A stretch of DNA of 64,000 bases from NCBI GenBank assembly GCA_021774335.1, contig JAJFJD010000002.1, positions 124,001 through 188,000 of the forward strand. Reading direction: 5' to 3'. A program made the translations under genes and the position numbers. The notes beneath the pieces are model-generated. The model saw only the letters and a program-made list of their open reading frames with translations, was not told where the DNA came from and searched no databases. This stretch comes from Alphaproteobacteria bacterium (GTDB lineage: Bacteria > Pseudomonadota > Alphaproteobacteria > UBA8366). This document shows positions 1 through 64,000 of the stretch, piece after piece. Position 1 is the stretch's first letter. The number at the start of each line of letters is the position of its first letter.

Positions 1-319
1 CAATCTGTAACTCCGCCTTGTGCTTTTCATAGTTACGCCGGCTGAGCTTGGTTTTATAGGGGTATTCGCCGGTTTCAAATAGCCGGTGGATTGCGTTGGG
101 ATCGTGCCGCAACTCCGACAGCATATGGCTCGGAGAACAGGGATGATTATCGGTCGATGCGCCATTCGTGTTCTTTTTCGTCGATGCCAGGGATTTCGGA
201 GCCGCTGCCGATGAGTCCTTGCCAGCCTTGGCCGATTTCTTGGCTTGTGCACTGGGTTTACGGGCTGCGCAGGGTTCCATGACGCTGGCGCCGCTTGAAT
301 TCGCATTCTTCTTCATCAT
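1..319 (-). CDS. ppk2: Polyphosphate kinase 2 (PPK2) family, N-terminal part, cut by window edge
   Basis: Reading the minus strand from the tandem ATG codons at 319/316 gives 106 open codons that run off the left edge. The first ~65 residues are a Lys/Ala/Ser-rich tail of low complexity. They are followed by FETGEYPYKTKLSRRNYEKH, which is the recognisable entry of PPK2 proteins just before the kinase core. PPK2 enzymes phosphorylate nucleotides with polyphosphate, or make polyP from nucleoside triphosphates. The catalytic Walker motifs lie outside the window, so class and activity cannot be judged. The start could be either ATG; the Shine-Dalgarno is weak. It is followed on the same strand by no visible gene; the cytochrome c gene lies 128 bp upstream. 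Confidence 0.85.
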   Translation of the reverse strand, partial: MMKKNANSSGASVMEPCAARKPSAQAKKSAKAGKDSSAAAPKSLASTKKNTNGASTDNHPCSPSHMLSELRHDPNAIHRLFETGEYPYKTKLSRRNYEKHKAELQI

Positions 320-447
320 TTTCTCAGATCAGAGTTGCAACATACAAACGTTACAACCTAAACGACAGACTGCGGTTGTCGTTGATCTAGATCAATTACC
401 GCGGATCTACATGCAGAAAATAACCCGGCAAGGGTTTGAAACATCGA

Positions 448-768
448 TTATTTTAGGCTGCGGATGTAGCTGATGAGATTGTCGATAGATTGCCGCGACA
501 GGTCGAGTTTGGGCATCGGCGGATGCGGGTCTGACAGCCAAACCTTCAATCTATCCGGGCTGAATTCCGGATGGCGCGCGACCTCGACAAAGGACGGCGC
601 GCCGTCCTTGACCGTCGCACTCTGCCCAATGTCGTGGCACGCGACACACCAGCGTTTCGCAAGCGTTTCACCCGCCATGGGATCGCCTTCAGCGGCATTG
701 GCGGATTGCCCCGCGATTAAAAATACCGCGGTTAGGCCGCTGGCCAGTAGCCGTATGGATTGTTGCAC
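448..768 (-). CDS. Small periplasmic c-type cytochrome
   Basis: A 106-residue protein with an N-terminal signal peptide (hydrophobic stretch about residues 7-20, likely cleavage after the Ala-rich end near residue 25). There is one CxxCH haem-attachment site (C41, C44, H45) and a distal methionine at about M85, in a Pro-Pro-Met-Pro context, as in class I cytochromes c. It should be an electron carrier in the periplasm. The GTG start at 768 was chosen because a good AAGGAAAGG ribosome site sits just upstream and the signal peptide begins there; an upstream in-frame start at 855 would add a charged, non-signal extension. The partner oxidase or dehydrogenase is not visible. Confidence 0.85.
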   Translation of the reverse strand: MQQSIRLLASGLTAVFLIAGQSANAAEGDPMAGETLAKRWCVACHDIGQSATVKDGAPSFVEVARHPEFSPDRLKVWLSDPHPPMPKLDLSRQSIDNLISYIRSLK

Positions 769-1018
769 GATCGACCCTTTCCTTCCCACTGATGGCGCCG
801 GTCGTTCGGTTGCGTGCCGGCATCTGACACTCTGTATTCGGCCATTTATCGGCAACCATGGCCTTGATTTGGGTCAATGTTCCTCTGTGCAATGCGGAAT
901 TGGCACGTGAATGCTGGTCTAGCCCGGCGCCGGCAATTCCATATTGAAGTGGGTTTGCGACTCTTCCACGATGATGAAGCTCAATCTTCGGCCGAAGGCC
1001 CAAATAAGGAGATGCTCC

Positions 1019-1882
1019 ATGAAACATACGACGAAGCTGCGCCAGCTTGTGGACGCTGAGAAGATATTGGTGGCGCCGGGCACCTACGATCCACTGATGG
1101 CGCGGATGATTGCGCAAGCCGGGTTCGAGGCGGTCGAGATGAACGGCGCCGGCGTCACCTACACGACGCTCGCCATGCCCGATCTTGGTTTGGTGACGAT
1201 GACGGAGATGGTGGAACGCGCGTATCGCGTCGCGGATGCCTGCGACCTGCCGGTGATCTGTGATGCGGATACGGGCTATGGCAATGCGCTCAACGTCATT
1301 CGTACCGTGCGGGAATTCGAGCGTGCGGGCGTTGCTGCCATCCGCCTCGAGGATCAGGAAATTCCGAAGCGGTGCGGGCATTTCACGGGCAAGACCCTTG
1401 TATCGGTAGAAGAGATGGTCGGTAAGCTGAAGGCGGCGCTCGATACGCGTATCGACCCTGATTTCCTGATCATCGCGCGCACGGATGCCCGTTCGGTCGA
1501 TGGTCTTGCGGCCGCACTCGACCGCGTTGCCGCATATGCTGACGCGGGGGCGGATATGGTTTTCGTCGAAGCGCCGCAATCGGTCGAGGAATTCGCCGCG
1601 ATCCCCAGGGCAGTAGACGTACCGGTGCTGGCCAATATGATCGAAGGCGGCCGTAGCCCCTTGCTCTCCGCGGATGACCTGCAGAACCTTGGCTTCAGCG
1701 TGGCACTCTTCGCCAATGGATTAGCGCGCTTCCTGACGCGGCAAGCGCAGGACTTCCTGGAAATCCTGAAGCGCGAGGGCACGACCGAGCCGCTGCTCGA
1801 CCGTATGAATGGATTGGATCGGCAGAACGAAATCCTGGGCCTCGCGGAGTATGAGGCGCTGGCGCGGAAATACGGGGGTTAA
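1019..1882 (+). CDS. Isocitrate lyase / PEP mutase superfamily C-C lyase
   Basis: A 287-residue single-domain TIM-barrel enzyme. It shows the Mg-binding DADTGYGN segment (about residues 84-91) and the PKRCGHF active-site loop. The KxCGH form with a catalytic cysteine is typical of the C-C bond lyases of this superfamily (methylisocitrate, dimethylmalate or oxaloacetate type), not of the P-C forming PEP mutases. Substrate cannot be assigned from sequence alone. The ATG at 1019 is preceded by AAGGAGA and was preferred over longer in-frame starts. It lies 58 bp before a TauD-type dioxygenase on the same strand, so the two may be co-transcribed. Confidence 0.85.
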   Translation: MKHTTKLRQLVDAEKILVAPGTYDPLMARMIAQAGFEAVEMNGAGVTYTTLAMPDLGLVTMTEMVERAYRVADACDLPVICDADTGYGNALNVIRTVREFERAGVAAIRLEDQEIPKRCGHFTGKTLVSVEEMVGKLKAALDTRIDPDFLIIARTDARSVDGLAAALDRVAAYADAGADMVFVEAPQSVEEFAAIPRAVDVPVLANMIEGGRSPLLSADDLQNLGFSVALFANGLARFLTRQAQDFLEILKREGTTEPLLDRMNGLDRQNEILGLAEYEALARKYGG

Positions 1883-1940
1883 TTGGGCGTGATCAGGCGC
1901 GTTCTGTTAGTATGACCGGACACCGGAAGAGGGTAACCAA

Positions 1941-2846
1941 ATGGCCATTACCGACGCAACGGAAACACAGGCAGGGGCTGACGTCGCAGCGGTGCAGGGC
2001 GCATGGCCATTCGAAGCGAAACCGCTTTCGCCGCTCATGGGAGCCGAAGTATTCGGCCTCGATGCGGCGCAACCGATCAGCGACGCTACCCGCGATGCGG
2101 TGCTCGACGCGCTGAACCGGTACAAGGTACTGGTGCTGCGGGACCAGGACCTGACGCCGGCGGCGCAGGCAGACTTCACCCGGTGCTTCGGTGAGTTGGA
2201 ACAGCACGTCAATCGCGAGTTCCGCGGCGCGGGCGTTCCGGAAGTGCATCCGGTCAACAATCTCGACGAGAACGATAAGCCAGCGCGGGGTCGGAATATC
2301 GGCAATTACTCCTGGCATACGGACAAGTCCTATATGCCGCTGCCCTCGCTCGCGACGCTGCTCTATGCGGTGCAACTGCCGCCGGATGGCGGCGATACCG
2401 AGTTCGCGGATATGGAAGCGGCCTATGCCGAGTTGCCCGAGGCGCGAAAGCAGGATCTGCAGCCGCTCCGCCTATGGCATAGCTGGGAACGGTCGCGGGA
2501 AAAATCTGGCAGCCGGCACGCCACCGACCAAGAGAAACAGGACGCCCCGCCGGTCAACCATCCGCTGGTCCGCACGCATCCCGGGACCGGCCGGAAGGTT
2601 CTCTATCTCGGGAACCACAGCTCGCATGTGGACGGCTGGCCGGTCGAGAGGGGCGAGGCGCTGATCGATGAATTACAGACCTTCGCGACGCAGGACCAAT
2701 TCATCTATCGCCACACATGGAAGCCCGGCGACATGGTGATCTGGGACAACCGCTGCCTGTTGCACCGTGCCGTCGCCAATTTCGAGATGGACAAGCATGT
2801 CCGCATCCTGAACCGGACCGTGGTGCGTGGCGACTTGCCGGTTTAG
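1941..2846 (+). CDS. TauD/TfdA-family 2-oxoglutarate Fe(II) dioxygenase
   Basis: A 301-residue enzyme of the normal length for the family. The iron facial triad is visible as H126-x-D128 (in SWHTDKSY) and distal H275, with R288 as the likely 2-oxoglutarate-binding arginine. Members hydroxylate taurine, sulfonates, phenoxyacetates, carnitine precursors and similar small acids; nothing here fixes the substrate. It lies directly downstream of the PEP-mutase-family lyase, which may suggest a short catabolic unit. The gene converges on the CapA-like gene with 9 bp between the stops. Confidence 0.88.
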   Translation: MAITDATETQAGADVAAVQGAWPFEAKPLSPLMGAEVFGLDAAQPISDATRDAVLDALNRYKVLVLRDQDLTPAAQADFTRCFGELEQHVNREFRGAGVPEVHPVNNLDENDKPARGRNIGNYSWHTDKSYMPLPSLATLLYAVQLPPDGGDTEFADMEAAYAELPEARKQDLQPLRLWHSWERSREKSGSRHATDQEKQDAPPVNHPLVRTHPGTGRKVLYLGNHSSHVDGWPVERGEALIDELQTFATQDQFIYRHTWKPGDMVIWDNRCLLHRAVANFEMDKHVRILNRTVVRGDLPV

Positions 2847-2855
2847 GGGCGCCGC

Positions 2856-3956
2856 CTAGGCCTCGACGATCACTTCATCGCCGTCGATGGTGAAGCGGTG
2901 CGGGAAATCCTCTGACACCCATTCCATGAATTTTACCGCGTCGTCGAATCGCGGGTCGCCGTTTCGCAGGACTTCCGGCCGCAGCTGCGGGTCGATCAGG
3001 ACCGGCAGGAAGGACACGCGCTTGACGCCGTCCGCTCCCAGCACCGCCTTGGCGATCAGGCTGCGCTTCGCGTCGGAACCATAGGCCAGGTTGGGATAGT
3101 CCGGGTCGAGCTCGACGCTGTACTCGCGCTCGAACTTCTTGCCCTCGGCGGATGATTTCTCGGTCCCGGTCATGATGAAGTTGCTGAGGCTGTAGAAGCA
3201 CACCTTGCCGTCATAGGCGCCGATCGCCTTCGGCACATGCGCGTGGTGACCGAGAATCAGGTCGGCTCCTGCATCGAAGGCCGCTTTGGCGGCGATCGGC
3301 TGATAGTCGGCAATCATGCGGGGGATGAAGTGGATGCCCCAATGCAGCGATACGACCACGACCTGCGCCTGTTTCTTCGCAGCCGCGATATCCTCTTCCA
3401 TGTTCGCCAAGTCTTCCTCGTAGGGCACGGTCACGACTTTCGGCGGCACGCCTGCCTGGTAGTCGAAGGGTTCGTAATAGGTATGGGCGCGCAAGGGGGC
3501 GACGCCGATCTTGTTGGGGCCGGCCGCGTAGCCTTCGCGCAGGATCGAGCAGTAGGCGAGGAAGGCCACCGTCACGCCCTTGCGCTCCAGGATGGCGGGT
3601 TGCCGGGCTTCCTCCAGGGTTCGGCCGCCGCCGACGACGGCGATTCCTTGGTCGCGTAGCAGATCGATGGTGTCGAGCAGGGCGTCGCCGCCCCAGTCCA
3701 TAGCGTGGTTGCTTGCCACCGACAGCACGTCGAAGCCGCAGTCGCCGAAAATCGAGGCCATATGCGGGGCGCAGCGGCTGTGCCCGCCGCCGGAATGGAT
3801 CTGCAGGTTGCCGCGCTCGGAATAGACCCGTTCGCACTGCCCGAAGCGGATATCCCCGGCCGCCAGCGTCGGCTTGGCCAGCGCGCCGAAGTCCTCCAAC
3901 GGTTCCCGAATGGGGCCGACGTCGCCGCAGCCCAGTAATACAATACCGTCATCCAT
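2856..3956 (-). CDS. CapA-family metallophosphoesterase-like protein
   Basis: A 366-residue CapA/PgsA-type protein. Family motifs in order: ...LLGCGDVGP near the N-terminus, VASNHAMDWG (the SNNHxxDxG type motif), a HWG motif (LHWGIHF) and GHHAHVPKAI, ending with the usual SLSNF segment. Unlike capsule and poly-gamma-glutamate proteins it has no signal peptide or membrane anchor, so it is predicted to be cytoplasmic. The ATG at 3956 is preceded by AAGGAGAA at good spacing; the longer in-frame start at 4025 has no such support. The role is unknown. It is convergent with the dioxygenase gene and divergent from lepB. Confidence 0.82.
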   Translation of the reverse strand: MDDGIVLLGCGDVGPIREPLEDFGALAKPTLAAGDIRFGQCERVYSERGNLQIHSGGGHSRCAPHMASIFGDCGFDVLSVASNHAMDWGGDALLDTIDLLRDQGIAVVGGGRTLEEARQPAILERKGVTVAFLAYCSILREGYAAGPNKIGVAPLRAHTYYEPFDYQAGVPPKVVTVPYEEDLANMEEDIAAAKKQAQVVVVSLHWGIHFIPRMIADYQPIAAKAAFDAGADLILGHHAHVPKAIGAYDGKVCFYSLSNFIMTGTEKSSAEGKKFEREYSVELDPDYPNLAYGSDAKRSLIAKAVLGADGVKRVSFLPVLIDPQLRPEVLRNGDPRFDDAVKFMEWVSEDFPHRFTIDGDEVIVEA

Positions 3957-4136
3957 TGCCCGGTTCTCCTTGCCGATTACGTCATTTCCCCGCCGATTGG
4001 GCGGATCGCCGCCGTTCGGCCTCAAATCCTACCACAGAGCGGCTATTGGCCTTGGCGGCGGCAATTTCCGCTCCCTTGACAGCAGGCGGCAGGACTGCCC
4101 ATATCACGCCGACACTCGGGATAATGGCGGAATTTA

Positions 4137-4952
4137 ATGGCATCCAATAATGCTGGCGACGGGCCCGGCGGCGGCAAGTCTACGGTACAGTCCGACGCTG
4201 CGGAAACGCCTATGCAGAAGGCGGGCGGCGGCCTGCTGGAAACGCTGCGGACGATCATCTATGCGGTCCTAATCGCGCTGGTGGTGCGGACTGTTGCTTA
4301 TGAGCCCTTCAACATTCCATCCGGGTCGATGATCCCGACGCTGCTTGTCGGCGATTACCTATTCGTTTCCAAGTTCTCCTATGGATATAGCCGGTACTCG
4401 CTACCGTTCGGTCTGCCGTTGTTCAAGGGCCGAGCGATGGAAACGCCGCCGACGCGTGGCGACGTGGCGGTCTTCAAGCTGCCGACGGATAACAGCACGG
4501 ACTATATCAAGCGCGTCATCGGCCTGCCGGGCGACCGTCTCCAGGTCACCAAAGGACACCTGCATATCAACGGCAAGCCGGTTCAGAAACAACGTATCGA
4601 AGACTTTTCGCTCCGGAGCCCGCTTGGCGGTATTCGCAAGGTGGCGCAGTATCTCGAAACGCTGCCGAACGGCGCGTCCTATCGTGTCATCGAGGCCGAC
4701 ACCGATTTTGGCTCGATGGACAATACCCGCGAATACACGGTGCCCAAGGGCCACTATTTCGTCATGGGCGACAACCGTGACAATTCCCTGGACAGCCGGG
4801 CGCTCAATCACGTGGGCTTCGTCCCGATCGCGAATTTCGTTGGCCGCGCGCAATTCCTGTTCTTCTCGACCGACGGCAGCGCTCGGATTTGGGAAGTGTG
4901 GAAATGGCCGTTTTCAGTGCGTTACGGACGGCTGTTCAACGGTATCGATTGA
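4137..4952 (+). CDS. lepB: Signal peptidase I
   Basis: A 271-residue inner-membrane serine protease that cleaves signal peptides of exported proteins. One N-terminal membrane segment (about residues 38-55) is followed by PSGSMIPT with catalytic S64, DYIKRVIGLPGD with general-base K125, and the late MGDNRDNSLDSR box. It begins the conserved block lepB-rnc-era-recO seen in many alphaproteobacteria. The first ~30 residues are a polar, Gly-rich cytoplasmic tail. Confidence 0.97.
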   Translation: MASNNAGDGPGGGKSTVQSDAAETPMQKAGGGLLETLRTIIYAVLIALVVRTVAYEPFNIPSGSMIPTLLVGDYLFVSKFSYGYSRYSLPFGLPLFKGRAMETPPTRGDVAVFKLPTDNSTDYIKRVIGLPGDRLQVTKGHLHINGKPVQKQRIEDFSLRSPLGGIRKVAQYLETLPNGASYRVIEADTDFGSMDNTREYTVPKGHYFVMGDNRDNSLDSRALNHVGFVPIANFVGRAQFLFFSTDGSARIWEVWKWPFSVRYGRLFNGID

Positions 4953-5000
4953 TCGCGATGGCCGCGCGCCGCCTTTCGGGACGGGTTTCCGCAGCCGGTA

Positions 5001-5687
5001 ATGCGGCTTACACTTAGTGATATGATCAACCAAGTTGCGGAAGTGCTCGGACACGCCTTTTCCACGCCTCAGCTGCTGGAAGAAGCGTTGACCCATCGCA
5101 GCGCCACACCGCGGCGGGCGGAAGGCTATGAGCGGCTTGAATTTCTCGGCGATCGCGTTCTCGGTCTTGTGGTGACCGATATGCTTTTGGCGGCTTTTCC
5201 CGACGAACAGGAGGGCGCGCTGGCGCGACGGTTGGCGGCGTTGGTCTGTCAGGAAACCCTGGCCGACGTCGCCCGCGAGCTCGGCCTGGCCCCGCATATC
5301 CGCCTGAGCCGAAGCGAAGCTGACTCCGGCGGTCGCGAGAACGACGCGATCCTGTCCGACGTCTGTGAAGCGGTCATCGCGGCGATCTATTGCGACGGCG
5401 GGCTGGATACTGTCCGACCATTCATCGAACGCCACTGGGCTGGGCGTCTCGCCGCGGCCATCGCACCGCCCCAGGACGCCAAGACGGCATTGCAGGAGTG
5501 GGCGCAGGGGCGCGGATTGCCGTTGCCTGACTACAGCATTGTCGACCGGAAAGGTCCCGATCACGCGCCGGAGTTCACGGTATCGGTTTCCGTGAAAGGC
5601 AAACCTGCGACGGAAGGCACGGGCTCATCCAAGCGCGCTGCCGAACAGATGGCGGCCAGCCGTCTCATGGCGACGGTGACGGAATGA
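5001..5687 (+). CDS. rnc: Ribonuclease III
   Basis: A 228-residue double-strand-specific endoribonuclease for rRNA and mRNA processing. The signature ERLEFLGDRVLG (residues 44-55) carries the catalytic E47 and D51, DVCEAVIAAIYCDGG carries the second acidic pair, and the C-terminal ~70 residues form a dsRNA-binding domain ending in the KRAAEQMAA helix. The stop overlaps the era start by 4 bp (ATGA), indicating translational coupling. Confidence 0.97.
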   Translation: MRLTLSDMINQVAEVLGHAFSTPQLLEEALTHRSATPRRAEGYERLEFLGDRVLGLVVTDMLLAAFPDEQEGALARRLAALVCQETLADVARELGLAPHIRLSRSEADSGGRENDAILSDVCEAVIAAIYCDGGLDTVRPFIERHWAGRLAAAIAPPQDAKTALQEWAQGRGLPLPDYSIVDRKGPDHAPEFTVSVSVKGKPATEGTGSSKRAAEQMAASRLMATVTE

Positions 5688-6595
5688 CGATGCCTCCCCC
5701 AGAAGAAAGCCGGTTCGGTTTCGTCGCGGTACTCGGCGCGCCGAACGCTGGCAAGTCCACGCTGATCAACCGGATGGTCGGCGCGAAGGTGACGATCGTT
5801 TCCCCGAAGGTGCAGACGACCCGTTCGCGCGTATTGGGCATTTCGATCCATGGAACAAGCCAGATCGTTTTCATCGACACGCCGGGCATCTTTGCCCCGC
5901 GCCGGCGTCTCGACCGGGCCATGGTGGCCGCCGCGTGGCAAGGCGCCGCCGAGGCCGACGAGGTCTGCTTGTTGGTCGACGTCGCGCGGGGTCTGGACGA
6001 TAATGCGAAACGGATTGTCGAAGGCCTGAAAAAGGAGAACCGCACGGCGATCCTGGTCCTTAACAAGATCGACAAGGTGAAACGCGAGATATTGTTGGCT
6101 CTCAGCGCCGCGTTGAACGAGTCAGGCGTTTTCAGCGAGACCTTTATGGTGTCGGCGCTCAAGGGCGACGGCGTTGACGACCTACACGAGTATTTCGCGA
6201 AAAAGGTGCCGTCCGGCATCTGGCATTACCCGGAAGATCAGATTTCCGATCTGCCGCAACGGCTGCTCGCCGCCGAGGTGACGCGCGAAAAGCTGTTCAT
6301 CAAGACCCATCAGGAAGTGCCTTATGCGGTTGCCGTCGAAACCGAGTCATGGGAACCGTTCAAGGACGGCAGTGTCCGGATCGATCAGGTCATTTATGTG
6401 CAGCGGGACAGTCAACGCCCGATCATCCTTGGCAAGGGCGGCCAATTGATCAAACAGATCGGCGCCGAGTCGCGCCAGGAACTCGGCATGTTGTTCGACT
6501 GCAAGGTCCATCTGTTCCTGCGGGTGAAGGTTCGGGAAAAGTGGATCGATAGCCGCGAGCATTTCCAGATGTGGGGCCTCGATCACAACGCCTGA
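5684..6595 (+). CDS. era: GTPase Era
   Basis: A 303-residue GTPase needed for 16S rRNA maturation and 30S assembly. Walker A GAPNAGKST is at residues 18-26, the G3 motif is DTPG and the G4 motif is NKID. A C-terminal KH domain follows (GKGGQLIKQIGAESRQEL). It is translationally coupled to rnc by an ATGA overlap. Confidence 0.97.
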   Translation: MTMPPPEESRFGFVAVLGAPNAGKSTLINRMVGAKVTIVSPKVQTTRSRVLGISIHGTSQIVFIDTPGIFAPRRRLDRAMVAAAWQGAAEADEVCLLVDVARGLDDNAKRIVEGLKKENRTAILVLNKIDKVKREILLALSAALNESGVFSETFMVSALKGDGVDDLHEYFAKKVPSGIWHYPEDQISDLPQRLLAAEVTREKLFIKTHQEVPYAVAVETESWEPFKDGSVRIDQVIYVQRDSQRPIILGKGGQLIKQIGAESRQELGMLFDCKVHLFLRVKVREKWIDSREHFQMWGLDHNA

Positions 6596-6646
6596 CGCCG
6601 TCGATTTCCGGCATGCCCGGAATTTTTGAGGTAAAGTCGCGGCGTC

Positions 6647-7381
6647 ATGGAATGGTCCGATCACGGCATTGTCCTTTCCGCGCGTAAGCACGGCGAAACA
6701 GCGGCGATTCTCTCGGTGCTGACCTCCGAGCACGGCCGCCATGCGGGGCTTGTGCGGGGCGGTGCCGGGCGGCGGCAGCGCGGCGTGTTGCAGCAGGGTA
6801 ATTTCGTCGCGGTGACCTGGCGGGCACGCCTGGAGGAGCATCTCGGCGCGTTCACCGTGGAAATGCTGCACAGCATTAGCGCACAATGGCTCGACGATCC
6901 CGGCCGGCTTGCCGCCCTCAGCGCCGCTACGGCCATCGTCGATTTCGCGGTGCCTGAGCGCGAGCCTGACGTCAATATTTACAGCGGATTGCGGACTCTA
7001 ATTGCCGCCCTGGACGAAGAAGATTGGGGGGCGGCCTACGCACGCTGGGAATTTGCGCTTTTGGGTGAATTGGGCTTTGGCCTCGACCTGTCGGCCTGCG
7101 CGGCCACGGGACAGACCGACGACCTCGCCTATGTCTCGCCGAAAACCGGCCGGGCGGTGTCGCGCGCGGCGGGACAGGTTTATCACGATAAACTGCTGCC
7201 GCTGCCGGGCTTTCTGCTGGATGATAGCCCGGAAACGGCCGATCAGGTCGTCGAGGGACTGCGGCTCACCGGTTACTTCCTTGACCGGCGTCTCTTCGCA
7301 CCTCACCAGCGGCAACTGCCCGACGTCCGCGCACGGCTTGCCGCACGGCTCGCCCGCGCTGCATTGGCGGAGAGAAACTAG
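6647..7381 (+). CDS. recO: DNA repair protein RecO
   Basis: A 244-residue RecO of ordinary length: an N-terminal OB fold (MEWSDHGIVLSARKHGE...), then the helical domain. RecO loads RecA at gaps as part of the RecFOR pathway. It is the last gene of the lepB-rnc-era-recO block. The following deacetylase gene begins 1 bp after its stop, so transcription probably continues into it. In many relatives parC follows directly; here about 4.6 kb intervene. Confidence 0.95.
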   Translation: MEWSDHGIVLSARKHGETAAILSVLTSEHGRHAGLVRGGAGRRQRGVLQQGNFVAVTWRARLEEHLGAFTVEMLHSISAQWLDDPGRLAALSAATAIVDFAVPEREPDVNIYSGLRTLIAALDEEDWGAAYARWEFALLGELGFGLDLSACAATGQTDDLAYVSPKTGRAVSRAAGQVYHDKLLPLPGFLLDDSPETADQVVEGLRLTGYFLDRRLFAPHQRQLPDVRARLAARLARAALAERN

Positions 7382-7382
7382 C

Positions 7383-8027
7383 ATGCCGCAGGTGACGCTT
7401 AGCTTCGACAACGGGCCGGATCCCGATGTGACGCCGCGGGTCCTCGATGTCCTCGCGAAACACGATCTACGCAGTTGTTTCTTCGTGATCGGCCGCAAGC
7501 TGACGGATCCCGCCGCGCGGAAGATCGCCGAGCGTGCCCATGCCGAGGGCCATTGGATCGGCAACCACACCTGGACTCACGAGACGCCGCTCGGCCGTCT
7601 CGATGATCCGGCCGTACCGGACCGCGAAATCGGTGCGACCCAACGCGAGATCGGCGATCTAGCGCATCCCGACCGCTGGTTCCGGCCATTCGGTGGCGGC
7701 GGCAAGATCGGACCGTGGTTGATGAGCACCGGCGCCCGGGATTTCCTGACAGATGGGGGCTACAGCGTCGTCATCTGGAATTCGATCCCGCGGGATTGGG
7801 AAGACCACGATGGCTGGCCGGTGCGGGCGGTGGAGCATTGTGCGGCGCACAATCATACGCTTGTCGTCCTGCATGATTTCGTCGCGCCGGCGATGGCCAA
7901 TCTCGACCGCTTCATCGGGACGCTTGCCGACCAGGGCTATGTGTTCAGCCAGGAATTTCCAGACGACTGCGTCCTGATTCGGCGGGGTATCGCGACCCGG
8001 CCGCTCGACGATTACGTGCAGTCTTGA
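7383..8027 (+). CDS. Polysaccharide deacetylase family protein (NodB fold)
   Basis: A 214-residue protein with the NodB-type SFDNGPDPD motif at residues 7-15 and metal-binding HTWTH (H62, H66). Most active family members have two aspartates (TFDDGP). Here the second is Asn (D9-N10), so the metal site or activity may be altered. No signal peptide is seen, which suggests a cytoplasmic protein. It begins 1 bp after the recO stop and is probably expressed with it. Confidence 0.85.
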   Translation: MPQVTLSFDNGPDPDVTPRVLDVLAKHDLRSCFFVIGRKLTDPAARKIAERAHAEGHWIGNHTWTHETPLGRLDDPAVPDREIGATQREIGDLAHPDRWFRPFGGGGKIGPWLMSTGARDFLTDGGYSVVIWNSIPRDWEDHDGWPVRAVEHCAAHNHTLVVLHDFVAPAMANLDRFIGTLADQGYVFSQEFPDDCVLIRRGIATRPLDDYVQS

Positions 8028-8113
8028 ATTCCAGCGGCGTCACATAAATCAATTGTTAATCCGTAGTGTTGAAGCTTGCACTTTCCAGCAGGGCGGATAG
8101 GGTGCCATTGATC

Positions 8114-8737
8114 ATGAGAAACCGGTTTCGCAAGGCGTATCGTATCGTGATGCTCACCGTCGTTGGCGCCATGCTGACGATGGCAACGGGGCCGTCCGTG
8201 AACGCCCATCCGCATGTTTTCATCGACAACATCTCCTATGTGCAGTTCGAGAACGGCAAGATCACCGGCTTGCGCTTCCATTGGACCTTCGACGACATCT
8301 TCAGCTTTCTGCTGTTCGAGGATTTCGACAAGGACAAGACCAAATCCTTCGACGATGACGAGGTTCAGGCGCTGCGCGACGGCGCGTTCGAAGCCTTGAA
8401 GGAATTGCAGTATTTCACACATATCCGGATCGACGGAAAACTCCTGCCGGTGCCGCGCGTCGTGGATTTCAAGGCGATCGCGAAGAACGGCCGCGTCAGT
8501 TATTCCTTCACCGTGCCGTTCGACAAACCGGTTGATCCGCGCAAGAGCAACCTGAGTTTCGGCGTGTATGACGCGACCTTCTACGTCTCCGTCGTCCATG
8601 ACGCGATCGACCCGGTGCGATTCACCGGCGATAGCAGCCAAGCCTGCCATTTCAAGCTGGGCGAGGACAAAGAGAATCCCATCTACTATGGCATGGTCTT
8701 CCCGAAGAAGGTCGATGTGGTTTGCGCAACGAGCTGA
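8114..8737 (+). CDS. DUF1007 family exported protein, likely metal-associated
   Basis: A 207-residue protein with a signal peptide (Arg-rich start, hydrophobic residues ~12-25, cleavage near the NAHPHVF junction) and the family's characteristic HPHVFIDN start of the mature protein. DUF1007 proteins are commonly found next to NicO-type nickel/cobalt transporters, exactly as here, where the transporter start follows 1 bp after this stop. A periplasmic metal-binding accessory role is inferred from that pairing. An earlier in-frame start at 8066 is possible but would add 16 residues before the signal peptide. Confidence 0.82.
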   Translation: MRNRFRKAYRIVMLTVVGAMLTMATGPSVNAHPHVFIDNISYVQFENGKITGLRFHWTFDDIFSFLLFEDFDKDKTKSFDDDEVQALRDGAFEALKELQYFTHIRIDGKLLPVPRVVDFKAIAKNGRVSYSFTVPFDKPVDPRKSNLSFGVYDATFYVSVVHDAIDPVRFTGDSSQACHFKLGEDKENPIYYGMVFPKKVDVVCATS

Positions 8738-8738
8738 A

Positions 8739-9722
8739 ATGATCCGCTTCGCCGCGATTTCCATTCTGACAGTTCTGGTTTTCTGCGTTTCCAGCGCCGG
8801 GGTGGCGCAGGCGTCGGACGCGCGTAATCCATTCGCTCCGAAATCTACTGAAACTCAAACGTCGGCGGCTCCGCCCGGTGCGCTCGAGCGGTCCTATCGC
8901 GGGCTTCTGCTTAAGATTGCCACGGTGCAGGGCGACCTGAACAAGGATTTGCACGCCAAGCTGAAGGAAATCGAGACGACGGGGGCGATCCTGCCGGCGC
9001 TGATTGTGATCGGCGTAGCATTCCTATACGGCGTCTTTCACGCCGCCGGGCCGGGCCACGGCAAGTTCATCGTCACCAGTTATTTCCTGGCCCGTGATGG
9101 GCCCGTGTCGCACGGCATCATCATGAGCGGTTTGATCGCGCTGACGCAGGCGCTTTCGGCAATCATCATCGTCTTCGTTCTGGTCTTCGCGATGGGGTTT
9201 GGGCGCATTCAGGTGCTGGGCTATGCCGTCACCATCGAACTCGTCAGCTACGCGCTAGTGATCCTGCTCGGGCTCTACATGGCCTGGGGGGCGTTCCGCG
9301 GTAAGGATTGCGATCATTCGCACGGACCGGGCGACAACCATCATGGCCACGATCACGACCACCCGGACGAGGATGGCCCCTGGTACCGGCAAGGCCGCGA
9401 CATGATCGTCGCGGCGGTTGCCGCGGGCATCCGGCCGTGTAGCGGCGCGATCATCCTGTTGCTGTTCACCATGGCGAACGGGCTGTATGCCGTCGGTATC
9501 TTTGGCGCGTTGGCCATGGCGTTCGGTGTGGCGATCACCGTATCGGTCGTTGGAATGCTGGCCATCGGCGCGCGGCGCACGATCATCCATGCCACCGACG
9601 CCCACGGTGGAGTACAGCCGCTGATCTTGCGTGGGGTAGGGATGCTGGGCGCGCTATTCGTGGTGACGATCGGCGCGTTGCTGTTCCTGGCCGCCTTGGA
9701 GCGGGTTCCCGGTCTTTACTAG
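8739..9722 (+). CDS. NicO-family nickel/cobalt transporter (RcnA/HupN-like)
   Basis: A 327-residue membrane protein with a cleavable-looking N-terminal signal segment. It carries the family signature HAAGPGHGKFIVTSYFLA, six or so membrane spans, and a His/Asp-rich cytoplasmic or periplasmic loop (CDHSHGPGDNHHGHDHDHP) that is typical of Ni/Co efflux proteins of the RcnA type. Pairing with a DUF1007 protein supports metal export or homeostasis. The 3' end overlaps the convergent CDF gene by 4 bp. Nickel versus cobalt specificity cannot be read from sequence. Confidence 0.88.
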   Translation: MIRFAAISILTVLVFCVSSAGVAQASDARNPFAPKSTETQTSAAPPGALERSYRGLLLKIATVQGDLNKDLHAKLKEIETTGAILPALIVIGVAFLYGVFHAAGPGHGKFIVTSYFLARDGPVSHGIIMSGLIALTQALSAIIIVFVLVFAMGFGRIQVLGYAVTIELVSYALVILLGLYMAWGAFRGKDCDHSHGPGDNHHGHDHDHPDEDGPWYRQGRDMIVAAVAAGIRPCSGAIILLLFTMANGLYAVGIFGALAMAFGVAITVSVVGMLAIGARRTIIHATDAHGGVQPLILRGVGMLGALFVVTIGALLFLAALERVPGLY

Positions 9723-10366
9723 TCCGCGTTGCCCGCCGACGCCTCGGCATCGGCGCGGTCCATGCGCAACTCCGTCGTCGCCTGGCGGATGATCTTCACC
9801 GACGACTGCAGGAACAGTGCCGCCATCGCGGCGGCGACGATCAGATCGGGCCAGGCGCTGCCGGTCACCACCACCACGCCGGCGGCGGCGATCACGGCAA
9901 GGTTGCCGATCGCGTCATTGCGGCTGCACAGCCAGACCGAGCGCACATTCGAATCGCCGTCGCGGAACTTCAGCAGCAACAACGCGCTGACAACGTTTGC
10001 GGCGAAGGCGAGGAAGGCCACGCCGCTCATCATCACTACGTTGGGCACACCGAGCACGAAAGTCTGGTAGATCGTCCACCCGAGAACGCCGACACCCATT
10101 GCGGCGAGCGAGACGCCCTTCATCAACGCTGCCGTCGCCCGCAGACGCACCGACCTGCCGATGACATAGAGGCTGATCCCGTAGGTCAGCGTATCGCCGA
10201 GGAAATCGAGGGCGTCTGCCTGGAGAGCCGTGGACCCGGAGGCGGCACCGGCCGACATCTCGATGACGAACATTACCGCGTTGATGGCAATGACGATCCA
10301 GAGGACCCGCCGGTAGGCCGGCGACGATCCGTCGAAGGACACGTTGTGGTCACAGCAACCCGCCAT
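9719..10366 (-). CDS. Cation diffusion facilitator-type transporter, short form
   Basis: A 215-residue membrane protein: only the transmembrane core of a CDF transporter, with no C-terminal cytoplasmic metal domain. The CDF metal-site pattern is visible as ALQADALDFLGD (helix 2, DxxxD) and SRNDAIGN (helix 5, NDxxxN). Such short forms are often controlled by a divergent MerR regulator and move Zn, Cd or Co. Here the MerR gene starts 93 bp away on the other strand, and a matching MerR promoter faces this gene. The N-terminal MAGCCDH motif could also bind metal. Confidence 0.88.
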   Translation of the reverse strand: MAGCCDHNVSFDGSSPAYRRVLWIVIAINAVMFVIEMSAGAASGSTALQADALDFLGDTLTYGISLYVIGRSVRLRATAALMKGVSLAAMGVGVLGWTIYQTFVLGVPNVVMMSGVAFLAFAANVVSALLLLKFRDGDSNVRSVWLCSRNDAIGNLAVIAAAGVVVVTGSAWPDLIVAAAMAALFLQSSVKIIRQATTELRMDRADAEASAGNAD

Positions 10367-10417
10367 AAAGGGCTCCGGAAGGACGGTTTCGGACAGGTCT
10401 TGCTTTCTAGGGTGGGA

Positions 10418-10448
10418 TACTAATATCTACAGTGACTGTAGGTTCAAG
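10418..10448 (-). promoter_or_regulatory. MerR-type promoter/operator driving the CDF transporter
   Basis: On the minus strand a -35 box TTGAAC (10448-10443) and a -10 box TAGTAT (10423-10418) are separated by 19 bp. The spacer holds a perfect dyad CTACAGT-C-ACTGTAG (10442-10428). The over-long 19-bp spacer with a dyad inside it is the hallmark of promoters untwisted by metal-bound MerR proteins. Confidence 0.88.
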
Positions 10449-10459
10449 AGGAAATCGAC

Positions 10460-10915
10460 ATGGACGATAAAGCCCTCTCGATTGGCGTTCTGGCGCGGGA
10501 AACCGGCTGTAAGGTGCAGACGGTCCGCTATTACGAGCAGGTCGGCCTGATGCCGGCACCGCTGCGGACGTCCGGTAATCAGCGCCGCTACGGCCCGGCG
10601 CATATCGCCCGCCTCGGGTTCATCCGGCACGCACGCGAGTTGGGGTTTCCGCTCGACCAGATCCGCGAGATGCTGGCCTTGAGCGACGACCCGGCGCGTT
10701 CCTGTGCCGATGTGGACCGCATCGCCAGCGAACATCTAGCGGCGGTGGAGGCGCGGATTGCCCGCCTGAACGCGCTGAAAACCGAGTTGGAGCGGATGGT
10801 TCAGGGCTGCCGTCATGGACAGGTCGGCGACTGCCGTGTCATCGAGGTTCTGTCGGACTATACCCACGACCATTGCCTCACCCCCGACCACGGCAAACCG
10901 GAAAGTCGGGCGTAA
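10460..10915 (+). CDS. MerR-family metal-responsive regulator (for CDF transporter)
   Basis: A 151-residue MerR protein: N-terminal winged helix with SIGVLARETGCKVQTVRYYEQ, dimerisation helix, and C-terminal cysteine loop GCRHGQVGDC plus a C/H-containing tail (THDHC). The cysteines and histidines suggest a Zn/Cd/Pb-type sensor. It is divergent from the CDF gene, and the operator between them fits a MerR promoter. The RBS AAGAGGAAA precedes the ATG. Confidence 0.9.
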   Translation: MDDKALSIGVLARETGCKVQTVRYYEQVGLMPAPLRTSGNQRRYGPAHIARLGFIRHARELGFPLDQIREMLALSDDPARSCADVDRIASEHLAAVEARIARLNALKTELERMVQGCRHGQVGDCRVIEVLSDYTHDHCLTPDHGKPESRA

Positions 10916-10922
10916 GACGGCG

Positions 10923-11141
10923 CTAGCCCGGTTCGTCGACGCTGCAGCACCCGCCGCCGGTCTGGATCGGCGGGCAGGGGACGTCGCCGTAGGAGCAGAA
11001 GACGCAGCAATCGCCTTGCTTCGGCTTGAGCAGCGTCTTGCAGGACCGGCATTCATGGAAATAGACGCAGGCGTTCGTCGGCATCTCCTCGCGGCTTTGA
11101 TGGCCGCAGTCGGGGCAGGTGATCGTCGAGAAAAGGTCCAT
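10923..11141 (-). CDS. GDCCVxC domain-containing small protein
   Basis: A 72-residue cysteine-rich protein with 12 Cys. Two zinc-ribbon-like pairs (CPDC; CRSC) are followed by the family motif GDCCVFCSYGDVPCPP and a final CC. This family is usually found next to mercury transport genes, and some relatives carry selenocysteine in the motif; here all positions are TGC cysteine codons. Its ATG overlaps the merF stop by one base (TGATG), so it is translationally coupled to merF. It probably binds Hg(II) or another thiophilic metal in the cytosol; that is inference from context. Confidence 0.9.
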   Translation of the reverse strand: MDLFSTITCPDCGHQSREEMPTNACVYFHECRSCKTLLKPKQGDCCVFCSYGDVPCPPIQTGGGCCSVDEPG

Positions 11142-11347
11142 CAATTTGCCTCCCGGCGTTTCCACAGCGCACAGGCCGTTAAGCCAAGGAAGATCGCCAG
11201 CGACGGCAGCAGCACGTAGTCGAGAATCCCGACCAGCGACGACAGGCCGATCGCGCCGAACAGGATGACCAACACGGGTGTGAAGCAGCAGATCGCGGCT
11301 ATGACGCTGCCGATGATGCCGGTGCGCAGAAGGTTCTTGTTGGTCAT
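11141..11347 (-). CDS. merF: MerF-like mercury uptake membrane protein
   Basis: A 68-residue protein with two membrane helices. The first carries the vicinal cysteine pair in ICCFTPVLVILFGAIGLS, the diagnostic MerF/MerT Hg(II)-binding site. The C-terminus is shorter than in classical plasmid MerF and lacks the second Cys pair usually found there. MerF carries Hg(II) across the inner membrane to a reductase, but no merA is visible nearby. It is first in a two-gene unit with the GDCCVxC protein, behind a MerR-type promoter. Confidence 0.87.
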   Translation of the reverse strand: MTNKNLLRTGIIGSVIAAICCFTPVLVILFGAIGLSSLVGILDYVLLPSLAIFLGLTACALWKRREAN

Positions 11348-11410
11348 GGGCCGGTCGGTCCGATCTCAGGGTTCGTGGGATTGGCTGCCGTCTTGAACGG
11401 GCTGGCAAAC

Positions 11411-11441
11411 ACCATACAATCTGTAGCGACTACAGATTCAA
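11411..11441 (-). promoter_or_regulatory. MerR-type promoter/operator driving merF
   Basis: On the minus strand TTGAAT (-35, 11441-11436) and TATGGT (-10, 11416-11411) are 19 bp apart. A perfect 9-3-9 dyad, with left arm AATCTGTAG at 11418-11426 and right arm CTACAGATT at 11430-11438, occupies the spacer and edge. The architecture is the same as the CDF promoter about 1 kb away, but the arms differ, so the two MerR proteins probably have separate operators. Confidence 0.88.
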
Positions 11442-11452
11442 GGGCGAAATTC

Positions 11453-11896
11453 ATGACGGAAAAGAAATCGTTGGCGATCGGCGAGGTGTCGCGGACATCC
11501 GGCTGCAAGATCGAGACGATCCGCTATTACGAGCGAATCGGTCTGCTTTCCCCGCCGCCGCGCACCGCCGGGCGTCACCGGCTGTATTCGCGGGACCATG
11601 TGAAGCGGTTGGTCTTTATCCGCCGCGGCCGAAACCTGGGATTTTCGCTCGATGAAATTCGCAGCCTGTTGGGCCTGACGGGTGAGGGGGCGCCGAATTG
11701 CGAGCAGGTACGCGAGATCACGCTGGCGCATGCCCATGATATTCGGCAGAAAATCGACGATCTGGAGCGAATGGACCGGGCATTACGGCAACTGGCCGAG
11801 CAATGCGAAGACGGTGAAGCGATGGTTTGCCCGGTCATCGAGGCGCTTTTCACCGCCAAGGAGGATAGGGCGGCGGCGGACCGCGACAGCCCCTAA
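11453..11896 (+). CDS. merR: MerR-family regulator of the merF unit
   Basis: A 147-residue MerR: LAIGEVSRTSGCKIETIRYYERIGLL winged helix, long dimer helix and C-terminal loop EQCEDGEAMVCPVIEAL. With the Cys near residue 82 (APNCEQV) it has a three-cysteine set comparable to the Hg(II) site of classical MerR, though the last two Cys are 8 rather than 9 apart. It is divergent from merF with the operator in between. The ATG at 11453 was preferred over an upstream in-frame start at 11375 because that one would run through the operator. Confidence 0.88.
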   Translation: MTEKKSLAIGEVSRTSGCKIETIRYYERIGLLSPPPRTAGRHRLYSRDHVKRLVFIRRGRNLGFSLDEIRSLLGLTGEGAPNCEQVREITLAHAHDIRQKIDDLERMDRALRQLAEQCEDGEAMVCPVIEALFTAKEDRAAADRDSP

Positions 11897-11972
11897 CCAC
11901 AACCCCTTGCGTCTGTGACCGCGCGTGCTATCAATATCTCGTGTCTCACGAACGGGGGTTTTGAACGGACAC

Positions 11973-14195
11973 ATGGCGAAAGCGAAATCGACGGGCGAGA
12001 TTCGTCCGGTCCCATTGGCTGACGCGCTTGGCGAGCGGTATCTGTCCTATGCGCTGTCGACGATCATGGCGCGGTCGCTGCCGGACGTGCGCGACGGCCT
12101 GAAACCGGTGCATCGGCGTCTGCTGCATGCGATGCGGGAATTGCGCCTGAATCCGGAGTCCGGGTTCAAGAAATGTGCGCGTATCGTCGGCGACGTGATG
12201 GGCAAATACCATCCGCATGGCGATGCCGCGATCTACGATGCGATGGTCCGGCTGGCGCAGGATTTCGCGGTGCGCTATCCGCTGGTGGACGGTCAGGGCA
12301 ACTTCGGCAACATCGACGGCGATAACGCGGCGGCGATGCGCTACACCGAAGCGCGCATGACCGATGTGGCGAAGCGGCTGCTCGAAGGCATCGACGAGGA
12401 CGCGGTCGACTTTCGCGGCACTTATGACGGCGAGGGCGACGAGCCTGTCGTGCTGCCGGCGAATTTCCCGAATTTGCTGGCCAACGGCGCGGCGGGGATC
12501 GCGGTCGGCATGGCGACGAGCATTCCGCCGCATAACGTGGCCGAGATCTGCAACGGACTGCTGCATCTCATCAAGTTCCCGAAGGCGACCGTCGCCAAGC
12601 TGGTCGATATGATTCCGGGGCCCGATTTCCCGACCGGCGGCGTGTTGTGCGAAAACCGCGACGCCATCGTCGAGGCCTACAAGACCGGGCGCGGTAGCTT
12701 CCGGGTACGCGCCAGCTATGAGGTCGAGAAGATCAAGGGCGGCGGCTATCAGGTGATCGTCACCGGTATGCCGTATCAGGTGCAGAAGGCGAAGCTGATC
12801 GAGAAGATCGCCGAGCTGATGCACGCCCGCAAGCTCACCATGCTCGGCGACGTGCACGACGAATCCACGACCGAGGTTCGCCTCGTGCTCGAACCGAAAA
12901 GCCGCAACGTCGATCCGGAACACCTGATGGAAAGCCTGTTCCGGCAGAGCGATCTGGAATCGCGCTTTTCCTTGAATATGAACGTGCTGGATCAGGGCGT
13001 GACGCCGCGGGTGATGAACCTGCGCGAAGTCCTGCAGGCCTTCCTGGATCACCGGCACGACGTGTTGGTCCGGCGCAGCAAGCACCGGCTGGAGAAGATC
13101 GAGCATCGCCTGGAAGTCCTGGGCGGGTTGCTGATTGCCTATCTCAACCTCGACGAGGTGATCCGGATCATTCGCGAGGAGGACCATCCCAAGGCCGAAT
13201 TGATCAAAGCGTTCAAACTCACCGAAGTGCAGGCGGAAGCCATCCTGAACATGCGCTTGCGGCATTTGCGCAAGCTCGAAGAGATGGAAATCCAGACCGA
13301 GCACGATGCCCTGACCGAGGAACGCAAGGGCCTGAAGAAGCTGCTCAAGGACGAGAAGCTGCGCTGGAAGATGGTTGCGGGCGAGATCACCGAGATCAAG
13401 AAGGCCTTCGGGCCGGATACCGAACTTGGCCGCCGCCGCACTAAACTGGGCGACGCGCCATCGGCCGTCGTGATCCCGCTGGAAGCGATGATCGAACGCG
13501 AGCCGGTAACCGTTCTCTGTTCCGAAAAGGGCTGGATTCGCGCCGCGCGCGGGCATCTCGCGGAATATGGCGATGTGAAATACAAAGAAGGCGACCGCCA
13601 TCGCTTCGCCTTCCACGCACAGACCACCGATAAGCTCATCATGTTCGCGACCAATGGCCGCTTCTATACGATGGGCGTCGATAAATTGCCGGGCGGGCGC
13701 GGCTTCGGCGAGCCGCTGAGCCTGATGATCGATCTTGGCAACGAGCACAACGTGGTCGCGCTCAGCGTGCACGATCCGGAACAGAAACGCATCGTCGCGT
13801 CGAGCGACGGGCGCGGCTTCGTGGTCACAGAGAAAGACGTGGTGGCGCAGACGCGCGGCGGCAAACAGGTGCTCAATCTCGGCGCCAGTGCCGAGGCGAC
13901 CGCCTGCACGCCGTTCAAGGGTGATTCGGTCGCGGTTGTCGGTGACAATCGCAAACTGCTGATCTTTCCCGCCGACGAACTGCCGGAGATGACCCGCGGC
14001 CGGGGTGTCATCCTACAGCGTTACAACAAGGGCGGGCTGGCCGACGTGACCTCCTTCACGATGAAAGAGGGTCTGTCTTGGCAGATCGGCGACCGCACGC
14101 GGACCGAGACGAAGCTGGAGAACTGGGTCGGCAAACGCGCCCAGGCGGGCCGGGTTGTTCCGCGCGGCTTCTCGAAGAATAATCGCTTCCGGTGA
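11973..14195 (+). CDS. parC: DNA topoisomerase IV subunit A
   Basis: A 740-residue type IIA topoisomerase A subunit that decatenates chromosomes together with ParE. The quinolone-region helix ([16 protein letters not shown]), the catalytic tyrosine Y124 in MRYTEARM, a long coiled-coil gate and C-terminal beta-pinwheel repeats (GGRGFG, GRGFVV, TRGRGV) are visible. It lacks a GyrA-box (QRRGGKG), favouring ParC over GyrA. The ATG at 11973 gives the usual N-terminus; an upstream start at 11925 is possible but less likely. Confidence 0.95.
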
Positions 14196-14350
14196 TCCGC
14201 TTCAGCAGTTAGCGCCATCTGCCGTTTTTCGACAGCACTATTCGGACCGCGATACTATCGCGTGATCGGCGGCAGCCGGTCCGTATCCGGTTGATGTAAC
14301 TAAGTGTCGGCAGTACCTGAATGGAAACTAACTCAAATTGGGGTAGCTTC

Positions 14351-14746
14351 ATGTCCTCGAAAGTTGAAAGGTCCACGCCACCGAACACGATGACCCCAAT
14401 CGGGCCGTATAGTCACATCGCGAAGGTTGGCGAGTTTATCACGATCGGTGGCACGGCGGGTGTCGATCCGGCAACCGGCGAGTTGGCGGGACCCGACGTG
14501 GCGTCGCAGACGGTTCAGATCCTGGATGCGTTCGAGATTATGCTGGCGTCGGTAGGGTCCGATCTGGGTCACGTCCTTCATATCAACGTCTTCCTTGCGG
14601 ATATAAAGGATTTCGATGCGATGAATGCGGCCTATGCGGAGAAATTGGGAGAGTCCGGACCGGCGCGAACCGCGGTTGCGGTCACGGCGCTGCCCAAGCC
14701 CGGCGCGCTTCTCACAATGAATCTGACCGCGGTGACGAAGGCGTAA
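14351..14746 (+). CDS. RidA/YjgF/Rid family protein
   Basis: A 131-residue small trimeric-fold protein with the Rid-family layout (GPYSHIAKVGEFITIGGTAGVDP..., late GPARTAVAVTALPKPGALLTMNLTAV). The substrate-anchoring Arg in PARTAV is present. The Glu that activates water in true RidA imine deaminases (normally VExxxIA) is replaced in the MNLTAV segment, so this may be a non-deaminase Rid subfamily member. It is followed 106 bp later by a PrpD-like gene on the same strand. Confidence 0.85.
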   Translation: MSSKVERSTPPNTMTPIGPYSHIAKVGEFITIGGTAGVDPATGELAGPDVASQTVQILDAFEIMLASVGSDLGHVLHINVFLADIKDFDAMNAAYAEKLGESGPARTAVAVTALPKPGALLTMNLTAVTKA

Positions 14747-14852
14747 CGTCGCTCTTGAAGTTGTCCGGACGGCGCTCCCGCCAAATTTCCAAGAAAATCC
14801 AATTCGACTTATGGTGGGCCGACTCTGAATCGCCGTTCCGAAAGGCTCCCCT

Positions 14853-16253
14853 ATGAGCGCATCCAAACCGCCCCTGCTTTTTAACGCGACGCGCGATTTG
14901 GCGCGGTTCTCGGCGACCCTGCAATTCGACGACCTCCCGGCCGAGGTGATCGCCCACATCAAGCTGTCGATCCTGGACAGCATCGGCGTGTGCCTCCACG
15001 GTGTGACGCTGCCGTGGACGCAGCATGTGCAGGATATGGTGGAAGCTGAAGGTGCGCGGGCCGAGGCGTCGATTTTCGGGAGCGGCAAGAAGACATCGGC
15101 CGCCAATGCCGTGCTGGTCAATAGCACCGCGGGACATGCGTTCGAACTCGACGATATTCACAAGGAATCAATCATCCACCCCGGGTCCTTGGCGCTTCCC
15201 GTGGCGCTGGCTCTGGCCGAGGCGCAAGGCGGGGCCAGCGGGCAGGCGCTCATCACGGCGATCGTGGCGGGGTATGAGGTTGGCGCCCGGGTGGGCAATG
15301 CCGCGACCGTGCGGCTGCTGTTGAACGGGTTCCATCCGCAGGGGACATCGGGCGCGTTTGTTGCCGCCACGACGGCGGCGCGGATGCTCGGCCTCGATCC
15401 CGACCAGACGCTGCACTGCCTTGGCATCGTTGGTTCCCAAGCCGGCGGCCTCATGGCGGCGCAGGAAGGGGCAATGGTAAAGCGGCTGCATTCCGGCCGT
15501 GCCGCCCAGAGCGGAATCTATTCGGCGCAATTGGCCCGGCGCGGGTTCACCGGCGTCGAGGATGTGCTGGAAGCCGCCTACGGCGGCTATCTGGTGACGC
15601 ATTCCGACAACCCGGCGCCGGAGAATCTCACCGCCGGGCTTGGCAGTGTGTGGGAAGTGTCGAATGTCGGGTTCAAGCCGTACGCGGCCGTTACCAGCAT
15701 CCACACGGCGTTGGACGCGCTGCTTCAGATCATTCGCGACAATGGCCTGAGTGCCGACGATATCGCGGCGGTCGATGTGGCGATCAGCGAGGCGACCTAT
15801 GTGCATTGCGCCTGGGAGTACAAAGCGCAGGGGCTGACCGCGGCTCAGATGAATTTGTATTTCGGCCTGGCGATGATCGCGATCGACGGCAACGCCTTCG
15901 TCGAACAATACCGGGAAGACCGGCTGCAGGACCCGGCGGTCCTGGCTTTCATCGGCCGGATCACCGCGCGGATCGACCCGGAGATCGAGGCGATGGGCGC
16001 GGCCTTCCGCCATGCCGCACGTGTATCGGTGCGAACCCACGACGGACGGAGCTTCGATGCGGAAATCCTCAACCGGCGCGGCAGCGCGGAGAACCCGCTA
16101 TCCGCCGAGGATGTCGAGCGCAAGTTCCGGGATGTGGTGCGATCCTGTTTGCCGGCGGCGCAGATCGAAGACCTGATTGGCTTGGTGCAAGGGCTGGAAA
16201 GTCAGTCGACTGTCGACGACCTGATCCGGATCATGGCTGCGCCCCCGGCCTAG
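14853..16253 (+). CDS. MmgE/PrpD family protein
   Basis: A 466-residue all-helical plus lid-domain protein matching MmgE/PrpD along its length (SILDSIGVCLHGV, HAFELDDIH, HPGSLALPVALALAEA, HPQGTSGAFVAATTAARMLGL, GGLMAAQEGAMVKRLHSGRAAQSG). The family contains 2-methylcitrate dehydratase and cis-aconitate decarboxylase-like enzymes, but many members act on other polycarboxylates. It is next to an NAD-isocitrate-dehydrogenase-like gene (convergent, 4-bp overlap), so a role in tricarboxylate or tartrate-like acid metabolism is possible. Confidence 0.88.
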   Translation: MSASKPPLLFNATRDLARFSATLQFDDLPAEVIAHIKLSILDSIGVCLHGVTLPWTQHVQDMVEAEGARAEASIFGSGKKTSAANAVLVNSTAGHAFELDDIHKESIIHPGSLALPVALALAEAQGGASGQALITAIVAGYEVGARVGNAATVRLLLNGFHPQGTSGAFVAATTAARMLGLDPDQTLHCLGIVGSQAGGLMAAQEGAMVKRLHSGRAAQSGIYSAQLARRGFTGVEDVLEAAYGGYLVTHSDNPAPENLTAGLGSVWEVSNVGFKPYAAVTSIHTALDALLQIIRDNGLSADDIAAVDVAISEATYVHCAWEYKAQGLTAAQMNLYFGLAMIAIDGNAFVEQYREDRLQDPAVLAFIGRITARIDPEIEAMGAAFRHAARVSVRTHDGRSFDAEILNRRGSAENPLSAEDVERKFRDVVRSCLPAAQIEDLIGLVQGLESQSTVDDLIRIMAAPPA

Positions 16254-17269
16254 GCGGATAAATTGTCCTTGATCGCGGCGCTGATGTCGCGCGTCATTCC
16301 CGTGCCGCCGAGGTCGCCGGTTAGATTCTCTTTCCCACTCAGCAGCGTTGCCTGGATCGCCTCGCGCAGTTTTGTTGCCAGGTCGGTTTGGTCGACATGG
16401 TCGAGCATCAGTGCGGAGGCCATGAGCAGCGCGCAGGGGTTCGCCTTGCCTTGCCCGGCGATGTCCGGCGCCGATCCGTGGACCGCTTCGAAGATTGCGG
16501 CGTCCTCGCCGATGTTGGCGCCTGGCGCCAATCCGAGCCCACCGGTGATGCCGGCGGCGAGATCGGAGAGGATATCGCCGAACAGATTGGTCGTGACCAG
16601 GATGTCGAACTGCTCGGGGTTCATGGCGAGCTGCATGGCGCAGGCGTCGACGATGCGGTCGTCGACCTCGACCCGGCCTTCGTATTCCTTTGCGACCGCT
16701 TGCGATTCCTCCAGGAACAGCCCGCTCAATGCCTTTAGAATGTTGGCCTTGTGGACGATGGTGACGCGCTTGCGGTTGTGGCGGACGGCATAGTCGAAGG
16801 CGAACTCGGCGATGCGGCGGCATTCGACCCGGGTGTTGTAGCCGGAGGAATAGGCGACCGCTTTCGGATCGTCGCCGCGTGCTTCGAAGCGTTCTTCGAC
16901 CGCATACAGGCCTTCCAGGTTCTCCCGCATGATGACCAGATCGACGCCCTCGAAACGGCCGCCGGGCACAAGTGTTTTGGCCGGGCGGACATTGGCGAAG
17001 AGTTCGAATTCCTGCCGCAGCCGAACATTGATGGACTTGAAGCCGCCGCCGATCGGGGTTGTCAGCGGCCCTTTCAAGGCAAGGCCGGTGCGCTTGATGC
17101 TGTCGAGCGTTTCCTGCGGCAGGGGGTCGCCGTCACGGTCAATCGCGGCAAGCCCCGCGAGTTGCGTATCCCATTTGAAGGGGGCGCCCAGGTGATCGAG
17201 GATATCGACCACGGCATCGGTAATTTCCGGGCCGATTCCGTCGCCTGGTAACAGCGTTGCATCGATCAT
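16250..17269 (-). CDS. Isocitrate/isopropylmalate dehydrogenase family (NAD-IDH-like)
   Basis: A 339-residue beta-decarboxylating dehydrogenase. Visible are LLPGDGIGPEI, the substrate loop SINVRLRQEFELFANVRP with its conserved arginines, MRENLEGLYAVEE, the YNTRVECRRIAEFAF segment, the catalytic Lys in TIVHKANILK, the Asp metal ligands in FGDILSDLAAG, and AIFEAVHGSAPDIAGQGKANP. The SINVxLR loop resembles monomer-type NAD isocitrate dehydrogenases more than LeuB, but tartrate- or homoisocitrate-type activity cannot be excluded. A GTG start at 17287 (six codons earlier) is possible; neither start has a strong ribosome site. Confidence 0.85.
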   Translation of the reverse strand: MIDATLLPGDGIGPEITDAVVDILDHLGAPFKWDTQLAGLAAIDRDGDPLPQETLDSIKRTGLALKGPLTTPIGGGFKSINVRLRQEFELFANVRPAKTLVPGGRFEGVDLVIMRENLEGLYAVEERFEARGDDPKAVAYSSGYNTRVECRRIAEFAFDYAVRHNRKRVTIVHKANILKALSGLFLEESQAVAKEYEGRVEVDDRIVDACAMQLAMNPEQFDILVTTNLFGDILSDLAAGITGGLGLAPGANIGEDAAIFEAVHGSAPDIAGQGKANPCALLMASALMLDHVDQTDLATKLREAIQATLLSGKENLTGDLGGTGMTRDISAAIKDNLSA

Positions 17270-17359
17270 AGCGTCTGTGTCCCGCACCGGTTTGTCTGCG
17301 CTCTGTTCACGCAGTGGTATATAGCGATTCGGCCCGGTTGCAATTGCCGATACGGGGCC

Positions 17360-17956
17360 TTATTCGCCCCATAAACACCAGGTTGCCAGAAGCGGCGCGG
17401 ATGCCGAGCGCATCGCATGCAGGATGTTCGGCGGGTTATAGACGATGCCGTCGAGGCCCGGTTCCCGCCAGGGGCCATCGTCCTGCCGCCATGCACCGGG
17501 AGAGAGTGGGACATAGACTTCCTCTGGCGGATGCCGATGGTCGGGATAGTGCACGTCCGGGGCCAGCAGGCTCACCCCGATCCGCACATTCGGGCACTCC
17601 TCAAGGCCGCCGGTTCCGATGATCGTCGCGTTGGCATGGCCGGTCGCGAAGCGTTCGTCGACATCGTCCGATCCCGGCCGCGTATACCACGCGAGATTGG
17701 GGGCAAGGTCGGCCAGCGCCGAGGCGTGTTCGGTGCCCGAGCGACCGGCCTGCGTCGCGGCGAGAAGCGCGTCCTCCAGATAGGCGCAAGCCGGCACCTG
17801 TTTTGGTTGGCGAGGGTTGGAGCTACCGGATTCTTCGAGAGCCGCGAATATCCGTCCGGCAGCTAGTGCCGCGGGATCGGACGCGTGGGTGCGTGCCTGT
17901 ATCGTGGCATGCATGGAGGCGAGGAAGGCCTGCAATGTCGCGCTACGTTCCGGCAT
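17360..17956 (-). CDS. DddQ-like cupin DMSP lyase family protein
   Basis: A 198-residue cupin resembling DMSP lyases, which split dimethylsulfoniopropionate to dimethyl sulfide and acrylate. The metal motif is VHYPDHRHPPEEVYVPLSPG, with a second motif NPPNILHAMRS. H142, E146, Y148 and H180 are spaced 4, 6 and 38 apart, matching the zinc ligands I recall for Ruegeria DddQ (H125, E129, Y131, H163); Y137 falls on its catalytic Tyr120. The cupin-DLL superfamily also holds non-lyases, so activity is likely but not proven. The ATG at 17956 has AAAGGAAGG upstream. It is last in the osmolyte ABC transporter operon, 27 bp after the ATPase gene. Confidence 0.78.
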   Translation of the reverse strand: MPERSATLQAFLASMHATIQARTHASDPAALAAGRIFAALEESGSSNPRQPKQVPACAYLEDALLAATQAGRSGTEHASALADLAPNLAWYTRPGSDDVDERFATGHANATIIGTGGLEECPNVRIGVSLLAPDVHYPDHRHPPEEVYVPLSPGAWRQDDGPWREPGLDGIVYNPPNILHAMRSASAPLLATWCLWGE

Positions 17957-17983
17957 TTCACGCCTTCCTTTGTGGTTCAATTC

Positions 17984-19183
17984 TCAGTCGCGGTTCAGCG
18001 TGCCGTCGGCCAAGACGCGAGCCAAGTCTTTCGCCGACAGAACCCCGAGAAATCCGCCATCCTTGGAAACCACCGGTACGGGAAAGGCCGATTCTAGCGC
18101 TGCGGGAAGGGCATCCTGCAGGGACCTGTCCGGGCTCAGCATCGGGCCGGCTTCGGCGATGTCCGCCAGGGCAGGGGCGGTGCTGCCGTTTCCTCTGCCC
18201 GCTTGCGCCAGGGCGTCTTGGGTCACCACGCCCCGGTAGCGACCATCCTCAAAAAGGTAGCCGAACGTCTCGGTCCAACTGCGTATTTGTACCTGCGCGT
18301 CGGCAAGGGTGCTTGCCGTGAGTTGGCAGGCAGGCGGTTTCATAACCGCACCAACGGTGAGGGCGCGCGCGCGGTTAACGTCGCGGACGAAAGCCTCCAC
18401 GTAACTGTCTGCCGGCTCGAGGAGAATTTCCTCCGGGCGGCCAACCTGCGACAGGGCGCCGTCCTTGAGGATGGCGATCCTGTCGCCGATTCGTAGCGCC
18501 TCGTCCAAATCGTGTGTGATGAACACGACGGTCTTCCGCAGCGTGCGGTGCAGCTCAAGCAACTGCTTCTGCAAGTCCGAGCGGATCAGGGGGTCGAGGG
18601 CGGAGAAGGCCTCGTCCATCAGCAGGATTTCCGGATCGGTACAGAGCGCCCGGGCCAGACCCACGCGCTGCTGTTCGCCGCCGGATAACTGCGCCGGATA
18701 CTGGTCTTCGTAGCCCTCCAGGCCGACGGTCCGCAGCCAATCCCGCGCCTTGTCGTTCCGGTCCGTGGCCGCGACCTGCTGTATCGCGAGGCCGAACGCG
18801 ACATTTTCCAGGACGGTACGATGCGGCAGCAAGCCAAACCGTTGGAACACCATCGACATCTTGTGGCGCCTGAGGTCTTGCAATTCCTCCTGCCCCAGAC
18901 CGGTCACGTCGACGCCATCGACGGTAATCGTGCCTTCGGTCGGCTCTATCAGGCGGTTGAAGTGGCGGATCAGGGTGGATTTGCCGGACCCGGACAGGCC
19001 CATGATGACGAAGATGGTTCCGCGCTCGATATTGAGATTGATATCGCGCAGGCCGACCGTGTGGCCGGTCTCAGCCAGGATGTCCTCTTTCGAGCGGCCG
19101 TCGCGAACCATCGGCATCACGGTCTTGGGCGATACGCCGAATACTTTGTAGAGGTTCTCGATGCGGATCAGCGGCTCAGTCAC
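17984..19183 (-). CDS. proV: Glycine betaine/proline-type ABC transporter ATP-binding protein
   Basis: A 399-residue ATPase. Walker A GLSGSGKST is at residues 62-70, followed by the signature LSGGEQQRVGLARAL, Walker B ILLMDEAFSALDP and the switch His (VVFITHDLDEA). A C-terminal ~120-residue region carries CBS-like repeats, as in ProV/OpuA osmosensing ATPases. The GTG start at 19183 (AAGGGA upstream) overlaps the permease 3' end by 8 bp. It energises import by the neighbouring permease and binding protein. Substrate is a quaternary ammonium or sulfonium compound; the DddQ-like gene next door points to DMSP. Confidence 0.93.
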   Translation of the reverse strand: MTEPLIRIENLYKVFGVSPKTVMPMVRDGRSKEDILAETGHTVGLRDINLNIERGTIFVIMGLSGSGKSTLIRHFNRLIEPTEGTITVDGVDVTGLGQEELQDLRRHKMSMVFQRFGLLPHRTVLENVAFGLAIQQVAATDRNDKARDWLRTVGLEGYEDQYPAQLSGGEQQRVGLARALCTDPEILLMDEAFSALDPLIRSDLQKQLLELHRTLRKTVVFITHDLDEALRIGDRIAILKDGALSQVGRPEEILLEPADSYVEAFVRDVNRARALTVGAVMKPPACQLTASTLADAQVQIRSWTETFGYLFEDGRYRGVVTQDALAQAGRGNGSTAPALADIAEAGPMLSPDRSLQDALPAALESAFPVPVVSKDGGFLGVLSAKDLARVLADGTLNRD

Positions 19184-20075
19184 CGTGCATCCCTTGCAGG
19201 TGCCGCTGACTCCGCCTGGCATAGGCCTGGGAAACGCGGTCGAAAGTAATCGCGATGGCGACGATGGCGAGGCCGTTGAGCAGCCCCATCGTGAAATACT
19301 GGTTGGTGATCGATTTTAGTACAGGTTGCCCCAACCCTTGGACGCCGATCATCGAGGCGATGACCACCATGCCCAGCGCCATCATGATTGTCTGGTTGAT
19401 ACCCGCCATGATCGTGGGCATGGCCAACGGTAACTGCACGCTCAACAGCCGCTGCATCGGCGTGGCGCCGAAGGCGACGGCGGCTTCCTGGACATCCCGG
19501 TCGACCAGCCGGATGCCCAAATTGGTCAGCCGGATCAGCGGCGGGATGGCGTAGACGACGACGGCGATGACACCGGGAACCTTACCGATGCCCAAAAGCA
19601 TGACGACCGGGATCAGGTAAACGAACGCCGGCATGGTCTGCATGATGTCCAGGACCGGCGTGACTGTGTTCTGCACCCGATCGGACCGCGCCATCATGAT
19701 GCCGATGGGAACGCCGAGCGCGATCGACATCAATGTTGCCACGGTGATGATGCTGAGCGTCCGCATCGTGTCGTCCCACATGCCGAAATACCCGATCAAC
19801 AGGAAGGCGAGGGTGACGCCCATGGTCAATTTGACCGAGCGGCTTACCCAGTAGGCGAGACCGACGAGGACGGCGAGCACCAGAAGCCAGGGCGTGGCGA
19901 GCAGGAGCTTCTCGAACCACACCAGGAGGTGCAACAGCGGGCTGAAGAACGCCTCGACGCCATCACCGTATGACCGGGAGAAATCCCTATAGGCGCCATC
20001 GAGGAGTTTGCGGAGCGCGACGAGGTCGGTCCGGTCCAATTCCGGGAATTCGGAAATCCATGATTGACTGGCCAT
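19176..20075 (-). CDS. proW: ABC transporter permease, ProW/OpuA type
   Basis: A 299-residue inner-membrane permease with about six spans. It carries the binding-protein-dependent transport signature (EAAVAFGATPMQRLLSVQLPLAMPTIMAGINQ) that docks to the ATPase. Conserved blocks such as DIMQTMPAFVYLIPVVMLLGIGKVPG and IGVQGLGQPVL are those of glycine betaine/proline permeases. It lies between the binding protein (76 bp upstream) and the overlapping ATPase gene. Confidence 0.93.
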   Translation of the reverse strand: MASQSWISEFPELDRTDLVALRKLLDGAYRDFSRSYGDGVEAFFSPLLHLLVWFEKLLLATPWLLVLAVLVGLAYWVSRSVKLTMGVTLAFLLIGYFGMWDDTMRTLSIITVATLMSIALGVPIGIMMARSDRVQNTVTPVLDIMQTMPAFVYLIPVVMLLGIGKVPGVIAVVVYAIPPLIRLTNLGIRLVDRDVQEAAVAFGATPMQRLLSVQLPLAMPTIMAGINQTIMMALGMVVIASMIGVQGLGQPVLKSITNQYFTMGLLNGLAIVAIAITFDRVSQAYARRSQRHLQGMHGD

Positions 20076-20151
20076 CGCTTTGGTCCTCGTCGGCGGCTAA
20101 TCCAGAAAGGATATTATCGCACGATTCTAGCGAGGACCCTGTATCGTCCGC

Positions 20152-21162
20152 TTACAGGCCTGCAACGGCAATTCGAACCTTGCCGGCGATATTTGCGGGA
20201 ACCCAGCGTGTCCAGATCATTTCATGGTTCTTGAGGAAATGAACCGCGGCGGTTTCTCCATCCGCCTGGTTTTCCCCGATCCAGACGAGCAAACTATTCA
20301 TCGTTGCGTTGGTGAATGCCCGCTTCGTTAGATAGCCGTATGCCTTCGGCGCCCTGCGAGCGAACTTTTCCGTGGTTAGCGTTATGACGCGTGCTGTCGG
20401 ATACATGCTCGGTTTCGGATCGCTGCATTCGGCCTGGCTAATGCAGGATTCCCAATGCGCCGTATCCACGCCCACGCCGAAATCCACCCGCACCATCTTG
20501 TATTTGCCCAAGATGGGCGTCGGCGACCAGTAATAGCCGAACCAGGCTTTGCCACGTTCATACGCCTTGGCGATAGATCCATCCAGGCCTGCCGCCGAGC
20601 CGGGGTCGACCAGTTCGAAGCCGGAATCGGCAAGCTTTAGTGCCTTGAACAGGTGGCCTGATGATATCTGGCAATTCCAGCCGGAAGGACACCCATACAG
20701 GGCGGATTTATCGGGATCTTCGGGATGTTTGAACAATTTCGCATTGCGTTTAATGCCCTCGATCGTGGCGAGGGATGGATCCCGGTCGACCATATATTTC
20801 GGTACCCAGAAGCCTTCGACGCCGCCGTCGGACAGTGATTTTCCGGCGATCCGCAGGCGTTTCTCGGCAACGCCTTGCTTCAGCGCGTCGGCGAACGAGT
20901 TGCTCCAGAGTTCGGGCGCGATATCGGGTTGACCTTTCTCGATCATCGATGTGCCGGTCGGCATCGTGTCGCCGGGTATGAGCTCGGCGGCGCAATTGTA
21001 TCCATGCTTCAGGATCAGGCGATCCACATGCGCCATCAGCGTGGCGGACGGCCAGTTCATGTCGGAAATCGTAACCTTGTCGCACGCTGCGCTGGCTGGG
21101 CTCGAGATCGACAAGCCCGTGACGCCGGCAATCAATGCCAAAACGGATATAAATCGTTTCAT
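20152..21162 (-). CDS. proX: Glycine betaine/proline-type substrate-binding protein
   Basis: A 336-residue periplasmic binding protein with a clear signal peptide (MKRFISVLALIAGVTGLS, cleavage after ASA near residue 25). It resembles the OpuAC/ProX family (VTISDMNWPSATLMAHVD..., LIPGDTMPTGTSMIEKGQPDIAPELWSN). Aromatic residues that could form a cation cage (several W/Y in the GYYWSPTPILGKYKM segment) suit a quaternary ammonium or sulfonium ligand. It is the first gene of a four-gene operon that ends with the DddQ-like lyase. The start at 21162 was chosen by the signal peptide; longer in-frame starts add charged residues. Confidence 0.9.
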   Translation of the reverse strand: MKRFISVLALIAGVTGLSISSPASAACDKVTISDMNWPSATLMAHVDRLILKHGYNCAAELIPGDTMPTGTSMIEKGQPDIAPELWSNSFADALKQGVAEKRLRIAGKSLSDGGVEGFWVPKYMVDRDPSLATIEGIKRNAKLFKHPEDPDKSALYGCPSGWNCQISSGHLFKALKLADSGFELVDPGSAAGLDGSIAKAYERGKAWFGYYWSPTPILGKYKMVRVDFGVGVDTAHWESCISQAECSDPKPSMYPTARVITLTTEKFARRAPKAYGYLTKRAFTNATMNSLLVWIGENQADGETAAVHFLKNHEMIWTRWVPANIAGKVRIAVAGL

Positions 21163-21400
21163 CGGCTTCCGTTCTTTCTCCCGCATTTTCACTCTTCGAT
21201 CGGAGGATGAAGCTCGATCGCGAAACATCATTGATGCGGTCCGCGGATCAAGTCAAAGCCGGGCGCTTACGCCACGCCATCGTCTCAGGATGGCATACAG
21301 GACTAAACTCCTCAACCGGCCCTTGGCCGAGAACCGTGGGGGTGTGACATTGCCGTCGCGATTGTCCATCGATTTGGCAATGCGTCTGCAGACGCGTTAG

Positions 21401-22636
21401 ATGTCGGTTGGTGCTTCGGAGGCGCGTGTCACGACGACAACCGGAAAAGCAGAAAAGAGCATGCGCGGCGCGATAGGTCCGTTGCTGGCCACGTTTTCGA
21501 TTCAGACAGTTGCCGCGGTCGCGCTGTTCGGCGTCGCCGTCATTGCGCCTGTCGCGGCGCCAGAAATCGGCGTCGACGCCACCTTGATCGGGACCTTCAG
21601 CGCCATCGTCTATGGCGCCGGTATGCTGGGCGGGCTGCTTGCCGGGGCTTTCGCCGACCGGTTCGGTGCGATCCGTGTCAGCCAGGTTTTGATGGTTCTC
21701 GCCTTGCTCGCGGTCTCGCTGTTGACGCTGTCCACGCCACTTGCCGCGATTGTAAGCGCAATCTTTCTTGGCCTCTGCTATGGGCCCGTCAATCCGGTGA
21801 GCACGCATATTCTTGCGCGCGTTACCTCGAAAGATCGCCGGCCGCTCTTTTTCTCGATCAAGCAGACGGGCATGCCAGCGGGTGCCGGTATAGCCGGCCT
21901 GTTGTTGCCGATGGTGACCGCCGCGTACGATTGGCGGGTGGCGATTCTCATGGCGGGTGTCATGGCAGCGGCGGTGGCGCTCCTGATTCAGCCGTTGCGC
22001 GGCCGACTCGACGCGATCCGCCAGCCTACTCGCATGGTGCGCATGCGCGACGTTGCCGCGCCCGTAAAGTTGATTTGGCAGAACTATCGCCTGCGCAGCT
22101 TGGCGATTGTCGGATTTGTCTATTCCGGTGTCCAGGTCACCGTCATGACCTTCTATGTTGTCTACCTGACAGCCGCCCTGTCATTGGCATTAACGACCGC
22201 GGGTTTGATTTTTACGCTGCTGCAGCTCGGAGCGATTCTTGGCCGGTTGTTCTGGGGTGCGATCGCGGAACGGTATCTGCCGGCGTCCCCACTTTTGGTC
22301 GGGCTAGGCGTCGTTACCGGCGGACTGACAGTTACCGCGGGTTTGTATGACGCCGACTGGCCATTCTGGTCCGTTGGACTGGTCAGTTTCATCCTCGGCG
22401 CCACGAGCGCCGGTTGGAACGGCATTTTCTTTTCCGAGTTGGTGAAATACGCGCCCGCGGATCGAACCGGCGAGACAGCGAGCGGTATGCAGGTCTTCAT
22501 CATGGCTGGCGTTGCGGCCGTGCCGCCGGTTTTCGGCGTAATCGTCGCAGCGCTAGGCGACTATCGCGCGGCATTCGCAATGGTAGCCGCCGTGATGGTT
22601 GCGGCGGCGGTTCATCATAAAGTGGTTTTTCGGTGA
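21401..22636 (+). CDS. Major facilitator superfamily transporter
   Basis: A 411-residue protein with about 12 predicted membrane spans and an MFS motif-A-like loop (GLLAGAFADRFGAIRV). The substrate is unknown. An alternative ATG at 21461, 20 codons in, has a better ribosome site (AAAAGAG) and would remove a polar tail, so the true start may be there. It is divergent from the osmolyte importer operon with ~240 bp between, and convergent with bpt. Confidence 0.88.
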   Translation: MSVGASEARVTTTTGKAEKSMRGAIGPLLATFSIQTVAAVALFGVAVIAPVAAPEIGVDATLIGTFSAIVYGAGMLGGLLAGAFADRFGAIRVSQVLMVLALLAVSLLTLSTPLAAIVSAIFLGLCYGPVNPVSTHILARVTSKDRRPLFFSIKQTGMPAGAGIAGLLLPMVTAAYDWRVAILMAGVMAAAVALLIQPLRGRLDAIRQPTRMVRMRDVAAPVKLIWQNYRLRSLAIVGFVYSGVQVTVMTFYVVYLTAALSLALTTAGLIFTLLQLGAILGRLFWGAIAERYLPASPLLVGLGVVTGGLTVTAGLYDADWPFWSVGLVSFILGATSAGWNGIFFSELVKYAPADRTGETASGMQVFIMAGVAAVPPVFGVIVAALGDYRAAFAMVAAVMVAAAVHHKVVFR

Positions 22637-22666
22637 GGTGGGCCGGCAGGCGGGCTCAGCGCGGCA

Positions 22667-23389
22667 TCAGTCGAGGCGTTGCCATCCATCAGGGCCGAAG
22701 GCCTCGAGCGGCCGGAAGCGGCCTTTGTAAGCCATCTTCGCGCTGTCCTTAATCCAGAATCCAAGATAGACGTGATCCATATCGTGGGCGCGTGCTTCGG
22801 CGACCAGCCATAACACCATGTAGCTGCCGAGACTGCGCTTCGGCAGGTCAGGATCGAAGAAGCTGTAGACGGCGGAGAGGCCGGTCTGCATCCGGTCCAT
22901 CAGGCAGGCTGCGACGAGGCGGCCGGACATGTCGCGGAACTCGATCAGGTCGGTCTCGACTGGGCTCGTCACGACCATTGCCGCATATTCACGCCGGTTC
23001 ATGCGCGACATGTCGCCGTCGCCGTGGCGATGGTTCACGTATTTTCGGAAGAGTTGATACTGTTCGTCGGTGATGTGCTTGCCGGCGCTGGTTGCCGTCA
23101 GGTCGGCATTGGTCCGCGTCACCCGCCGCCAGCTTTTGGTGTTCACGAAATTCCGTGCATCGACCCTGACTGGGACACAGGCCGAACAGCCGCGGCAGGC
23201 GGGCCGGTAGGCGATGTGATGGCTGCGCCGAAATCCGCCCAGCGACAATTGCTCGAACGCATCCTGCGCGCTGGCGCCTGTCAGCTCCGTGAAAAGCTGT
23301 TGTTCGACGCGGCCGGTCAGGTACGGGCAGGGCATTGGCCCCGACCGGTAGAAGGTAAGCATACGGTCTGGAAGCCGTTGCAGCGTCAT
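22667..23389 (-). CDS. bpt: Aspartate/glutamate leucyltransferase (arginyl-tRNA-protein transferase family)
   Basis: A 240-residue N-end-rule aminoacyl transferase that adds Leu (or Arg) from tRNA to N-terminal Asp/Glu. N-terminal PCPYLTGR and the Cys cluster CRGCSACVPVRV, then the GNAT-like half (GSYMVLWLVAEARAHDMDHVYLGFWIKDSAKMAYKGRFRPLEAF), are the family marks. The length is typical of bacterial Bpt. Confidence 0.95.
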   Translation of the reverse strand: MTLQRLPDRMLTFYRSGPMPCPYLTGRVEQQLFTELTGASAQDAFEQLSLGGFRRSHHIAYRPACRGCSACVPVRVDARNFVNTKSWRRVTRTNADLTATSAGKHITDEQYQLFRKYVNHRHGDGDMSRMNRREYAAMVVTSPVETDLIEFRDMSGRLVAACLMDRMQTGLSAVYSFFDPDLPKRSLGSYMVLWLVAEARAHDMDHVYLGFWIKDSAKMAYKGRFRPLEAFGPDGWQRLD

Positions 23390-23592
23390 CGTTGTATCTG
23401 ACCGTTCGTCTGTGCATCGCGAATGGCGACCCGCCTATGATGCTAGAGGATAGCGCCTGGCGCAATTCCCCTAAATTGGGGAGGCGTCAGGGGTGGCCCA
23501 AGCTGGCCCGATTAGCGCCGATGGTGTATGTGACGCGGCAGGGAAGTGTGCGGTTTGACCGGGCAATACGTCGGTAAGCGAGCGAGGACGCC

Positions 23593-24798
23593 ATGGAAAT
23601 TACGATGAGCAACGGCAGTGGCGCGGGCTTGGAGGAATCCATCCGGCTGACGCGTGAGGGCACCGATTATCTCGAGCGCGAGGCCTTCGACGAGGCTGTG
23701 GCCGCGTTCCACCAGGCGCTGGCCTTAAATCCCGAGTCCGACATGGCCGAATTCAACCTGGGCGCCGCGTTGGCTGGCCTCGGCGATTTGGATCAGTCGA
23801 TGGCGGTGTTCCGCAATATCATCGACCGCAAACCCGACGTCGTGGAAACGCACACGGCGTTGGCGGCGGCGCTCGACGCGCACCGCATTCCGCGGTTCGA
23901 GCCCGGCATGCGGCTGCCAGCGACCGACGCACTCGACGCCGTGATTGCGACATACCGGCAGGCGGTCGATTCGGTGCCGGTTCTGTACGGTTGTTACTCC
24001 ACGCTCGCAGAAATACTGAACGCCATCGGCCGATCGGCGGAGGCGCGCGCGATGGCGGCGCAATCTGAAATCTTCAACACCGAGATTCCCTATGCGCTGC
24101 AAAACGTGGGAGCCACGATGCAGCATCCGGGTGATCTGTCATCGGCGTTGGCTCTGCACCGCAACGTCATGGCGATGGCGCCGGACCATGAGCACATGAC
24201 CGAGCAGGATTATCTGAAGACCGACCTGACCTTCTCGGACTCCGAGATCACACTTCCCGATGGGTTCGAGGTGATGATGGAGTGGGAACGCCCGATCATG
24301 GAGCGGTCGGCAGAGATTGTCTGCCACAATCAGGGCGATGTGCTGAATGTCGGCTTCGGCATGGCGATCATCGACACCGCGATCCAGCAGCACGGCGTGA
24401 CGACCCATACGATCATCGAAGCGCATGAACAGGTGGTCGAGAAGGCGCGGCAATGGGCCGAGGACAAGATGGGCGTCAATCTGGTGCATTCGACTTGGCA
24501 GGACGCACTCGACGGACTGCCCTTGTTCGATGGGATCTATTTCGACACGCTAATGCCGCCGATGCTGCCGTTTCTGGAACGCGTCCCGGCGATGCTGAAA
24601 AAGGACGGTGTGTTTTTGTATTTCCAGTCGATGATCCAGCTGGAGAATCTCGAAACGATGAGCGGGCAGGGGCTTGGTTTTGGCATTGAGTTCCATCCCT
24701 TCGACGACATTCCGAAGAACTCCTACTATCGCCTGACTGAAAAAACACCGGATGGCCAGTATCTGGCACCGCTGTTCGTCTATCAGAAACTGGGGTAG
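23593..24798 (+). CDS. TPR repeat protein fused to RMT2/GAMT-like methyltransferase
   Basis: A 401-residue two-part protein. Residues ~15-190 contain TPR-like helix pairs (YLEREAFDEAVAAFHQALALNP, AEFNLGAALAGLGDLDQSMAVF). Residues ~215-400 resemble the SAM-dependent RMT2/guanidinoacetate N-methyltransferase group (EVMMEWERPIMERSAEIV, DVLNVGFGMAIIDTAIQ as the SAM-binding glycine motif, HTIIEAHEQVV, FDGIYFDTLMPP). That group methylates the delta-nitrogen of arginine or guanidino compounds. The TPR half could bring it to a protein partner. GAGGACGCC precedes the ATG. Confidence 0.82.
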   Translation: MEITMSNGSGAGLEESIRLTREGTDYLEREAFDEAVAAFHQALALNPESDMAEFNLGAALAGLGDLDQSMAVFRNIIDRKPDVVETHTALAAALDAHRIPRFEPGMRLPATDALDAVIATYRQAVDSVPVLYGCYSTLAEILNAIGRSAEARAMAAQSEIFNTEIPYALQNVGATMQHPGDLSSALALHRNVMAMAPDHEHMTEQDYLKTDLTFSDSEITLPDGFEVMMEWERPIMERSAEIVCHNQGDVLNVGFGMAIIDTAIQQHGVTTHTIIEAHEQVVEKARQWAEDKMGVNLVHSTWQDALDGLPLFDGIYFDTLMPPMLPFLERVPAMLKKDGVFLYFQSMIQLENLETMSGQGLGFGIEFHPFDDIPKNSYYRLTEKTPDGQYLAPLFVYQKLG

Positions 24799-24931
24799 GC
24801 CAATCGTCCGGACCGCCTAGGACGCAACGGCACCGGCCGCCAAAAGACCCAGATTCGGTCACAGATCCGAGCGCCTGAGACCATATCGCTCACGTGTCAT
24901 TCAGTGGACGACCACGTCAAAGGACATATCC

Positions 24932-26743
24932 GTGTTTAAGCGACTGCGATTGCCTTCCCTGCGTGATCTTGCCGACGAGGCGCTGATTGCGTTCCGGCGG
25001 TTTCCGCTCCCGGCCGCAGCGGCCTGCGGCGCGACTGTGTTCGGCCTGGCCAAGGAACACAAAGTCGAACTGTTGCAGGGCGCGATCCTCAACAGTCAGA
25101 TGCTTCAGTTTCTGATCCTAGGATTCTTTGCGACCCTGCTGGCGAAATTCGTGGCCGAACGGCGCGGTGCCGATGAAAACGGTTTCGGAGGGCTCCTTGG
25201 TCTTGCCCTGGCGCTGACGTTGCTTGCGCTCACCGCATTCGTGGTCAGTGGATCGTGGACCGTCGGCTATGACATTTTCCCCGACCCCGCGATGGCCTTT
25301 CTGTTTGCCGGTTTCGTGTTTCTGATCATGGCGACCCCATTTCGGGCCGGCGAACCGGGCAACGCGGCGCTGTGGAATTTCAATCGGATTGCGCTGACAG
25401 GCATGATATTCGGGTTCACAGTGGCGGTGATCCTGGGGGCCGGGCTCAATGCCGTTTTGCTGGCGTTGGAGGAACTGTTCGGGATCGATGTGCCGCGCAA
25501 ACTGAACAGCGATATCTGGATCGTCTGTTTTTGCCTGATCTGGCCCTGGCGCGCGTTGAGTTCGATGCCATCGAACTTCGACATGCCGGAAGGCGACTAT
25601 TGCCCCCGGTGGATCGGCTTTATTGCACGCTATATCTACGTGCCGCTCGCGTCGGTCTATCTCGTCATCTTGTACGCCTTTGCAATCAAGATCGGCATCG
25701 AATGGGACCTGCCGAAGGGGCAGATCGCATGGCTGGTCTGCTGGTTCGCGCTGGTCGGCGTGGCGACCAAACTGACGATCTATCCGCTACGCGACAGCGG
25801 TCATCGCCTGCTTCGGCTGTTCGATCGTGGCTTCTTTCCCGCATTGTTCCTGCCGGCTGGATTGCTGGCGATCGCCGTCGGTGTCCGGGTCGATGCCTAC
25901 GGATTAACGGAAGAACGTTACCTGCTGATTTTACTGACTGGTTGGCTGTTTGTGCTGGCTGCATTCTTCAGCTTCGGCGGCCGGCGCTTAGTCGTTGCAC
26001 CGTTGCTGTTGGGCGTTCTCCTGACACTTGCCAGCGTCGGCCCCTGGGGAGCGGTTGATGTATCGATCCGCAGCCAGATCGCGCGGCTTGAGCCGGTATT
26101 GATCGAGAATGGGTATCTGGCGAATGGCCGGTTGGTGCGGCTCGACAAGACGGTGACGTTCGACACGAGCAAACGAATTAGCGGAATCGTTCGCTATTTA
26201 GTCGCCGAGCACCGTCGGCGGCGTTTTACTGCGTGGTTGGACGGCCGGGAATCCGAGCTGGGATTGGCGAATGACTGGAACACCAAGGCATTCGTCGAAG
26301 CGCTCGGAATGCCATTTGTCGGTAATTGGCAAAAACAACCGGAATTCAGGGTGCATCTGACAGAGCCGTTGGCGCTGCCCGTATCGGGCTATGACGTCAT
26401 GATACGCCAACGGTTTTGGCGCAAGACGGCGGATCGCACTGTTGTCGCACCGTCCGCCGGCGAGACGTATCGCATCGGTTTCGACCAGAGCGCAGGCGTT
26501 GTGACGATCCGGGATGCTGCCGAGCGGATGGTCCGTTTCGACCTTCGCCAGCTCGCCAAGCGGCTCGATGTGTTTTCCGGCGCAGCCTCACAGCGGCTGA
26601 CCGAATCCGGGCGCGTAACGTTGGAGGCAGCGGACGGTCCACTTCGGGTGCGACTGGTGGTCATGTCCCTGAACGGCTCGCAGCGTGAGGATACCATCCA
26701 CATCAGTAACTTCGATGGCGTCTTTCTCTTCAAGCTTCGCTAA
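24932..26743 (+). CDS. DUF4153 family membrane protein
   Basis: A 603-residue protein with roughly ten to twelve membrane spans over residues ~50-390 and a soluble C-terminal ~200 residues. The arrangement and N-terminal LPSLRDLADEALIAFRRFPLP resemble DUF4153 proteins, whose function is unknown. The GTG start at 24932 follows AAAGGACAT. It stands alone on this strand between the TPR-methyltransferase and the enoyl-CoA hydratase genes. Confidence 0.78.
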   Translation: MFKRLRLPSLRDLADEALIAFRRFPLPAAAACGATVFGLAKEHKVELLQGAILNSQMLQFLILGFFATLLAKFVAERRGADENGFGGLLGLALALTLLALTAFVVSGSWTVGYDIFPDPAMAFLFAGFVFLIMATPFRAGEPGNAALWNFNRIALTGMIFGFTVAVILGAGLNAVLLALEELFGIDVPRKLNSDIWIVCFCLIWPWRALSSMPSNFDMPEGDYCPRWIGFIARYIYVPLASVYLVILYAFAIKIGIEWDLPKGQIAWLVCWFALVGVATKLTIYPLRDSGHRLLRLFDRGFFPALFLPAGLLAIAVGVRVDAYGLTEERYLLILLTGWLFVLAAFFSFGGRRLVVAPLLLGVLLTLASVGPWGAVDVSIRSQIARLEPVLIENGYLANGRLVRLDKTVTFDTSKRISGIVRYLVAEHRRRRFTAWLDGRESELGLANDWNTKAFVEALGMPFVGNWQKQPEFRVHLTEPLALPVSGYDVMIRQRFWRKTADRTVVAPSAGETYRIGFDQSAGVVTIRDAAERMVRFDLRQLAKRLDVFSGAASQRLTESGRVTLEAADGPLRVRLVVMSLNGSQREDTIHISNFDGVFLFKLR

Positions 26744-26838
26744 CTCGAGCGGCTCGAATTCGCCTTGCCCGCGCCTTTTGTGACAGACTCTCCGAAACGG
26801 CGCCGACGCCGTGCCGCGTGAAATTGGGAGAGACAAGC

Positions 26839-27639
26839 ATGCCGCAGGATGAAACCAGCGAACTGGTGAAATATTCACGAGACGGGAACATCGTCACTCT
26901 GACGCTGAATCGTCCCGAGAAACTGAACGCGTTCAATGATGATCTTGTCCGCGCGCTGGGTGACGGGTTGCGCCAGTTCGATGCCGATCCGGAAGCGCAT
27001 ATTGCGATCATCTGTGGCAGCGGCCGGGCGTTTTCGAGTGGCGCCGACGTGCATCAGCGGCAGCTGCGCGATCGCAAGGAATTCGAACGGATTGGCGGCC
27101 CGCAGGCGCATGGGGCACATTCAGCGGATCTGCTCACGCGGTCGGTCAATTGGAAACCGGTCATCGCGGCCGTGCACGGGTATGTGCTGGGCTTGGCTAT
27201 CGGTATCGTCTTCGAATGCGATCTCGTCGTGGCGGAAGAAGGAACGCAGTTCCAGATTACCGAAACGTCGCGCGGCCTCGGCGCGTCGAAATATTGGGGA
27301 CTGCTGAATTATCGCGGTGGCGGCGCATTCAGTACCGAAATTGCGCTGACCGGACGTTTCTTCAGTGCCGAGGAAGCCCAGGCGGCGAATCTGTTGAATC
27401 GCGTCACGCCGAAGGGCGAATGCCTTACCGTGGCGACGGAGCTGGCAAAGGAGGTTTGCAAGAACCCGCCGCTCAGCGTGCGTGCGACTGTTCGGACTCG
27501 GCGCTGGTACCTTGATCAGCTTGGCCGCGAAATCATGATGCAGACGGCGCCGCTCAAGCTTTACCTGAGTGAAGATTTCCAGGAAGCCGCGCGCGCCTTT
27601 GCGGAAAAACGGCCGGCTGGGCCGTTCAAAGGACGCTAG
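26839..27639 (+). CDS. Enoyl-CoA hydratase/isomerase family protein
   Basis: A 266-residue crotonase-fold protein: LTLNRPEKLNAFNDDL, oxyanion loop GSGRAFSSGADV, and the helix VIAAVHGYVLGLAIGIVFECDLVVAEEGTQFQ. Members hydrate, isomerise or cleave acyl-CoA esters. The substrate is not predictable. The ATG at 26839 is supported by GGGAGAGACAAGC. If the DddQ-like lyase is active, acryloyl-CoA handling is one conceivable job, but nothing in the local layout ties them together. Confidence 0.88.
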   Translation: MPQDETSELVKYSRDGNIVTLTLNRPEKLNAFNDDLVRALGDGLRQFDADPEAHIAIICGSGRAFSSGADVHQRQLRDRKEFERIGGPQAHGAHSADLLTRSVNWKPVIAAVHGYVLGLAIGIVFECDLVVAEEGTQFQITETSRGLGASKYWGLLNYRGGGAFSTEIALTGRFFSAEEAQAANLLNRVTPKGECLTVATELAKEVCKNPPLSVRATVRTRRWYLDQLGREIMMQTAPLKLYLSEDFQEAARAFAEKRPAGPFKGR

Positions 27640-27661
27640 CTGCCTATCGCCACCGATTGTG

Positions 27662-28177
27662 TCAGACGTCGATGACTGTCGGGTTCCGGGCCGTCTTGGT
27701 GTTGATAACGACGGTGCCCGACAGGATGTCGTGGATCTGACGCCGGCGATCGCTAAATACACCGACGAACAGGATTAATCCTCCGGTTAGCGGGACCAGG
27801 AACCAATACAGCGCGGATGAAATCAGGACGTGCAGGTAGGAAGGTTTCCCGCCGTCCCAACTGCGCATTTCAAGTCCCAGCCAGCGCATGCCGAGCGTCG
27901 CCGAGGCGCTGCTGCCGATTGTCACCATGTCGTAGAGGATGAACAACGGGGCAGCCCAGACAAGCACGAGCAGAGCGGTGAAAATGAAGAATGTCAGGAT
28001 ATTGAAGACAAAGAATACCGCCGCCACGGAGAACAGAAGCGCCGCGTCGATGCAGAATGCCAAGCTTCTCCGCCACAAGAGGCCGTCATAGAAATCTGGC
28101 CGGTCGAGCGGATTCGGCGGCTCTTCCGTCCATTCCAAAACAGAGTCTAGTCGATCTGGTAAATTCGCAGGCACCAT
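27662..28177 (-). CDS. RDD family membrane protein
   Basis: A 171-residue protein with the RDD domain: first helix LWRRSLAFCIDAALLFSVAAVF (Arg and Asp of the motif), a second span pair, and a GMRWLGLEM...W segment. RDD proteins are small membrane proteins, sometimes linked to ion antiport, with no settled function. It converges with the enoyl-CoA hydratase gene and lies 85 bp downstream of the stator operon on the same strand. Confidence 0.85.
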   Translation of the reverse strand: MVPANLPDRLDSVLEWTEEPPNPLDRPDFYDGLLWRRSLAFCIDAALLFSVAAVFFVFNILTFFIFTALLVLVWAAPLFILYDMVTIGSSASATLGMRWLGLEMRSWDGGKPSYLHVLISSALYWFLVPLTGGLILFVGVFSDRRRQIHDILSGTVVINTKTARNPTVIDV

Positions 28178-28262
28178 AGCCCCCGTTGCTGTCTGAGGTC
28201 GTTATTTTACCACATTGGGGGGCGAAATGCCCCTTGCAAGGGGGAATTGGCGACGAATGGGG

Positions 28263-29195
28263 TCAGTTGGAATTCAGCAACGACGGTGGGATCAGGTCTT
28301 TTGCGGCGACTTTCGGTTTGCGCCGCAGGAGTGTGACCTCGATCCGCCGGTTTTCGACGGCATCCGCGGATACTTTGTGCAGGGGAGCGCGTTCCGCGTT
28401 TCCGCGTACCGCGGCGAAACGCGCATCGGGTGTGCCAAGCGCCACCAGCGCGTTGCGACCGGCGTAGGCCCGTTGAATGGAAATCTTCCAGTTTGAGAGC
28501 CCTTGGCTGGCAGTCTCGTCGTTCCGTGACGTATGGCCTGAGACTTGAATCTTGTTAGGCAGGCGGGAAACGACTTCGAAAATGACTTTAACCAGTTTCT
28601 TCCCGTCCTCATTAAGCTCGATACCGCCTTGGTCGAAAAGTGGCTGTTTTTTCCGGTCCATCAGGCGGATGCGCAATCCTTCGCGCGTCACGTCGATGGC
28701 GACCGACTTGTAGAGATTGAGGAGTTCCGGAATCTGCTCCATTGACCGTTGAATGGCGATCTTGGCCGCATTCATTTGGCGACTTTCATCGCTGTTGTTC
28801 GGCAGCTTTTCCTGGTTGGGCGTTTTGGTCGATTCCGACGGATCGCCCCGTGAGATGTCATCCTCATTGGTGGTCACCACCTGCGTACGGACGTTCACAG
28901 CTTTCGATGTGGTCTGGCCGGGCGCTTCGATGGGGCCGGGATCGGTAGCGGAGATGCCACCGAATACACCGCCGCTACCGGTCGATCCGCTGGTCGCGCC
29001 AACCGGCTCGAAATAGTTCGAAAGGCCCTGTTTTTGTTCTTCGGTTGTGGCGTTCAGCAGCCAGAGCAAGAGAAAGAACGCCATCATCGCGGTGACGAAA
29101 TCTGCGTAGGCCACCTTCCACGCGCTGCCGCCATGGACCTCCGGCTCGATCTTCTTCTTGACGACAATGATCTCGCGATCTGAATTACCAGCCAT
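28263..29195 (-). CDS. motB: Flagellar motor stator protein MotB, second copy
   Basis: A 310-residue MotB-type protein. It has a cytoplasmic basic tail, a single membrane helix with the proton-accepting Asp (YADFVTAMMAFFLLLWLLN, D32), a periplasmic linker and a C-terminal OmpA-like peptidoglycan-binding domain (VSGHTSRNDETASQGLSNWKIS..., NRRIEVTLL). It lies 5 bp after another full-length MotB gene in the motA operon. Both copies keep the Asp, so both could form ion channels with MotA. Confidence 0.9.
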   Translation of the reverse strand: MAGNSDREIIVVKKKIEPEVHGGSAWKVAYADFVTAMMAFFLLLWLLNATTEEQKQGLSNYFEPVGATSGSTGSGGVFGGISATDPGPIEAPGQTTSKAVNVRTQVVTTNEDDISRGDPSESTKTPNQEKLPNNSDESRQMNAAKIAIQRSMEQIPELLNLYKSVAIDVTREGLRIRLMDRKKQPLFDQGGIELNEDGKKLVKVIFEVVSRLPNKIQVSGHTSRNDETASQGLSNWKISIQRAYAGRNALVALGTPDARFAAVRGNAERAPLHKVSADAVENRRIEVTLLRRKPKVAAKDLIPPSLLNSN

Positions 29196-29200
29196 TGTGC

Positions 29201-30154
29201 TTACCGACCCGCCGCGACGTTGGTTTTGCCGGGTACCGCCGCGGCTTTACCGATCGGTTTGTTCAACAGGAGAACGCTGATCCTGTTGTTGCGCATCGTT
29301 TTCGGAAAACTGGGATGTACGGGCACCGTATCGCCTCTGCCCACGATCCGGGAGAATCGTTTGGCGGCGACCCCGAAATTGATCAGTGTGGCGCGCGCGT
29401 TGTCGGCGCGGTCGCCGGATACCCGCCACTTCGAGTTGGCTGCTTGCGCCGTTTGCGGCGCGAGATCCGTGTGTCCCGTGATGGCGATGTGATGTGGCAG
29501 CTTCGATACGATTGAACCGATGATGGCGAGCAGATGTTCACCGCGACCGGAAATTTCCGAGCCATTGTTCTTGAACATCTTCAGTTTCACTCGATCGAGC
29601 AACTGAATGCGCAATCCGTCCGGCGTGTGTTCGACGATCAGGCTATCCTGCATCTTCGCGAGCTCCGGAATATCCTGGATCGCCTGATTGATCGCAGAGA
29701 TGACCTTGCTGAATTCCTTTTTATTTTCTTCGTCGGCTTGACGTTGATGCTCGCCATGTTGGTAGCCGCCGCCGGTTGATTCGGGGTTCTTGTGGCGACC
29801 CTCGGAGGCGCCGGCGTCGCGGCTGCCGAATGTCGGGATCGGTACGGTAATCCGAGGTGGCGAACCGGCCGATCGCAAGGCGCCCTCGGCTGCCATGGCA
29901 AGCCCTTTCAACACGCCGCCGCTGCCGGTCTGTTGCTCTGACACGCCGATCGGTTCAAAGAAATCGGAGATTCCCTGTTTCTTGTCTTCGGTCGTTACGT
30001 TGAGAAGCCAGAGCAGCAGAAAAAAGGCCATCATCGCGGTAACGAAATCCGCGTAGGCAACCTTCCAGGCACCGCCGTGAGGTTCCTCCGGCAGCATGAC
30101 CTTCTTGCGAAGGACGATGGGCCCTTGTTCTGCGCCCTCTAGGGTGTCCGCCAT
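29201..30154 (-). CDS. motB: Flagellar motor stator protein MotB, first copy
   Basis: A 317-residue MotB with D36 in the membrane helix YADFVTAMMAFFLLLWLLNV, a Gly/His-rich linker (STGGGYQHGEHQRQ) and an OmpA-like domain (ITGHTDLAPQTAQAANSKWRVSGDRADNARATL). It is 25 bp downstream of motA and 5 bp upstream of a paralogue. MotA4B2 stators couple ion flow to torque. The two MotB proteins differ mainly in the periplasmic linker and the peptidoglycan-binding domain. Confidence 0.92.
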   Translation of the reverse strand: MADTLEGAEQGPIVLRKKVMLPEEPHGGAWKVAYADFVTAMMAFFLLLWLLNVTTEDKKQGISDFFEPIGVSEQQTGSGGVLKGLAMAAEGALRSAGSPPRITVPIPTFGSRDAGASEGRHKNPESTGGGYQHGEHQRQADEENKKEFSKVISAINQAIQDIPELAKMQDSLIVEHTPDGLRIQLLDRVKLKMFKNNGSEISGRGEHLLAIIGSIVSKLPHHIAITGHTDLAPQTAQAANSKWRVSGDRADNARATLINFGVAAKRFSRIVGRGDTVPVHPSFPKTMRNNRISVLLLNKPIGKAAAVPGKTNVAAGR

Positions 30155-30179
30155 GACAATCTATGCCGGCTGGCTGCCA

Positions 30180-31043
30180 CTACGTTGCGGCCGGAAGGTT
30201 CTGGGTGGCCTCTTCGAGTTCCATAAAGCTCGGCCGGGTGTGGCTCTGGAGCACCTTGCGGGCGAACTCGATCGAGACGGCGGGGGCGTAGCCCTGCAGA
30301 TGCGCAAGCAGGCCTGCCTTAATACACGTGAAATAGACGCTGTCGTCTTGCTGGTTGCCTTTTAGCGCCGTCGCCATCGGGGCGGCAAAGCCGTAACACA
30401 TGAGGATTCCCAGGAAGGTTCCGACCAGTGCGGCTGCGATCAAGCCGCCGAGCACCGCCGGCGGCTCGGTGATCGAGCCCATTGTCTTGATGATACCCAT
30501 CACCGCGGCGACAATACCGAGACCCGGGAAGGCTTCGGCCAGGGTCTGGATGGCGTGGCTGACCTTGTGCTCTTCGCCGTGATGGGTTTCCAATTCCATG
30601 TCCATCAGCGCTTCAAGCTCATGCGGGTTGTCGGTGCCAAGGGTCATCAGACGGAGATAGTCGCAGAGGAACTCCACCGCATGATGGTTCGACATGAATT
30701 TCGGGTACTGCGCAAACAGGTCGCTGTCTTCGGGATTCTCGACATGCGTTTCGAGCGCTAGCATGCCCTTGGTCTTGGCCAGCTTGAAAATCTGATACTG
30801 CAGGGAAAGCAGTTCTAGATAGTCATCTTTCTTGTATTTCGGCCCCTTGAGGATCGACATAAAGCCGCCCATGGTCTGGCCGAGCACCGCCTTGGAATTG
30901 GCAATGATATAGGCGCCCACGCCGGATCCGCCGATGATGACGAATTCGAACGGTTGCCATAAAACACCGAGCTTGCCGCCCATCGCGACATAACTGCCGA
31001 TCACGCAACCGGTGACCACAAGGCTTCCGATAATTAAGAACAT
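30180..31043 (-). CDS. motA: Flagellar motor stator protein MotA
   Basis: A 287-residue inner-membrane stator subunit with four spans. The large cytoplasmic loop carries the charged FliG-contact residues, and the late helices include the conserved prolines (GLGIVAAVMGIIKTMGSITEPP, LVGTFLGILMCYGFAAPM). It heads an operon with two motB genes. A perfect CtrA box lies about 60 bp upstream of its start. Confidence 0.95.
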   Translation of the reverse strand: MFLIIGSLVVTGCVIGSYVAMGGKLGVLWQPFEFVIIGGSGVGAYIIANSKAVLGQTMGGFMSILKGPKYKKDDYLELLSLQYQIFKLAKTKGMLALETHVENPEDSDLFAQYPKFMSNHHAVEFLCDYLRLMTLGTDNPHELEALMDMELETHHGEEHKVSHAIQTLAEAFPGLGIVAAVMGIIKTMGSITEPPAVLGGLIAAALVGTFLGILMCYGFAAPMATALKGNQQDDSVYFTCIKAGLLAHLQGYAPAVSIEFARKVLQSHTRPSFMELEEATQNLPAAT

Positions 31044-31101
31044 ATGATTTTTTCGTTGCCGGGCCCGAAGATGACTGTAGGAAATGGTTAAAGGGAACTG
31101 A

Positions 31102-31116
31102 TTAACATTGACTTAA
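31102..31116 (-). promoter_or_regulatory. CtrA-type binding site upstream of motA
   Basis: The sequence TTAA-N7-TTAA (with CATTGAC as the central seven on the plus strand) matches the full consensus of the alphaproteobacterial cell-cycle and motility regulator CtrA. It sits 59 bp before the motA start on the minus strand. CtrA commonly controls flagellar and chemotaxis genes in this class. A second, imperfectly spaced TTAA pair lies nearby. Confidence 0.7.
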
Positions 31117-31303
31117 TCGGCGGGTTCTTTCGTGGTAGCGAATTTGCCGTTAACCGCAGTTTTCCGTTACTTACAAGAGGGGCGGGCCGAGTTGTGGTTG
31201 GTAATGAGGTTCGTGCGGGTGTGGCGAGGGCTCGCCCAATTGCGGCACTTGAGGTATCTCTGTTTGAATTGTGGTTCAGAAGGACGAAAGGACACTGTCT
31301 GCG

Positions 31304-31792
31304 ATGGACACTAACGAACCGGCGATCGACAAAACGCGGTTCCGCGAAGCATGCGGGCATTACGCGACTGGTGTCGCCGTTGTCACGACATCCAACGGCA
31401 ATGGGAGCGCGGTCGGTGTTACGGTGAATTCCTTCACGTCCGTATCGCTTGATCCGCCGCTGGTGCAGTTCAGTCTGGACCGAAAAGCGTCGGTTTTCGG
31501 TACATTTGAGCAATCGAATCCTTTCGTCATCAACGTGCTGGCCCGCGACCAGGAGGCCGTTTCCCGGCGCTTCTCAGGGAAGAGCGACGATTTCGATGGG
31601 CTGGACTGCGAAATCTGGCAAAAAGATTGCCCGATGATCCAAGGATGCGTCGCAACCCTCGGGTGCGAGCCCTATGCCGCCTATGACGGCGGTGATCATC
31701 TGATCATTCTGGGCCGGGTTGCATATCTGGACTGCCAGCCGGAGGTAGATCCGCTGCTGTTTTACCGGGGCAGTTACGGAAATTTCACCTAG
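31304..31792 (+). CDS. Flavin reductase-like protein (FMN-binding split barrel)
   Basis: A 162-residue protein of the short-chain flavin reductase type: FREACGHYATGVAVVTT, GVTVNSFTSVSLDPPLVQFSLDR, FVINVLARDQEAVSRRFSG and a terminal GDHLIILGRV...LLFYRGSYG. Such proteins use NAD(P)H to reduce FMN or FAD for two-component monooxygenases. No cognate oxygenase is adjacent, so it may be a general reductase. A GTG start at 31271 would extend it by 11 residues. Confidence 0.88.
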   Translation: MDTNEPAIDKTRFREACGHYATGVAVVTTSNGNGSAVGVTVNSFTSVSLDPPLVQFSLDRKASVFGTFEQSNPFVINVLARDQEAVSRRFSGKSDDFDGLDCEIWQKDCPMIQGCVATLGCEPYAAYDGGDHLIILGRVAYLDCQPEVDPLLFYRGSYGNFT

Positions 31793-31795
31793 AAA

Positions 31796-33019
31796 CTAGC
31801 CGGCTTGTGCAGAATCGCTAAGCCGCGAGGCGGGGAAGCCCGCCGCTTCCAGCCGATTGATGATTTCTTCGACATGGGCGCTGTCCCGGGTCTCGAGAAC
31901 CACGTCGGCTTCCGCCTGCTTTACCGGGACGTCGGAAAACATGCGTTGATGCACGATTTCGACGATGTTTCCGCCGAGTTCGCCGATCTGGGTGGTGACC
32001 TTAGCGAGGGTTCCGGGCGCGTCGCTGATCGACACGCGAAGCCGCACCATCTGGCCGCTGCGGAAGAGGCCGCGCATAAGCACCGATGACAGAAGGCGGG
32101 AATCGATATTGGCACCGCTGACCACCAAGACGATTTTCTTCGCTTTGTGTTTCTCGCGTTCCGCCATCATCGCAGCAAGCGGAGCGGCGCCGGCGCCCTC
32201 GGCCAGCGTCTTCGCGCTCACGACCATCGTCTGCACAGCGTTTTCCAACTGCATCTCGTCGACGGTAACGATACGGTCGACGAGATCCTTGACGATGGGA
32301 AGGGTCAGTTTGCCCGGTTGCTTGATCGCGATCCCCTCGGCGATGGTCTCGCCGCCGGACGGGGCTTCACCGCCCTTGAGGGCCTGCGCCATCGACGGAT
32401 ACAGCGCGGCTTCGACGCCGATGATGTCGACGGGCTCGTTCGCGGCCGTTAGCGCCATGGCGACGCCCGCGATCAATCCGCCACCGCCGATCGGGGCGAT
32501 CAGCGTGTCCAGGTCCGGTACGTCTTCCAGGATCTCCAAGCCCACGGTTCCCTGGCCCGCGATAATATGCGGATCATCGAAAGGATGGACGAACGTCAGG
32601 CCTTCGGCCTGCATCACCTCCTCGGCGTGGGGGGTGCAGGCACTTACCGAATCGCCGAACAGCAAGACTCGTGCGCCAAGCGCTTCGGTCCGGTTGATTT
32701 TCGTGAACGGCGTGGACGTCGGCATGACGATGGTCGCCGGGATACCGAGACGCTTTGCATGATAGGCGACACCCTGGGCATGGTTTCCGGCCGACACCGC
32801 GATGACTCCGCTTTTCGCGTGTGCTTGATCCAGGCTCGACAATTTCACGAACGCCCCGCGATCCTTGAAGGATCCCGTGTATTGAAGATTTTCCAGCTTT
32901 AGGAATACGTCCGCGCCGATCAGGTCCGACAACGGGCCGGATCGGACGGTGGGCGTTCGCACGACCGCCTGTTCGATCGTGTCGGCGGCTGCACGGATAT
33001 CGTCGATCGTTACGGTCAT
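31796..33019 (-). CDS. ilvA: Threonine ammonia-lyase with C-terminal ACT domain
   Basis: A 407-residue fold-II PLP enzyme: the PLP lysine K52 in TGSFKDRGA, SAGNHAQGVAYHAKRLG, the glycine loop GGGGLIAG, and a C-terminal ACT domain (LRVSISDAPGTLAKVTTQIGELGGNIVEIVHQR). It converts threonine to 2-oxobutanoate. The single short ACT domain resembles the catabolic-type TdcB-plus-ACT form common in alphaproteobacteria. It is convergent with the flavin reductase gene (3 bp apart) and downstream of the penicillin acylase gene. Confidence 0.92.
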   Translation of the reverse strand: MTVTIDDIRAAADTIEQAVVRTPTVRSGPLSDLIGADVFLKLENLQYTGSFKDRGAFVKLSSLDQAHAKSGVIAVSAGNHAQGVAYHAKRLGIPATIVMPTSTPFTKINRTEALGARVLLFGDSVSACTPHAEEVMQAEGLTFVHPFDDPHIIAGQGTVGLEILEDVPDLDTLIAPIGGGGLIAGVAMALTAANEPVDIIGVEAALYPSMAQALKGGEAPSGGETIAEGIAIKQPGKLTLPIVKDLVDRIVTVDEMQLENAVQTMVVSAKTLAEGAGAAPLAAMMAEREKHKAKKIVLVVSGANIDSRLLSSVLMRGLFRSGQMVRLRVSISDAPGTLAKVTTQIGELGGNIVEIVHQRMFSDVPVKQAEADVVLETRDSAHVEEIINRLEAAGFPASRLSDSAQAG

Positions 33020-33099
33020 GGCAGGCTATTTCTGTTCTCTCCAGAGAGTCTCGAGAATACACCAGCGGGTTCGCGACCGCAGTGGTCAATTGCGTGTGG

Positions 33100-35490
33100 C
33101 TATGGCGTTCTCGAGGGGGATAGCGTGAGAGTTCCGATCGCACTGAGCCGCAACGAATCTCGGTCGCCGGCAATCGTGATGAAGTCGCCGCTGCGCCAGC
33201 GGTCCAGCAGGTCACGATAGTGATGGGAAAACGGGTTGCCGGATTGGCCGGTCGCGATGATGTAGCGGCTGTTGTCCAAATTGCCGAGGTCGTAAACGGC
33301 CCGGTATCCGGATCCGTGAACATGTGAATAAGGCGAAGGGCCGCCTTGGCGTGTTTGCCCGCGGTTGACCGTATGGTCGCCGCCGTCGGTTTCCACGACG
33401 AGGTCGGTGAAGGCCCGTAATCCGGGGATCTGCGTGAAGACACGATGCCGGAATTGCGCTTTATGCGCCGCACCCCATCGCCATTTATCGATGTCGGGCC
33501 CTTGGGTTTCGGTGATGGCGGCGAGGGCGGTCTCCAACGCGGCGGCGACCTGCGTCTCGCATGTCTCCGGTACGGGGGTCTTGATATTGTCGCACCATGT
33601 TTGGTGCTTGGTCAGGGCGGCGACAACGAACCGCGTTCGCGAGCGGGCGTAGTCTCCGGTTCGGTCGCCCAACTCGTCTTGTACGATGGCACGCTCCAGC
33701 GCGCGCAACCAGGTGGCGTAGATCAGGGGTTCGGCACGGTCGCGTTGCATTCGGAAATTCCAGGTGCGAAGCCGTGCGATCGCTTTCTTGCCCCGATCCG
33801 ACTGTGCCGGGGCCGATATCAGGAGCGGGACAAGACGGCGGGCGGCGGTCGACACTGTGTCCAACTGCAGCGCAGTGCTATCGGCCACGGAATGCCCCGT
33901 CTTGCTGCCAAGGACCTCGGCGATGCGCGCCGCCCGGTATGCCGATTGCCAATGACGGGCGATTCTATGCGGATAGTCGGTTCCGACGAGCCGGTTGTTG
34001 GCATTGATGATCAGGCCGTCCGGCGGATTGTGACGCCTGGGCAATTCGTCGAACGGAATGAAGCCGTTCCAATCGAATTGCACCTCTTGTCCAGGCGCGG
34101 GCCGGGTGCCGTCATGGTCAGTCCGGATCGGGATGCGGCCCGGCGTGACCAGCCCGATGTCGCCGGCTGTGTCGGCGTAGAACAGGTTTTGCACCGGCGC
34201 GTTGAACAATTGCGCGGCGGCAAGGAATTCCTGCCAGTTGCTCGCACGGTTGAGCAGATACAGCGCGCGGGCGGTCTCGTCGTCAATGCGTGCTGACGGA
34301 CTGGCCAGGGCGATCACCGATTTCGGAGCGGTTTCGGAGAAGTTCGCTTCATCCAGCACGTCGGAGACGACTGGTCCATGCCGTGTCATCCGAACGGTGA
34401 GGGTGACCGGGTCGTCGTTGGCGACATAGATTTTTTCGGTTCGCGTTTTGAAAGGCTTGGTGCCATTCGGCGTGAGGTATTGCTGCGGGTCATCCGGATC
34501 GAGCGCTTCGAGGTAAAGGTCTTCCACGTCAGCGCCGGCCGTCGTCATACCCCAGGCGATTTTTCCGTTGTGCCCCAGCGGAAGCAGCGGAACGCCGGGA
34601 ACCGTGGCGCCGGTGAGGGACAGCATCGGCGTTTCGATACGGGCGAGATACCAGAGGATCGGCGCACCGAACCCAAGATGCGGATCGTTCGCGAGGATCG
34701 GCTTGCCCGTCTCGGTGCGCGCGCCGCCGATGACCCAGGCATTCGATGCATCGACTGGCGCCAGTTCGTCGGGGAGGGCACCGGCGAGACGGTCCAACAT
34801 CGCCGACACCGTGCCCGGCAGCGCCGAAAGCGTCACCGGCTCCTTGCCTTCATCCGACGGCCAAAGCTGATCGATTTGCGCCGGTGTCAGCGTTTCGGCA
34901 AGACGCAGGCGCAGCAGTTCGCTACGCCAATTGCCGGACAATCGCACCGCCATGATCCGTGCCCATACCAGGCTGTCGGCAGGGCGCCAGCGCTCCGGCT
35001 TGTGGCCAAGGACGGCGAACTCCGGCGATAGCGCACCGGCATGATTATGCAGATAGGCGTTCACGCCGGCCGCATAGGCGTCGAGCAGGGCGCGCTCGTC
35101 CTCCGTCATCAGTGTGAGCTGCGCTTGCGCGGCGCGGTAAAGGCCAAGCATCCGAATGAAACGGTCGATTTTTAGCGTGCGGCTGCCGAATATCTCGGAC
35201 AGCCGGCCCGCGCCGGTCCGGCGCGTCATTTCCATCTGCCAGAGCCGGTCCTGGGCATGGGTGAAGCCGAGACCAAAGTATGCGTCGTTGACCTGATCTG
35301 CGAAGATATGCGGGACGCCGTTGCCGTCGCGGATCACCTCCACCGGCCCGCCGAGGCCCTGCAGGGACAGCGCGCCGTCGATCTGGGGCAGAGAGGTCCG
35401 CAGCCATGTCACGAACACGACCGAAAGGAAGGCGAGGGCGATAACGAGGAGTGCGCTAAAGCGCAGGAATTGGCGGAAAAGTCGGGCCAT
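33100..35490 (-). CDS. Penicillin acylase (Ntn-hydrolase) family protein
   Basis: A 796-residue precursor with an N-terminal membrane or signal segment (residues ~9-29). The autocatalytic cleavage site places nucleophile S249 at the start of SNAWVIGGARTETGKPILANDPHLGF, as in penicillin G acylase and N-acyl-homoserine-lactone acylases. The HYRDLLDRW...GD end also fits. Substrates of the family include beta-lactams, acyl-homoserine lactones and other N-acyl compounds; which applies is unknown. It is divergent from the decarboxylase gene with only 63 bp between starts. Confidence 0.92.
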   Translation of the reverse strand: MARLFRQFLRFSALLVIALAFLSVVFVTWLRTSLPQIDGALSLQGLGGPVEVIRDGNGVPHIFADQVNDAYFGLGFTHAQDRLWQMEMTRRTGAGRLSEIFGSRTLKIDRFIRMLGLYRAAQAQLTLMTEDERALLDAYAAGVNAYLHNHAGALSPEFAVLGHKPERWRPADSLVWARIMAVRLSGNWRSELLRLRLAETLTPAQIDQLWPSDEGKEPVTLSALPGTVSAMLDRLAGALPDELAPVDASNAWVIGGARTETGKPILANDPHLGFGAPILWYLARIETPMLSLTGATVPGVPLLPLGHNGKIAWGMTTAGADVEDLYLEALDPDDPQQYLTPNGTKPFKTRTEKIYVANDDPVTLTVRMTRHGPVVSDVLDEANFSETAPKSVIALASPSARIDDETARALYLLNRASNWQEFLAAAQLFNAPVQNLFYADTAGDIGLVTPGRIPIRTDHDGTRPAPGQEVQFDWNGFIPFDELPRRHNPPDGLIINANNRLVGTDYPHRIARHWQSAYRAARIAEVLGSKTGHSVADSTALQLDTVSTAARRLVPLLISAPAQSDRGKKAIARLRTWNFRMQRDRAEPLIYATWLRALERAIVQDELGDRTGDYARSRTRFVVAALTKHQTWCDNIKTPVPETCETQVAAALETALAAITETQGPDIDKWRWGAAHKAQFRHRVFTQIPGLRAFTDLVVETDGGDHTVNRGQTRQGGPSPYSHVHGSGYRAVYDLGNLDNSRYIIATGQSGNPFSHHYRDLLDRWRSGDFITIAGDRDSLRLSAIGTLTLSPSRTP

Positions 35491-35553
35491 GGGTCCTTAA
35501 TTCATCCGATATCCGCTTGGACCGTTTGGTCCGCTGTGTCATTGTCCGCCCGC

Positions 35554-36681
35554 ATGAGTCTACGCCGTTTCAAATCCACCGATGCAATGATTTCCGTGCT
35601 ACAGCCGGGAAACCCTGTGTACTGCCTTCATCCTGAGGAGTTGCGCAAGAGCGCGCGGCAATTCCTGACTCAATTTCCCGGCCATACGCTGTATGCCGTG
35701 AAGTGCAATCCGCATCCATTCGTTCTTCGCACACTCTTTGAAGCCGGGATCGAACATTTTGATGCGGCGTCGATACCGGAGATCGCCGCGGTGCGTGGCC
35801 TGTCGGCCGACGCGACCGCATACTACATGCATCCGGTCAAAACGCGGGATGCAATTCTGACCGCGCATACTGTTTATGGAATCCGGCATTTCGTCGTGGA
35901 TCATCCGGATGAACTCGCCAAAATTCTCTATGAAACGAACGGTGCCAGCGATCTTGTCATCCTGGTACGGTTCGCCACGCCCGGCGGCGTTGCCCGCTAT
36001 GAGCTGTCCCAGAAATTCGGTGCCTCTCCGGAAGCGGCCGCGGCGCTTTTGCGGCAGGCGCGCGATGCGGGATGCGGGACCGGCCTGGCGTTCCATGTGG
36101 GCTCGCAATGCCTCAGCCCGGCGCCGTTCCGGGATGGCGTGGCGCTGGCAGGACAGATTGCCTCGGCGGCGGATGTCACGCTCGATTATCTGGATGTGGG
36201 CGGCGGTTTTCCGGCGGACTATATCGGTGAACAACCACCGCCGCTGTCGGATTTTCTCAACGCGGTGAAGGACGGCGTCCAAGCGATCGCCTTGCCGGAT
36301 GAGTGCGTCTTGATGTGCCAACCGGGCCGCGCGCTGGTCGCCAGCGGTTGTTCCCTCGTGGTGCAGGTGCAACTGCGCAAAGAGTCGGCGATCTATATCA
36401 ATGATGGGCGGTATCACAGTCTTTCGGAAACGGTCACAGGGCAATTGTCCTATCCGGTGCGGGCGATCCGGTCCGACGGTGCCTTCGCCGAAACGATGCG
36501 CGACTTCACCGTATTCGGGCCGACCTGTGACTCGACCGATGTCCTTCCGTCGGCCTTTTCGTTGCCGGAGGATATCCGCGAAGGCGATTGGATCGAGATC
36601 GGTCAACTGGGCGCTTATTCGAATGCCCTGGTGACGCGGTTCAACGGCATCTCGCCGGATCATTTCGTGACGATTGAGTAG
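35554..36681 (+). CDS. Fold-III PLP decarboxylase (ornithine/lysine decarboxylase type)
   Basis: A 375-residue alanine-racemase-fold decarboxylase. PLP lysine K50 is in LYAVKCNPHP, the glycine loop for phosphate is YLDVGGGFP, and GPTCDSTDVL contains C325, the proton-donating cysteine of eukaryote-type ornithine decarboxylases. This sets it apart from diaminopimelate decarboxylase. Likely products are putrescine or cadaverine. The ATG at 35554 was chosen because it gives the family's usual N-terminus; longer in-frame starts would overlap the divergent penicillin acylase gene. Confidence 0.88.
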   Translation: MSLRRFKSTDAMISVLQPGNPVYCLHPEELRKSARQFLTQFPGHTLYAVKCNPHPFVLRTLFEAGIEHFDAASIPEIAAVRGLSADATAYYMHPVKTRDAILTAHTVYGIRHFVVDHPDELAKILYETNGASDLVILVRFATPGGVARYELSQKFGASPEAAAALLRQARDAGCGTGLAFHVGSQCLSPAPFRDGVALAGQIASAADVTLDYLDVGGGFPADYIGEQPPPLSDFLNAVKDGVQAIALPDECVLMCQPGRALVASGCSLVVQVQLRKESAIYINDGRYHSLSETVTGQLSYPVRAIRSDGAFAETMRDFTVFGPTCDSTDVLPSAFSLPEDIREGDWIEIGQLGAYSNALVTRFNGISPDHFVTIE

Positions 36682-36690
36682 GATTGCTTC

Positions 36691-37539
36691 ATGGGATTTG
36701 TCAGTAATTCGATACAATGCATTGGCCCGCATGGCTTTCATCGCATGGCCTATACCGATTGGGGCGTCCCCGTGGCGGAGCGGGTCTTGTTCTGCGTGCA
36801 CGGACTGACACGCAACGGTAGGGATTTCGACTACCTCGCCGCCGCGCTTGAGGACCACTACCGGACGCTCTGTCCGGACGTTGCCGGGCGCGGCAAGAGC
36901 GCGCGCCTGAGCCATTCCGAAGACTATAACAATCGGCAATACGTGTCGGACGTGATGGCACTGTTCGCGCGTTCGGGGGCGGAGAGCATCGATTGGGTCG
37001 GCACGTCCATGGGCGGGATGATGGGCATGGTGGCGGCATCGATGCCGGGATCACCGATCCGACGCCTGGTTTTGAACGATATCGGCCCGTGGCTGCCGAA
37101 GGCCGCGTTGCAGCGGATCGCCGATTATGTCGGATCGGTGCAGGAATTCGATGATAAGGAGGGCGTCGAGGGGTATCTCCGTACGGTACATGCCCCGTTC
37201 GGTGCGTTGACGGATGATCAATGGCGTCATCTCGCCGAGCATAGTTCCCGACCGCGGGACGGTGGCGGCTACGAATTGGCGTGTGATCCGAAAATCGGCG
37301 ACGCCTTTCAGTCGATGGCAATCGACGACGTCGACCTATGGGCCCTGTGGGACATGATCGAGTGTCCCGTCCTGGTCCTGCGCGGCGTCGATTCCGACCT
37401 GCTATCGGCCGACGTTGCGGAGGAAATGGCGCAGCGCGGCCCGAAGGCCGACGTCGTCGAGGTCGAGGGGTGTGGCCATGCACCGGCGCTGATGGACGGC
37501 GCGCAGATCGCGACCGTTCGCGATTGGCTGTTGGGTTAG
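36691..37539 (+). CDS. Alpha/beta-fold hydrolase
   Basis: A 282-residue hydrolase with the oxyanion HGLTRNGRDF loop, the nucleophile elbow GTSMGG (S106), a late GVDSDLL strand carrying the acid, and the terminal catalytic His in EGCGHAPAL. It starts 9 bp after the decarboxylase stop, so it is probably in one operon with it. The substrate is unknown. Confidence 0.88.
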   Translation: MGFVSNSIQCIGPHGFHRMAYTDWGVPVAERVLFCVHGLTRNGRDFDYLAAALEDHYRTLCPDVAGRGKSARLSHSEDYNNRQYVSDVMALFARSGAESIDWVGTSMGGMMGMVAASMPGSPIRRLVLNDIGPWLPKAALQRIADYVGSVQEFDDKEGVEGYLRTVHAPFGALTDDQWRHLAEHSSRPRDGGGYELACDPKIGDAFQSMAIDDVDLWALWDMIECPVLVLRGVDSDLLSADVAEEMAQRGPKADVVEVEGCGHAPALMDGAQIATVRDWLLG

Positions 37540-37691
37540 GACTTGGTCCGATAGGCGGCTCACCACCGCGGCCATTTGCGGGCATCCCCGATTAGCGTGA
37601 GAATACTGCAGGAAATTCCAATCCGCTGATCCCAGAGCAATAGGTGCCCGTTCAAAGGGCGCCCGGATCACGGGCCAACCGGAGGTGCGCC

Positions 37692-39119
37692 ATGCCTGAT
37701 CTCGATCTCTGTCTCAAATCCGCCACGGAGCTGCGGCGCATGCTTGGTACCCGCGAGCTGTCGTCGCGCGACCTCACCGAGGCATGCCTCGCACAGATCG
37801 AGCGCCTGCAGCCAAAGGTCAACGCCTTCGTCACGGTGGCCGGCGAGCAAGCGCTTGAGCAAGCCGCGGCGGCGGACGAGCGCGCGGCAAGTGGCGAAGA
37901 GCTGCCGGCGCTGCATGGACTGCCGCTCGCCGTGAAAGATCTTATTCGCACGCGGGGGCTGCGCACCACGTTCGGATCACTGCTCTATGCCGACTACGTT
38001 CCGGATACGGACGATTTGCTCGCGGAGCGCTATCGCGCAGCGGGCGCCGTCTTCATCGGCAAGACCAACACGCCCGAGTTCGGCTGCGGCGGCGGCCAGA
38101 CGACCAACGCGGTCGCCGGCGACACGCGCAATCCTTACGATCTTGATCGTGCCTGCGGGTCCAGCAGCGGCGGTTCGGCGGTGGCGCTTGCGGCGCGGAT
38201 GTCGCCGCTGGCCGATGGCAGCGATTTCGGCGGCTCGCTCCGCCATCCCGCCGGGCATTGTAACGTCGTCGGGTTCCGCCCGTCACCGGGGCGCGTCCCG
38301 TCCTATCCGGCCGAACTCGGTTGGTTCACGCTGCGCTCGGACGGACCCATGGGCCGTACTGTCGCCGACACGGCCTTGCTTTTGTCGGTACAGGCGGGGC
38401 CCGATCCACGGTCACCGATCGCGTTGCACGAACCCGGCGACCAATTCGCGCAACCGCTCGACCGCGACTTCAAGGGTGTCCGCATCGCCTTCAGCCCCGA
38501 CCTAGGCTTCCTGCCGGTGGACGAGCGCATCACCAAGATTTTTCATCAGCACCGCGCCACCTTCGAAGGACTCGGGATGGAGGTGGTCGACACGGCACCG
38601 GACCTGCGCGAAACCCTTGATGTCTTCAAGGTGCTGCGCGCCTGGCGGTACACGCTCTCCCATGGCGACCGTGTCCGCGATCCTGCTAAGCGCGAGGTCA
38701 TGAAGCCGGACTTGGTCTGGAATACCGAGGAAGGGTTCAAGATATCGGCCGAAGAGGTGGCGCGCGCCGAAGGCAAGCGCACCGAGCTCTACCATCATAT
38801 GCGCACCTTCATGGACGATTACGACTTCCTTGTGATCCCAACCAATCCGACGCCGCCGTTACCGATCGGGCAGAAGTCGATCAAGGAAGTCGGTGGGAAG
38901 AAAATGGGCGATTACCTCGACGGCGGTGCGCTCAAGAGCGCAATTTCGACCGTCGGAAATCCCAGCATCTCGATGCCTGCCGGATTTACCGAGGAGGGGT
39001 GGCCCGTGGGAATTCAGATTGTGGGACGGCACCAGGCCGATCTCTCGGTGCTGCAGCTCGCGCATGCCTTCGAGCAGGCGACACGCGTGGGCGAAACTCT
39101 GCCATCGGTACTTGACTAG
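37692..39119 (+). CDS. Amidase (amidase signature family), first of three
   Basis: A 475-residue amidase with the Ser-Ser-Lys triad: K82 in PLAVKDL, cis-Ser S158 in CGSSSGGSA and nucleophile S182 in SDFGGSLRHPA. It hydrolyses amide bonds of an unknown substrate, probably in the cytosol. It is the least similar of the three at the triad loop (SDFGGS versus TQTGGS and SDTGGS). GGAGGTGCGCC supports the ATG at 37692. Confidence 0.92.
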   Translation: MPDLDLCLKSATELRRMLGTRELSSRDLTEACLAQIERLQPKVNAFVTVAGEQALEQAAAADERAASGEELPALHGLPLAVKDLIRTRGLRTTFGSLLYADYVPDTDDLLAERYRAAGAVFIGKTNTPEFGCGGGQTTNAVAGDTRNPYDLDRACGSSSGGSAVALAARMSPLADGSDFGGSLRHPAGHCNVVGFRPSPGRVPSYPAELGWFTLRSDGPMGRTVADTALLLSVQAGPDPRSPIALHEPGDQFAQPLDRDFKGVRIAFSPDLGFLPVDERITKIFHQHRATFEGLGMEVVDTAPDLRETLDVFKVLRAWRYTLSHGDRVRDPAKREVMKPDLVWNTEEGFKISAEEVARAEGKRTELYHHMRTFMDDYDFLVIPTNPTPPLPIGQKSIKEVGGKKMGDYLDGGALKSAISTVGNPSISMPAGFTEEGWPVGIQIVGRHQADLSVLQLAHAFEQATRVGETLPSVLD

Positions 39120-39136
39120 GAAGGTATTCGATCGTT

Positions 39137-40471
39137 TTACCGGCTGATCCCGCCCAGGGTCGGCACGCTATCTAGGATATCTTTCGCGATCACGTCGCGC
39201 AGCGTCTCGAGATCGAGCCGATGGATATCGATGAGGTCGGCGGTATCGGTGATGATTGCGTCAATATCCCCCATGACCTGCAAGCGCTTGTACAGGTCGG
39301 GAATATGGATGCCCATGCTTTCGCCGATCAGTTCCATGAAATTCAGGGTTTCGAACGAGACCTGCGACTGAAACTTGATCAACTCGCGGTGACAGCCATG
39401 GAAGATCGACGCAAAGGTCGTGACGCCGGCGGCGGCGGCGGCCTTGAACTCCATCTCGCGTAGGTCGGCTTTGTATTCCGGCACGACGCCGAGATGGCTC
39501 GCCTGTGTACTGACGATGGGCACATCCAGTTCGACCACTTCCAGGTCGGGAATGGCGCTCAGGACATTTTTTACCGCCGCATTGATGCCGGGGAGGGCCG
39601 AGCGTTCCTGCAGCGCGACGCGTTTGGGGACGGGATTCACGAAGAGCGGGCGGAGCGCGTCGAGGTTCTCGTCGAAAAATTCGGTAATTGGATTCAGGTC
39701 GAATGGCATCGTGCCATGCGATTTTTCGTAGGCGGGCAACGCCACCTCGCCGATTTGTATCTGACAGCTCGGACACCAGGAAATGACTCGGGCGGCGCGC
39801 GGTCGTCCCAGCCGTTCGATCGTGCTAAAGCCGATGCGGCCGGCGATCTTCGCATCACCCTGCTTAAAGTGCTGAATGCCGCAACAGGTGGAGGCACCGC
39901 CCATCACCTCATAGGTGACGCCGAGCGCATCCAGGACATCGAGGATGAGCAGGGCGATGTGGGGTGTCTTGATAACGTTGCACCCGGCATAGAACACGAT
40001 ATCCGGCGGGTCCGCCGGGTAGTCGCCATCACGCAGCAGGGGCGGGTTCAGGCGCGCATGGACCTCCGGGGAGAGCAGGAGGCGCGATATCATCCGCGTC
40101 GACCGGTTCATGTTGTTGAAGAACTTCTTGGCGCCATGACGAACCACCTCATCGCCAAGCCGTTCCTTGGCGGCGACGCGCGCCATGTTGACCATGAAGC
40201 GCGGATTGACGCCGTAGTCGCAGGCCGGGATGCACTTACCGCTGTTCGTGCAGACCTCGGCAAATCGCTCGGCGTCAGGCGTTCCCGGGCCGCCGGACAG
40301 GAGATCCAGCATGCCGCCGACGATTTCGCGGGCGTTTCCCGCATCGAGCCCGGCGGGGCCGACCATAGGGCACGCCTCGACGCATTTTCCGCACTTCGTG
40401 CAGGCGTCGAGCGTGTCTTGCACGCGACTGCCGACCGCTTCGAGGAATTTTACGCTGCCGTCTTCCGGCAC
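39137..40471 (-). CDS. Iron-sulfur oxidoreductase with CCG domains (HdrBC/GlcF-like)
   Basis: A 444-residue protein. The first N-terminal ferredoxin cluster motif is complete (C24-x2-C27-x2-C30-x3-C34). The second is C74, S77, C80, C84, with the second cysteine replaced by Ser. Two CCG-type domains follow (YAGCNVIKTP...STCCGIQHFKQGD..., and SWCPSCQ...IFHGCHRELIKF). The architecture resembles subunits of heterodisulfide reductase, glycolate oxidase GlcF and lactate-utilisation LutA. It probably passes electrons from a flavoprotein; none is directly adjacent, though a flavoprotein gene lies 1.5 kb upstream on the same strand. It starts with GTG. Confidence 0.85.
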   Translation of the reverse strand: MPEDGSVKFLEAVGSRVQDTLDACTKCGKCVEACPMVGPAGLDAGNAREIVGGMLDLLSGGPGTPDAERFAEVCTNSGKCIPACDYGVNPRFMVNMARVAAKERLGDEVVRHGAKKFFNNMNRSTRMISRLLLSPEVHARLNPPLLRDGDYPADPPDIVFYAGCNVIKTPHIALLILDVLDALGVTYEVMGGASTCCGIQHFKQGDAKIAGRIGFSTIERLGRPRAARVISWCPSCQIQIGEVALPAYEKSHGTMPFDLNPITEFFDENLDALRPLFVNPVPKRVALQERSALPGINAAVKNVLSAIPDLEVVELDVPIVSTQASHLGVVPEYKADLREMEFKAAAAAGVTTFASIFHGCHRELIKFQSQVSFETLNFMELIGESMGIHIPDLYKRLQVMGDIDAIITDTADLIDIHRLDLETLRDVIAKDILDSVPTLGGISR

Positions 40472-40545
40472 TATGAGCCCCTATATCAAACGCTGTTACC
40501 GTTCGCACTCTAGGCAGGTCGCGTCATACGCGTCAAAGAGCCGCG

Positions 40546-41844
40546 CTATCCGAACACCGGCAGGTCGAGCGCCTGTGCGGCCCACCGGGCAGTGCCGAGA
40601 AGCGTGGATTCGTCACCATGCGGACCGACAAATTGTACGCCAAGGGGCATGCCATGCGGCCCGTCGGTGACGGGAACCGTAAGACACGGGACATGCAAGG
40701 CGGTCCACGTCCGATTGAACACGGAGTCCCCCGTCGAGTGTAGGCCGATCGGTGCTTCGCCCACAGCGCTCGGGGTCAGGATGATCTCGCCGGCTGCAAA
40801 AAGTTCCGGCAACTGGGCCCGGCACCGCTCGACTGTCGCAATAGTGTCCGCGGCCTCAGCCGTCGACGTTTCGAGTCCCCGCTCGATCATCGACCGAAAA
40901 CCATCACTCAACGCATCGCGATGATGCGCCCATTCGTGCTGAAAGGCTTGCGATGCCTCTTTCGCCATGATGATGCGCTGGCATGGTCCGACACGGCCGA
41001 AAGCTTCCGGTAGAACGACGTCGCGAACGACAGCGCCAGCCTTTCCAAGACGCGCTGCCGTCTCTTCCAGGAGTGATTGCGTTTCCGGGTCCGCCGACTC
41101 CCAGTCGGCCGTTCGCACGAAGGCGATCTTCGGCTTTTCTACCGAGACCGGTACAGACGGCGCCCGGTCGGCCAACACGCCGGATACAACCGGTACGTCA
41201 TCAAGGCTCCGCACCATGAACCCGATGGTATCCAACCCGGGCGCCAACGGTTTAACACCGGTCGTGTCATACAGGCCCCATGCCGGTTTGTAGCCGACCA
41301 CACCGTTAAACGCGGATGGCCGGATTACCGATCCTCCGGTCTGGGTGCCGAGGGCCAGCGGCAGCATAAAGTCACCGACCGCGGCGGCGGAGCCGCTCGA
41401 CGATCCGCCGGGCGTCCGGGAGCTGTCGCGTGGATGCCGCGTCTTGCCGGGAAAGCTGGAGGCGAACTCCGTGGTCACGGTCTTGCCGAGAATAATCGCG
41501 CCGGCCTTCCGCAACCGCGACACGCAGACGGCGTCCTGTGCCGGTCGGTGCCCCTTGTATATCGGAGAGTTACATTCGGTCGGCATATCCGCGGTATTGA
41601 TGATATCTTTTATCCCGACGGGAATCCCATAGAGCGGGCCGGTGCCATGGGCCTCTCCAATCCGCCGGGCAGCATCGATCGCGGCCTCCGTGTCGTAACG
41701 GACAAAGGCTCCGACCGCCGCTTCGCGCTCACTTATCCGGTCGAGACAACTCTCCAGAAGTGCCTCGGGCGTCAGCTCACCCGCAGTGAATGCAGCGGAT
41801 GCGGCTGTGATTGACAACTCATACGGGGGGGCCTTCATCGGCAT
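40546..41844 (-). CDS. Amidase (amidase signature family), second of three
   Basis: A 432-residue amidase: K79 in PVGIKDI, cis-Ser S148 in TPGGSSSGSAAAV and nucleophile S172 in GTQTGGSVIRPS. It is upstream of and parallel to the Fe-S protein gene (74 bp gap), so they may be co-transcribed. The substrate is unknown. Confidence 0.92.
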   Translation of the reverse strand: MPMKAPPYELSITAASAAFTAGELTPEALLESCLDRISEREAAVGAFVRYDTEAAIDAARRIGEAHGTGPLYGIPVGIKDIINTADMPTECNSPIYKGHRPAQDAVCVSRLRKAGAIILGKTVTTEFASSFPGKTRHPRDSSRTPGGSSSGSAAAVGDFMLPLALGTQTGGSVIRPSAFNGVVGYKPAWGLYDTTGVKPLAPGLDTIGFMVRSLDDVPVVSGVLADRAPSVPVSVEKPKIAFVRTADWESADPETQSLLEETAARLGKAGAVVRDVVLPEAFGRVGPCQRIIMAKEASQAFQHEWAHHRDALSDGFRSMIERGLETSTAEAADTIATVERCRAQLPELFAAGEIILTPSAVGEAPIGLHSTGDSVFNRTWTALHVPCLTVPVTDGPHGMPLGVQFVGPHGDESTLLGTARWAAQALDLPVFG

Positions 41845-41943
41845 GCGTCGTGTCCAATTCGCTCAGCTTCCACAACTCGGTCGGTCCGGTAACGGGGCCG
41901 GATTATAGATTCATCGAGGCCACCGACCGTCCCGATCACCTTA

Positions 41944-43521
41944 CTATGTCGAGGCGGGGAGCGCCGCTGCTTCGCGTGCCGCAATGCGGCCGGTAATGAA
42001 ACATTCCGAAAGGTTGCCGCCGCCAAGATACAGGCTGCCCCAAATGCTGCCGAGTTCGCCGGCTTCGAACAGTCGGGGTATGGGCTCGCCATAGGTATTT
42101 AGAATCCGCTGTTTGGTATCGTGCCTCGGGCCGCCTTGGGTATTGGACACGACGGGCCATACTTCGGCGACATAGAAGGGCGGTTTCTGAATCGGCATCA
42201 TCATTTCGGTGGGACGATCGAAATCATCGTCATCGCCGCGCTCACACTGGGCGTTCCATCGATCGAGTGTTGCCTGAACCGTTTCCTCCGAGACGTCGAT
42301 ACACTCAGCCAATTCCGTTATCGAATTCGCCTGTTTGAGAATACCCGACTGGACTTCTTTCAGATTGTCGTCGCTCCAGATGTAGGGCTCCGCCTCGCGA
42401 TCGTTGTAAACCGCCTGTCCCAACGGATACATCTTCCGGCCGTCATCATCGACGATGACGTAGGCCGGTATATTGGGGAAGCTCTGCGTCTGCGGGTCAT
42501 AGAGGTCGAGCGGACGATGCCCGGTATCTTGGACATAGGGCGGGGCTTCGTTCATGAAGCGCTTGCCCCGCTTGTTCAAGACGATCCAAGACATCTTGAC
42601 CGCCTTGCTCAAGTTGGCCGGCACAGCCGCGCCGTCGATCGTTCCTTCCGGGCGCCAGTCCGGCAGGCGTTTCATCCGAAAACATGTCGCGTGCTTCGGA
42701 TCGGGGTGGAGCATCCCGTAAGATCCATGGAAATGCCACATATGCCAAAGGTCTGCGCCGACATCCTGCGCCATGCGGATGCCGTCGCCGGTGTTCCCGC
42801 GGTTGGCGGCCGAATGGACCGGGGTGATTTGCCAATACTGTTTTTGCATTTCCGCATTCGCTTCAAAACCGCCGCAGGCGAGGATCACGCCCTGGCGCGC
42901 TCTGACGCGGTGTAATGCGCCGTCCTTTTCGAACGTCACGCCGGTCACATTGCCGCTGCCGTCGGTCGTCAGGCGCTGCGCGGCGTATTCGACGCGGACA
43001 TCGATTGCGCGCTTGTTGACGTTGTCTTCCACGACCTTGAACAGCAACGGGCCCCGGTTGCGTCCTTGGACATGGGGATATCCCGTACGCGGATCGAATC
43101 CGGGCACCTCGGCGATTTCGATCGCACCGAACGTATCGAACCCGGGATAAGGGTAGTTCCCCGGATGGTGCCGGGCTTCACACACCGCATCGTTGACCTT
43201 AGCAAGGCCGCGGACGTAGTCGGCCAGGCCGATCAACTCGTCGGCGAAGACGCGCAATATCGCGTCACCCGTGCGATCGTCGCAGCTTGCTTTGAGATAG
43301 GCGAAGGCGTCGTCGGCGTCGTCCGCGATACGGATACCGCCGCCAGCCGTGATCGATATGCCGCCGGGGTCCGGCATTTTCTCCGCCAGCAAAACCGAAC
43401 AACCCTGGTCGCTGGCTTCGATCGCCGCGGCGCCCCCGGCAAACCCGTAACCAACGACGATGATATCGAATTCCTCGTCGAAATGGTCCCCGTACTTATC
43501 CGGCTGGTTGTTCTTGGTCAT
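41944..43521 (-). CDS. FAD-dependent oxidoreductase (fumarate reductase / ketosteroid dehydrogenase-like flavoprotein)
   Basis: A 525-residue flavoprotein. The dinucleotide fold is FDIIVVGYGFAGGAAAIEASDQG with LLAEKMPDPGGIS, the second FAD segment is GVILACGGFEAN, and the C-terminal GELGSIWGSLYLGGGNLSECFITGRIAA closes the FAD site. There is no signal peptide or haem site. The family includes urocanate, fumarate and steroid reductases; the substrate is unknown. GGAGGATCAAAAAC directly before the ATG at 43521 decides the start. Confidence 0.87.
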   Translation of the reverse strand: MTKNNQPDKYGDHFDEEFDIIVVGYGFAGGAAAIEASDQGCSVLLAEKMPDPGGISITAGGGIRIADDADDAFAYLKASCDDRTGDAILRVFADELIGLADYVRGLAKVNDAVCEARHHPGNYPYPGFDTFGAIEIAEVPGFDPRTGYPHVQGRNRGPLLFKVVEDNVNKRAIDVRVEYAAQRLTTDGSGNVTGVTFEKDGALHRVRARQGVILACGGFEANAEMQKQYWQITPVHSAANRGNTGDGIRMAQDVGADLWHMWHFHGSYGMLHPDPKHATCFRMKRLPDWRPEGTIDGAAVPANLSKAVKMSWIVLNKRGKRFMNEAPPYVQDTGHRPLDLYDPQTQSFPNIPAYVIVDDDGRKMYPLGQAVYNDREAEPYIWSDDNLKEVQSGILKQANSITELAECIDVSEETVQATLDRWNAQCERGDDDDFDRPTEMMMPIQKPPFYVAEVWPVVSNTQGGPRHDTKQRILNTYGEPIPRLFEAGELGSIWGSLYLGGGNLSECFITGRIAAREAAALPAST

Positions 43522-43751
43522 GTTTTTGATCCTCCGAGGGCGAAGCGTCATGGCTGGAATTGGGAAATAGGATTTGCCCGGTCAACGGCCCATCATAGTC
43601 GTGAATTCCAGCTTTCTGCTACTCGGGCAGTTCGGTGCTACATTAGTGTCAGAGAATTTAGATGCGCACACGGCGCGGTCCAACTGCACCGTTACGCGGT
43701 TGAGATGAACATGAGCGAACGTCGCGCGATAGACGACGGATGAGGTCCAGA

Positions 43752-44870
43752 ATGACAGCAACAATTAGTAAGGTTGAGGTATTCGGCGTAGCGATGCCTT
43801 TGGTGGGCACGTTTACAAGCGGTGGTGTGTCCAAGAGTGCCACCAAATGCGTGGTGGTGCGCCTCACGGACAGCGACGGTGGGATCGGCATCAGCAGCAT
43901 CGATCCCTCTGGCAGAGCGAAGTCGCCCAACACGGCACAGGAACTTGCCGCCGCCGTTCGCGATCGTCTCGGCCCGGCGATGATCGGGGAAGACCCGGTC
44001 AACATCAATCGGATGTTTGAAATCGCCGCCAAGCTGATCCCAACACAGCCCTCCGCCGCGGCCGCAATGGAGATGGCGTGTATCGAGCTTGTCTGCCGGC
44101 GGACGGGAATGGCCTTCCATGACTATGTGGGCGGGGCCGTCCTCGACGAGGTGTTGTTCAATGCCTGGGTCGGCGAGTTGCCGCCCGACGAAGCGGCGGC
44201 CGAAGCGAAGCAGTGGCAGGACGCCGGTTTCAAATCCATGAAAATCAAGGTTGGCAACGACGTCGCCAAGGACAGCGCTCGCGTCGCGGCGGTACGGGAT
44301 GCCGTCGGCTCTGATGTGAAACTGCGCATGGATGCCAACCAGCAATGCAATGTGGAACAGGCGCTGGCGCTATGCCATGCCGTCAAATCCTGCGATATGC
44401 AGTTGTTCGAACAGCCGACGCCGAAAGACGACCTCGAAGGATTGGCGAAGGTCCGGCGGGAAGGCGGTATTGCCATCATGGCCGATGAATCGATCAGCGA
44501 TCATGAAAGCCTGATCCGGGTCATCAACGCGGACTGCGCCGATTTCGTGAAGTTCGGGATCACGCAGGCCGGCGGCCTGCTGCCGTCCGCGCGCATGATC
44601 TCGACCGCGGAGGCGGCTGGTCTTCAGGTCGTCATGGGGCACGGGTTCGGGCTGGACCTCAGCACGATCGCGGAGATCATGATCGGCGCCACGTCGCGCA
44701 ATATCCTGCCGGGATTGGAATGCGTGGGCCCGCTCAAGGTGACCGATACGGTGGCCACGACCCGGCTCGATATCGGCAAGGGCAGCATTGCGCTGCCGTC
44801 CGGACCGGGCCTCGGCATCGAACTCGATGACGCGAAGTTGGCGCAATACAATCTGTCGGATCAGGCCTAA
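43752..44870 (+). CDS. Enolase-superfamily enzyme, muconate-lactonizing/mandelate-racemase type
   Basis: A 372-residue enolase-superfamily member of the MLE subgroup. Its features are the KxK motif K164-x-K166, metal ligands D194, E220 and D245, and the second-face K267 in VKFGITQAGG. Such enzymes are cycloisomerases, racemases or dehydratases acting on carboxylate substrates. It is divergent from the flavoprotein gene. GAGGTCCAGA supports the ATG at 43752. Confidence 0.9.
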   Translation: MTATISKVEVFGVAMPLVGTFTSGGVSKSATKCVVVRLTDSDGGIGISSIDPSGRAKSPNTAQELAAAVRDRLGPAMIGEDPVNINRMFEIAAKLIPTQPSAAAAMEMACIELVCRRTGMAFHDYVGGAVLDEVLFNAWVGELPPDEAAAEAKQWQDAGFKSMKIKVGNDVAKDSARVAAVRDAVGSDVKLRMDANQQCNVEQALALCHAVKSCDMQLFEQPTPKDDLEGLAKVRREGGIAIMADESISDHESLIRVINADCADFVKFGITQAGGLLPSARMISTAEAAGLQVVMGHGFGLDLSTIAEIMIGATSRNILPGLECVGPLKVTDTVATTRLDIGKGSIALPSGPGLGIELDDAKLAQYNLSDQA

Positions 44871-45335
44871 CCGGCGCTCAGACCGATCATTGAACCTTTC
44901 GCTCCCTTTCCTCGGTCTCGGTGTCAGAACGAGGCGTGCGGTGGCTAGTCCTGCGCCGGCACTACCCTGAACTCACCGTTGTTCGGGAATATGCGGTATG
45001 AGCGCGCTGGTTTAGGAACCGGAGGTCAGTAACGGCCTCCGAAGTATCCGCATTTTGCCGGAATCCGACGCTTCGACACCCATCGTGGCGCGACGCTGAC
45101 CTCATGGGTATCGGCCTAGCAATCACACGAATTGGTTGGTTGAATTTTCAACCTTCGTTACACTCAATGGGTTTACTTATTCTTAGACTTTTGAGGCTAA
45201 ACTATTCGATAATAAGAGATAATTTGAGGTCGATTTAATGTAGTTGGGCATTCGACCGGGCCGACCTGTAACAATCGGTACAGACCAATATATCGCCTGG
45301 CGAGGCAATTGTACCCACATCAATTGGGGACTTAC
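44871..45335. other. 465-bp intergenic region before the PAS protein gene
   Basis: No coding region was recognised. A 6-bp-stem inverted repeat (CGGAGG at 45020-45025 and CCTCCG at 45036-45041) is present without a T-run, so it is a weak terminator candidate at best. The last ~180 bp are AT-rich and probably hold the promoter of the PAS/chemoreceptor pair. Confidence 0.4.
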
Positions 45336-45863
45336 ATGACCAAACCGACGGGCCGCGAGGTCTTTTTCGATAAAGATGATTTGATCGTCAGTAAGACCAA
45401 CCTGAAGGGTCACATCACATACGCCAATAAGACCTTCCTTGAAATCGCCGACTATACGGAGGCGGAAGTAATTGGCCAGCCACACAATTTGATCCGGCAT
45501 CCGGATATGCCGCGCTGCGTCTTCAAATTGTTGTGGGATACCGTCCAAGCCGGAACGGAAATCTTTGCCTATGTGGTGAACATGACAAAGCACGGTGATC
45601 ATTATTGGGTCTTGGCGCATGTCACGCCGAGCTATGACCCGAAGGGCGGCATCGTCGGGTACCATTCGACCCGCCGCGTGCCCAACCCTCGAACAATCCA
45701 AGACATCATCGTGCCGCTCTATCGGGATTTGGTCCAGATCGAGGAGGGCCACACCAACCGCAAGGACGGTATGGACGCCTCCTATCGGAGGTTGGTGGAA
45801 ATCCTGGCCGAGAGGAATGTCCCCTACGATGAGTTTGTCGCGGACCTAGCGAAAGCCGCGTGA
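45336..45863 (+). CDS. PAS-domain sensor protein, Aer-like
   Basis: A 175-residue soluble protein consisting of one PAS domain (residues ~10-120) with the Aer-type core TNLKGHITYANKTFLEIADYTEAEVIGQPHN..., HPDMPRCVFKLLWDT, then a short helical tail. Aer-type PAS domains bind FAD and sense redox or oxygen. It has no signalling domain of its own, but the next gene, 12 bp downstream, is a soluble chemoreceptor, so the pair probably acts as a split aerotaxis or energy-taxis receptor. Confidence 0.88.
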   Translation: MTKPTGREVFFDKDDLIVSKTNLKGHITYANKTFLEIADYTEAEVIGQPHNLIRHPDMPRCVFKLLWDTVQAGTEIFAYVVNMTKHGDHYWVLAHVTPSYDPKGGIVGYHSTRRVPNPRTIQDIIVPLYRDLVQIEEGHTNRKDGMDASYRRLVEILAERNVPYDEFVADLAKAA

Positions 45864-45875
45864 AGAGGAATTGAA

Positions 45876-47012
45876 ATGCTTGGTGTTATGAAGAAGCGTG
45901 ACCGATCGGTGGATGCCGAAGTTTCCCTGCCAGAAAAACTCGACGAGATGATCGCCGTCTGCGAAAGCATCTGCCAAGGCGATTTCGAGGCCCGGGTTCT
46001 TGATATTCCGTCTGAACCAGGGAAGGAACGCGACCTGGCCCTGAAGTTCAACGAGATGATCGACCGAATAGACAGCTATGTCCGAGAATCGACGGCTTGC
46101 CTCCATTATGTCGCGAAAAACCGGCATTTTCGCCGCATCGTGGAAACCGGCATGACTGGTAACTTTCTGGTCGCCAGTCGTGCCATCAATCTGGCTGCCG
46201 ACGGCGTGGCTCAGAAAATGGGCGTGTTCGGAACGCTCGTTGATACCCTCAACGAAGAACTTGAAAACTGTGAAAATAGGGCCAATGGCATGGGATTGTC
46301 GGCCGATAAGACCCGCGAGCAAGCGGCCAGCGTCGCCTCCGGCGCGGAACAAGCAATGAACAATACCCAAACCGTGGCTACGGCGGCCGAGGAGTTGAGC
46401 TCTTCGATCCAAGAAATTAACCGCCAAGTCGTGCAGTCCTCCGCTATCTCCCGCGAGGCGGTTGAGGAAAGTGAGAAGACCAGCACGATCGTTGCGGAAC
46501 TTGCCAGCGCATCGGAAGAGATCGGAATGGTGCTCGAACTGATCAACAACATTGCCGGCCAGACCAACCTGCTGGCCCTCAACGCTACCATCGAGGCAGC
46601 TCGTGCCGGTGAAGCCGGCAAGGGCTTTGCCGTGGTCGCTGCCGAGGTCAAAGGGCTGGCGATGGAAACGGCCAAGGCGACCGAGAAGATCAGCAGCCAG
46701 ATTACCGATATCCAAAGCGGCACCCAAAAGGCGGTCGATTCGATAGGCAGCATCGGCGGCACGATTCAAAACCTGAACGAAATGTCCACCACCATCGCCT
46801 CTGCTGTAGAGGAGCAGGGTGCCGCAACGTCGGAAATTGCTCGGAGTGTGGAGGAAGCGAGCCGTGGTGTGGCTAGCATCTCCTCGGGCATATCCGAAGT
46901 ATCGGAAAATGCTAACGACGTTAGTAGCTCAACAAAGGAGATACTAGCCATCACTGGTCAATTGTCACAACAGGCCGATAGCCTGCGGGCCGAACTGGCG
47001 GTTAAGGAGTAG
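45876..47012 (+). CDS. Soluble methyl-accepting chemotaxis protein
   Basis: A 378-residue chemoreceptor without membrane segments. An N-terminal HAMP-like/helical region ([12 protein letters not shown]) is followed by a long coiled coil and the conserved CheA/CheW-contact hairpin tip [33 protein letters not shown]. It lies 12 bp after the PAS gene. The lack of a sensor domain of its own supports signal input from that PAS protein. Confidence 0.9.
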
Positions 47013-47029
47013 CAGCGCCGCCGCTGGGT

Positions 47030-47959
47030 CTATCCGAATGGCTTGGTGGGGGGCGACTGGAGGCGGCCGAGCCTGATTTCCGTAACCGGAAAAGACTTCG
47101 CCTCCGATTTCAGCCAGTCGTGGACGGCGGCTATCTCCGGGCGGTTTTCCATCCCATCACGGCATACGAACCAGTGGGCGCAATCATACGATGTCCGCAG
47201 ATCGAATGGCGCGACGAGCGCGCCGGACTTCAGGTCATCATGGGCCAGAACCGTGTGGCCGAGGATCACGCCTTGCCCATCGATGGCCGCCTGGATGGCC
47301 AGGGATGTGTCCATAAATTCGGCGCCCCAATCCAACGCATTCGGATCGATGCCTGCCGGGTCGATCCACTCTGACCATTCCGTCCCGTAATCCTGCAGGA
47401 GTGTCGTTGAGGACAGGTCGGCGGGTGTCTTGAGTTGCTTAGCAAGGGTACGGGAACACATTGGTGTCAGTTCCTCCGTAAGGAGGATTTCCGAGAAACA
47501 TCCTTCATATCCGCCGTTCCCGTGACGGATCGCGCAATCGATACCATCCCGTGCCAAATCGACCACATCAAAGCTGGTATGAACTCGGAGAGAAATTTCC
47601 GGGCAGGATTGCGAGAATTTACCGAGACGCGACCCGAGCCATTTATGCGCGAAACTTGGTAAGCAGGAGATCGTGACGGCGTTCTTTTTCGCCCGTGGCT
47701 GGATCCCAGCCGTGGCGTCGGAAATCAGCCGAAGCGCCTCTCGAACCTCCAGCGCATATTTTCTGCCCTGACTGGTGAGGCGAAGCTGCTGGTTCAGGCG
47801 AACGAACAGCTCAACGCCCAACGATGCCTCCAACACCTTGATTTGTTGGCTTACCGCGCCCTGTGTCACGCACAGTTCGTCCGCTGCTTTGGTGAAGCTC
47901 AAGTGCCGGGACGCCGCTTCGAAAACTCGCAGTGCTTTAAGAGGGGGGAGCGCGGGCAT
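47030..47959 (-). CDS. LysR-family transcriptional regulator, GcvA-like
   Basis: A 309-residue LysR regulator: N-terminal winged HTH (FEAASRHLSFTKAADELCVTQGAVSQQIKVLEASLG) and a C-terminal effector domain in the GcvA/AmpR style. It is divergent from the ferritin-like gene. A T-N11-A dyad lies 14 bp upstream of its start, so it probably regulates itself and the divergent gene. The effector is unknown. Confidence 0.9.
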   Translation of the reverse strand: MPALPPLKALRVFEAASRHLSFTKAADELCVTQGAVSQQIKVLEASLGVELFVRLNQQLRLTSQGRKYALEVREALRLISDATAGIQPRAKKNAVTISCLPSFAHKWLGSRLGKFSQSCPEISLRVHTSFDVVDLARDGIDCAIRHGNGGYEGCFSEILLTEELTPMCSRTLAKQLKTPADLSSTTLLQDYGTEWSEWIDPAGIDPNALDWGAEFMDTSLAIQAAIDGQGVILGHTVLAHDDLKSGALVAPFDLRTSYDCAHWFVCRDGMENRPEIAAVHDWLKSEAKSFPVTEIRLGRLQSPPTKPFG

Positions 47960-47972
47960 GGGTCGATATTAC

Positions 47973-47987
47973 ATTAGATTTACTAAT
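47973..47987. promoter_or_regulatory. LysR-type operator between lysR and the ferritin-like gene
   Basis: The sequence ATTAG-ATTTA-CTAAT is a perfect inverted repeat with the T-N11-A core of LysR boxes. It lies 14 bp upstream of the regulator start and ~130 bp upstream of the divergent gene. Confidence 0.55.
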
Positions 47988-48114
47988 GCATAAACAGAGA
48001 AAGTATGGTTTGTCAGCGCTTTTCGACATAGCCAAGGTAATCAGAACGAATTCACTGAAACCGCATCTCAGAGTTCGTTGTTCCTGATTAACCTGCACGC
48101 TATGGAGACCGACA

Positions 48115-49047
48115 ATGACCGTAATGACAATCGATCCGACAACCGACCGGTATCAACGCTGCATCGACGCGTCCAAGCGGGTCCGCTGGGACATCAATGT
48201 GGATGTTATCCGCGGCCGCCGCCTCAACGTTGAAGAAAAGTTCCTGCCCGAGAGCCTGACGCTGCTGAGCAAGGCGGATTTTCTCTCGGCCGACGATCAG
48301 CGATTCCTGAGCCAGATTCAGGGACGTACCTATGCCAACATATTTGGGTTGGTGGAGCGTTTCATCAACGCCAAGGTCCTTGAACTTTCGCAGGATCATT
48401 GGCTGGAGAATCAGACGGCGCTGGAAGCCATGATCCGTTTCAGTGATGAAGAGTTAAAGCATCAGGAATTGTTTCGGCGGGTCGAGGCCCTGTGTGCCGA
48501 TGTCATGCCCGAGGGATATCGGTTCGACTGGAATGCGAACGAGGTTGCCGGGCTTGTGCTGGGAAAATCGACCTGGGCCGTGTTGGCGTTGACCCTCCAC
48601 ATCGAACTCTTCACGCAGGTCCATTACCGCGAGAGTATCGATGGCGATGAGGCGGTGTCCGCCCTCTATCGGGATGTCTTCAAATATCACTGGATGGAGG
48701 AAAGCCAGCACGCTCTGATCGATGAAATGGAATTTCGCCGTATCGATGCCGCCCTGGCTCCGGAAGAGCGGGAATCCGCCGTCGATGATTTTATCGAGCT
48801 CGTCGGTGCTGTAGACGGCATATTGAACGGGCAGGCGAAGACCGACGCGGATTACTTCGCGGCGGCGGCCGGGCGAACCGTTTCGGTTGACGAGGCCGCC
48901 GCCATTCATCAACACCTGCTAGGCGCCTACCGTTGGCAATACATTCTGTCCGGCGCGCAGCACCGCCACTTCCAGAAGGTGATGGCCGAGCTTTTGACCG
49001 ATGCACAGATCCTCCGCATCCAGGCCGCGCTCAGTACGTTGCAATAA
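48115..49047 (+). CDS. Ferritin-like diiron protein of unknown function
   Basis: A 310-residue, mostly helical protein. Ligand-like motifs are E-E-x2-H (DEELKHQELFRR and WMEESQHALIDEMEFR), a Glu in the LTLHIELFTQVHY helix and a late H-rich helix (GAQHRHFQK). This is the pattern of four-helix diiron oxygenases or oxidases, but I cannot place it in a named family. It is divergent from a LysR regulator and followed 122 bp later by an amidase gene. The tandem ATG codons at 48115 and 48124 both remain possible; GGAGACCGACA favours the first. Confidence 0.7.
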   Translation: MTVMTIDPTTDRYQRCIDASKRVRWDINVDVIRGRRLNVEEKFLPESLTLLSKADFLSADDQRFLSQIQGRTYANIFGLVERFINAKVLELSQDHWLENQTALEAMIRFSDEELKHQELFRRVEALCADVMPEGYRFDWNANEVAGLVLGKSTWAVLALTLHIELFTQVHYRESIDGDEAVSALYRDVFKYHWMEESQHALIDEMEFRRIDAALAPEERESAVDDFIELVGAVDGILNGQAKTDADYFAAAAGRTVSVDEAAAIHQHLLGAYRWQYILSGAQHRHFQKVMAELLTDAQILRIQAALSTLQ

Positions 49048-49169
49048 GCCAAGCAGCCGCTGCGGCGTGTCACGGGATCGCCGCAGCGGCCCTCGGCTTG
49101 CTTCCTGGAGAATTTGCATTTGGTCCATTTGCTCCTGACTATAGAAATTCGCCGACACAGGAGCGTTGC

Positions 49170-50594
49170 ATGACCGACCGTCCACTGCATTACCAAACCA
49201 TCACCGAACTTGCCGCGATGTTGCGATCCGGCGAGGTCACGCCGACCGGACTGACCGAGCACCTGATCGGCCGTATCGAGGCATTGAATGGCCCCCTGAA
49301 TGCCTTCAACCTCGTGACGGCGGATCGCGCCATGGCCGAAGCGAAGGCCGCCGAGGGTTTGATGGCATCAGGACATGACCTCGGTCCCTTGCACGGTATT
49401 CCTTACGCAGTGAAGGACCTCTACGACATCGTGGGACTGCCGACGACGGCGGGGTCGCGGACGGTGGACACGGCGGTAAAGACCGAGGAGAGCGAAGTGA
49501 CGCGGCGGCTCGCGGCGGCAGGCATGATCGTCCTGGGCAAGACCGTCACGGTCGAATTCGCCAAGGGCATTGTCGGCATCAATCACATTCAGGGCACGCC
49601 GCACAATCCGTGGAGTGAGGAACACTGCGTGCCGGGAGGTTCCAGTGCGGGAACCGCGGTCGCCGTGGCGAGTGGCCTGGCACCGATGGGGCTCGGCAGC
49701 GATACGGGTGGGTCGGTCCGGGCACCCGCGGGCTTATGCGGCACGGTCGGGCTCAAGACGACCGTCGGCCGGATCAGCCGCTTCGGTATCTTCCCACTCA
49801 GTTGGACGCTCGATTCCGCCGGGCTGTTGACCCGCAGCGTCGAGGACGCGGCCCTCGTTTATCAGATATTGCAGGGCGAGGATGCGCGGGATGACAGCAC
49901 CGTTGGCATTCGCCCAGAGGACGTGCTCGGCGCGTTGAAGGCAGGGGCCAAGGGACTGCGCGTCGGAATTCCTCGGGACGTCTTCTTCGACGATCTGGAT
50001 CCGGAAGTCGAGAAAGCCGTTGGTGTCGCGGCCGACGTATTCCGCGACCTTGGGGCCACGGTGGAGAACATCGCATATCCCGAGGCTACGGCCGCCGCCG
50101 CGATGGCGTCGGTGGTGAATGGAGCCGAGGCGGCGGTCATCCACGAGGAGCGGATAAAGACCAGCGTCGATCAAATGGATCCAATCGTCGGCCCGCGCAT
50201 GATCGGCGATCGCGACCATCTCGCGACCGATTACATCAAGATGCTGCACGCGCTGAAAACACTCCAGGCGTCGCAGAGGGAGACGCTTCGCGACGTCGAT
50301 ATCGTTCTATCGCCGACGACCCGAATTCCTGCGCTGCCGGTGGCCGCCGTCGACGAGTCGCTCGAGATCTACCTGGACTACGCGGCGCAATACATGGCGA
50401 ACACCAATATCGGCAACCGCCTCGGTCTCTGCGGCCTGTCGGTCCCCTGTGGGTTCACGTCCAAGGGACTGCCGATTGGATTGCTGATCAACGGTAAGCC
50501 ATTCGCGGAAGACGTTATCCTTCGGGCCGGCTATGCATTCGAGCAGGCGACCGACTGGAAGGACAAACAGCCGGACTTGAGTTGGGCGGCATAG
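49170..50594 (+). CDS. Amidase (amidase signature family), third of three
   Basis: A 474-residue amidase: K82 in PYAVKDL, cis-Ser S158 in PGGSSAGTAVAV and nucleophile S182 in GSDTGGSVRAPA. ACAGGAGCGTTGC precedes the ATG at 49170. It follows the ferritin-like gene on the same strand. The substrate is unknown. Confidence 0.92.
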   Translation: MTDRPLHYQTITELAAMLRSGEVTPTGLTEHLIGRIEALNGPLNAFNLVTADRAMAEAKAAEGLMASGHDLGPLHGIPYAVKDLYDIVGLPTTAGSRTVDTAVKTEESEVTRRLAAAGMIVLGKTVTVEFAKGIVGINHIQGTPHNPWSEEHCVPGGSSAGTAVAVASGLAPMGLGSDTGGSVRAPAGLCGTVGLKTTVGRISRFGIFPLSWTLDSAGLLTRSVEDAALVYQILQGEDARDDSTVGIRPEDVLGALKAGAKGLRVGIPRDVFFDDLDPEVEKAVGVAADVFRDLGATVENIAYPEATAAAAMASVVNGAEAAVIHEERIKTSVDQMDPIVGPRMIGDRDHLATDYIKMLHALKTLQASQRETLRDVDIVLSPTTRIPALPVAAVDESLEIYLDYAAQYMANTNIGNRLGLCGLSVPCGFTSKGLPIGLLINGKPFAEDVILRAGYAFEQATDWKDKQPDLSWAA

Positions 50595-50754
50595 GGCGCT
50601 TTCCGGTTTCCGGATGTTTCCAAACCCTTCGACTGTTGCGGATAAGTGAAAATTAGGCCAGGATTGCCGCGCTTGGGGGGGCACTACATTACTGACCACG
50701 GTTTGGGATGCGCTTATTAGGCGCTGTATTGCCGTGCGGGTATATGGAGTGAAA

Positions 50755-51459
50755 ATGAAGAAACCAATTGCAGAATTCATAGGCACGTTCACGCTCGTCC
50801 TATTTGGTTGCGGCGCTGCCGTGATCGGCGGCATGGCTTCTGGGCCAACCGCTATTGACGTCCTCGGAATCTCATTCGCCTTCGGACTTGCTATTGTTGC
50901 AATGGCCTATGGGATCGGCCCGGTGTCCGGATGCCATGTCAATCCAGCGGTCAGCTTTGGCGCGCTCCTGGCGGGTCGCATGTCCGGCGCGGATTTCATC
51001 TCGTATGTCATTGCTCAAATCCTTGGCGCACTGGCCGGCGCTGCGGTCCTGTATCTCATTTTATCCGGCAAGGCGGCGGGTTGGAGCGGCGGCTTGGGCC
51101 AAAACGGATGGGGCACCGGTTATCTCGGCGAATATAACCTTTTGTCAGCTTTCGTGTTCGAGGCGGTCGCGACCTTCCTGTTCCTTGTCTGCATCCTCGG
51201 CGTGACACAGAAGGGTGCACCCGCGCATCTCGCGGGACTTGCGATTGGGTTGACCCTGACGGTAATTCACATCGTCGGTATCAACGTAACGGGTGTGTCG
51301 GTAAACCCCGCTCGCTCACTGGGGCCGGCCATCGTTGGCTTTGCCACAAACCCACAAGCAATAGCGCAGGTCTGGCTGTTCATCTTGGCTCCGCTGATCG
51401 GCGCCGGCGTTGCAGGACTGCTCTTTAAGTCCGGATTGTTGGCGGCCGACGAGGACTGA
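50755..51459 (+). CDS. aqpZ: Aquaporin Z-type water channel
   Basis: A 234-residue MIP channel with six spans and the two NPA boxes HVNPAVSFG and SVNPARSLGPA. The narrow aromatic/arginine filter pattern, with Arg right after the second NPA, fits a water-selective AqpZ more than a glycerol facilitator. GGAGTGAAA precedes the ATG at 50755; seven upstream in-frame codons are unlikely to be used. Confidence 0.93.
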   Translation: MKKPIAEFIGTFTLVLFGCGAAVIGGMASGPTAIDVLGISFAFGLAIVAMAYGIGPVSGCHVNPAVSFGALLAGRMSGADFISYVIAQILGALAGAAVLYLILSGKAAGWSGGLGQNGWGTGYLGEYNLLSAFVFEAVATFLFLVCILGVTQKGAPAHLAGLAIGLTLTVIHIVGINVTGVSVNPARSLGPAIVGFATNPQAIAQVWLFILAPLIGAGVAGLLFKSGLLAADED

Positions 51460-51541
51460 TAGCCATGGCCATTGTGGCCCGTGGCTAATCAGCCTGTTTC
51501 CCGCCATAGGCGGATTTAGCGTATCGGTTGTTCGAACGGCT

Positions 51542-51573
51542 GAATGTCCGCTTCCGGCAGGGAGCGGACATTC
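51542..51573. repeat. Intergenic palindromic repeat, copy A
   Basis: A perfect inverted repeat with 11-bp arms (GAATGTCCGCT at 51542-51552; AGCGGACATTC at 51563-51573) and a 10-base loop TCCGGCAGGG. Related sequence occurs at 52014-52043 and 58277-58336. It looks like a dispersed REP-type intergenic element; it could also act as an RNA hairpin after aqpZ. Confidence 0.65.
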
Positions 51574-51648
51574 CAACGCCAGCAATCGACTTCTGCTACT
51601 GTGTATTCCACACGTGACGTATCAACGTGCACGACCGGGAGAGCTGAC

Positions 51649-51954
51649 ATGGCGGCGGCAGACAAGTTGGGTGGTTATGCAACGGGGTTTGGGGAACTGG
51701 ACGCGAACAAATTGGCTGATAATGTGACTGACGATTTCAAGCTTCTCGATAAGGACGGAAAGATCTTTGGCAAGGGTGACCTGCCTGGTTATATCGCGGG
51801 GCTCAGAAAGCTGGCGGACAAGATGGTAATAACCGATGTCGTGGTCGATGGTGGCACGGCATGGTGTAAGTGGCAGGTGGGCGACATTGTTGGCGCCGGA
51901 ATGATCACGTTTGGGGACGAAGGCGTTTCGCGGGAGCAACTGTTTTACGCCTGA
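51649..51954 (+). CDS. Small SnoaL/NTF2-like protein
   Basis: A 101-residue protein (YATGFGELDANKLADNVTDDFKLLDKDGKIFGKGDLPGYIAGLRK..., then strands ending in TFGDEGVSREQLFYA). The helix-strand pattern and the pocket-lining Asp/Tyr/Trp residues are like a short NTF2-fold protein. The function is unknown. GGGAGAGCTGAC precedes the ATG, which is preferred over a longer in-frame start at 51544 that would run through the upstream repeat. Confidence 0.72.
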   Translation: MAAADKLGGYATGFGELDANKLADNVTDDFKLLDKDGKIFGKGDLPGYIAGLRKLADKMVITDVVVDGGTAWCKWQVGDIVGAGMITFGDEGVSREQLFYA

Positions 51955-52006
51955 GTGACAAGCGAGTACGGGGGGTCAGAAAACTGACCGCGTGCCGCCT
52001 CTCACT

Positions 52007-52043
52007 TCCGCTTCTGGCTAGGAGCGGACGTCGGTTGGCAGTT
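52007..52043. repeat. Intergenic palindromic repeat, copy B
   Basis: Shares the CCGCT ... AGCGGAC core of copy A and, beyond it, a block starting GGAGCGGACGTCGG and ending TTGGCAGTT that is nearly identical to 58277-58300 (one base inserted there). Just upstream is another small perfect hairpin (GGTCAG-AAAA-CTGACC, 51974-51989). Confidence 0.6.
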
Positions 52044-52136
52044 GTTCAGCGTACTCACCCGACGCATACTTCGTGTTCCATGGTCCACGTCCGTTCGACG
52101 TAAGACTGAACAACACCTGAAAATACCGGGAATCCA

Positions 52137-52799
52137 ATGTATCGGGAATATTACCCGAGAGCCGAAGAGTGGCTTAATGCCGCCACCCATGGCTTCGGGG
52201 CATTGCTTGCCGCCGTCGGGCTGGTGTTCCTTATCATGGAGGCCGACAGTTTGGGGCGCGCAGGCAGTCTGCCTGCAGTCATTGTATATGGGGCCGCGTT
52301 AATTCTGTTGTTCCTGTTCTCGGCTTTGCATCACGCGGCCATACGCCCGCGTCTCAAGCAGTTGCTTCTCGCACTCGATCACTGCGGGATATATCTGCTC
52401 ATTGCCGGGACCTACACACCGTTCTGCCTTCTCATGCCACCAGGGCAGATATGGGTTTCGCTGGCGATCGTGTGGGGATTGGCCCTGGGAGGCATCATCG
52501 TCCAGCTGGCAGCGTTCCTTACCGGGCGCAGTGATGATTACGAGCGATTTGCCTTCATCATGTATTTGGCAATGGGATGGATACCCACGCTGTGGGCGAG
52601 CGAGGACGTGTTTGAGGTACTGGCGCCGATGGGATTTGTGCTCTTGGTTGCGGGTGGGCTCGCCTTCAGTATCGGTGTCCTATTCTATTTGTGGAAGCGG
52701 TTGCCGTATGGCCATGCCATTTGGCACTCGTTTGTCATCGCTGGCAGCGGTTTCCATTTCTTTTCGATTTTTTACTATGTGATTCCCAAGACAATCTGA
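52137..52799 (+). CDS. Hemolysin III / PAQR-family membrane protein
   Basis: A 220-residue seven-span membrane protein of the YqfA/hemolysin-III type: N-terminal EEWLNAATHGFGA, the SALHHAA...LDHCGIYLLIAGTYTPF motif, and a late WHSFVIAGSGFHFFSIFYYV. The conserved His and Asp/Ser residues form a zinc site in relatives. The role in bacteria is unsettled; haemolysis is not implied. Confidence 0.92.
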   Translation: MYREYYPRAEEWLNAATHGFGALLAAVGLVFLIMEADSLGRAGSLPAVIVYGAALILLFLFSALHHAAIRPRLKQLLLALDHCGIYLLIAGTYTPFCLLMPPGQIWVSLAIVWGLALGGIIVQLAAFLTGRSDDYERFAFIMYLAMGWIPTLWASEDVFEVLAPMGFVLLVAGGLAFSIGVLFYLWKRLPYGHAIWHSFVIAGSGFHFFSIFYYVIPKTI

Positions 52800-52909
52800 A
52801 CAAGTTGAGTCCGGTTTCGGCTCGAATTGGCGGGATGCCCGGGCTTAATTGTGTTTGGCGTTCGGTTGGTCGTGCATATTCCCTAAAGTCAGCCATCTGA
52901 TGGCCGCTC

Positions 52910-53605
52910 TCAATTGCCGGGAAATTGTTTGCCGTTATCCAAACGAGCCTTGCGGTTGTGTGTAAAAGGCAGCGTCAGCGAGCCGGGTGAAATTCCGTGG
53001 GCGTGCGCCCAAATCGCGGCCTGCGTGCGGTTGCTGACCTTGATCTTCCGCAGCACACTTTTGACATGCACCTTAATCGTCCCCTCTGTGATGTTGAGGC
53101 GACGAGCGATCAGTTTGTTCGATTCTCCCCGCAGGAGACCTTGCACTGTTTCGATTTCCCGGTCGGATAAATCGGCAGCTTTACCGCCGTTAACGCGCGC
53201 CGGATTCCAATCGGCATCATCGTGCTGCAATAGCGTGGCGAGACCGGTTGGCAAAACGGTTTCGCCCAGTACTACAAGCTGCAACGATTCGAGCAAGGCT
53301 TCAGACGATATATCTCTGGTGAGGAATCCGTTGACACCGGCACCCAGGCACGCGGCCAACGTCGCCATGCAGACTTTCTCGCTCAGGATTACGACTAAGG
53401 TATCGGGATAGATCTCTTTCAACCGTTCTACCGTACGCTGGACAGCAGGAGCGTCAGTCGGAATTTCCATCAATGTAATTTCAGGGTTGAGCACGGTGCC
53501 CGGATCGATCGTGGCAATATCCGAGCCTTCACCGATTACGTTGAATGGCGACACGTCGAAAATATTCCTGAGTCCCGCGCGACACAATCCATCGGGACCT
53601 ACCAA
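52910..53605 (-). CDS. LuxR-type regulator with degenerate receiver domain
   Basis: A 231-residue NarL-type protein: receiver-like domain (residues ~1-110), linker, then a LuxR HTH (LSDREIETVQGLLRGESNKLIARRLNITEGTIKVHVKSVLRKI). The residue at the phospho-acceptor position is Glu (E47, in PEITLMEIP) instead of Asp, and the conserved Lys near the end of the receiver is Arg (R97, FLTRD). This suggests phosphorylation-independent control. The start is uncertain: the first usable codon in the frame is TTG at 53605 with no clear ribosome site, and the frame stays open ~100 bp further upstream without ATG or GTG. Confidence 0.83.
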   Translation of the reverse strand: MVGPDGLCRAGLRNIFDVSPFNVIGEGSDIATIDPGTVLNPEITLMEIPTDAPAVQRTVERLKEIYPDTLVVILSEKVCMATLAACLGAGVNGFLTRDISSEALLESLQLVVLGETVLPTGLATLLQHDDADWNPARVNGGKAADLSDREIETVQGLLRGESNKLIARRLNITEGTIKVHVKSVLRKIKVSNRTQAAIWAHAHGISPGSLTLPFTHNRKARLDNGKQFPGN

Positions 53606-53774
53606 CAGTATTGTGGACGGCCGAATTATTGGGTTTTCAATAGGCGGACCGGAATAGCGATCGCCATTTGGTTCGATGTAGGATTGGAGTTTAGCGTCGA
53701 TTGCTGATCATCCTTTTAATTCCGGCTCGCACTTTGGCTTCGGCGCTGAATGCTTCACAGCTCGAAATCCCATT

Positions 53775-53822
53775 TCATCGGCGCCTGAACGTTATTGACC
53801 GCGTGCTCGTGTGTACCGTCAT
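53775..53822 (-). pseudogene. Truncated remnant of the 126-residue protein gene
   Basis: The minus strand begins MTVHTSTRSITFRR and then hits a TGA after 15 codons. This matches the first 14 residues of the protein at 57300-57680 (MTIRTSTRSVTFRR). A small deletion just after this point shifts the frame, and similarity fades beyond ~53760. It is the 3' edge of a duplicated module; the intact copy lies downstream in window coordinates. Confidence 0.7.
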
Positions 53823-53900
53823 TGCGGGCCCCCACGTTTTGACTTTGACGTACTCAAAGTGCGGCGAAGGAGAGGACCGATGCCCTCTCCGTTCCGATAT

Positions 53901-54050
53901 CTAGGACGTTTTCTTGGGCGCAGCTTTGGCCGGAGCCGCATTAGACTCTGTGGCCGCCTGATTTGAATCCGGCGCGGTCTTCTTGGATTTGTCGTCGGGA
54001 GCGTCTTTGCTGGAAGCCCACTTTGAGCCAAAAATATTTTTAAAGGCCAT
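53901..54050 (-). CDS. Small Lys/Ala/Pro-rich protein, copy 1
   Basis: A 49-residue protein: N-terminal MAFKNIFGSKWASSKDAPDD, then a Lys/Ala/Pro/Ser-rich tail ending APKKTS. No known family was recognised. It is paralogous to 57760-57897: both share FKNIFGSK and the K-rich tail, and the end of the coding sequence and flanking DNA align. The N-terminal FKNIF stretch could be a short amphipathic membrane-touching helix; that is speculation. Ribosome site weak (GAAAGA). Confidence 0.6.
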   Translation of the reverse strand: MAFKNIFGSKWASSKDAPDDKSKKTAPDSNQAATESNAAPAKAAPKKTS

Positions 54051-54340
54051 ATGAAAAATCTTTCAATATTTCAGAAAATATTTCCTGACTATGTAAATAT
54101 GGTGATATTTAAGTAATTTGCAATATTATATAAGATTTTTTATTTTTATATACTTGGAAGTAATAAATTTTATATATTGATTATATATTATTATTTTCCA
54201 TTATTTAAATGAAGTGCCGTATTTTTTGAATATAACCCAAGTATTTATGGCTGCCTATGTTCGAATGCGATGCGCCGTAAATGAAGGGTACCATCACGCG
54301 CCGGATTTAACCCTCGGACGAAAATATCCAGCACCGGCAC
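54051..54340 (-). promoter_or_regulatory. AT-rich leader, copy 1
   Basis: About 18% G+C by hand count over 54061-54240, in a window that is otherwise GC-rich. No open frame of note. Its distal part (around 54232-54340) aligns with 58060-58190: shared blocks include AACCCAAGTATTTAT and TCGAATGC, and TTTTCCATTATTT lies nearby in both. It lies directly upstream of the small protein gene and is likely its promoter/leader. The remaining ~150 bp up to 54490 show nothing recognisable. Confidence 0.5.
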
Positions 54341-54489
54341 GGGTTGGTGTGCGGAGCCTGGTTACGTAAGAAGGGGACGTAGCTTCTGATTTAGATCCGA
54401 AGGGGGCAGACCTAGGGGCAGATCGAAGGTTGTGGCGGTGCGGTGTTGCCCGGCAACGGCGCGGGGGCCGAAGATCATGGGATCGGCTA

Positions 54490-54687
54490 CTATCTGCGCC
54501 TGCCGCCGGTATGAGCCTGCTGCGGTACACCATTGTGCCACGCGGCCGACCCTTTGCATCGCGAACAGATTCGTTCGCCGATCCAATCGCTTTGGAACAA
54601 CGATCGGCACCTGAGGCACTTGCGCTCCTTTGGTCCGTCGCTATGCAGTTGATCGGCGGGCGCACCTATGGCTCGGGATTTGATCAT
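54490..54687 (-). CDS. Small zinc-ribbon protein
   Basis: A 65-residue protein with two CxxC pairs (C24/C27 and C41/C44) in the context ERKCLRCRSLFQSDWIGERI then CSRCKGSAAW, a treble-clef/zinc-ribbon-like knuckle often seen in small alphaproteobacterial proteins. Its ATG overlaps the preceding stop by 4 bp (ATGA), so it is translationally coupled to the 145-residue protein. The function is unknown. Confidence 0.75.
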   Translation of the reverse strand: MIKSRAIGAPADQLHSDGPKERKCLRCRSLFQSDWIGERICSRCKGSAAWHNGVPQQAHTGGRRR

Positions 54688-55121
54688 GACTGTTCTTTCC
54701 TGCGGTCGCCCAGTCGAGTGAGATCGTCTTGCGTATGCGCGGTGAACTCACCGCGGCGTAGAGTCCGCGTCCGCGGTGTGGCGGCAAAGATATCTATAAG
54801 ATAATTGGCCATGGCCACAGCGTCCGGCCACGTCGCAGAAGTAGCGCCGAGGAGACGAAATTTAAGTTCTTCCTGTCGACGCCGCAGGATCGTCTTATCC
54901 GCCAGATTAAGAGGATCGATGTTGATGATTCGGCGAACGCCAGAAATTCCAGATTTCCGACAAACCCCAATCCATGTTGACGTGTGGTTGGCGTTAAGAA
55001 ACGGTAAGAATTTGTTATGTTCGCCACGCGTCTCCACGCTGTAGTTGCCGGATGGCTGCGCTCCCTCCAACTCCTCTAGGACGAAGGTCGGCCTGACGGT
55101 CGCGGGACCGTGCTCTGTCAT
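54684..55121 (-). CDS. Unknown protein following hflC, distant paralogue of the 126-residue protein
   Basis: A 145-residue protein with no recognised family. Residues ~9-75 (PTFVLEELEGAQPSGNYSVE..., STWIG, NIDPLNL) align by eye with the 126-residue protein at 57300 (PFFINGIDRQMPAGTYVVE..., STAIH, TVDPYEL), sharing PxGxYxVET, ST and DPxxL. Both may be small beta-rich domains. Its ATG overlaps the hflC stop by 4 bp, and its stop overlaps the zinc-ribbon ATG by 4 bp, so the four genes hflK-hflC-this-zinc ribbon form one tightly coupled run. Confidence 0.75.
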   Translation of the reverse strand: MTEHGPATVRPTFVLEELEGAQPSGNYSVETRGEHNKFLPFLNANHTSTWIGVCRKSGISGVRRIINIDPLNLADKTILRRRQEELKFRLLGATSATWPDAVAMANYLIDIFAATPRTRTLRRGEFTAHTQDDLTRLGDRRKEQS

Positions 55122-56122
55122 CGCTTGTCACCGGAACTTTGGGCCGGAGCGGCGTTGGTGTCGGGAGCCATATCCTTAAGAAATTTGAATAGGTCGCTGT
55201 TCGTGGAAAGCACGAGGGTCGTGTTGTCAGCGATTATGGATTTGTAGGATTGCAACGTCCTCGTGAATTCATAGAACGCCACTGCTTCGGTGCTCTGGTT
55301 GTAGGCTTTCGAATAGATTCCCGTTGCTTTCGCGTCCGCCACGCCGCGGATTTCTTCGACCCGCCGGTAAGCTTCCGACTGGATCTTGTTCAGATCGCGC
55401 ACACGATTTCCGCGAATTCTGGCGGCTTCGCCGTTCCCTTCTGACAGGAAGCGTTCTGCGATCTGCCGACGTTCGCTGATCATTCGATCATAGATTTTCG
55501 AGCGTACGCTTTCATTGTAGTTGATCCGCTTGAATCGGATATCGAGCAATTCGATACCAAACACGCGGACCTTTTCGGCGGCAGCGGTAAAGATCTCCTG
55601 CTCGACAAGTTTGCGCCCCTTCTGAATCGGCACCAACGAGCCGATATCCTGTTCGCGCTCCGCCTCGGTCAGCAGCGTGTCGCGCAACGGCACGCGGTCC
55701 TTCGTCGTACGGATGATCTCGATCAACTCATGTTTGGCGACGGCATTGCGGGTCTCGCTGCCGAGAATGTCATCCAGGCGTGACTGCGCGCTTCGTTCGT
55801 CGCGGAGCCGCAAGAAGTACTGGAGAGGATCGGTGATCTGCCATCGGGCGAAGAGATCGACCGAAATGTAAAGCTTGTCCTTGGTCGGCATATCCGACGG
55901 ATTGCCATCCCATTCGAGAATCCGCTTGTCGATCGGATTGACGTCCTGAACGAACGGGACCTTAACCTTTAGTCCCGCGGTGGTAACGGGCTCGCCCACA
56001 GGTTTGCCGAACTGCGTGATGATTGCCTGCTCGACCTCGCTCACCGTATAGACCGAGCTCATGGCGGCGTACGCGCCGGTTCCGAGGACTGCAAAGATTG
56101 CGATCAGCATGGTTCTGTTCAT
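55118..56122 (-). CDS. hflC: HflC, SPFH/band-7 membrane protease modulator
   Basis: A 334-residue protein with an N-terminal membrane anchor (residues ~4-20, TMLIAIFAVLGTGAYAAMSS) and the SPFH domain typical of HflC (VSEVEQAIITQFGKPV, PFVQDVNPIDKRILEWDG, LYISVDLFARWQITDP). The coiled coil is rich in Glu/Arg/Ala. HflK and HflC form a periplasmic cage that modulates the FtsH protease. Start and stop overlap its neighbours by 4 bp. Confidence 0.95.
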   Translation of the reverse strand: MNRTMLIAIFAVLGTGAYAAMSSVYTVSEVEQAIITQFGKPVGEPVTTAGLKVKVPFVQDVNPIDKRILEWDGNPSDMPTKDKLYISVDLFARWQITDPLQYFLRLRDERSAQSRLDDILGSETRNAVAKHELIEIIRTTKDRVPLRDTLLTEAEREQDIGSLVPIQKGRKLVEQEIFTAAAEKVRVFGIELLDIRFKRINYNESVRSKIYDRMISERRQIAERFLSEGNGEAARIRGNRVRDLNKIQSEAYRRVEEIRGVADAKATGIYSKAYNQSTEAVAFYEFTRTLQSYKSIIADNTTLVLSTNSDLFKFLKDMAPDTNAAPAQSSGDKR

Positions 56123-57186
56123 GGCCGGACGCTCATCTTGTTGTCGAGGTTAAGCAACGGCAGGATGCCACGTGTCTGCTCATCTACAATGATCTTAGAG
56201 CGTATACCCGGCATGACCTCCTGCAGGGTCTCTAAATAAATGCGTCGGCGGGTGACTTCCGGGGCCTTGCTGTATTCGGCCAACAAAGCGTTGAACCGGG
56301 CGGCATCGCCTTCCGCTTCGTTGACCCGCTTGAGCCGGTAGCCATCGGCCTCCCGGATCCGCTGATCCTTTTCGCCCTCGGCAAGCGGGATCACCTTGTT
56401 GTAGTCGCGACGGGCTTCATTTATCAGCTTCTCTTTCTCCTGCTGCGCCTGGTTGACTTCGTTGAACGATTCTTGCACCGGTTGAGGTGGGTTGATGTTC
56501 TTCAGCTGTACCTGGTCGATGCTGATCCCCATCGCGTATTTGGTCGAGAGCGCCTGCATCTTTGTCAGCGCTTCAGATTCAATTTCCTGCCGGCCGATGG
56601 TAATCACCTCGTCGACGGTACGGTCGCCGACGACTTCGCGCATGACGGATTCGGAGACATATCGGAGCGTTTCACTTGGCTTTCGCACCTCGAATAGAAA
56701 CTTAATCGGTTCGGAGATACGGTATTGAATGACCCATTCCACCAGTGCGGCGTTCAGATCGCCCGTCACCATCTGGGTCTCGCGCTTTTGGTCGCGTCGA
56801 CGCGGACTCTGATACGGATCCCCGGCGCTCGGGGTCGAAAACCCGAATTCCTGTTTCAACTGACGTTTGACGGGAACGATCGTGGCCGTGTCGATCCCCA
56901 GCGGTAGCTTGAAATGCAGTCCCGGGGGAACCTCCTTGAGGTATTTGCCGAAACGCTGCAGGACAGCGACGGAGTCACTCGGCACAGTATAATAGCTCGT
57001 CCATGCGCCTAGGCCGACCAGAGCGAGGGCGCCAAGGACGATTAACTTCTGTGTTGAGCCACCACCCGGCAGCATCTGTTTCAATCGATCCTGTCCCTGC
57101 CGGACCAAATCCTCAATATTGATGTTGGGTTTGGGGCCGCTGCTCCAGGGGCCACCCTGACCGCCGTTACCGTTATGTGATGACAT
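56119..57186 (-). CDS. hflK: HflK, SPFH/band-7 membrane protease modulator
   Basis: A 355-residue protein: Gly/Asn-rich cytoplasmic tail, membrane helix (residues ~47-66, LIVLGALALVGLGAWTSYYT), SPFH domain (VPSDSVAVLQRFGKYLKEVPPGLHFKLPLGID) and a long coiled coil. AAGGAGAGTATTCC precedes the ATG at 57186. The usual downstream degP/DUF2065 genes are absent; instead two unknown small genes follow hflC. This could be the only hflKC pair of the cell or an accessory second one. Confidence 0.95.
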   Translation of the reverse strand: MSSHNGNGGQGGPWSSGPKPNINIEDLVRQGQDRLKQMLPGGGSTQKLIVLGALALVGLGAWTSYYTVPSDSVAVLQRFGKYLKEVPPGLHFKLPLGIDTATIVPVKRQLKQEFGFSTPSAGDPYQSPRRRDQKRETQMVTGDLNAALVEWVIQYRISEPIKFLFEVRKPSETLRYVSESVMREVVGDRTVDEVITIGRQEIESEALTKMQALSTKYAMGISIDQVQLKNINPPQPVQESFNEVNQAQQEKEKLINEARRDYNKVIPLAEGEKDQRIREADGYRLKRVNEAEGDAARFNALLAEYSKAPEVTRRRIYLETLQEVMPGIRSKIIVDEQTRGILPLLNLDNKMSVRP

Positions 57187-57299
57187 TGGAATACTCTCCT
57201 TGTCTTGTGCAAGTTTGAGGTCACGCTCAGGGTCTTTGCTGCGCTGGCTGGCCTAACTCTCACGACAAAATCTCTCACTCGCGCCGCAGTGGCGCTTGC

Positions 57300-57680
57300 T
57301 CACCCTGGATGAATGATCATCCCGTCGTCTTCGGCTCGGTGTATGGCCGAAATGTCGGCTTCTTCCCGACGCAAGTCCGTTGCCCTTTTCAGCGCTTCTC
57401 GACTGACATCCTGACCGACGGGGGTCTTTGCAGGCGCTCGGTCGCGCTTAAGTGCGGCGTCGAGTTCATACGGATCGACTGTCAATGTGGTCGAATAGCC
57501 GGCTTTCGGGGGCAGGTGGATCGCAGTCGACACCCGCTGATAGGCAAGAAAAGAAACGTTTTCCAAAAGTTTCTCATCCGTCTCCACAACGTAGGTGCCG
57601 GCTGGCATTTGCCTATCAATTCCATTGATAAAAAATGGTCGCCTGAATGTTACGGACCGCGTGCTCGTGCGTATCGTCAT
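57300..57680 (-). CDS. Unknown 126-residue protein upstream of hflK
   Basis: A protein without a recognised family: MTIRTSTRSVTFRRPFFING..., then PAGTYVVETDEKLLENVSFL and a Lys/Arg-rich helical tail (ALKRATDLRREEADISAIHRAED). The N-terminal half looks beta-rich. A truncated copy of its first 14 residues is found at 53775-53822, and a distant paralogue follows hflC. TTGGAGGCCTGCC before the ATG at 57680 decides the start; the longer open frame upstream belongs to DNA that codes for the small Lys-rich protein in another frame. Confidence 0.78.
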   Translation of the reverse strand: MTIRTSTRSVTFRRPFFINGIDRQMPAGTYVVETDEKLLENVSFLAYQRVSTAIHLPPKAGYSTTLTVDPYELDAALKRDRAPAKTPVGQDVSREALKRATDLRREEADISAIHRAEDDGMIIHPG

Positions 57681-57759
57681 GGCAGGCCTCCAAGTTTCAA
57701 ATTTAACGTACCCAAAGTGCGGCAACGGAAGAGGGACGATGCCCTCTCCGTTCCGATAC

Positions 57760-57897
57760 CTAGGACGTTTTCCCGGGCGCGGATTTGGCAGGAGGCGCGT
57801 CAGGCTTCGTGACCGGCTGATTGAAACCAGGCGCGATCTTGGATTTGTCTTCGGGAGCGTCTTTTGAGCCAAAAATATTTTTAAAGGACCTTTGCAA
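57760..57897 (-). CDS. Small Lys/Ala/Pro-rich protein, copy 2
   Basis: A 45-residue frame (TTG start) reading MQRSFKNIFGSKDAPEDKSK, then a Pro/Lys/Ala-rich tail ending PGKTS, paralogous to 53901-54050. Compared with copy 1 it has a four-residue internal gap and a stop codon just upstream that forces a TTG start, so it may be poorly translated or decaying. It lies 79 bp upstream of the 126-residue gene. Confidence 0.5.
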   Translation of the reverse strand: MQRSFKNIFGSKDAPEDKSKIAPGFNQPVTKPDAPPAKSAPGKTS

Positions 57898-58190
57898 GGC
57901 CTTTTATTATTTCTGACCATATACATATGGTATAAATTAAGTATATTGCAATGTTTACTGGATCTTTTTATTTCAAATTATTTGATGTAATCAAAATGAA
58001 AAACTGAATACACATTTTTATTTTCCATTATTTTAAAAGTAAAACTATTTATTCTGAATGCAACCCAAGTATTTATAGTCACCAATGCTCGAATGCCATG
58101 CCCCGTGCAAGAGAGGAACTACGAAAAGCGAAATTTTGCATCGGCCGAAAACATCCAACGCAGGCGCGGGGCAAAAGTGCGGGTCTTAGT
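57898..58190 (-). promoter_or_regulatory. AT-rich leader, copy 2, upstream of the hflKC island
   Basis: About 22% G+C over 57901-58080 by hand count, a sharp dip. Conserved blocks shared with copy 1 lie around 58062-58100 and up to ~58190. It is the likely promoter/leader of the minus-strand run small protein, 126-residue protein, hflK, hflC and followers. No specific sigma-factor motif could be assigned with confidence. Confidence 0.5.
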
Positions 58191-58267
58191 TTCGTCAAAA
58201 GGAGACACGACGGAAGAGACGCGACCGACGGATTGGTAGGGCCGCAGCAAGAACTGTCATCGATCGC

Positions 58268-58340
58268 TTGTGGCGGGGAGCGGACGTCGGGTTGGCAGTT
58301 AGCGGCGTCATCTCTATCTCCCAAAAGCGGACATTCAGTT
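58268..58340. repeat. Intergenic palindromic repeat, copy C (broken)
   Basis: GGAGCGGACGTCGGG...TTGGCAGTT (58277-58300) matches copy B with one extra base. The 11-mer AGCGGACATTC (58326-58336) matches the right arm of copy A. The two parts are ~25 bp apart, so it looks like a rearranged or composite copy. The rest of 58190-58397 holds no gene. Confidence 0.55.
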
Positions 58341-58397
58341 GCTGGTAAAAATACCAAGTGGACAACTCCAGACCCCGTCGTGTGGGGCCATACCGTG

Positions 58398-59342
58398 TCA
58401 CCGCTTCGAAAGGTCTTGTTCCAGATGGCGCACGTTTCGGGTTGTCTCGACCACGCTATCCGGGCGCAGACTAAGGCAATCGATTCCGTGACGGACGACG
58501 AACTCGGCCATTTCAGGGCGTTCGGAGGGTGTCGGACCACAGATGCTGACCGGACAGTCGTGGCGCTTCGCACCTTCGATGATTAATTGGATGCAGCGTA
58601 AGACGCCGGGGTTGCAGGGGTCGAAATCGGCGGCACTGACGAATGCCGCGCCGGCATCGATGCCGAGGACCAGTTGCGTCAAATCCCTCGACCCGATGGA
58701 GATGCCGTCGAATAGGCCGGCCAGGCCATCGATCTCCATGGCGTTATTGGGCACTTCCGCCATCAAGTGAATCTGCAAACCATCCACGGTTTGGCGAAGA
58801 CCGTTGGCCGCCATCGCGTCGATGACTGCGTGGGCCTCGGAGAGGCGCCGGCAATAGGGCACCAAGGGGTGCAGGTTGGTCAGGCCCATGTCCTCGCGAA
58901 CCCGTTTCACCGCGGCGCATTCCAAGGCGAATGCTTCCGCGTAGTCGGGGTGGGTGTAGCGCACGGCGCCACGCCAGGCGATCATTGGATTCTGCTCATT
59001 CGGTTCGAAGTCACGGCCGCCATCCAACATCGCGTATTCGTCACTCTGGAAATCGGACAGGCGCACGATTACAGGTTTTGGATGAAACGCAGTGGCGATC
59101 GCCGCCATACCGGCAGCCAATCGATCGATGAAATAGGCGCCGCCATCGGTGGACAGGCCCTCCACGCGTTTCCGCTCATCGGGGTCGCGGATCTTTTCCG
59201 GATGCAACAGCGCCATGGGATGCGCGCCAATCCGGCGGATGATGGTTTCGATGGGACATGGGCCGGCACCGTCGTTGGGGATGCGGGCCGTTTCCCCGGC
59301 GATGTCCGGGTCGCCGAAGTTGATGGTGATTTTCGTCGCCAC
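58398..59342 (-). CDS. Stand-alone PEP-synthase C-terminal (PEP-utilizing TIM-barrel) domain protein
   Basis: A 314-residue protein matching only the C-terminal PEP-binding barrel of PEP synthase: VRLSDFQSDEYAMLDGG, NPMIAWRGAVRYTHPDYAEAFALECAAVKRVREDMGLTNLHPLVPYCRR, DGISIGSRDLTQLVLGIDAG, SICGPTPSERPEMAEFVVRHGIDCLSLRPDSVVET. The ATP-grasp and swivelling His domains (about 450 residues) are absent, and the upstream gene is not one of them. It could be a PEP- or pyruvate-binding enzyme working with separate domains elsewhere, a lyase, or a decayed fragment; the intact motifs argue against decay. Confidence 0.82.
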   Translation of the reverse strand: MATKITINFGDPDIAGETARIPNDGAGPCPIETIIRRIGAHPMALLHPEKIRDPDERKRVEGLSTDGGAYFIDRLAAGMAAIATAFHPKPVIVRLSDFQSDEYAMLDGGRDFEPNEQNPMIAWRGAVRYTHPDYAEAFALECAAVKRVREDMGLTNLHPLVPYCRRLSEAHAVIDAMAANGLRQTVDGLQIHLMAEVPNNAMEIDGLAGLFDGISIGSRDLTQLVLGIDAGAAFVSAADFDPCNPGVLRCIQLIIEGAKRHDCPVSICGPTPSERPEMAEFVVRHGIDCLSLRPDSVVETTRNVRHLEQDLSKR

Positions 59343-59407
59343 GAAATCCTCCTAGTCGGGCGCGATGCAGGCGTCGCAATCACGGCGTCCGCTTTCGCGC
59401 AGTCGGG

Positions 59408-60121
59408 TCAATTCTCTTTGTCCCATTTCTCGAAGGCCGCCAATGTATCCGCGTCTGGCGGATAGGTGCCTGCGATGGGGGCTCCGTCCAGGACTCGCCG
59501 CTGAAGGAATGTTTCTAGGCGTTCTTGCCGGGCACCGTCGGCGGCCAGTTCGGCCGCCAAGCCGGCCGGAAAAACAACGACGCCGTCTTCGTCGCCGAAC
59601 AAAACGTCGCCCGGGAACACTGCCGCACCGCCGCACGCTATTGGCACTTGGGTCTCGGTGGCCAAATGATCCACATGGCTGTTGCGTGCTGCCCGGCCGC
59701 CACAAAACACCGGGATACTGTAATTCATCATAGCGCCGGTATCGCGCATTGCGCCATCCGTAACGACGCCGGCAACGCCGCGTGCCTGCAGGCGAGCGAC
59801 CAGAATATCGCCCAAGGTTCCGGTTTCCGTTATGCCCCGGGCGTCGATCACCAGGACGTGTCCCGGCGGGCAATCCTCGACGGCATGGCGTTGCGGGTAG
59901 AGCGGCGACGTAACGGTATCGGGCGACATTTTATCCTCGCGCTTCGGGATCAAGCGCAAGGTGTAGGCAAGCCCAACGAATCTCGGCGCGTCCGGATTGA
60001 GCGGATGCACGCCCGCGATAAAGGTACTTGGCAGGCCACGCTTCAGGAGTTGCGTCGTCAGCGTGCCGGTCGATAGGGTCTCGATAACCTTCAGAGCCTG
60101 CGTCAGATCGGTATCGCTCAT
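59408..60121 (-). CDS. RraA/HMG-aldolase family protein
   Basis: A 237-residue member of the RraA-like family (4-hydroxy-4-methyl-2-oxoglutarate/oxaloacetate aldolase type). It carries GTLGDILVARLQARGVAGVVTDGAMRDT with G104, D122 and the R126-D127 pair that bind metal and pyruvate. It is 65 bp upstream of the PEP-barrel gene on the same strand; an aldolase releasing pyruvate next to a PEP/pyruvate-binding barrel is suggestive. GGAGGAATATCC before the ATG at 60121 decides the start. Confidence 0.87.
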   Translation of the reverse strand: MSDTDLTQALKVIETLSTGTLTTQLLKRGLPSTFIAGVHPLNPDAPRFVGLAYTLRLIPKREDKMSPDTVTSPLYPQRHAVEDCPPGHVLVIDARGITETGTLGDILVARLQARGVAGVVTDGAMRDTGAMMNYSIPVFCGGRAARNSHVDHLATETQVPIACGGAAVFPGDVLFGDEDGVVVFPAGLAAELAADGARQERLETFLQRRVLDGAPIAGTYPPDADTLAAFEKWDKEN

Positions 60122-60189
60122 GGATATTCCTCCGGCGCCCATGTCGGGCATCCTTTTCACTTTGCCGTCAACTGCCCCGCCGATCCCCG

Positions 60190-60609
60190 TTAATCGTCGG
60201 TGACCTTCCGCCGCCCTTTCTTAGTATCGCTTTGGCGGCGTTTGCTATCGAGCCGGCGTCGCTTCGAACCCTTGGTTGGCTTAGTCGGGCGCCGATATCT
60301 TGGGGGTGCTGCCGCTTTCCGGATCAACGCAACCAACCGATCCATTGCATCCTTACGATTTAGATCCTGGGTGCGAAACCGGTTGGCCGTAATCACGATC
60401 ACGCCGTCCTTTGTCATCCGTCTGCCCGCAAGGGGCTTGAGGCGAAGAAAAACCGCGTTCGACAGCGACGGGCTCGTTCGTGCATCGAAACGCAACTGAA
60501 CCGCGCTTTCCGTCTTGTTTACTTTTTGTCCGCCGGAACCGGGGGAGCGGATAAAGCGCTCCTCGATTTCGTGGTCATCGATGCTGATGGACGACGTTAT
60601 GGGGATCAT
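60190..60609 (-). CDS. arfB: Alternative ribosome rescue factor ArfB (YaeJ)
   Basis: A 139-residue peptidyl-tRNA hydrolase. The catalytic GGQ (G26-Q28) is in RSPGSGGQKVNKTESAVQLRFD, and a strongly basic C-terminal tail (RRPTKPTKGSKRRRLDSKRR...) enters the mRNA channel of stalled ribosomes. The ATG at 60609 gives the normal N-terminus; a start at 60675 would add an atypical extension. Confidence 0.93.
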   Translation of the reverse strand: MIPITSSISIDDHEIEERFIRSPGSGGQKVNKTESAVQLRFDARTSPSLSNAVFLRLKPLAGRRMTKDGVIVITANRFRTQDLNRKDAMDRLVALIRKAAAPPRYRRPTKPTKGSKRRRLDSKRRQSDTKKGRRKVTDD

Positions 60610-60756
60610 GGCAAGAGCATTGCAAATACGGCCGAAAATTACGGGATGGCGTAGTAATACAGTATTCTGTCTCACTAATTAATTTGCCATTCAAGCGATT
60701 GGCGACGAAGGCGCGACAACACGTGTGTTGTCAGAGAAATCCGGAGCATCACCCAA

Positions 60757-61587
60757 ATGACAGACAAGAAACGCGACGTTAATCAGAGTTGGGAAGAGAA
60801 ATCTGCCGAATGGAAGAAGACCGCATATGAGACCGTATCGAAGGATGACGCTCCCAACCAGTTGCTGATTGATTTGGCTGGCATTCGCGCCGGCGACACC
60901 GTGCTGGACCTTGCATCGGGGACCGGTGAACCATCGATCAGCATAGCGTTGCATGTCGGCGGGAAGGGGCGTGTGACGGCTACGGACGTGACCCCCAACA
61001 TGCTGAATACGGCGCGGCAGCGCGCCGAACGTCTCGACCTCGGGAATATGAGCTTCGAAGTCTGCAGTATGGAGGCGTTGCCCTTTGAAGATCGCTCCTT
61101 CGACGCCGTCACCTGTCGCTTCGGGGTGATGCATGCATCGGATCCACTCGCGGCCCTGAAGGAGGCACGCCGAGTCCTGAAGCCGGGGAAAAACGCCGTC
61201 TTCATGGTTCATGGGCCGCGGGAGTCTAATACCCTTTGGACGACCGTACATGTGGTCGCGCCAGGGCTCCTTCACATAGACGATTCGAAAAGGGTCGAGC
61301 ACCATTTCAAGTTCAGCGAAGGCGACGAACTCACCAAACTGTTCCAAACAGCCGGTTTCGATGGCATCGAGGAAAAGCAACTCTGCCGGACTGTTGTTAA
61401 GAGCGATGATGAGCCGTTCTGGAACCAGCTTCTGGCCAGGGATTACGGGAAATTTATCGAAGTGTTGGAGGAAACCCAACAAGCCGAACTCCACGATGGG
61501 ATGGCTACAGCGTTCCGGGAATACAAAGAAGCCGGCGCGTACAAACTACTCACCGCACAACGGTTTATTGTGGCGACGGCGATGTGA
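60757..61587 (+). CDS. Class I SAM-dependent methyltransferase, UbiE-like
   Basis: A 276-residue methyltransferase: motif I VLDLASGTGEPSISIA, motif II TATDVTPNML, then FEVCSMEALPFEDRSFDAVTCRFGVMHASDP and LKEARRVLKPGKNAVFMV. The substrate is unknown; the UbiE-like motif III does not prove a quinone role. It stands alone on the plus strand between arfB and the convergent sulfatase gene. Confidence 0.9.
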   Translation: MTDKKRDVNQSWEEKSAEWKKTAYETVSKDDAPNQLLIDLAGIRAGDTVLDLASGTGEPSISIALHVGGKGRVTATDVTPNMLNTARQRAERLDLGNMSFEVCSMEALPFEDRSFDAVTCRFGVMHASDPLAALKEARRVLKPGKNAVFMVHGPRESNTLWTTVHVVAPGLLHIDDSKRVEHHFKFSEGDELTKLFQTAGFDGIEEKQLCRTVVKSDDEPFWNQLLARDYGKFIEVLEETQQAELHDGMATAFREYKEAGAYKLLTAQRFIVATAM

Positions 61588-61646
61588 CCGGCGCAGTCGG
61601 TCGTGGTCACCTTGCGCCGCATAGCGGTTCAACGGAGACCGCTACC

Positions 61647-63206
61647 CTAAACCTTCGAGACGCGCTCTAGCGGCGTCTCTCGCTCCGGCGGCATGTGGTC
61701 TTTCAGGTCCGCAAGCAGGTCCGACTTGACGGACGCAAAGGCCGGGTCGTCCCAAAGATTTTCCCACTGGTGCGGGTCGCGCTCAACGTCATAAAGCTCG
61801 CCTTCGGTGCCGTCATAGTAGCCGGTGCGGTCGTAGAACGTGCAGATGTAGCCATCGCGGTACATTGTCGTTAGCTGGATGGCATTGCCGTTGTGGAAAC
61901 GGGGCTCGTCGGGCGGGTCGTCGTCCCAAGTGATGATCGACCTTTCGTGACGGCTGCTGCCCGGCAGTACCGGCAGGGAGGAGCCCTGGAAGGCCGGGTC
62001 GGGTTCCAGGCCGGCAATGCTGGCGAAGGTCGGTGCCAGGTCGATATGCCCTACCGGCTCGGTAATCTCTGCGGGAGTGACATCGGCCGAAGGCGCCGGC
62101 CGCCAGACCATCGGCGTCCGCATCAGCGCGTCGGTATGGAAGGCGCCCTTGAAGAGCATGCCGAAATCGCCCTGCATCTCGCCATGGTCTGTGGTGAACA
62201 GGACGTCCGTATCCTCGCCCCAGCCGAGCGTGGAAACCCGGTCGAGGACGCGGCCCAAGGCCTCGTCGATCAACTCATTCTCAACATGGACATTGGCGTT
62301 GATCTCGCGGATCTGGTCGGGGGTCATATTGGCCGGTATGAAGCTCGGCGGTACCGCGAAGCTGAAACGGGCGCGTCCTTCATACCATTCCAGCCAGTGC
62401 CGGGGTTTGCGGGCAAGGATTGTCGCGCATTGTTCAGGGCTTCCTGGATACCCGTCCGGCAGGTCGAGATCACGCCAGTCGTGACGGGCAAGTTCGGCGC
62501 GGGGTGGATCCCAGGGATGATGCGGATCGGGGAAGCTAAGCCACAGGAACCAGTCGGCATCATCCGGCAGGGACTCAAGCCAGTCGATCGCCCGGTCCGC
62601 GACCCAGTCGGTGTGGTAAAGCTCGCGCTGGATGGGATTGAACCATACATGCGGCGCGTGAGTGTCACCGCCGACGCGGCTGCTCTGCACCTTATTCTTA
62701 TCGACATATTCGAAGAAGCCGTCCACCGCGTCGGGATGATGTTCGGCCAGCCACTTTGGGTAGTGATACATGCAACGGCCCGGCCGCCCGGTATGCGCGG
62801 CGAGTTCCATCCGTTCGAAACCGCGATGCGGTCCGGTTTTGCCGAGATCGGCGGCGAAGTTTTCGAAATAATTTTGGTCGGGTGCGGACGACGGTTCGAA
62901 ATGCGCTTTGCCGATCAACGCGGTTCGGTAACCTGCCTGGTCCTGTAGCCAAGCCGCGGCATTTGGCGTGTCCAGCGGCAGTGGGATTCCGTTCATTGTC
63001 ACGCCGTGCGTTCGCGGATGCTGGCCGGTAAGCATCGTAGAGCGCGCCGGCATGCACACGGTGTTCTGATTGTAGGCACGTCGGTAGACGATGCCGTCGC
63101 TTGCCAGCCGGTCGAGCACCGGGGTTCGCGCGATCTGACCGCCGTTGCAGCCAACGCCGTCATAACGCTGCTGATCGGTGGTGACGAACAAAATTTTTCG
63201 TGCCAC
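61647..63206 (-). CDS. Sulfatase (alkaline phosphatase superfamily)
   Basis: A 519-residue type I sulfatase without a signal peptide. Metal ligands are D11 (FVTTDQQR) and the DHGEMQGDFG region. The formylglycine signature is NTVCMPARSTMLTGQHPRTHG with C51 as the residue to be converted. The site is CxPxR, so it needs a formylglycine-generating enzyme or equivalent, not seen here. Cytoplasmic location suggests choline-, phosphonate- or organosulfate-type substrates rather than extracellular polysaccharide. It starts with GTG behind GCGGAGCAACACTA. Confidence 0.9.
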   Translation of the reverse strand: MARKILFVTTDQQRYDGVGCNGGQIARTPVLDRLASDGIVYRRAYNQNTVCMPARSTMLTGQHPRTHGVTMNGIPLPLDTPNAAAWLQDQAGYRTALIGKAHFEPSSAPDQNYFENFAADLGKTGPHRGFERMELAAHTGRPGRCMYHYPKWLAEHHPDAVDGFFEYVDKNKVQSSRVGGDTHAPHVWFNPIQRELYHTDWVADRAIDWLESLPDDADWFLWLSFPDPHHPWDPPRAELARHDWRDLDLPDGYPGSPEQCATILARKPRHWLEWYEGRARFSFAVPPSFIPANMTPDQIREINANVHVENELIDEALGRVLDRVSTLGWGEDTDVLFTTDHGEMQGDFGMLFKGAFHTDALMRTPMVWRPAPSADVTPAEITEPVGHIDLAPTFASIAGLEPDPAFQGSSLPVLPGSSRHERSIITWDDDPPDEPRFHNGNAIQLTTMYRDGYICTFYDRTGYYDGTEGELYDVERDPHQWENLWDDPAFASVKSDLLADLKDHMPPERETPLERVSKV

Positions 63207-63766
63207 TAGTGTTGCTCCGCTTCAAGTTGCCTCGGGTGATTGTCTTGATTTTTGGTTCGGGTGCAATGGCAGCGTCGGTCACCCGCCAAACCATTCTCGC
63301 CGCTTCCATGCCAGCTTCAGCTCTCAGGTTGGATCGTGGGATCGGTAACGCCGGCTCGTCGCCAGGATGGAGTGGGATCCGGGAGAGCTATGCCTGGAAC
63401 ACGGCCTCAACAGTGTCATTGGACGCTGCAACGGCCAATCTCCGCTCCAACACAGCGCATCGGTGGAATACGCGCCCCTAGGGCGCCGGCAGGTTGTTTG
63501 CCGGACAAGTATCGGTACACAATCATCCATGTTGAAGGACCTCAAATGGGGAACTTCAGATGAGGCCAACGATTAGCAGGAAATCAAGGACACGCTCGAT
63601 TATCCGTCAAAGCGATCACCGGGCGCCAAACCGCCGGAAGCCGACGAGCCGGAGAAGGCATGACGTAACGTACCAAGGATCGTTTCTTGCGTATGGGACG
63701 GCGGCGCTCCAACAACCGATTGGACCCGCGCGCGGTGTCCGGACGACGAATTAGAAGTACCGGCCA
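63207..63766. other. 560-bp region with no convincing gene
   Basis: On the plus strand a frame with one in-frame TAG (63574-63576) runs through KDLKWGTSDEAND and, after the stop, EIKDTLDYPSKRSPGAKPPE...EKA up to TGA at 63661-63663. The last part looks protein-like, but there is no supported start and no similarity that I recognise, so it could be the tail of a decayed gene. The rest is probably the promoter region for the sulfatase and the gene at 63767. Confidence 0.35.
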
Positions 63767-64000
63767 ATGAAAAAGGTTTTGTTCACCGTCATCGCGATCG
63801 CCGTCAGCACGGCCATACCGCTTGTGCTGGCCGAGATCACGCTACGGTTCTTGCCGGTCTCCACCAGCCTTTTCGGCCAGCCGGTCAACGAAACAAGTTC
63901 GGTTTTCCGCTTCCTGCCGGACCGCGACTATCTCTGGTCAAGAGATTGGAACTTCAGCATCGTCAACGGCGGCCATGTCAACAGCTCGGGGTTCGTCAGC
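63767..64000 (+). CDS. Membrane-anchored protein, N-terminal part, cut by window end (possibly SGNH/GDSL-type)
   Basis: ATG at 63767 opens 78 codons to the window end. It starts MKKVLFTVIAIAVSTAIPLV, an uncleaved-looking membrane anchor or signal, then AEITLRFLPVSTSLFGQPVNE, FRFLPDRDYLWSRDWNFSIV and NGGHVNSSGFVS. This pattern (EIxLRFLP ... WSRxWNFxxVNxxxVNxxGF) resembles the N-termini of membrane-anchored SGNH-type proteins, but the catalytic part is outside the window. Confidence 0.6.
   Translation, partial: MKKVLFTVIAIAVSTAIPLVLAEITLRFLPVSTSLFGQPVNETSSVFRFLPDRDYLWSRDWNFSIVNGGHVNSSGFVS

Follow-up and report, generated by a model that had tools for sequence, protein, structure and literature searches.

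Analysis of the window, a stretch of alphaproteobacterial DNA of 64,000 nucleotides, revealed a MerR-controlled operon in which the gene of the mercury importer MerF is followed by a gene of the GDCCVxC family in the place where a mer operon has merA. The missing merA is the rule for this merF-GDCCVxC unit, an operon form that recurs across genomes rather than a chance local event. The gene identities, the promoter geometry, a mer box shared with merA operons, and the mutual exclusion of merA and GDCCVxC next to merF were all computed, and the best reading, which we regard as moderately probable, is that Hg(II) is taken up via MerF and captured by the Cys- or Sec-containing GDCCVxC protein. 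The mer operon of Gram-negative bacteria is comprised of merR, an operator, the gene of an Hg importer, and merA (as in Tn501 and Tn21), with MerF and MerT being families of Hg transporter.

Two divergons fill positions 9719–11896 of the window (Table 1), with the gene of a CDF exporter (− strand) opposite MerR1 (+ strand) in the left one, and merF and the GDCCVxC gene (− strand) opposite MerR2 (+ strand) in the right one. Directly to the right of MerR2 in the ORF list is a reading frame (11925–14195) that we take, from its sequence, to encode ParC; to the left of the two divergons is a DUF1007-NicO pair. Judged on their sequences, the family identities of MerF and GDCCVxC are certain. The stop codon of merF and the start codon of the GDCCVxC gene overlap as TGATG, so the two genes are probably translationally coupled, and all frames of the unit are open, with its promoter and operator intact. 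The CDF exporter scored 76.6 bits with TIGR01297, under the cut-off of 82.35, and a phmmer search of the PDB with this protein gave no match.

Table 1. Features of the two divergons, in window positions
Feature	Positions	Strand	Basis
CDF-family cation exporter, short, 215 aa	9719..10366	-	Pfam PF01545, 55 bits (cut-off 26.6)
Promoter 1, TTGAAC (10447-10442), 19 bp, TAGTAT (10422-10417), toward the CDF gene	10417..10447	-	Read from sequence
Operator 1, perfect 7-1-7 dyad CTACAGT-G-ACTGTAG	10427..10441	.	Sequence CTACAGTGACTGTAG
MerR1, CadR/PbrR/ZntR-like metalloregulator	10460..10915	+	PF09278 and PF13411; best PDB match CadR 6jgv
GDCCVxC protein, 72 aa, 11 Cys	10923..11141	-	NF041374, 107.8 bits (cut-off 40)
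MerF, 68 aa	11141..11347	-	NF033565, 100.4 bits (cut-off 50); PDB MerF 2m67, E 1.1e-20
Promoter 2, TTGAAT (11441-11436), 19 bp, TATGGT (11416-11411), toward merF	11411..11441	-	Read from sequence
Operator 2, perfect 9-3-9 dyad, core CTGTAG-N3-CTACAG	11418..11438	.	Sequence AATCTGTAGCGACTACAGATT
MerR2, mer-type metalloregulator	11453..11896	+	Best NCBIfam model TIGR02051, 124.3 bits (cut-off 150.85)

An earlier note on this DNA had described two adjacent MerR circuits with 19-bp spacers and different perfect dyads, and both dyads and both spacers were found as it stated. Each dyad lies within the 19-bp spacer of a promoter directed at the transporter gene and not at the regulator. When up to 2 or 3 mismatches are allowed, neither operator has a second match in the window, and matches to operators 1 and 2 appeared in 3 and 1 of 100 dinucleotide shuffles, respectively; in the 5.4-Mb assembly, operator 2 has two other sites at up to three mismatches, both with three. 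The CTACAG and CTGTAG hexamers occur in swapped order in operator 1 (CTACAGT-N-ACTGTAG) and operator 2 ((AAT)CTGTAG-N3-CTACAG(ATT)), and, as the regulators share 39% identity over 136 residues, the two operators are distinct yet closely related in design.

The core of operator 2, with up to one mismatch, was found at 28 of the 32 merF-merA loci of the class, as compared with 2 of 333 shuffled loci. Where the core is perfect, TTG at −35 and TA at −10 are present with 19-bp spacing at 20 of 22 merF-merA loci and at all six merF-GDCCVxC loci (6/6), and six control dyads were absent from all 191 loci (0/191). Operator 2 is thus the mer box of the class. The classical Hg operator, CCGTAC-N4-GTACGG, occurs at only 3 of the 32 merF-merA loci (7 of 333 shuffled loci) and was rejected as the box to be expected in this class; the assumption that a CTGTAG box is necessarily a Cd box was likewise dropped, given the 28 merF-merA loci that carry it. 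The presence of the mer box at operator 2 supports Hg(II) as the probable inducer. Cd/Zn-responsive CadR of Pseudomonas aeruginosa prefers AACCCTGTAGTTACTACAGGGTT, with the same core as operator 2 (PMC12301328), so the operator core by itself would also be compatible with another metal. Furthermore, the box is found at the window and five other merF-GDCCVxC loci (6 of 18), and both this low share and the CadR site count against capture of Hg(II) by GDCCVxC.

MerR2, in an alignment with the Bacillus Hg MerR (PDB code 4ua1) and merA-linked MerRs, has the three metal-site Cys and a C-X7-CP ending; its Cys pattern is that of the merA-linked MerRs of the class, and the His/Cys tail of MerR1 is absent from it. 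Its best-scoring models are the Hg MerR model TIGR02051 and 4ua1, and although it falls below the TIGR02051 equivalog cut-off, scores of 117–137 bits, also too low, were obtained for eight merA-linked MerRs from the class, which makes this shortfall usual there. Together, the box and the Cys pattern bear out the assignment of MerR2-merF-GDCCVxC as an Hg-type unit. Bootstrap support did not settle the MerR tree, in which MerR2 belongs to no supported group and has nearest rows by path only, a further point against Hg(II) capture. By tree path, MerR1 is nearest to the regulator of a sister genome (G003) and to one that sits in a merF-merA locus (L295).

MerR1, by alignment, has a C79-type Cys, a C-X7-C motif, and a His/Cys-rich tail, and its closest PDB match is CadR (PDB code 6jgv, E 4.8e-28). 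It scored 116.8 bits with the CadR-PbrR model TIGR02047 (cut-off 151.45) and 118.5 bits with the CueR model, likewise below the cut-off. In the sister genome, the dyad is identical to operator 1, and the geometry of promoter 1 is kept with TAGGAT as the counterpart of the −10 element. The merR1-CDF pair also has GDCCVxC in its neighbourhood at L134, L176, and L182, three loci besides that of the window, and L085 has a MerR1-like gene close to a CDF gene of larger size. MerR1, operator 1, and the CDF exporter are read as a separate Zn/Cd circuit.

The earlier note had also observed that no merA or merB accompanies the merF-GDCCVxC pair, and this held: neither the window nor two flanks of 20 kb on the same contig gave a match in tblastn with two MerA, two MerB or MerB-like proteins, a flavin reductase, MerT, and MerP. 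To place this in a wider context, 387 Alphaproteobacteria genomes were searched for GDCCVxC, merA, and MerF, with only matches over the cut-off tallied (70 of 72 genomes with a GDCCVxC match, and 42 of 143 with a MerA match). GDCCVxC is represented by 78 genes in 70 genomes and merA is found in 42 genomes. Of the 51 MerF genes, 32 are within 5 kb of merA, 18 are within 90 bp of GDCCVxC, none is near both, and one is near neither; the last sits at a contig end. No GDCCVxC gene lies within 5 kb of merA (0/78). Moreover, 15 of the 18 genomes with the merF-GDCCVxC pair, which belong to many families, have no merA over the cut-off, the exceptions being the window genome, G090, and G092. Consequently, the lack of merA, which might have been taken as an oddity of this genome, recurs where merF is paired with GDCCVxC, and the suggestion of the earlier note that the GDCCVxC protein may be the sink is upheld, with the protein as a candidate end point. 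At the level of whole genomes, merA was found in 15 of 70 genomes with GDCCVxC as compared with 27 of 317 without it (Fisher p 0.005, kinship ignored), an excess consistent with a pressure common to both genes and not with a single operon that they share.

Several findings of the census count against Hg(II) capture. A MerR gene is near merF-GDCCVxC at only 8 of 17 loci assessed, 60 of the 78 GDCCVxC genes do not adjoin MerF, and some adjoin P-type ATPase or DsbD-like genes. The class loci (L067–L144) comprise 77 places plus G006, whose locus (L076), although a merF-GDCCVxC locus, is filed under 'other' in the operator census.

The MerF proteins themselves differ according to their partner. Window MerF has the first Cys pair (ICCFTP) and lacks the C-terminal vicinal Cys pair, which was found in none of 19 GDCCVxC-linked MerF sequences (two of these frames being cut short) as compared with 13 of 32 merA-linked ones (Fisher p 0.0008, with rows that are not independent). 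Of the 19 merA-linked MerF sequences without this pair, one has a CxxC and two are cut short. The missing tail Cys fit a cytosolic thiol role that may have been handed to GDCCVxC, a reading tempered by these 19 merA-linked sequences.

MerF is not the only importer found beside GDCCVxC. Among 69 class loci, the ORF just upstream matched Pfam MerT in 10, MerF in 9, and MerC in 4, where the choice of the longest ORF missed some MerF genes (9 of 69 against the 18 in the class census). In 77 named loci, the upstream ORF was MerT in 29 and carried an HMA domain in 25; the named loci are the best 80 of more than 594 matches, ranked by likeness to the query, so these context counts are biased. Three class loci (L072, L090, and L124) have a MerR gene followed by merT-merP-GDCCVxC. 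In the named set, an alphaproteobacterial Sphingobium locus (L160) has merR, a merT-like gene, GDCCVxC, a MerB-like gene, and a flavin reductase gene, with the same mer box, and a gammaproteobacterial contig (L202) has merR, merT, merP, an HMA-GDCCVxC fusion, an unassigned ORF, and a flavin reductase gene. For both reductases, the top score comes from glutathione reductase models, and the MerA score is below its cut-off. Four Bacteroidota loci have ORFs near GDCCVxC that match MerA at 1e-27 to 1e-41 (candidate MerA), and the separation of GDCCVxC from reductases is not strict outside the class census.

The motif of the window GDCCVxC protein is GDCCVFC, and nine Cys are invariant in 62 aligned sequences of the family. 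One alignment (A1) was composed of 29 of the class loci and the window, and another (A4) of 48 of the 80 named loci, 13 of 55 viral-contig loci, and the window. We infer that C9/C12 and C31/C34 are zinc-ribbon-like, with C25, C45, C46, C49, and C56 available for another role. The AlphaFold model, which is of middling confidence (pLDDT 80.2, pTM 0.62), gave no match in the PDB below E 0.001, a point against Hg(II) capture, and a phmmer search of the PDB found nothing real; the model did align with short fragments that resemble zinc ribbons, LysW among them (E 0.78), but these are no more than suggestive. An in-frame UGA occurs in 5 of 203 loci with the GDCCVxC motif (214 searched), four times at C25 and once at C46, and, of the four class genomes with such loci, all but G114 have SelB over the cut-off. 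The family was reported by Zhang and Gladyshev in 2008 as 'hypothetical protein GOS_B' with 'no functional evidence' (PMC2398784), and a 2026 review keeps the name GOS_B and, in its treatment of the family, gives no function (PMC13188914). A literature search for the name GDCCVxC gave no match, which does not establish absence from print, and no title among the literature on selenoproteins, MerF, and mercury concerned a link of GDCCVxC with mer.

In the mechanism that we infer, MerR2 on operator 2 would keep the merF promoter, with its 19-bp spacer, off until Hg(II) is bound, and the Hg(II)-bound form would untwist the promoter, so that merF and GDCCVxC, whose translation is probably coupled, would be expressed together. 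MerF would then move Hg(II) across the inner membrane by means of its single Cys pair, and cytosolic GDCCVxC would replace MerA as the acceptor, its zinc-ribbon-like scaffold (C9/C12 and C31/C34) presenting C25, C45, C46, C49, and C56 to bind the ion. The bound ion may be stored, or relayed to a housekeeping thiol or flavin reductase. Sec instead of C25 in some relatives would be expected of a soft-metal ligand. MerR1 and operator 1 would form the separate Zn/Cd-type circuit for the CDF exporter. Counting against this mechanism, the amount of the sink would limit Hg(II) uptake lacking reduction or export.

As an alternative to the sink, the earlier note had offered a reductase located elsewhere, in which case the unit would be half of an ordinary mer system, with a distant merA reducing Hg(II) and GDCCVxC as an accessory chaperone. 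The genome search for merA that it proposed did recover one gene over the TIGR02053 cut-off in the assembly (63 contigs, 96.7% complete, 7% contaminated), on a contig (C13) that also bears a MerB-like gene and whose tetranucleotide correlation of 0.576 is inseparable from the host range (0.53–0.73 for window segments); merA is also present in two further genomes with the unit (G090 and G092). A further merA piece is on a 3.7-kb contig (C15) that looks foreign, with a GC content of 0.477 and a tetranucleotide correlation of 0.262. However, C13 is only 14.5 kb long, ends within merA, and comes from an assembly with 7% contamination. In addition to the genome's own ppiD-like gene on C16, there is a second copy on C13, with 30% identity to the first, whereas each of six other genomes of the family has one near-full-length match to the ppiD-like query. 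Because of this second copy, and because merA over the cut-off was absent from all 10 other genomes of the family, C13 is probably not part of the window's genome, and its merA is doubted as a simple answer to the missing reductase. With merA also absent in most genomes that have the unit, as noted above, a reductase elsewhere is a weak explanation that we consider unlikely, and the sequences best support the option of GDCCVxC as sink or relay.

A unit that serves Cd(II), Zn(II), or Pb(II), with MerR2 as a CadR-type regulator and GDCCVxC as a metallothionein-like zinc ribbon, is again unlikely, and rather more so. It would resemble P. aeruginosa, where CadR, in binding AACCCTGTAGTTACTACAGGGTT, also drives zrd, a small double zinc-ribbon gene (PMC12301328). 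The neighbouring circuit in the window, moreover, is a CDF exporter with a CadR-like regulator. Set against this are the mer box at most merF-merA loci of the class, the top scores of MerR2 with the Hg MerR model and 4ua1, its lack of a His/Cys tail, and the membership of MerF and MerT in Hg transporter families. That the unit is the remnant of a decaying mer operon, having lost merA and being on its way out, appears improbable, although it would account for a TAG within the merF frame in 2 of the 18 class loci and for the state of the locus in the sister genome G003. This genome, whose ParC is 97% identical to that of the window, retains the CDF gene, MerR1, and operator 1, and the merF-GDCCVxC unit is absent. 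Beside its parC, 53 bp align with the GDCCVxC 3′ end (score 56 as compared with a maximum of 27 in 500 shuffles), and a further stretch aligns with the last merR2 codons; these remnants suggest that the unit was present in the common ancestor and was then probably lost in G003 by a deletion of ∼0.85 kb. The loss in this sister species was counted as a point against Hg(II) capture. Decay is, however, at odds with the recurrence of the pair across many families, with the nine invariant Cys, and with the open frames, promoter, and operator in the window.

Uptake by MerF with capture by GDCCVxC thus remains the best reading. A broader proposal, which we put forward tentatively and as somewhat short of an even prospect, is that GDCCVxC (GOS_B) may be the terminal part of a widespread second mer branch, in which an importer (MerF, MerT, or MerTP) and a Cys/Sec acceptor operate with no MerA, so that the fate of Hg(II) is cytosolic capture instead of volatilisation. 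If true, Hg import need not commit a bacterium to Hg reduction, since in a common type of operon a small protein with Cys or Sec would store the imported Hg(II) or pass it on. It would also be explained why bacteria that have no mercuric reductase carry genes for Hg import. Detection of merF or merT in environmental surveys would then no longer be evidence of volatilisation, and an orphan selenoprotein family would gain a testable function. MerB is found without MerA in about half of the genomes that have merB (PMC8261052), and the MerB-like genes beside GDCCVxC, with a flavin reductase that is not MerA, may bear on this puzzle.

In comparison with known systems, the window unit shares with the Gram-negative mer operon a divergent MerR, a promoter with a 19-bp spacer, and an Hg importer as the first gene, and differs from it in having GDCCVxC in place of merA. 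It also differs in its operator, where CTGTAG-N3-CTACAG is found instead of the proteobacterial MerR consensus TCCGTAC-(4)-GTACGGA (PMC1526738). Window MerF is an importer that, like the MerF of PDB code 2m67, has two helices and the first Cys pair, but it ends before the C-terminal pair. The left divergon recalls the CadR/PbrR/ZntR systems with CDF exporters, MerR1 being closest to CadR (6jgv), although it falls below all NCBIfam cut-offs and has its own operator, CTACAGT-N-ACTGTAG; the CDF exporter is short, as is CdfX of Cupriavidus metallidurans, which is without a cytoplasmic domain (PMC11580412). In CadR-zrd of P. aeruginosa, too, a CTGTAG-N3-CTACAG box precedes the gene of a small protein with a double zinc ribbon, with Cd and Zn as inducers and no MerF mentioned in the account of that pair, and Zrd, composed of two CXXC-N10-CXXC ribbons, is set beside GDCCVxC by description only (PMC12301328). 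The window protein is, by score, a full member of the GOS_B (seleno)protein family (NF041374), with relatives that carry an in-frame UGA, and for this family, listed without a function in the accounts cited above, the mer context described here proposes one.

The genes encoding the DUF1007 protein, the NicO-type transporter and the CDF exporter form a small metal-handling cluster in the window. Both merA-bearing contigs of the window genome look foreign to it: C13 (locus L011) because it carries a second, divergent ppiD-like gene, and C15 (locus L012) because its GC content is low.

Besides the unit remnant in the sister species, the merF frame adjoining GDCCVxC is interrupted by a TAG codon in two genomes of the class set (G090:C21:64229-64372 and G264:C1:2540696-2540869), the former of which contains a separate merF-merA locus elsewhere. 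Within GDCCVxC itself, the codon of the invariant cysteine C25 is an in-frame UGA in four loci (L113, L121, L129, and L283) and that of C46 in L134; no SelB scored over the cut-off in G114, the genome carrying L134.

Relatives of GDCCVxC are found on 55 IMG/VR contigs labelled viral (L229-L283) and in none of 50,697 phage records. These contigs may be host DNA or plasmid inside the viral set.

Locations of the metal-handling genes, the unit remnant and two further GDCCVxC loci
Feature	Locus	Position	Strand	Remark
DUF1007 protein gene, then NicO-type nickel/cobalt transporter gene	window	8066-9722	+	adjoins CDF gene
Remnant of lost merF-GDCCVxC-merR2 unit	L145 (G003, sister species)	about 7970-8110		between merR1 and parC
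GDCCVxC fusion, extra N-terminal domain	L202	1262-1756	+	GMTCMDC motif in extra domain
merR, merT-like, GDCCVxC, MerB-like, flavin-reductase cassette	L160 (Sphingobium sp. DEHP117)	3670-10200		

Judged from its motif, the extra domain of the L202 fusion looks like a putative HMA (MerP-like) domain. The Sphingobium cassette is flanked on both sides by a recombinase-like gene (410 aa), the two copies being identical and inverted, and the arrangement of this locus resembles a composite mobile element.

Follow-up and report, generated by a model that had tools for sequence, protein, structure and literature searches.

The window, a 64,000-nucleotide stretch of an Alphaproteobacteria bacterium draft genome (5.4 Mb in 63 contigs, 7% contamination), carries on its minus strand the genes described in an earlier note on this DNA, a complete betaine-type ABC importer followed by a cupin. 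All four genes were found by profile searches (PF04069, PF00528, TIGR01186 and PF16867), and the features of the locus are as follows.

20152..21162, minus strand: periplasmic substrate-binding protein (SBP) of the OpuAC/ProX type, DmpX-like (PF04069 OpuAC, E = 1e-58; 7yle RnDmpX, E = 3e-67)
Within 20152..21162, minus strand: signal peptide of the SBP, MKRFISVLALIAG
19176..20075, minus strand: ABC permease of the ProW/ChoW type (PF00528; best NCBIfam matches TIGR03416 and ProW, below cut-off)
17984..19183, minus strand: ABC ATPase with CBS region, ProV type (TIGR01186 proV, 382.8 bits against a cut-off of 326.6; PF00571 CBS)
17964..17971, minus strand: ribosome-binding site of the cupin gene, AAGGAAGG, by direct sequence reading
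17360..17956, minus strand: DMSP-lyase-like (DLL) cupin of 198 amino acids (PF16867, E = 1.7e-44)
16250..17269, minus strand: isocitrate/isopropylmalate dehydrogenase-family gene (Iso_dh), 90 nt downstream (PF00180)

With an OpuAC SBP, a BPD permease and a ProV ATPase in one gene string, the importer belongs to the ProXWV type of betaine ABC importers. As read from the sequence, the ATPase gene has a GTG start that overlaps the permease stop, with 8 nt common to the two genes, and 27 nt separate the ATPase stop from the cupin ATG (17956), which is preceded by AAGGAAGG. The importer and cupin genes are presumably co-transcribed; promoter and terminator scans gave numbers at chance level only. 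When the locus was compared with that of a sister species (G001), we found that the order SBP-permease-ATPase-cupin-Iso_dh was kept, with 67% identity between the two cupins and an Iso_dh in the same place that was 94% identical, and the Iso_dh gene is possibly the last member of the string. The dN/dS of the cupin against its sister was 0.17-0.27, which marks it as a genuine protein subject to purifying selection. A further genus of the same family (g3) has both the importer and a cupin of the same clade on different contigs, so that the linkage of the two is limited to one genus.

The cupin scored 152 bits against the Cupin-DLL profile (PF16867, DMSP_lyase), which has a curated cut-off of 27. 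Its AlphaFold (AF2) model had a mean pLDDT of 93.8, and Foldseek comparison of the model with the PDB placed six DddQ entries on top (TM 0.67-0.76), with small cupins clearly lower, which assigns the model to the DddQ fold. The residues cited in the earlier note (Y137, H142, E146, Y148 and H180) were exact when counted from the ATG, and together with H140 they provide an H-x-H-x3-E-x-Y motif, a distal histidine and an upstream tyrosine. Alignment equated Y137, H140, H142, E146, Y148 and H180 with Y120, H123, H125, E129, Y131 and H163 of RlDddQ, which make up the active site of that enzyme (PMC4437653). The same residues had been read as the sign of a DMSP lyase. That reading was not borne out, because the six are common to 66 of the 68 family rows, across all sampled clades, and hence are a hallmark of the family rather than of DMSP cleavage. 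The clade of the window cupin has its own signature, H107/N109/N174, at positions where DddQs have Y or F, then Y, W or C, and then H. An NCBIfam scan gave a name to none of the DLL cupins scanned.

In a maximum-likelihood tree of the 68 rows, in which DddQ was the only characterised clade placed at full length (DddL, DddW and DddU references were not included), the window cupin fell inside a 31-row clade (support 100/100) devoid of characterised enzymes. The three solved DddQs formed their own group (100/99) within a 14-row clade shared with rhizobial and other cupins, and Rhizobium tropici-type relatives (L033-L041) also lay in this DddQ-side clade, outside that of the window. Joining the window pair with the DddQs was rejected by AU tests (p = 0.0016), as was placing it inside the 14-row clade (p = 3e-6). 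These values call for a coarse reading, because the groups were named with a first tree already in view and the DddQ rows sit on long branches. Phylogeny, which the earlier note had named as a possible refutation of its proposal, thus went against that proposal as far as DddQ is concerned, separating the window cupin from the characterised DddQ sequences, and the protein is best classified as a DLL cupin from an uncharacterised clade rather than as a DddQ. This result lowers the case that it is a DddQ and leaves untouched the view that it may work like one.

The best solved relative of the SBP was RnDmpX with DMSP (7yle), at 41% identity; DmpX is DMSP-specific as reported (PMC10030565). Comparison of the DmpX pocket residues (W35, T64, W84, E113, W152, A153, Y200 and W202) revealed that seven of eight were identical in the window SBP (W T W E W N Y W against W T W E W A Y W), the only change being A153 to N. 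In DmpX, A153 makes a hydrogen bond to the DMSP carboxylate (PMC10030565). The pocket was common to nearly all SBP homologues sampled, and in an SBP tree RnDmpX and the window protein belonged to one family but fell into separate subgroups, each well supported, with TmoX outside the family and no N-betaine SBP of known ligand included. Genome G390, which has a cupin of the window clade, encodes three SBP paralogues with differing catabolic neighbourhoods. One (L161) follows ETF-like, PurU-like and FolD-like genes, an 853-residue oxidase-like protein and a GbdR-like regulator, and another (L162) adjoins an oxidoreductase, a DapA-like protein and an ALDH, those neighbours that were outside the profile scans being judged from their sequence starts. 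Q or S replaces E113 in the G390 paralogues, and the SBPs of the flavoprotein clusters described below have Q there; the window SBP retains E together with the Y200 equivalent. DmpX-like importers occur in glycine-betaine-type clusters too, which leaves the specificity of the window SBP uncertain. Judged from its residues, the pocket would fit DMSP and remain compatible with N-betaines, and it does not decide between them because the homologues share it and the paralogues lie in varied catabolic clusters.

The neighbours of the cupin clade in other genomes were informative about its possible role. A recurrent arrangement (L131, L208, L209 and L210) combines a 678-683-residue OYE/TMADH-like flavoprotein, the cupin, a TetR-like gene, a ProC-like reductase and a DmpX-like ABC importer; the four genomes with a clade cupin and a DmpX-like importer in this form (TetR-ProC-SBP-permease-ATPase) are G390, G645, G451 and G509. 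L208 also has ETF, an esterase, GFA, a DapA-like gene and a formaldehyde dehydrogenase that scored above its cut-off. Outside the class, L207 holds a flavoprotein-cupin pair with ProC and ETF-like genes, on a contig that ends just past the cupin. Since these clusters are mutually homologous, they represent one association kept or spread and not five independent ones. Elsewhere, MTTB lies near the clade cupin (L211) or adjoins it (L213), and in L132 and L133 the cupin adjoins a polyamine-type ABC importer, a DDAH (dimethylarginine-hydrolase)-like gene and FTHFS (formate-tetrahydrofolate ligase). We infer from its family and neighbours that the flavoprotein is a demethylase, and these associations suggest N-methyl and one-carbon metabolism of quaternary amines, that is, N-methyl-betaine catabolism. 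Many further clade cupins are without such neighbours, and the neighbours of the clade are diverse; L137 and L156, its nearest members outside the genus, are among those without such neighbours, and no importer adjoins their cupins. A literature search, with most subscription papers out of its scope, returned no description of a cupin in stachydrine or quaternary-amine clusters arranged like these.

The L131 cluster of G390 adds a DddP-like M24 protein next to the cupin, with the DddP metal and catalytic residues at the right spacing (D295, D297, D307, Y366, H371, D377, E406 and E421). Together with the DmpX-like ABC genes and the cupin it had been considered strong evidence for DMSP. Its weight was reduced by the flavoprotein, ETF and formaldehyde-detoxification genes of L207-L210, and by the score of the M24 protein, 366 against a DddP equivalog cut-off of 600.

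In the rest of the window genome we found an AcuI/YhdH equivalog (464 bits, cut-off 297), unlinked to the operon, and a PrpE-like ligase (750 bits, below its cut-off of 955), which are candidates for acrylate handling elsewhere in the genome. The earlier note had stated that no acrylate-CoA ligase is adjacent to the operon, in agreement with a tblastn search using one AMP-binding protein, which found no match in the window. No DddP-like match was obtained in the genome, in a search run without a positive control. Among its five GCV_T proteins, one is taken as GcvT because it adjoins gcvH and gcvP and four are long fused proteins, leaving no stand-alone DmdA candidate. The flavoprotein demethylase has no close orthologue in the genome, the best match being 31%, so the window pathway cannot equal the full cluster seen elsewhere. 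These absences are weak, as they come from a contaminated draft.

Four known systems resemble parts of the locus or of its relatives, one of them being DddP through the M24 protein of G390. The DddQs (RlDddQ 4la2, R. pomeroyi DddQ 5cu1 and RnDddQII 4b29) share with the window cupin the whole-length fold, the six residues and PF16867, a likeness known from sequence and model, but identity is only 19-25%, the clade is separate and residues 107, 109 and 174 differ. The DmpXWV importer (PMC10030565) is similar in its SBP and in its SBP-permease-ATPase set, whereas A153 is N in the window, and the permeases of true DmpX orthologues in L159 and L160 are only 42-43% identical. The last is formed by N-betaine catabolic clusters, namely those with an OYE/TMADH-type flavoprotein and ETF, those of StcD, the N-methylproline demethylase of Sinorhizobium (PMC12239276), and the GbdR-regulated glycine betaine genes. 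Other genomes repeatedly show members of the cupin clade and DmpX-like ABC genes within such clusters; the window operon, however, has no adjoining flavoprotein demethylase or ETF.

Based on the tight conserved string, the DddQ fold, the six residues, the DmpX-like SBP and the second importer arrangement in other genomes, we consider it somewhat probable that the operon is an import-and-process unit whose substrate is an onium zwitterion (betaine/DMSP class), and in which a cupin of an uncharacterised clade uses DddQ-like chemistry. Both the chemistry and the substrate of the cupin are inferred here. The DmpX/ProX-type SBP would capture the zwitterion, an N-betaine or DMSP/DMSOP, in an aromatic cage for uptake into the cell through the permease and ATPase. 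The cupin would then act on it in the cytoplasm, with a metal held by H142, E146 and H180 (plus H140/Y148), the substrate carboxylate at the metal, and Y148 and/or Y137 removing the alpha proton. DddQ uses its metal and a tyrosine to deprotonate the substrate carboxylate at the alpha position, with the leaving group on the beta carbon (PMC4437653); by analogy, the conserved residue set suggests the same first step in the window cupin. Proton loss could be followed by beta-elimination or another carbanion reaction. DMSP would thereby yield DMS and acrylate, and DMSOP, which known cupin lyases cleave (PMC10686828), would yield DMSO and acrylate. The carbanion of an N-betaine could expel an amine or regain a proton, which would amount to epimerisation. 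Three observations were counted against this explanation: the confinement of the importer-cupin linkage to one genus, the cupins of L137 and L156 that stand without an importer, and the lack of a close orthologue of the flavoprotein demethylase in the window genome.

DMSP cleavage is one of two live substrate hypotheses, and DMSP cleavage by this cupin is possible from its sequence. The proposal of a DMSP import-and-cleavage operon in the earlier note stood as regards the string of importer and DddQ-fold cupin and the DmpX-like SBP, but not as regards lyase specificity and DddQ grouping. In its strict form, a dedicated DMSP/DMSOP operon whose cupin is a true lyase yielding DMS and acrylate, with the unlinked AcuI and PrpE-like proteins handling the acrylate, we regard it as rather unlikely. 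It draws on the reported DMSP specificity of DmpX and the E113 and Y200 equivalents kept in the window (flavoprotein-cluster SBPs have Q at E113), on the fold and catalytic residues of the cupin, and on the DmpX orthologues, 55-63% identical to RnDmpX, of G118 and G232, which are the genomes with the closest relatives of the cupin. However, the cupin lies outside the DddQ clade, its catalytic set is undiagnostic and H107/N109/N174 take the place of the DddQ residues. The AcuI equivalog and the sub-threshold PrpE-like ligase would suit an acrylate route, but AcuI is common and here unlinked. The DddP-like neighbour of the clade cupin in G390 also speaks for this reading, but it scores below the DddP cut-off, and the window genome gave no DddP-like match or stand-alone DmdA candidate.

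It is also conceivable, but improbable, that the importer serves general osmoprotectant uptake and that the cupin is a passenger, acting on an unrelated metabolite or inactive on the ligand of the importer. The window SBP is the only OpuAC protein of the genome, close SBP relatives in other families have unrelated neighbours such as exopolysaccharide genes, importer and cupin are unlinked in g3, and the neighbours of clade cupins are many and different. Against this, the cupin gene starts 27 nt behind the ATPase gene and holds the same place in the sister species, and several other genomes again combine clade cupins with DmpX-like ABC genes, arranged differently. Within the preferred reading, an import-and-process unit for an onium zwitterion, N-betaines were rated slightly above DMSP/DMSOP for the cupin clade, because its relatives tie it to N-demethylation and one-carbon genes; for the window operon the two are close. 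We tentatively propose, at less than even odds, that the clade represents a new class of betaine-catabolic enzymes with the DMSP-lyase fold, which applies metal- and tyrosine-dependent alpha-proton abstraction to N-betaines, for example as a betaine lyase or as a C-alpha epimerase feeding the flavoprotein demethylase.

Pfam names PF16867 DMSP lyase, so that surveys could read such matches as sources of the climate-active gas DMS. With a large clade that has intact lyase residues and betaine-catabolic neighbours, counts of DMS sources could be inflated. If the clade is a betaine-catabolic class, many DMSP lyase annotations in soil and marine genomes would be such enzymes, and the clade would stand for a putative enzyme activity whose candidate substrates are easily listed. 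If instead the clade cleaves DMSP, a single operon of the window would unite importer and lyase, and the range of DMSP lysis would include other Pseudomonadota clusters seemingly built for N-betaines.

We found that the cupin of Gluconacetobacter tumulisoli, an organism in whose habitat DMSP is not expected, was 50% identical to the window cupin. Two further loci came from genomes with window-clade cupins (G390 and G645), and the features were as follows.

L031:2524-7833, ALDH, FAD-oxidoreductase-like gene, MFS-like gene, then cupin (G. tumulisoli)
L131:11058-12353, DddP-like M24 protein immediately behind the window-clade cupin (G390)
L208:6401-7093, second DMSP-lyase-like (DLL) cupin, adjoining ETF genes (G645)

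The M24 protein kept the spacing of the DddP metal and catalytic residues, yet it scored below the DddP cut-off. Most catalytic residues were gone from the second G645 cupin, which read F, H, Q, R and F in the catalytic set and had F in place of the distal His. In Rhizobium species (L033-L041), whose cupins belong to the DddQ side, the gene immediately before the cupin encoded a conserved product some 1,330 aa long.

Two other gene groups of the window were judged only by how their sequences begin.

9719-11896, a few genes similar to those for heavy-metal resistance, among them a transporter-like protein, short ORFs that look like membrane proteins and two MerR-like regulators
28263-31043, two MotB-like genes and one MotA-like gene, all three similar to motor proteins of the flagellar or proton-driven kind

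The window also held two genes with propionate-type functions.

14853-16253, strand opposite to the operon and adjoining it, MmgE/PrpD-family gene
971-1882, 16 kb off, PrpB-like gene, score below cut-off

The sister species had no MmgE gene at the corresponding place beside its operon. Neither gene is specific; acrylate carbon could be an input to their propionate-type functions.
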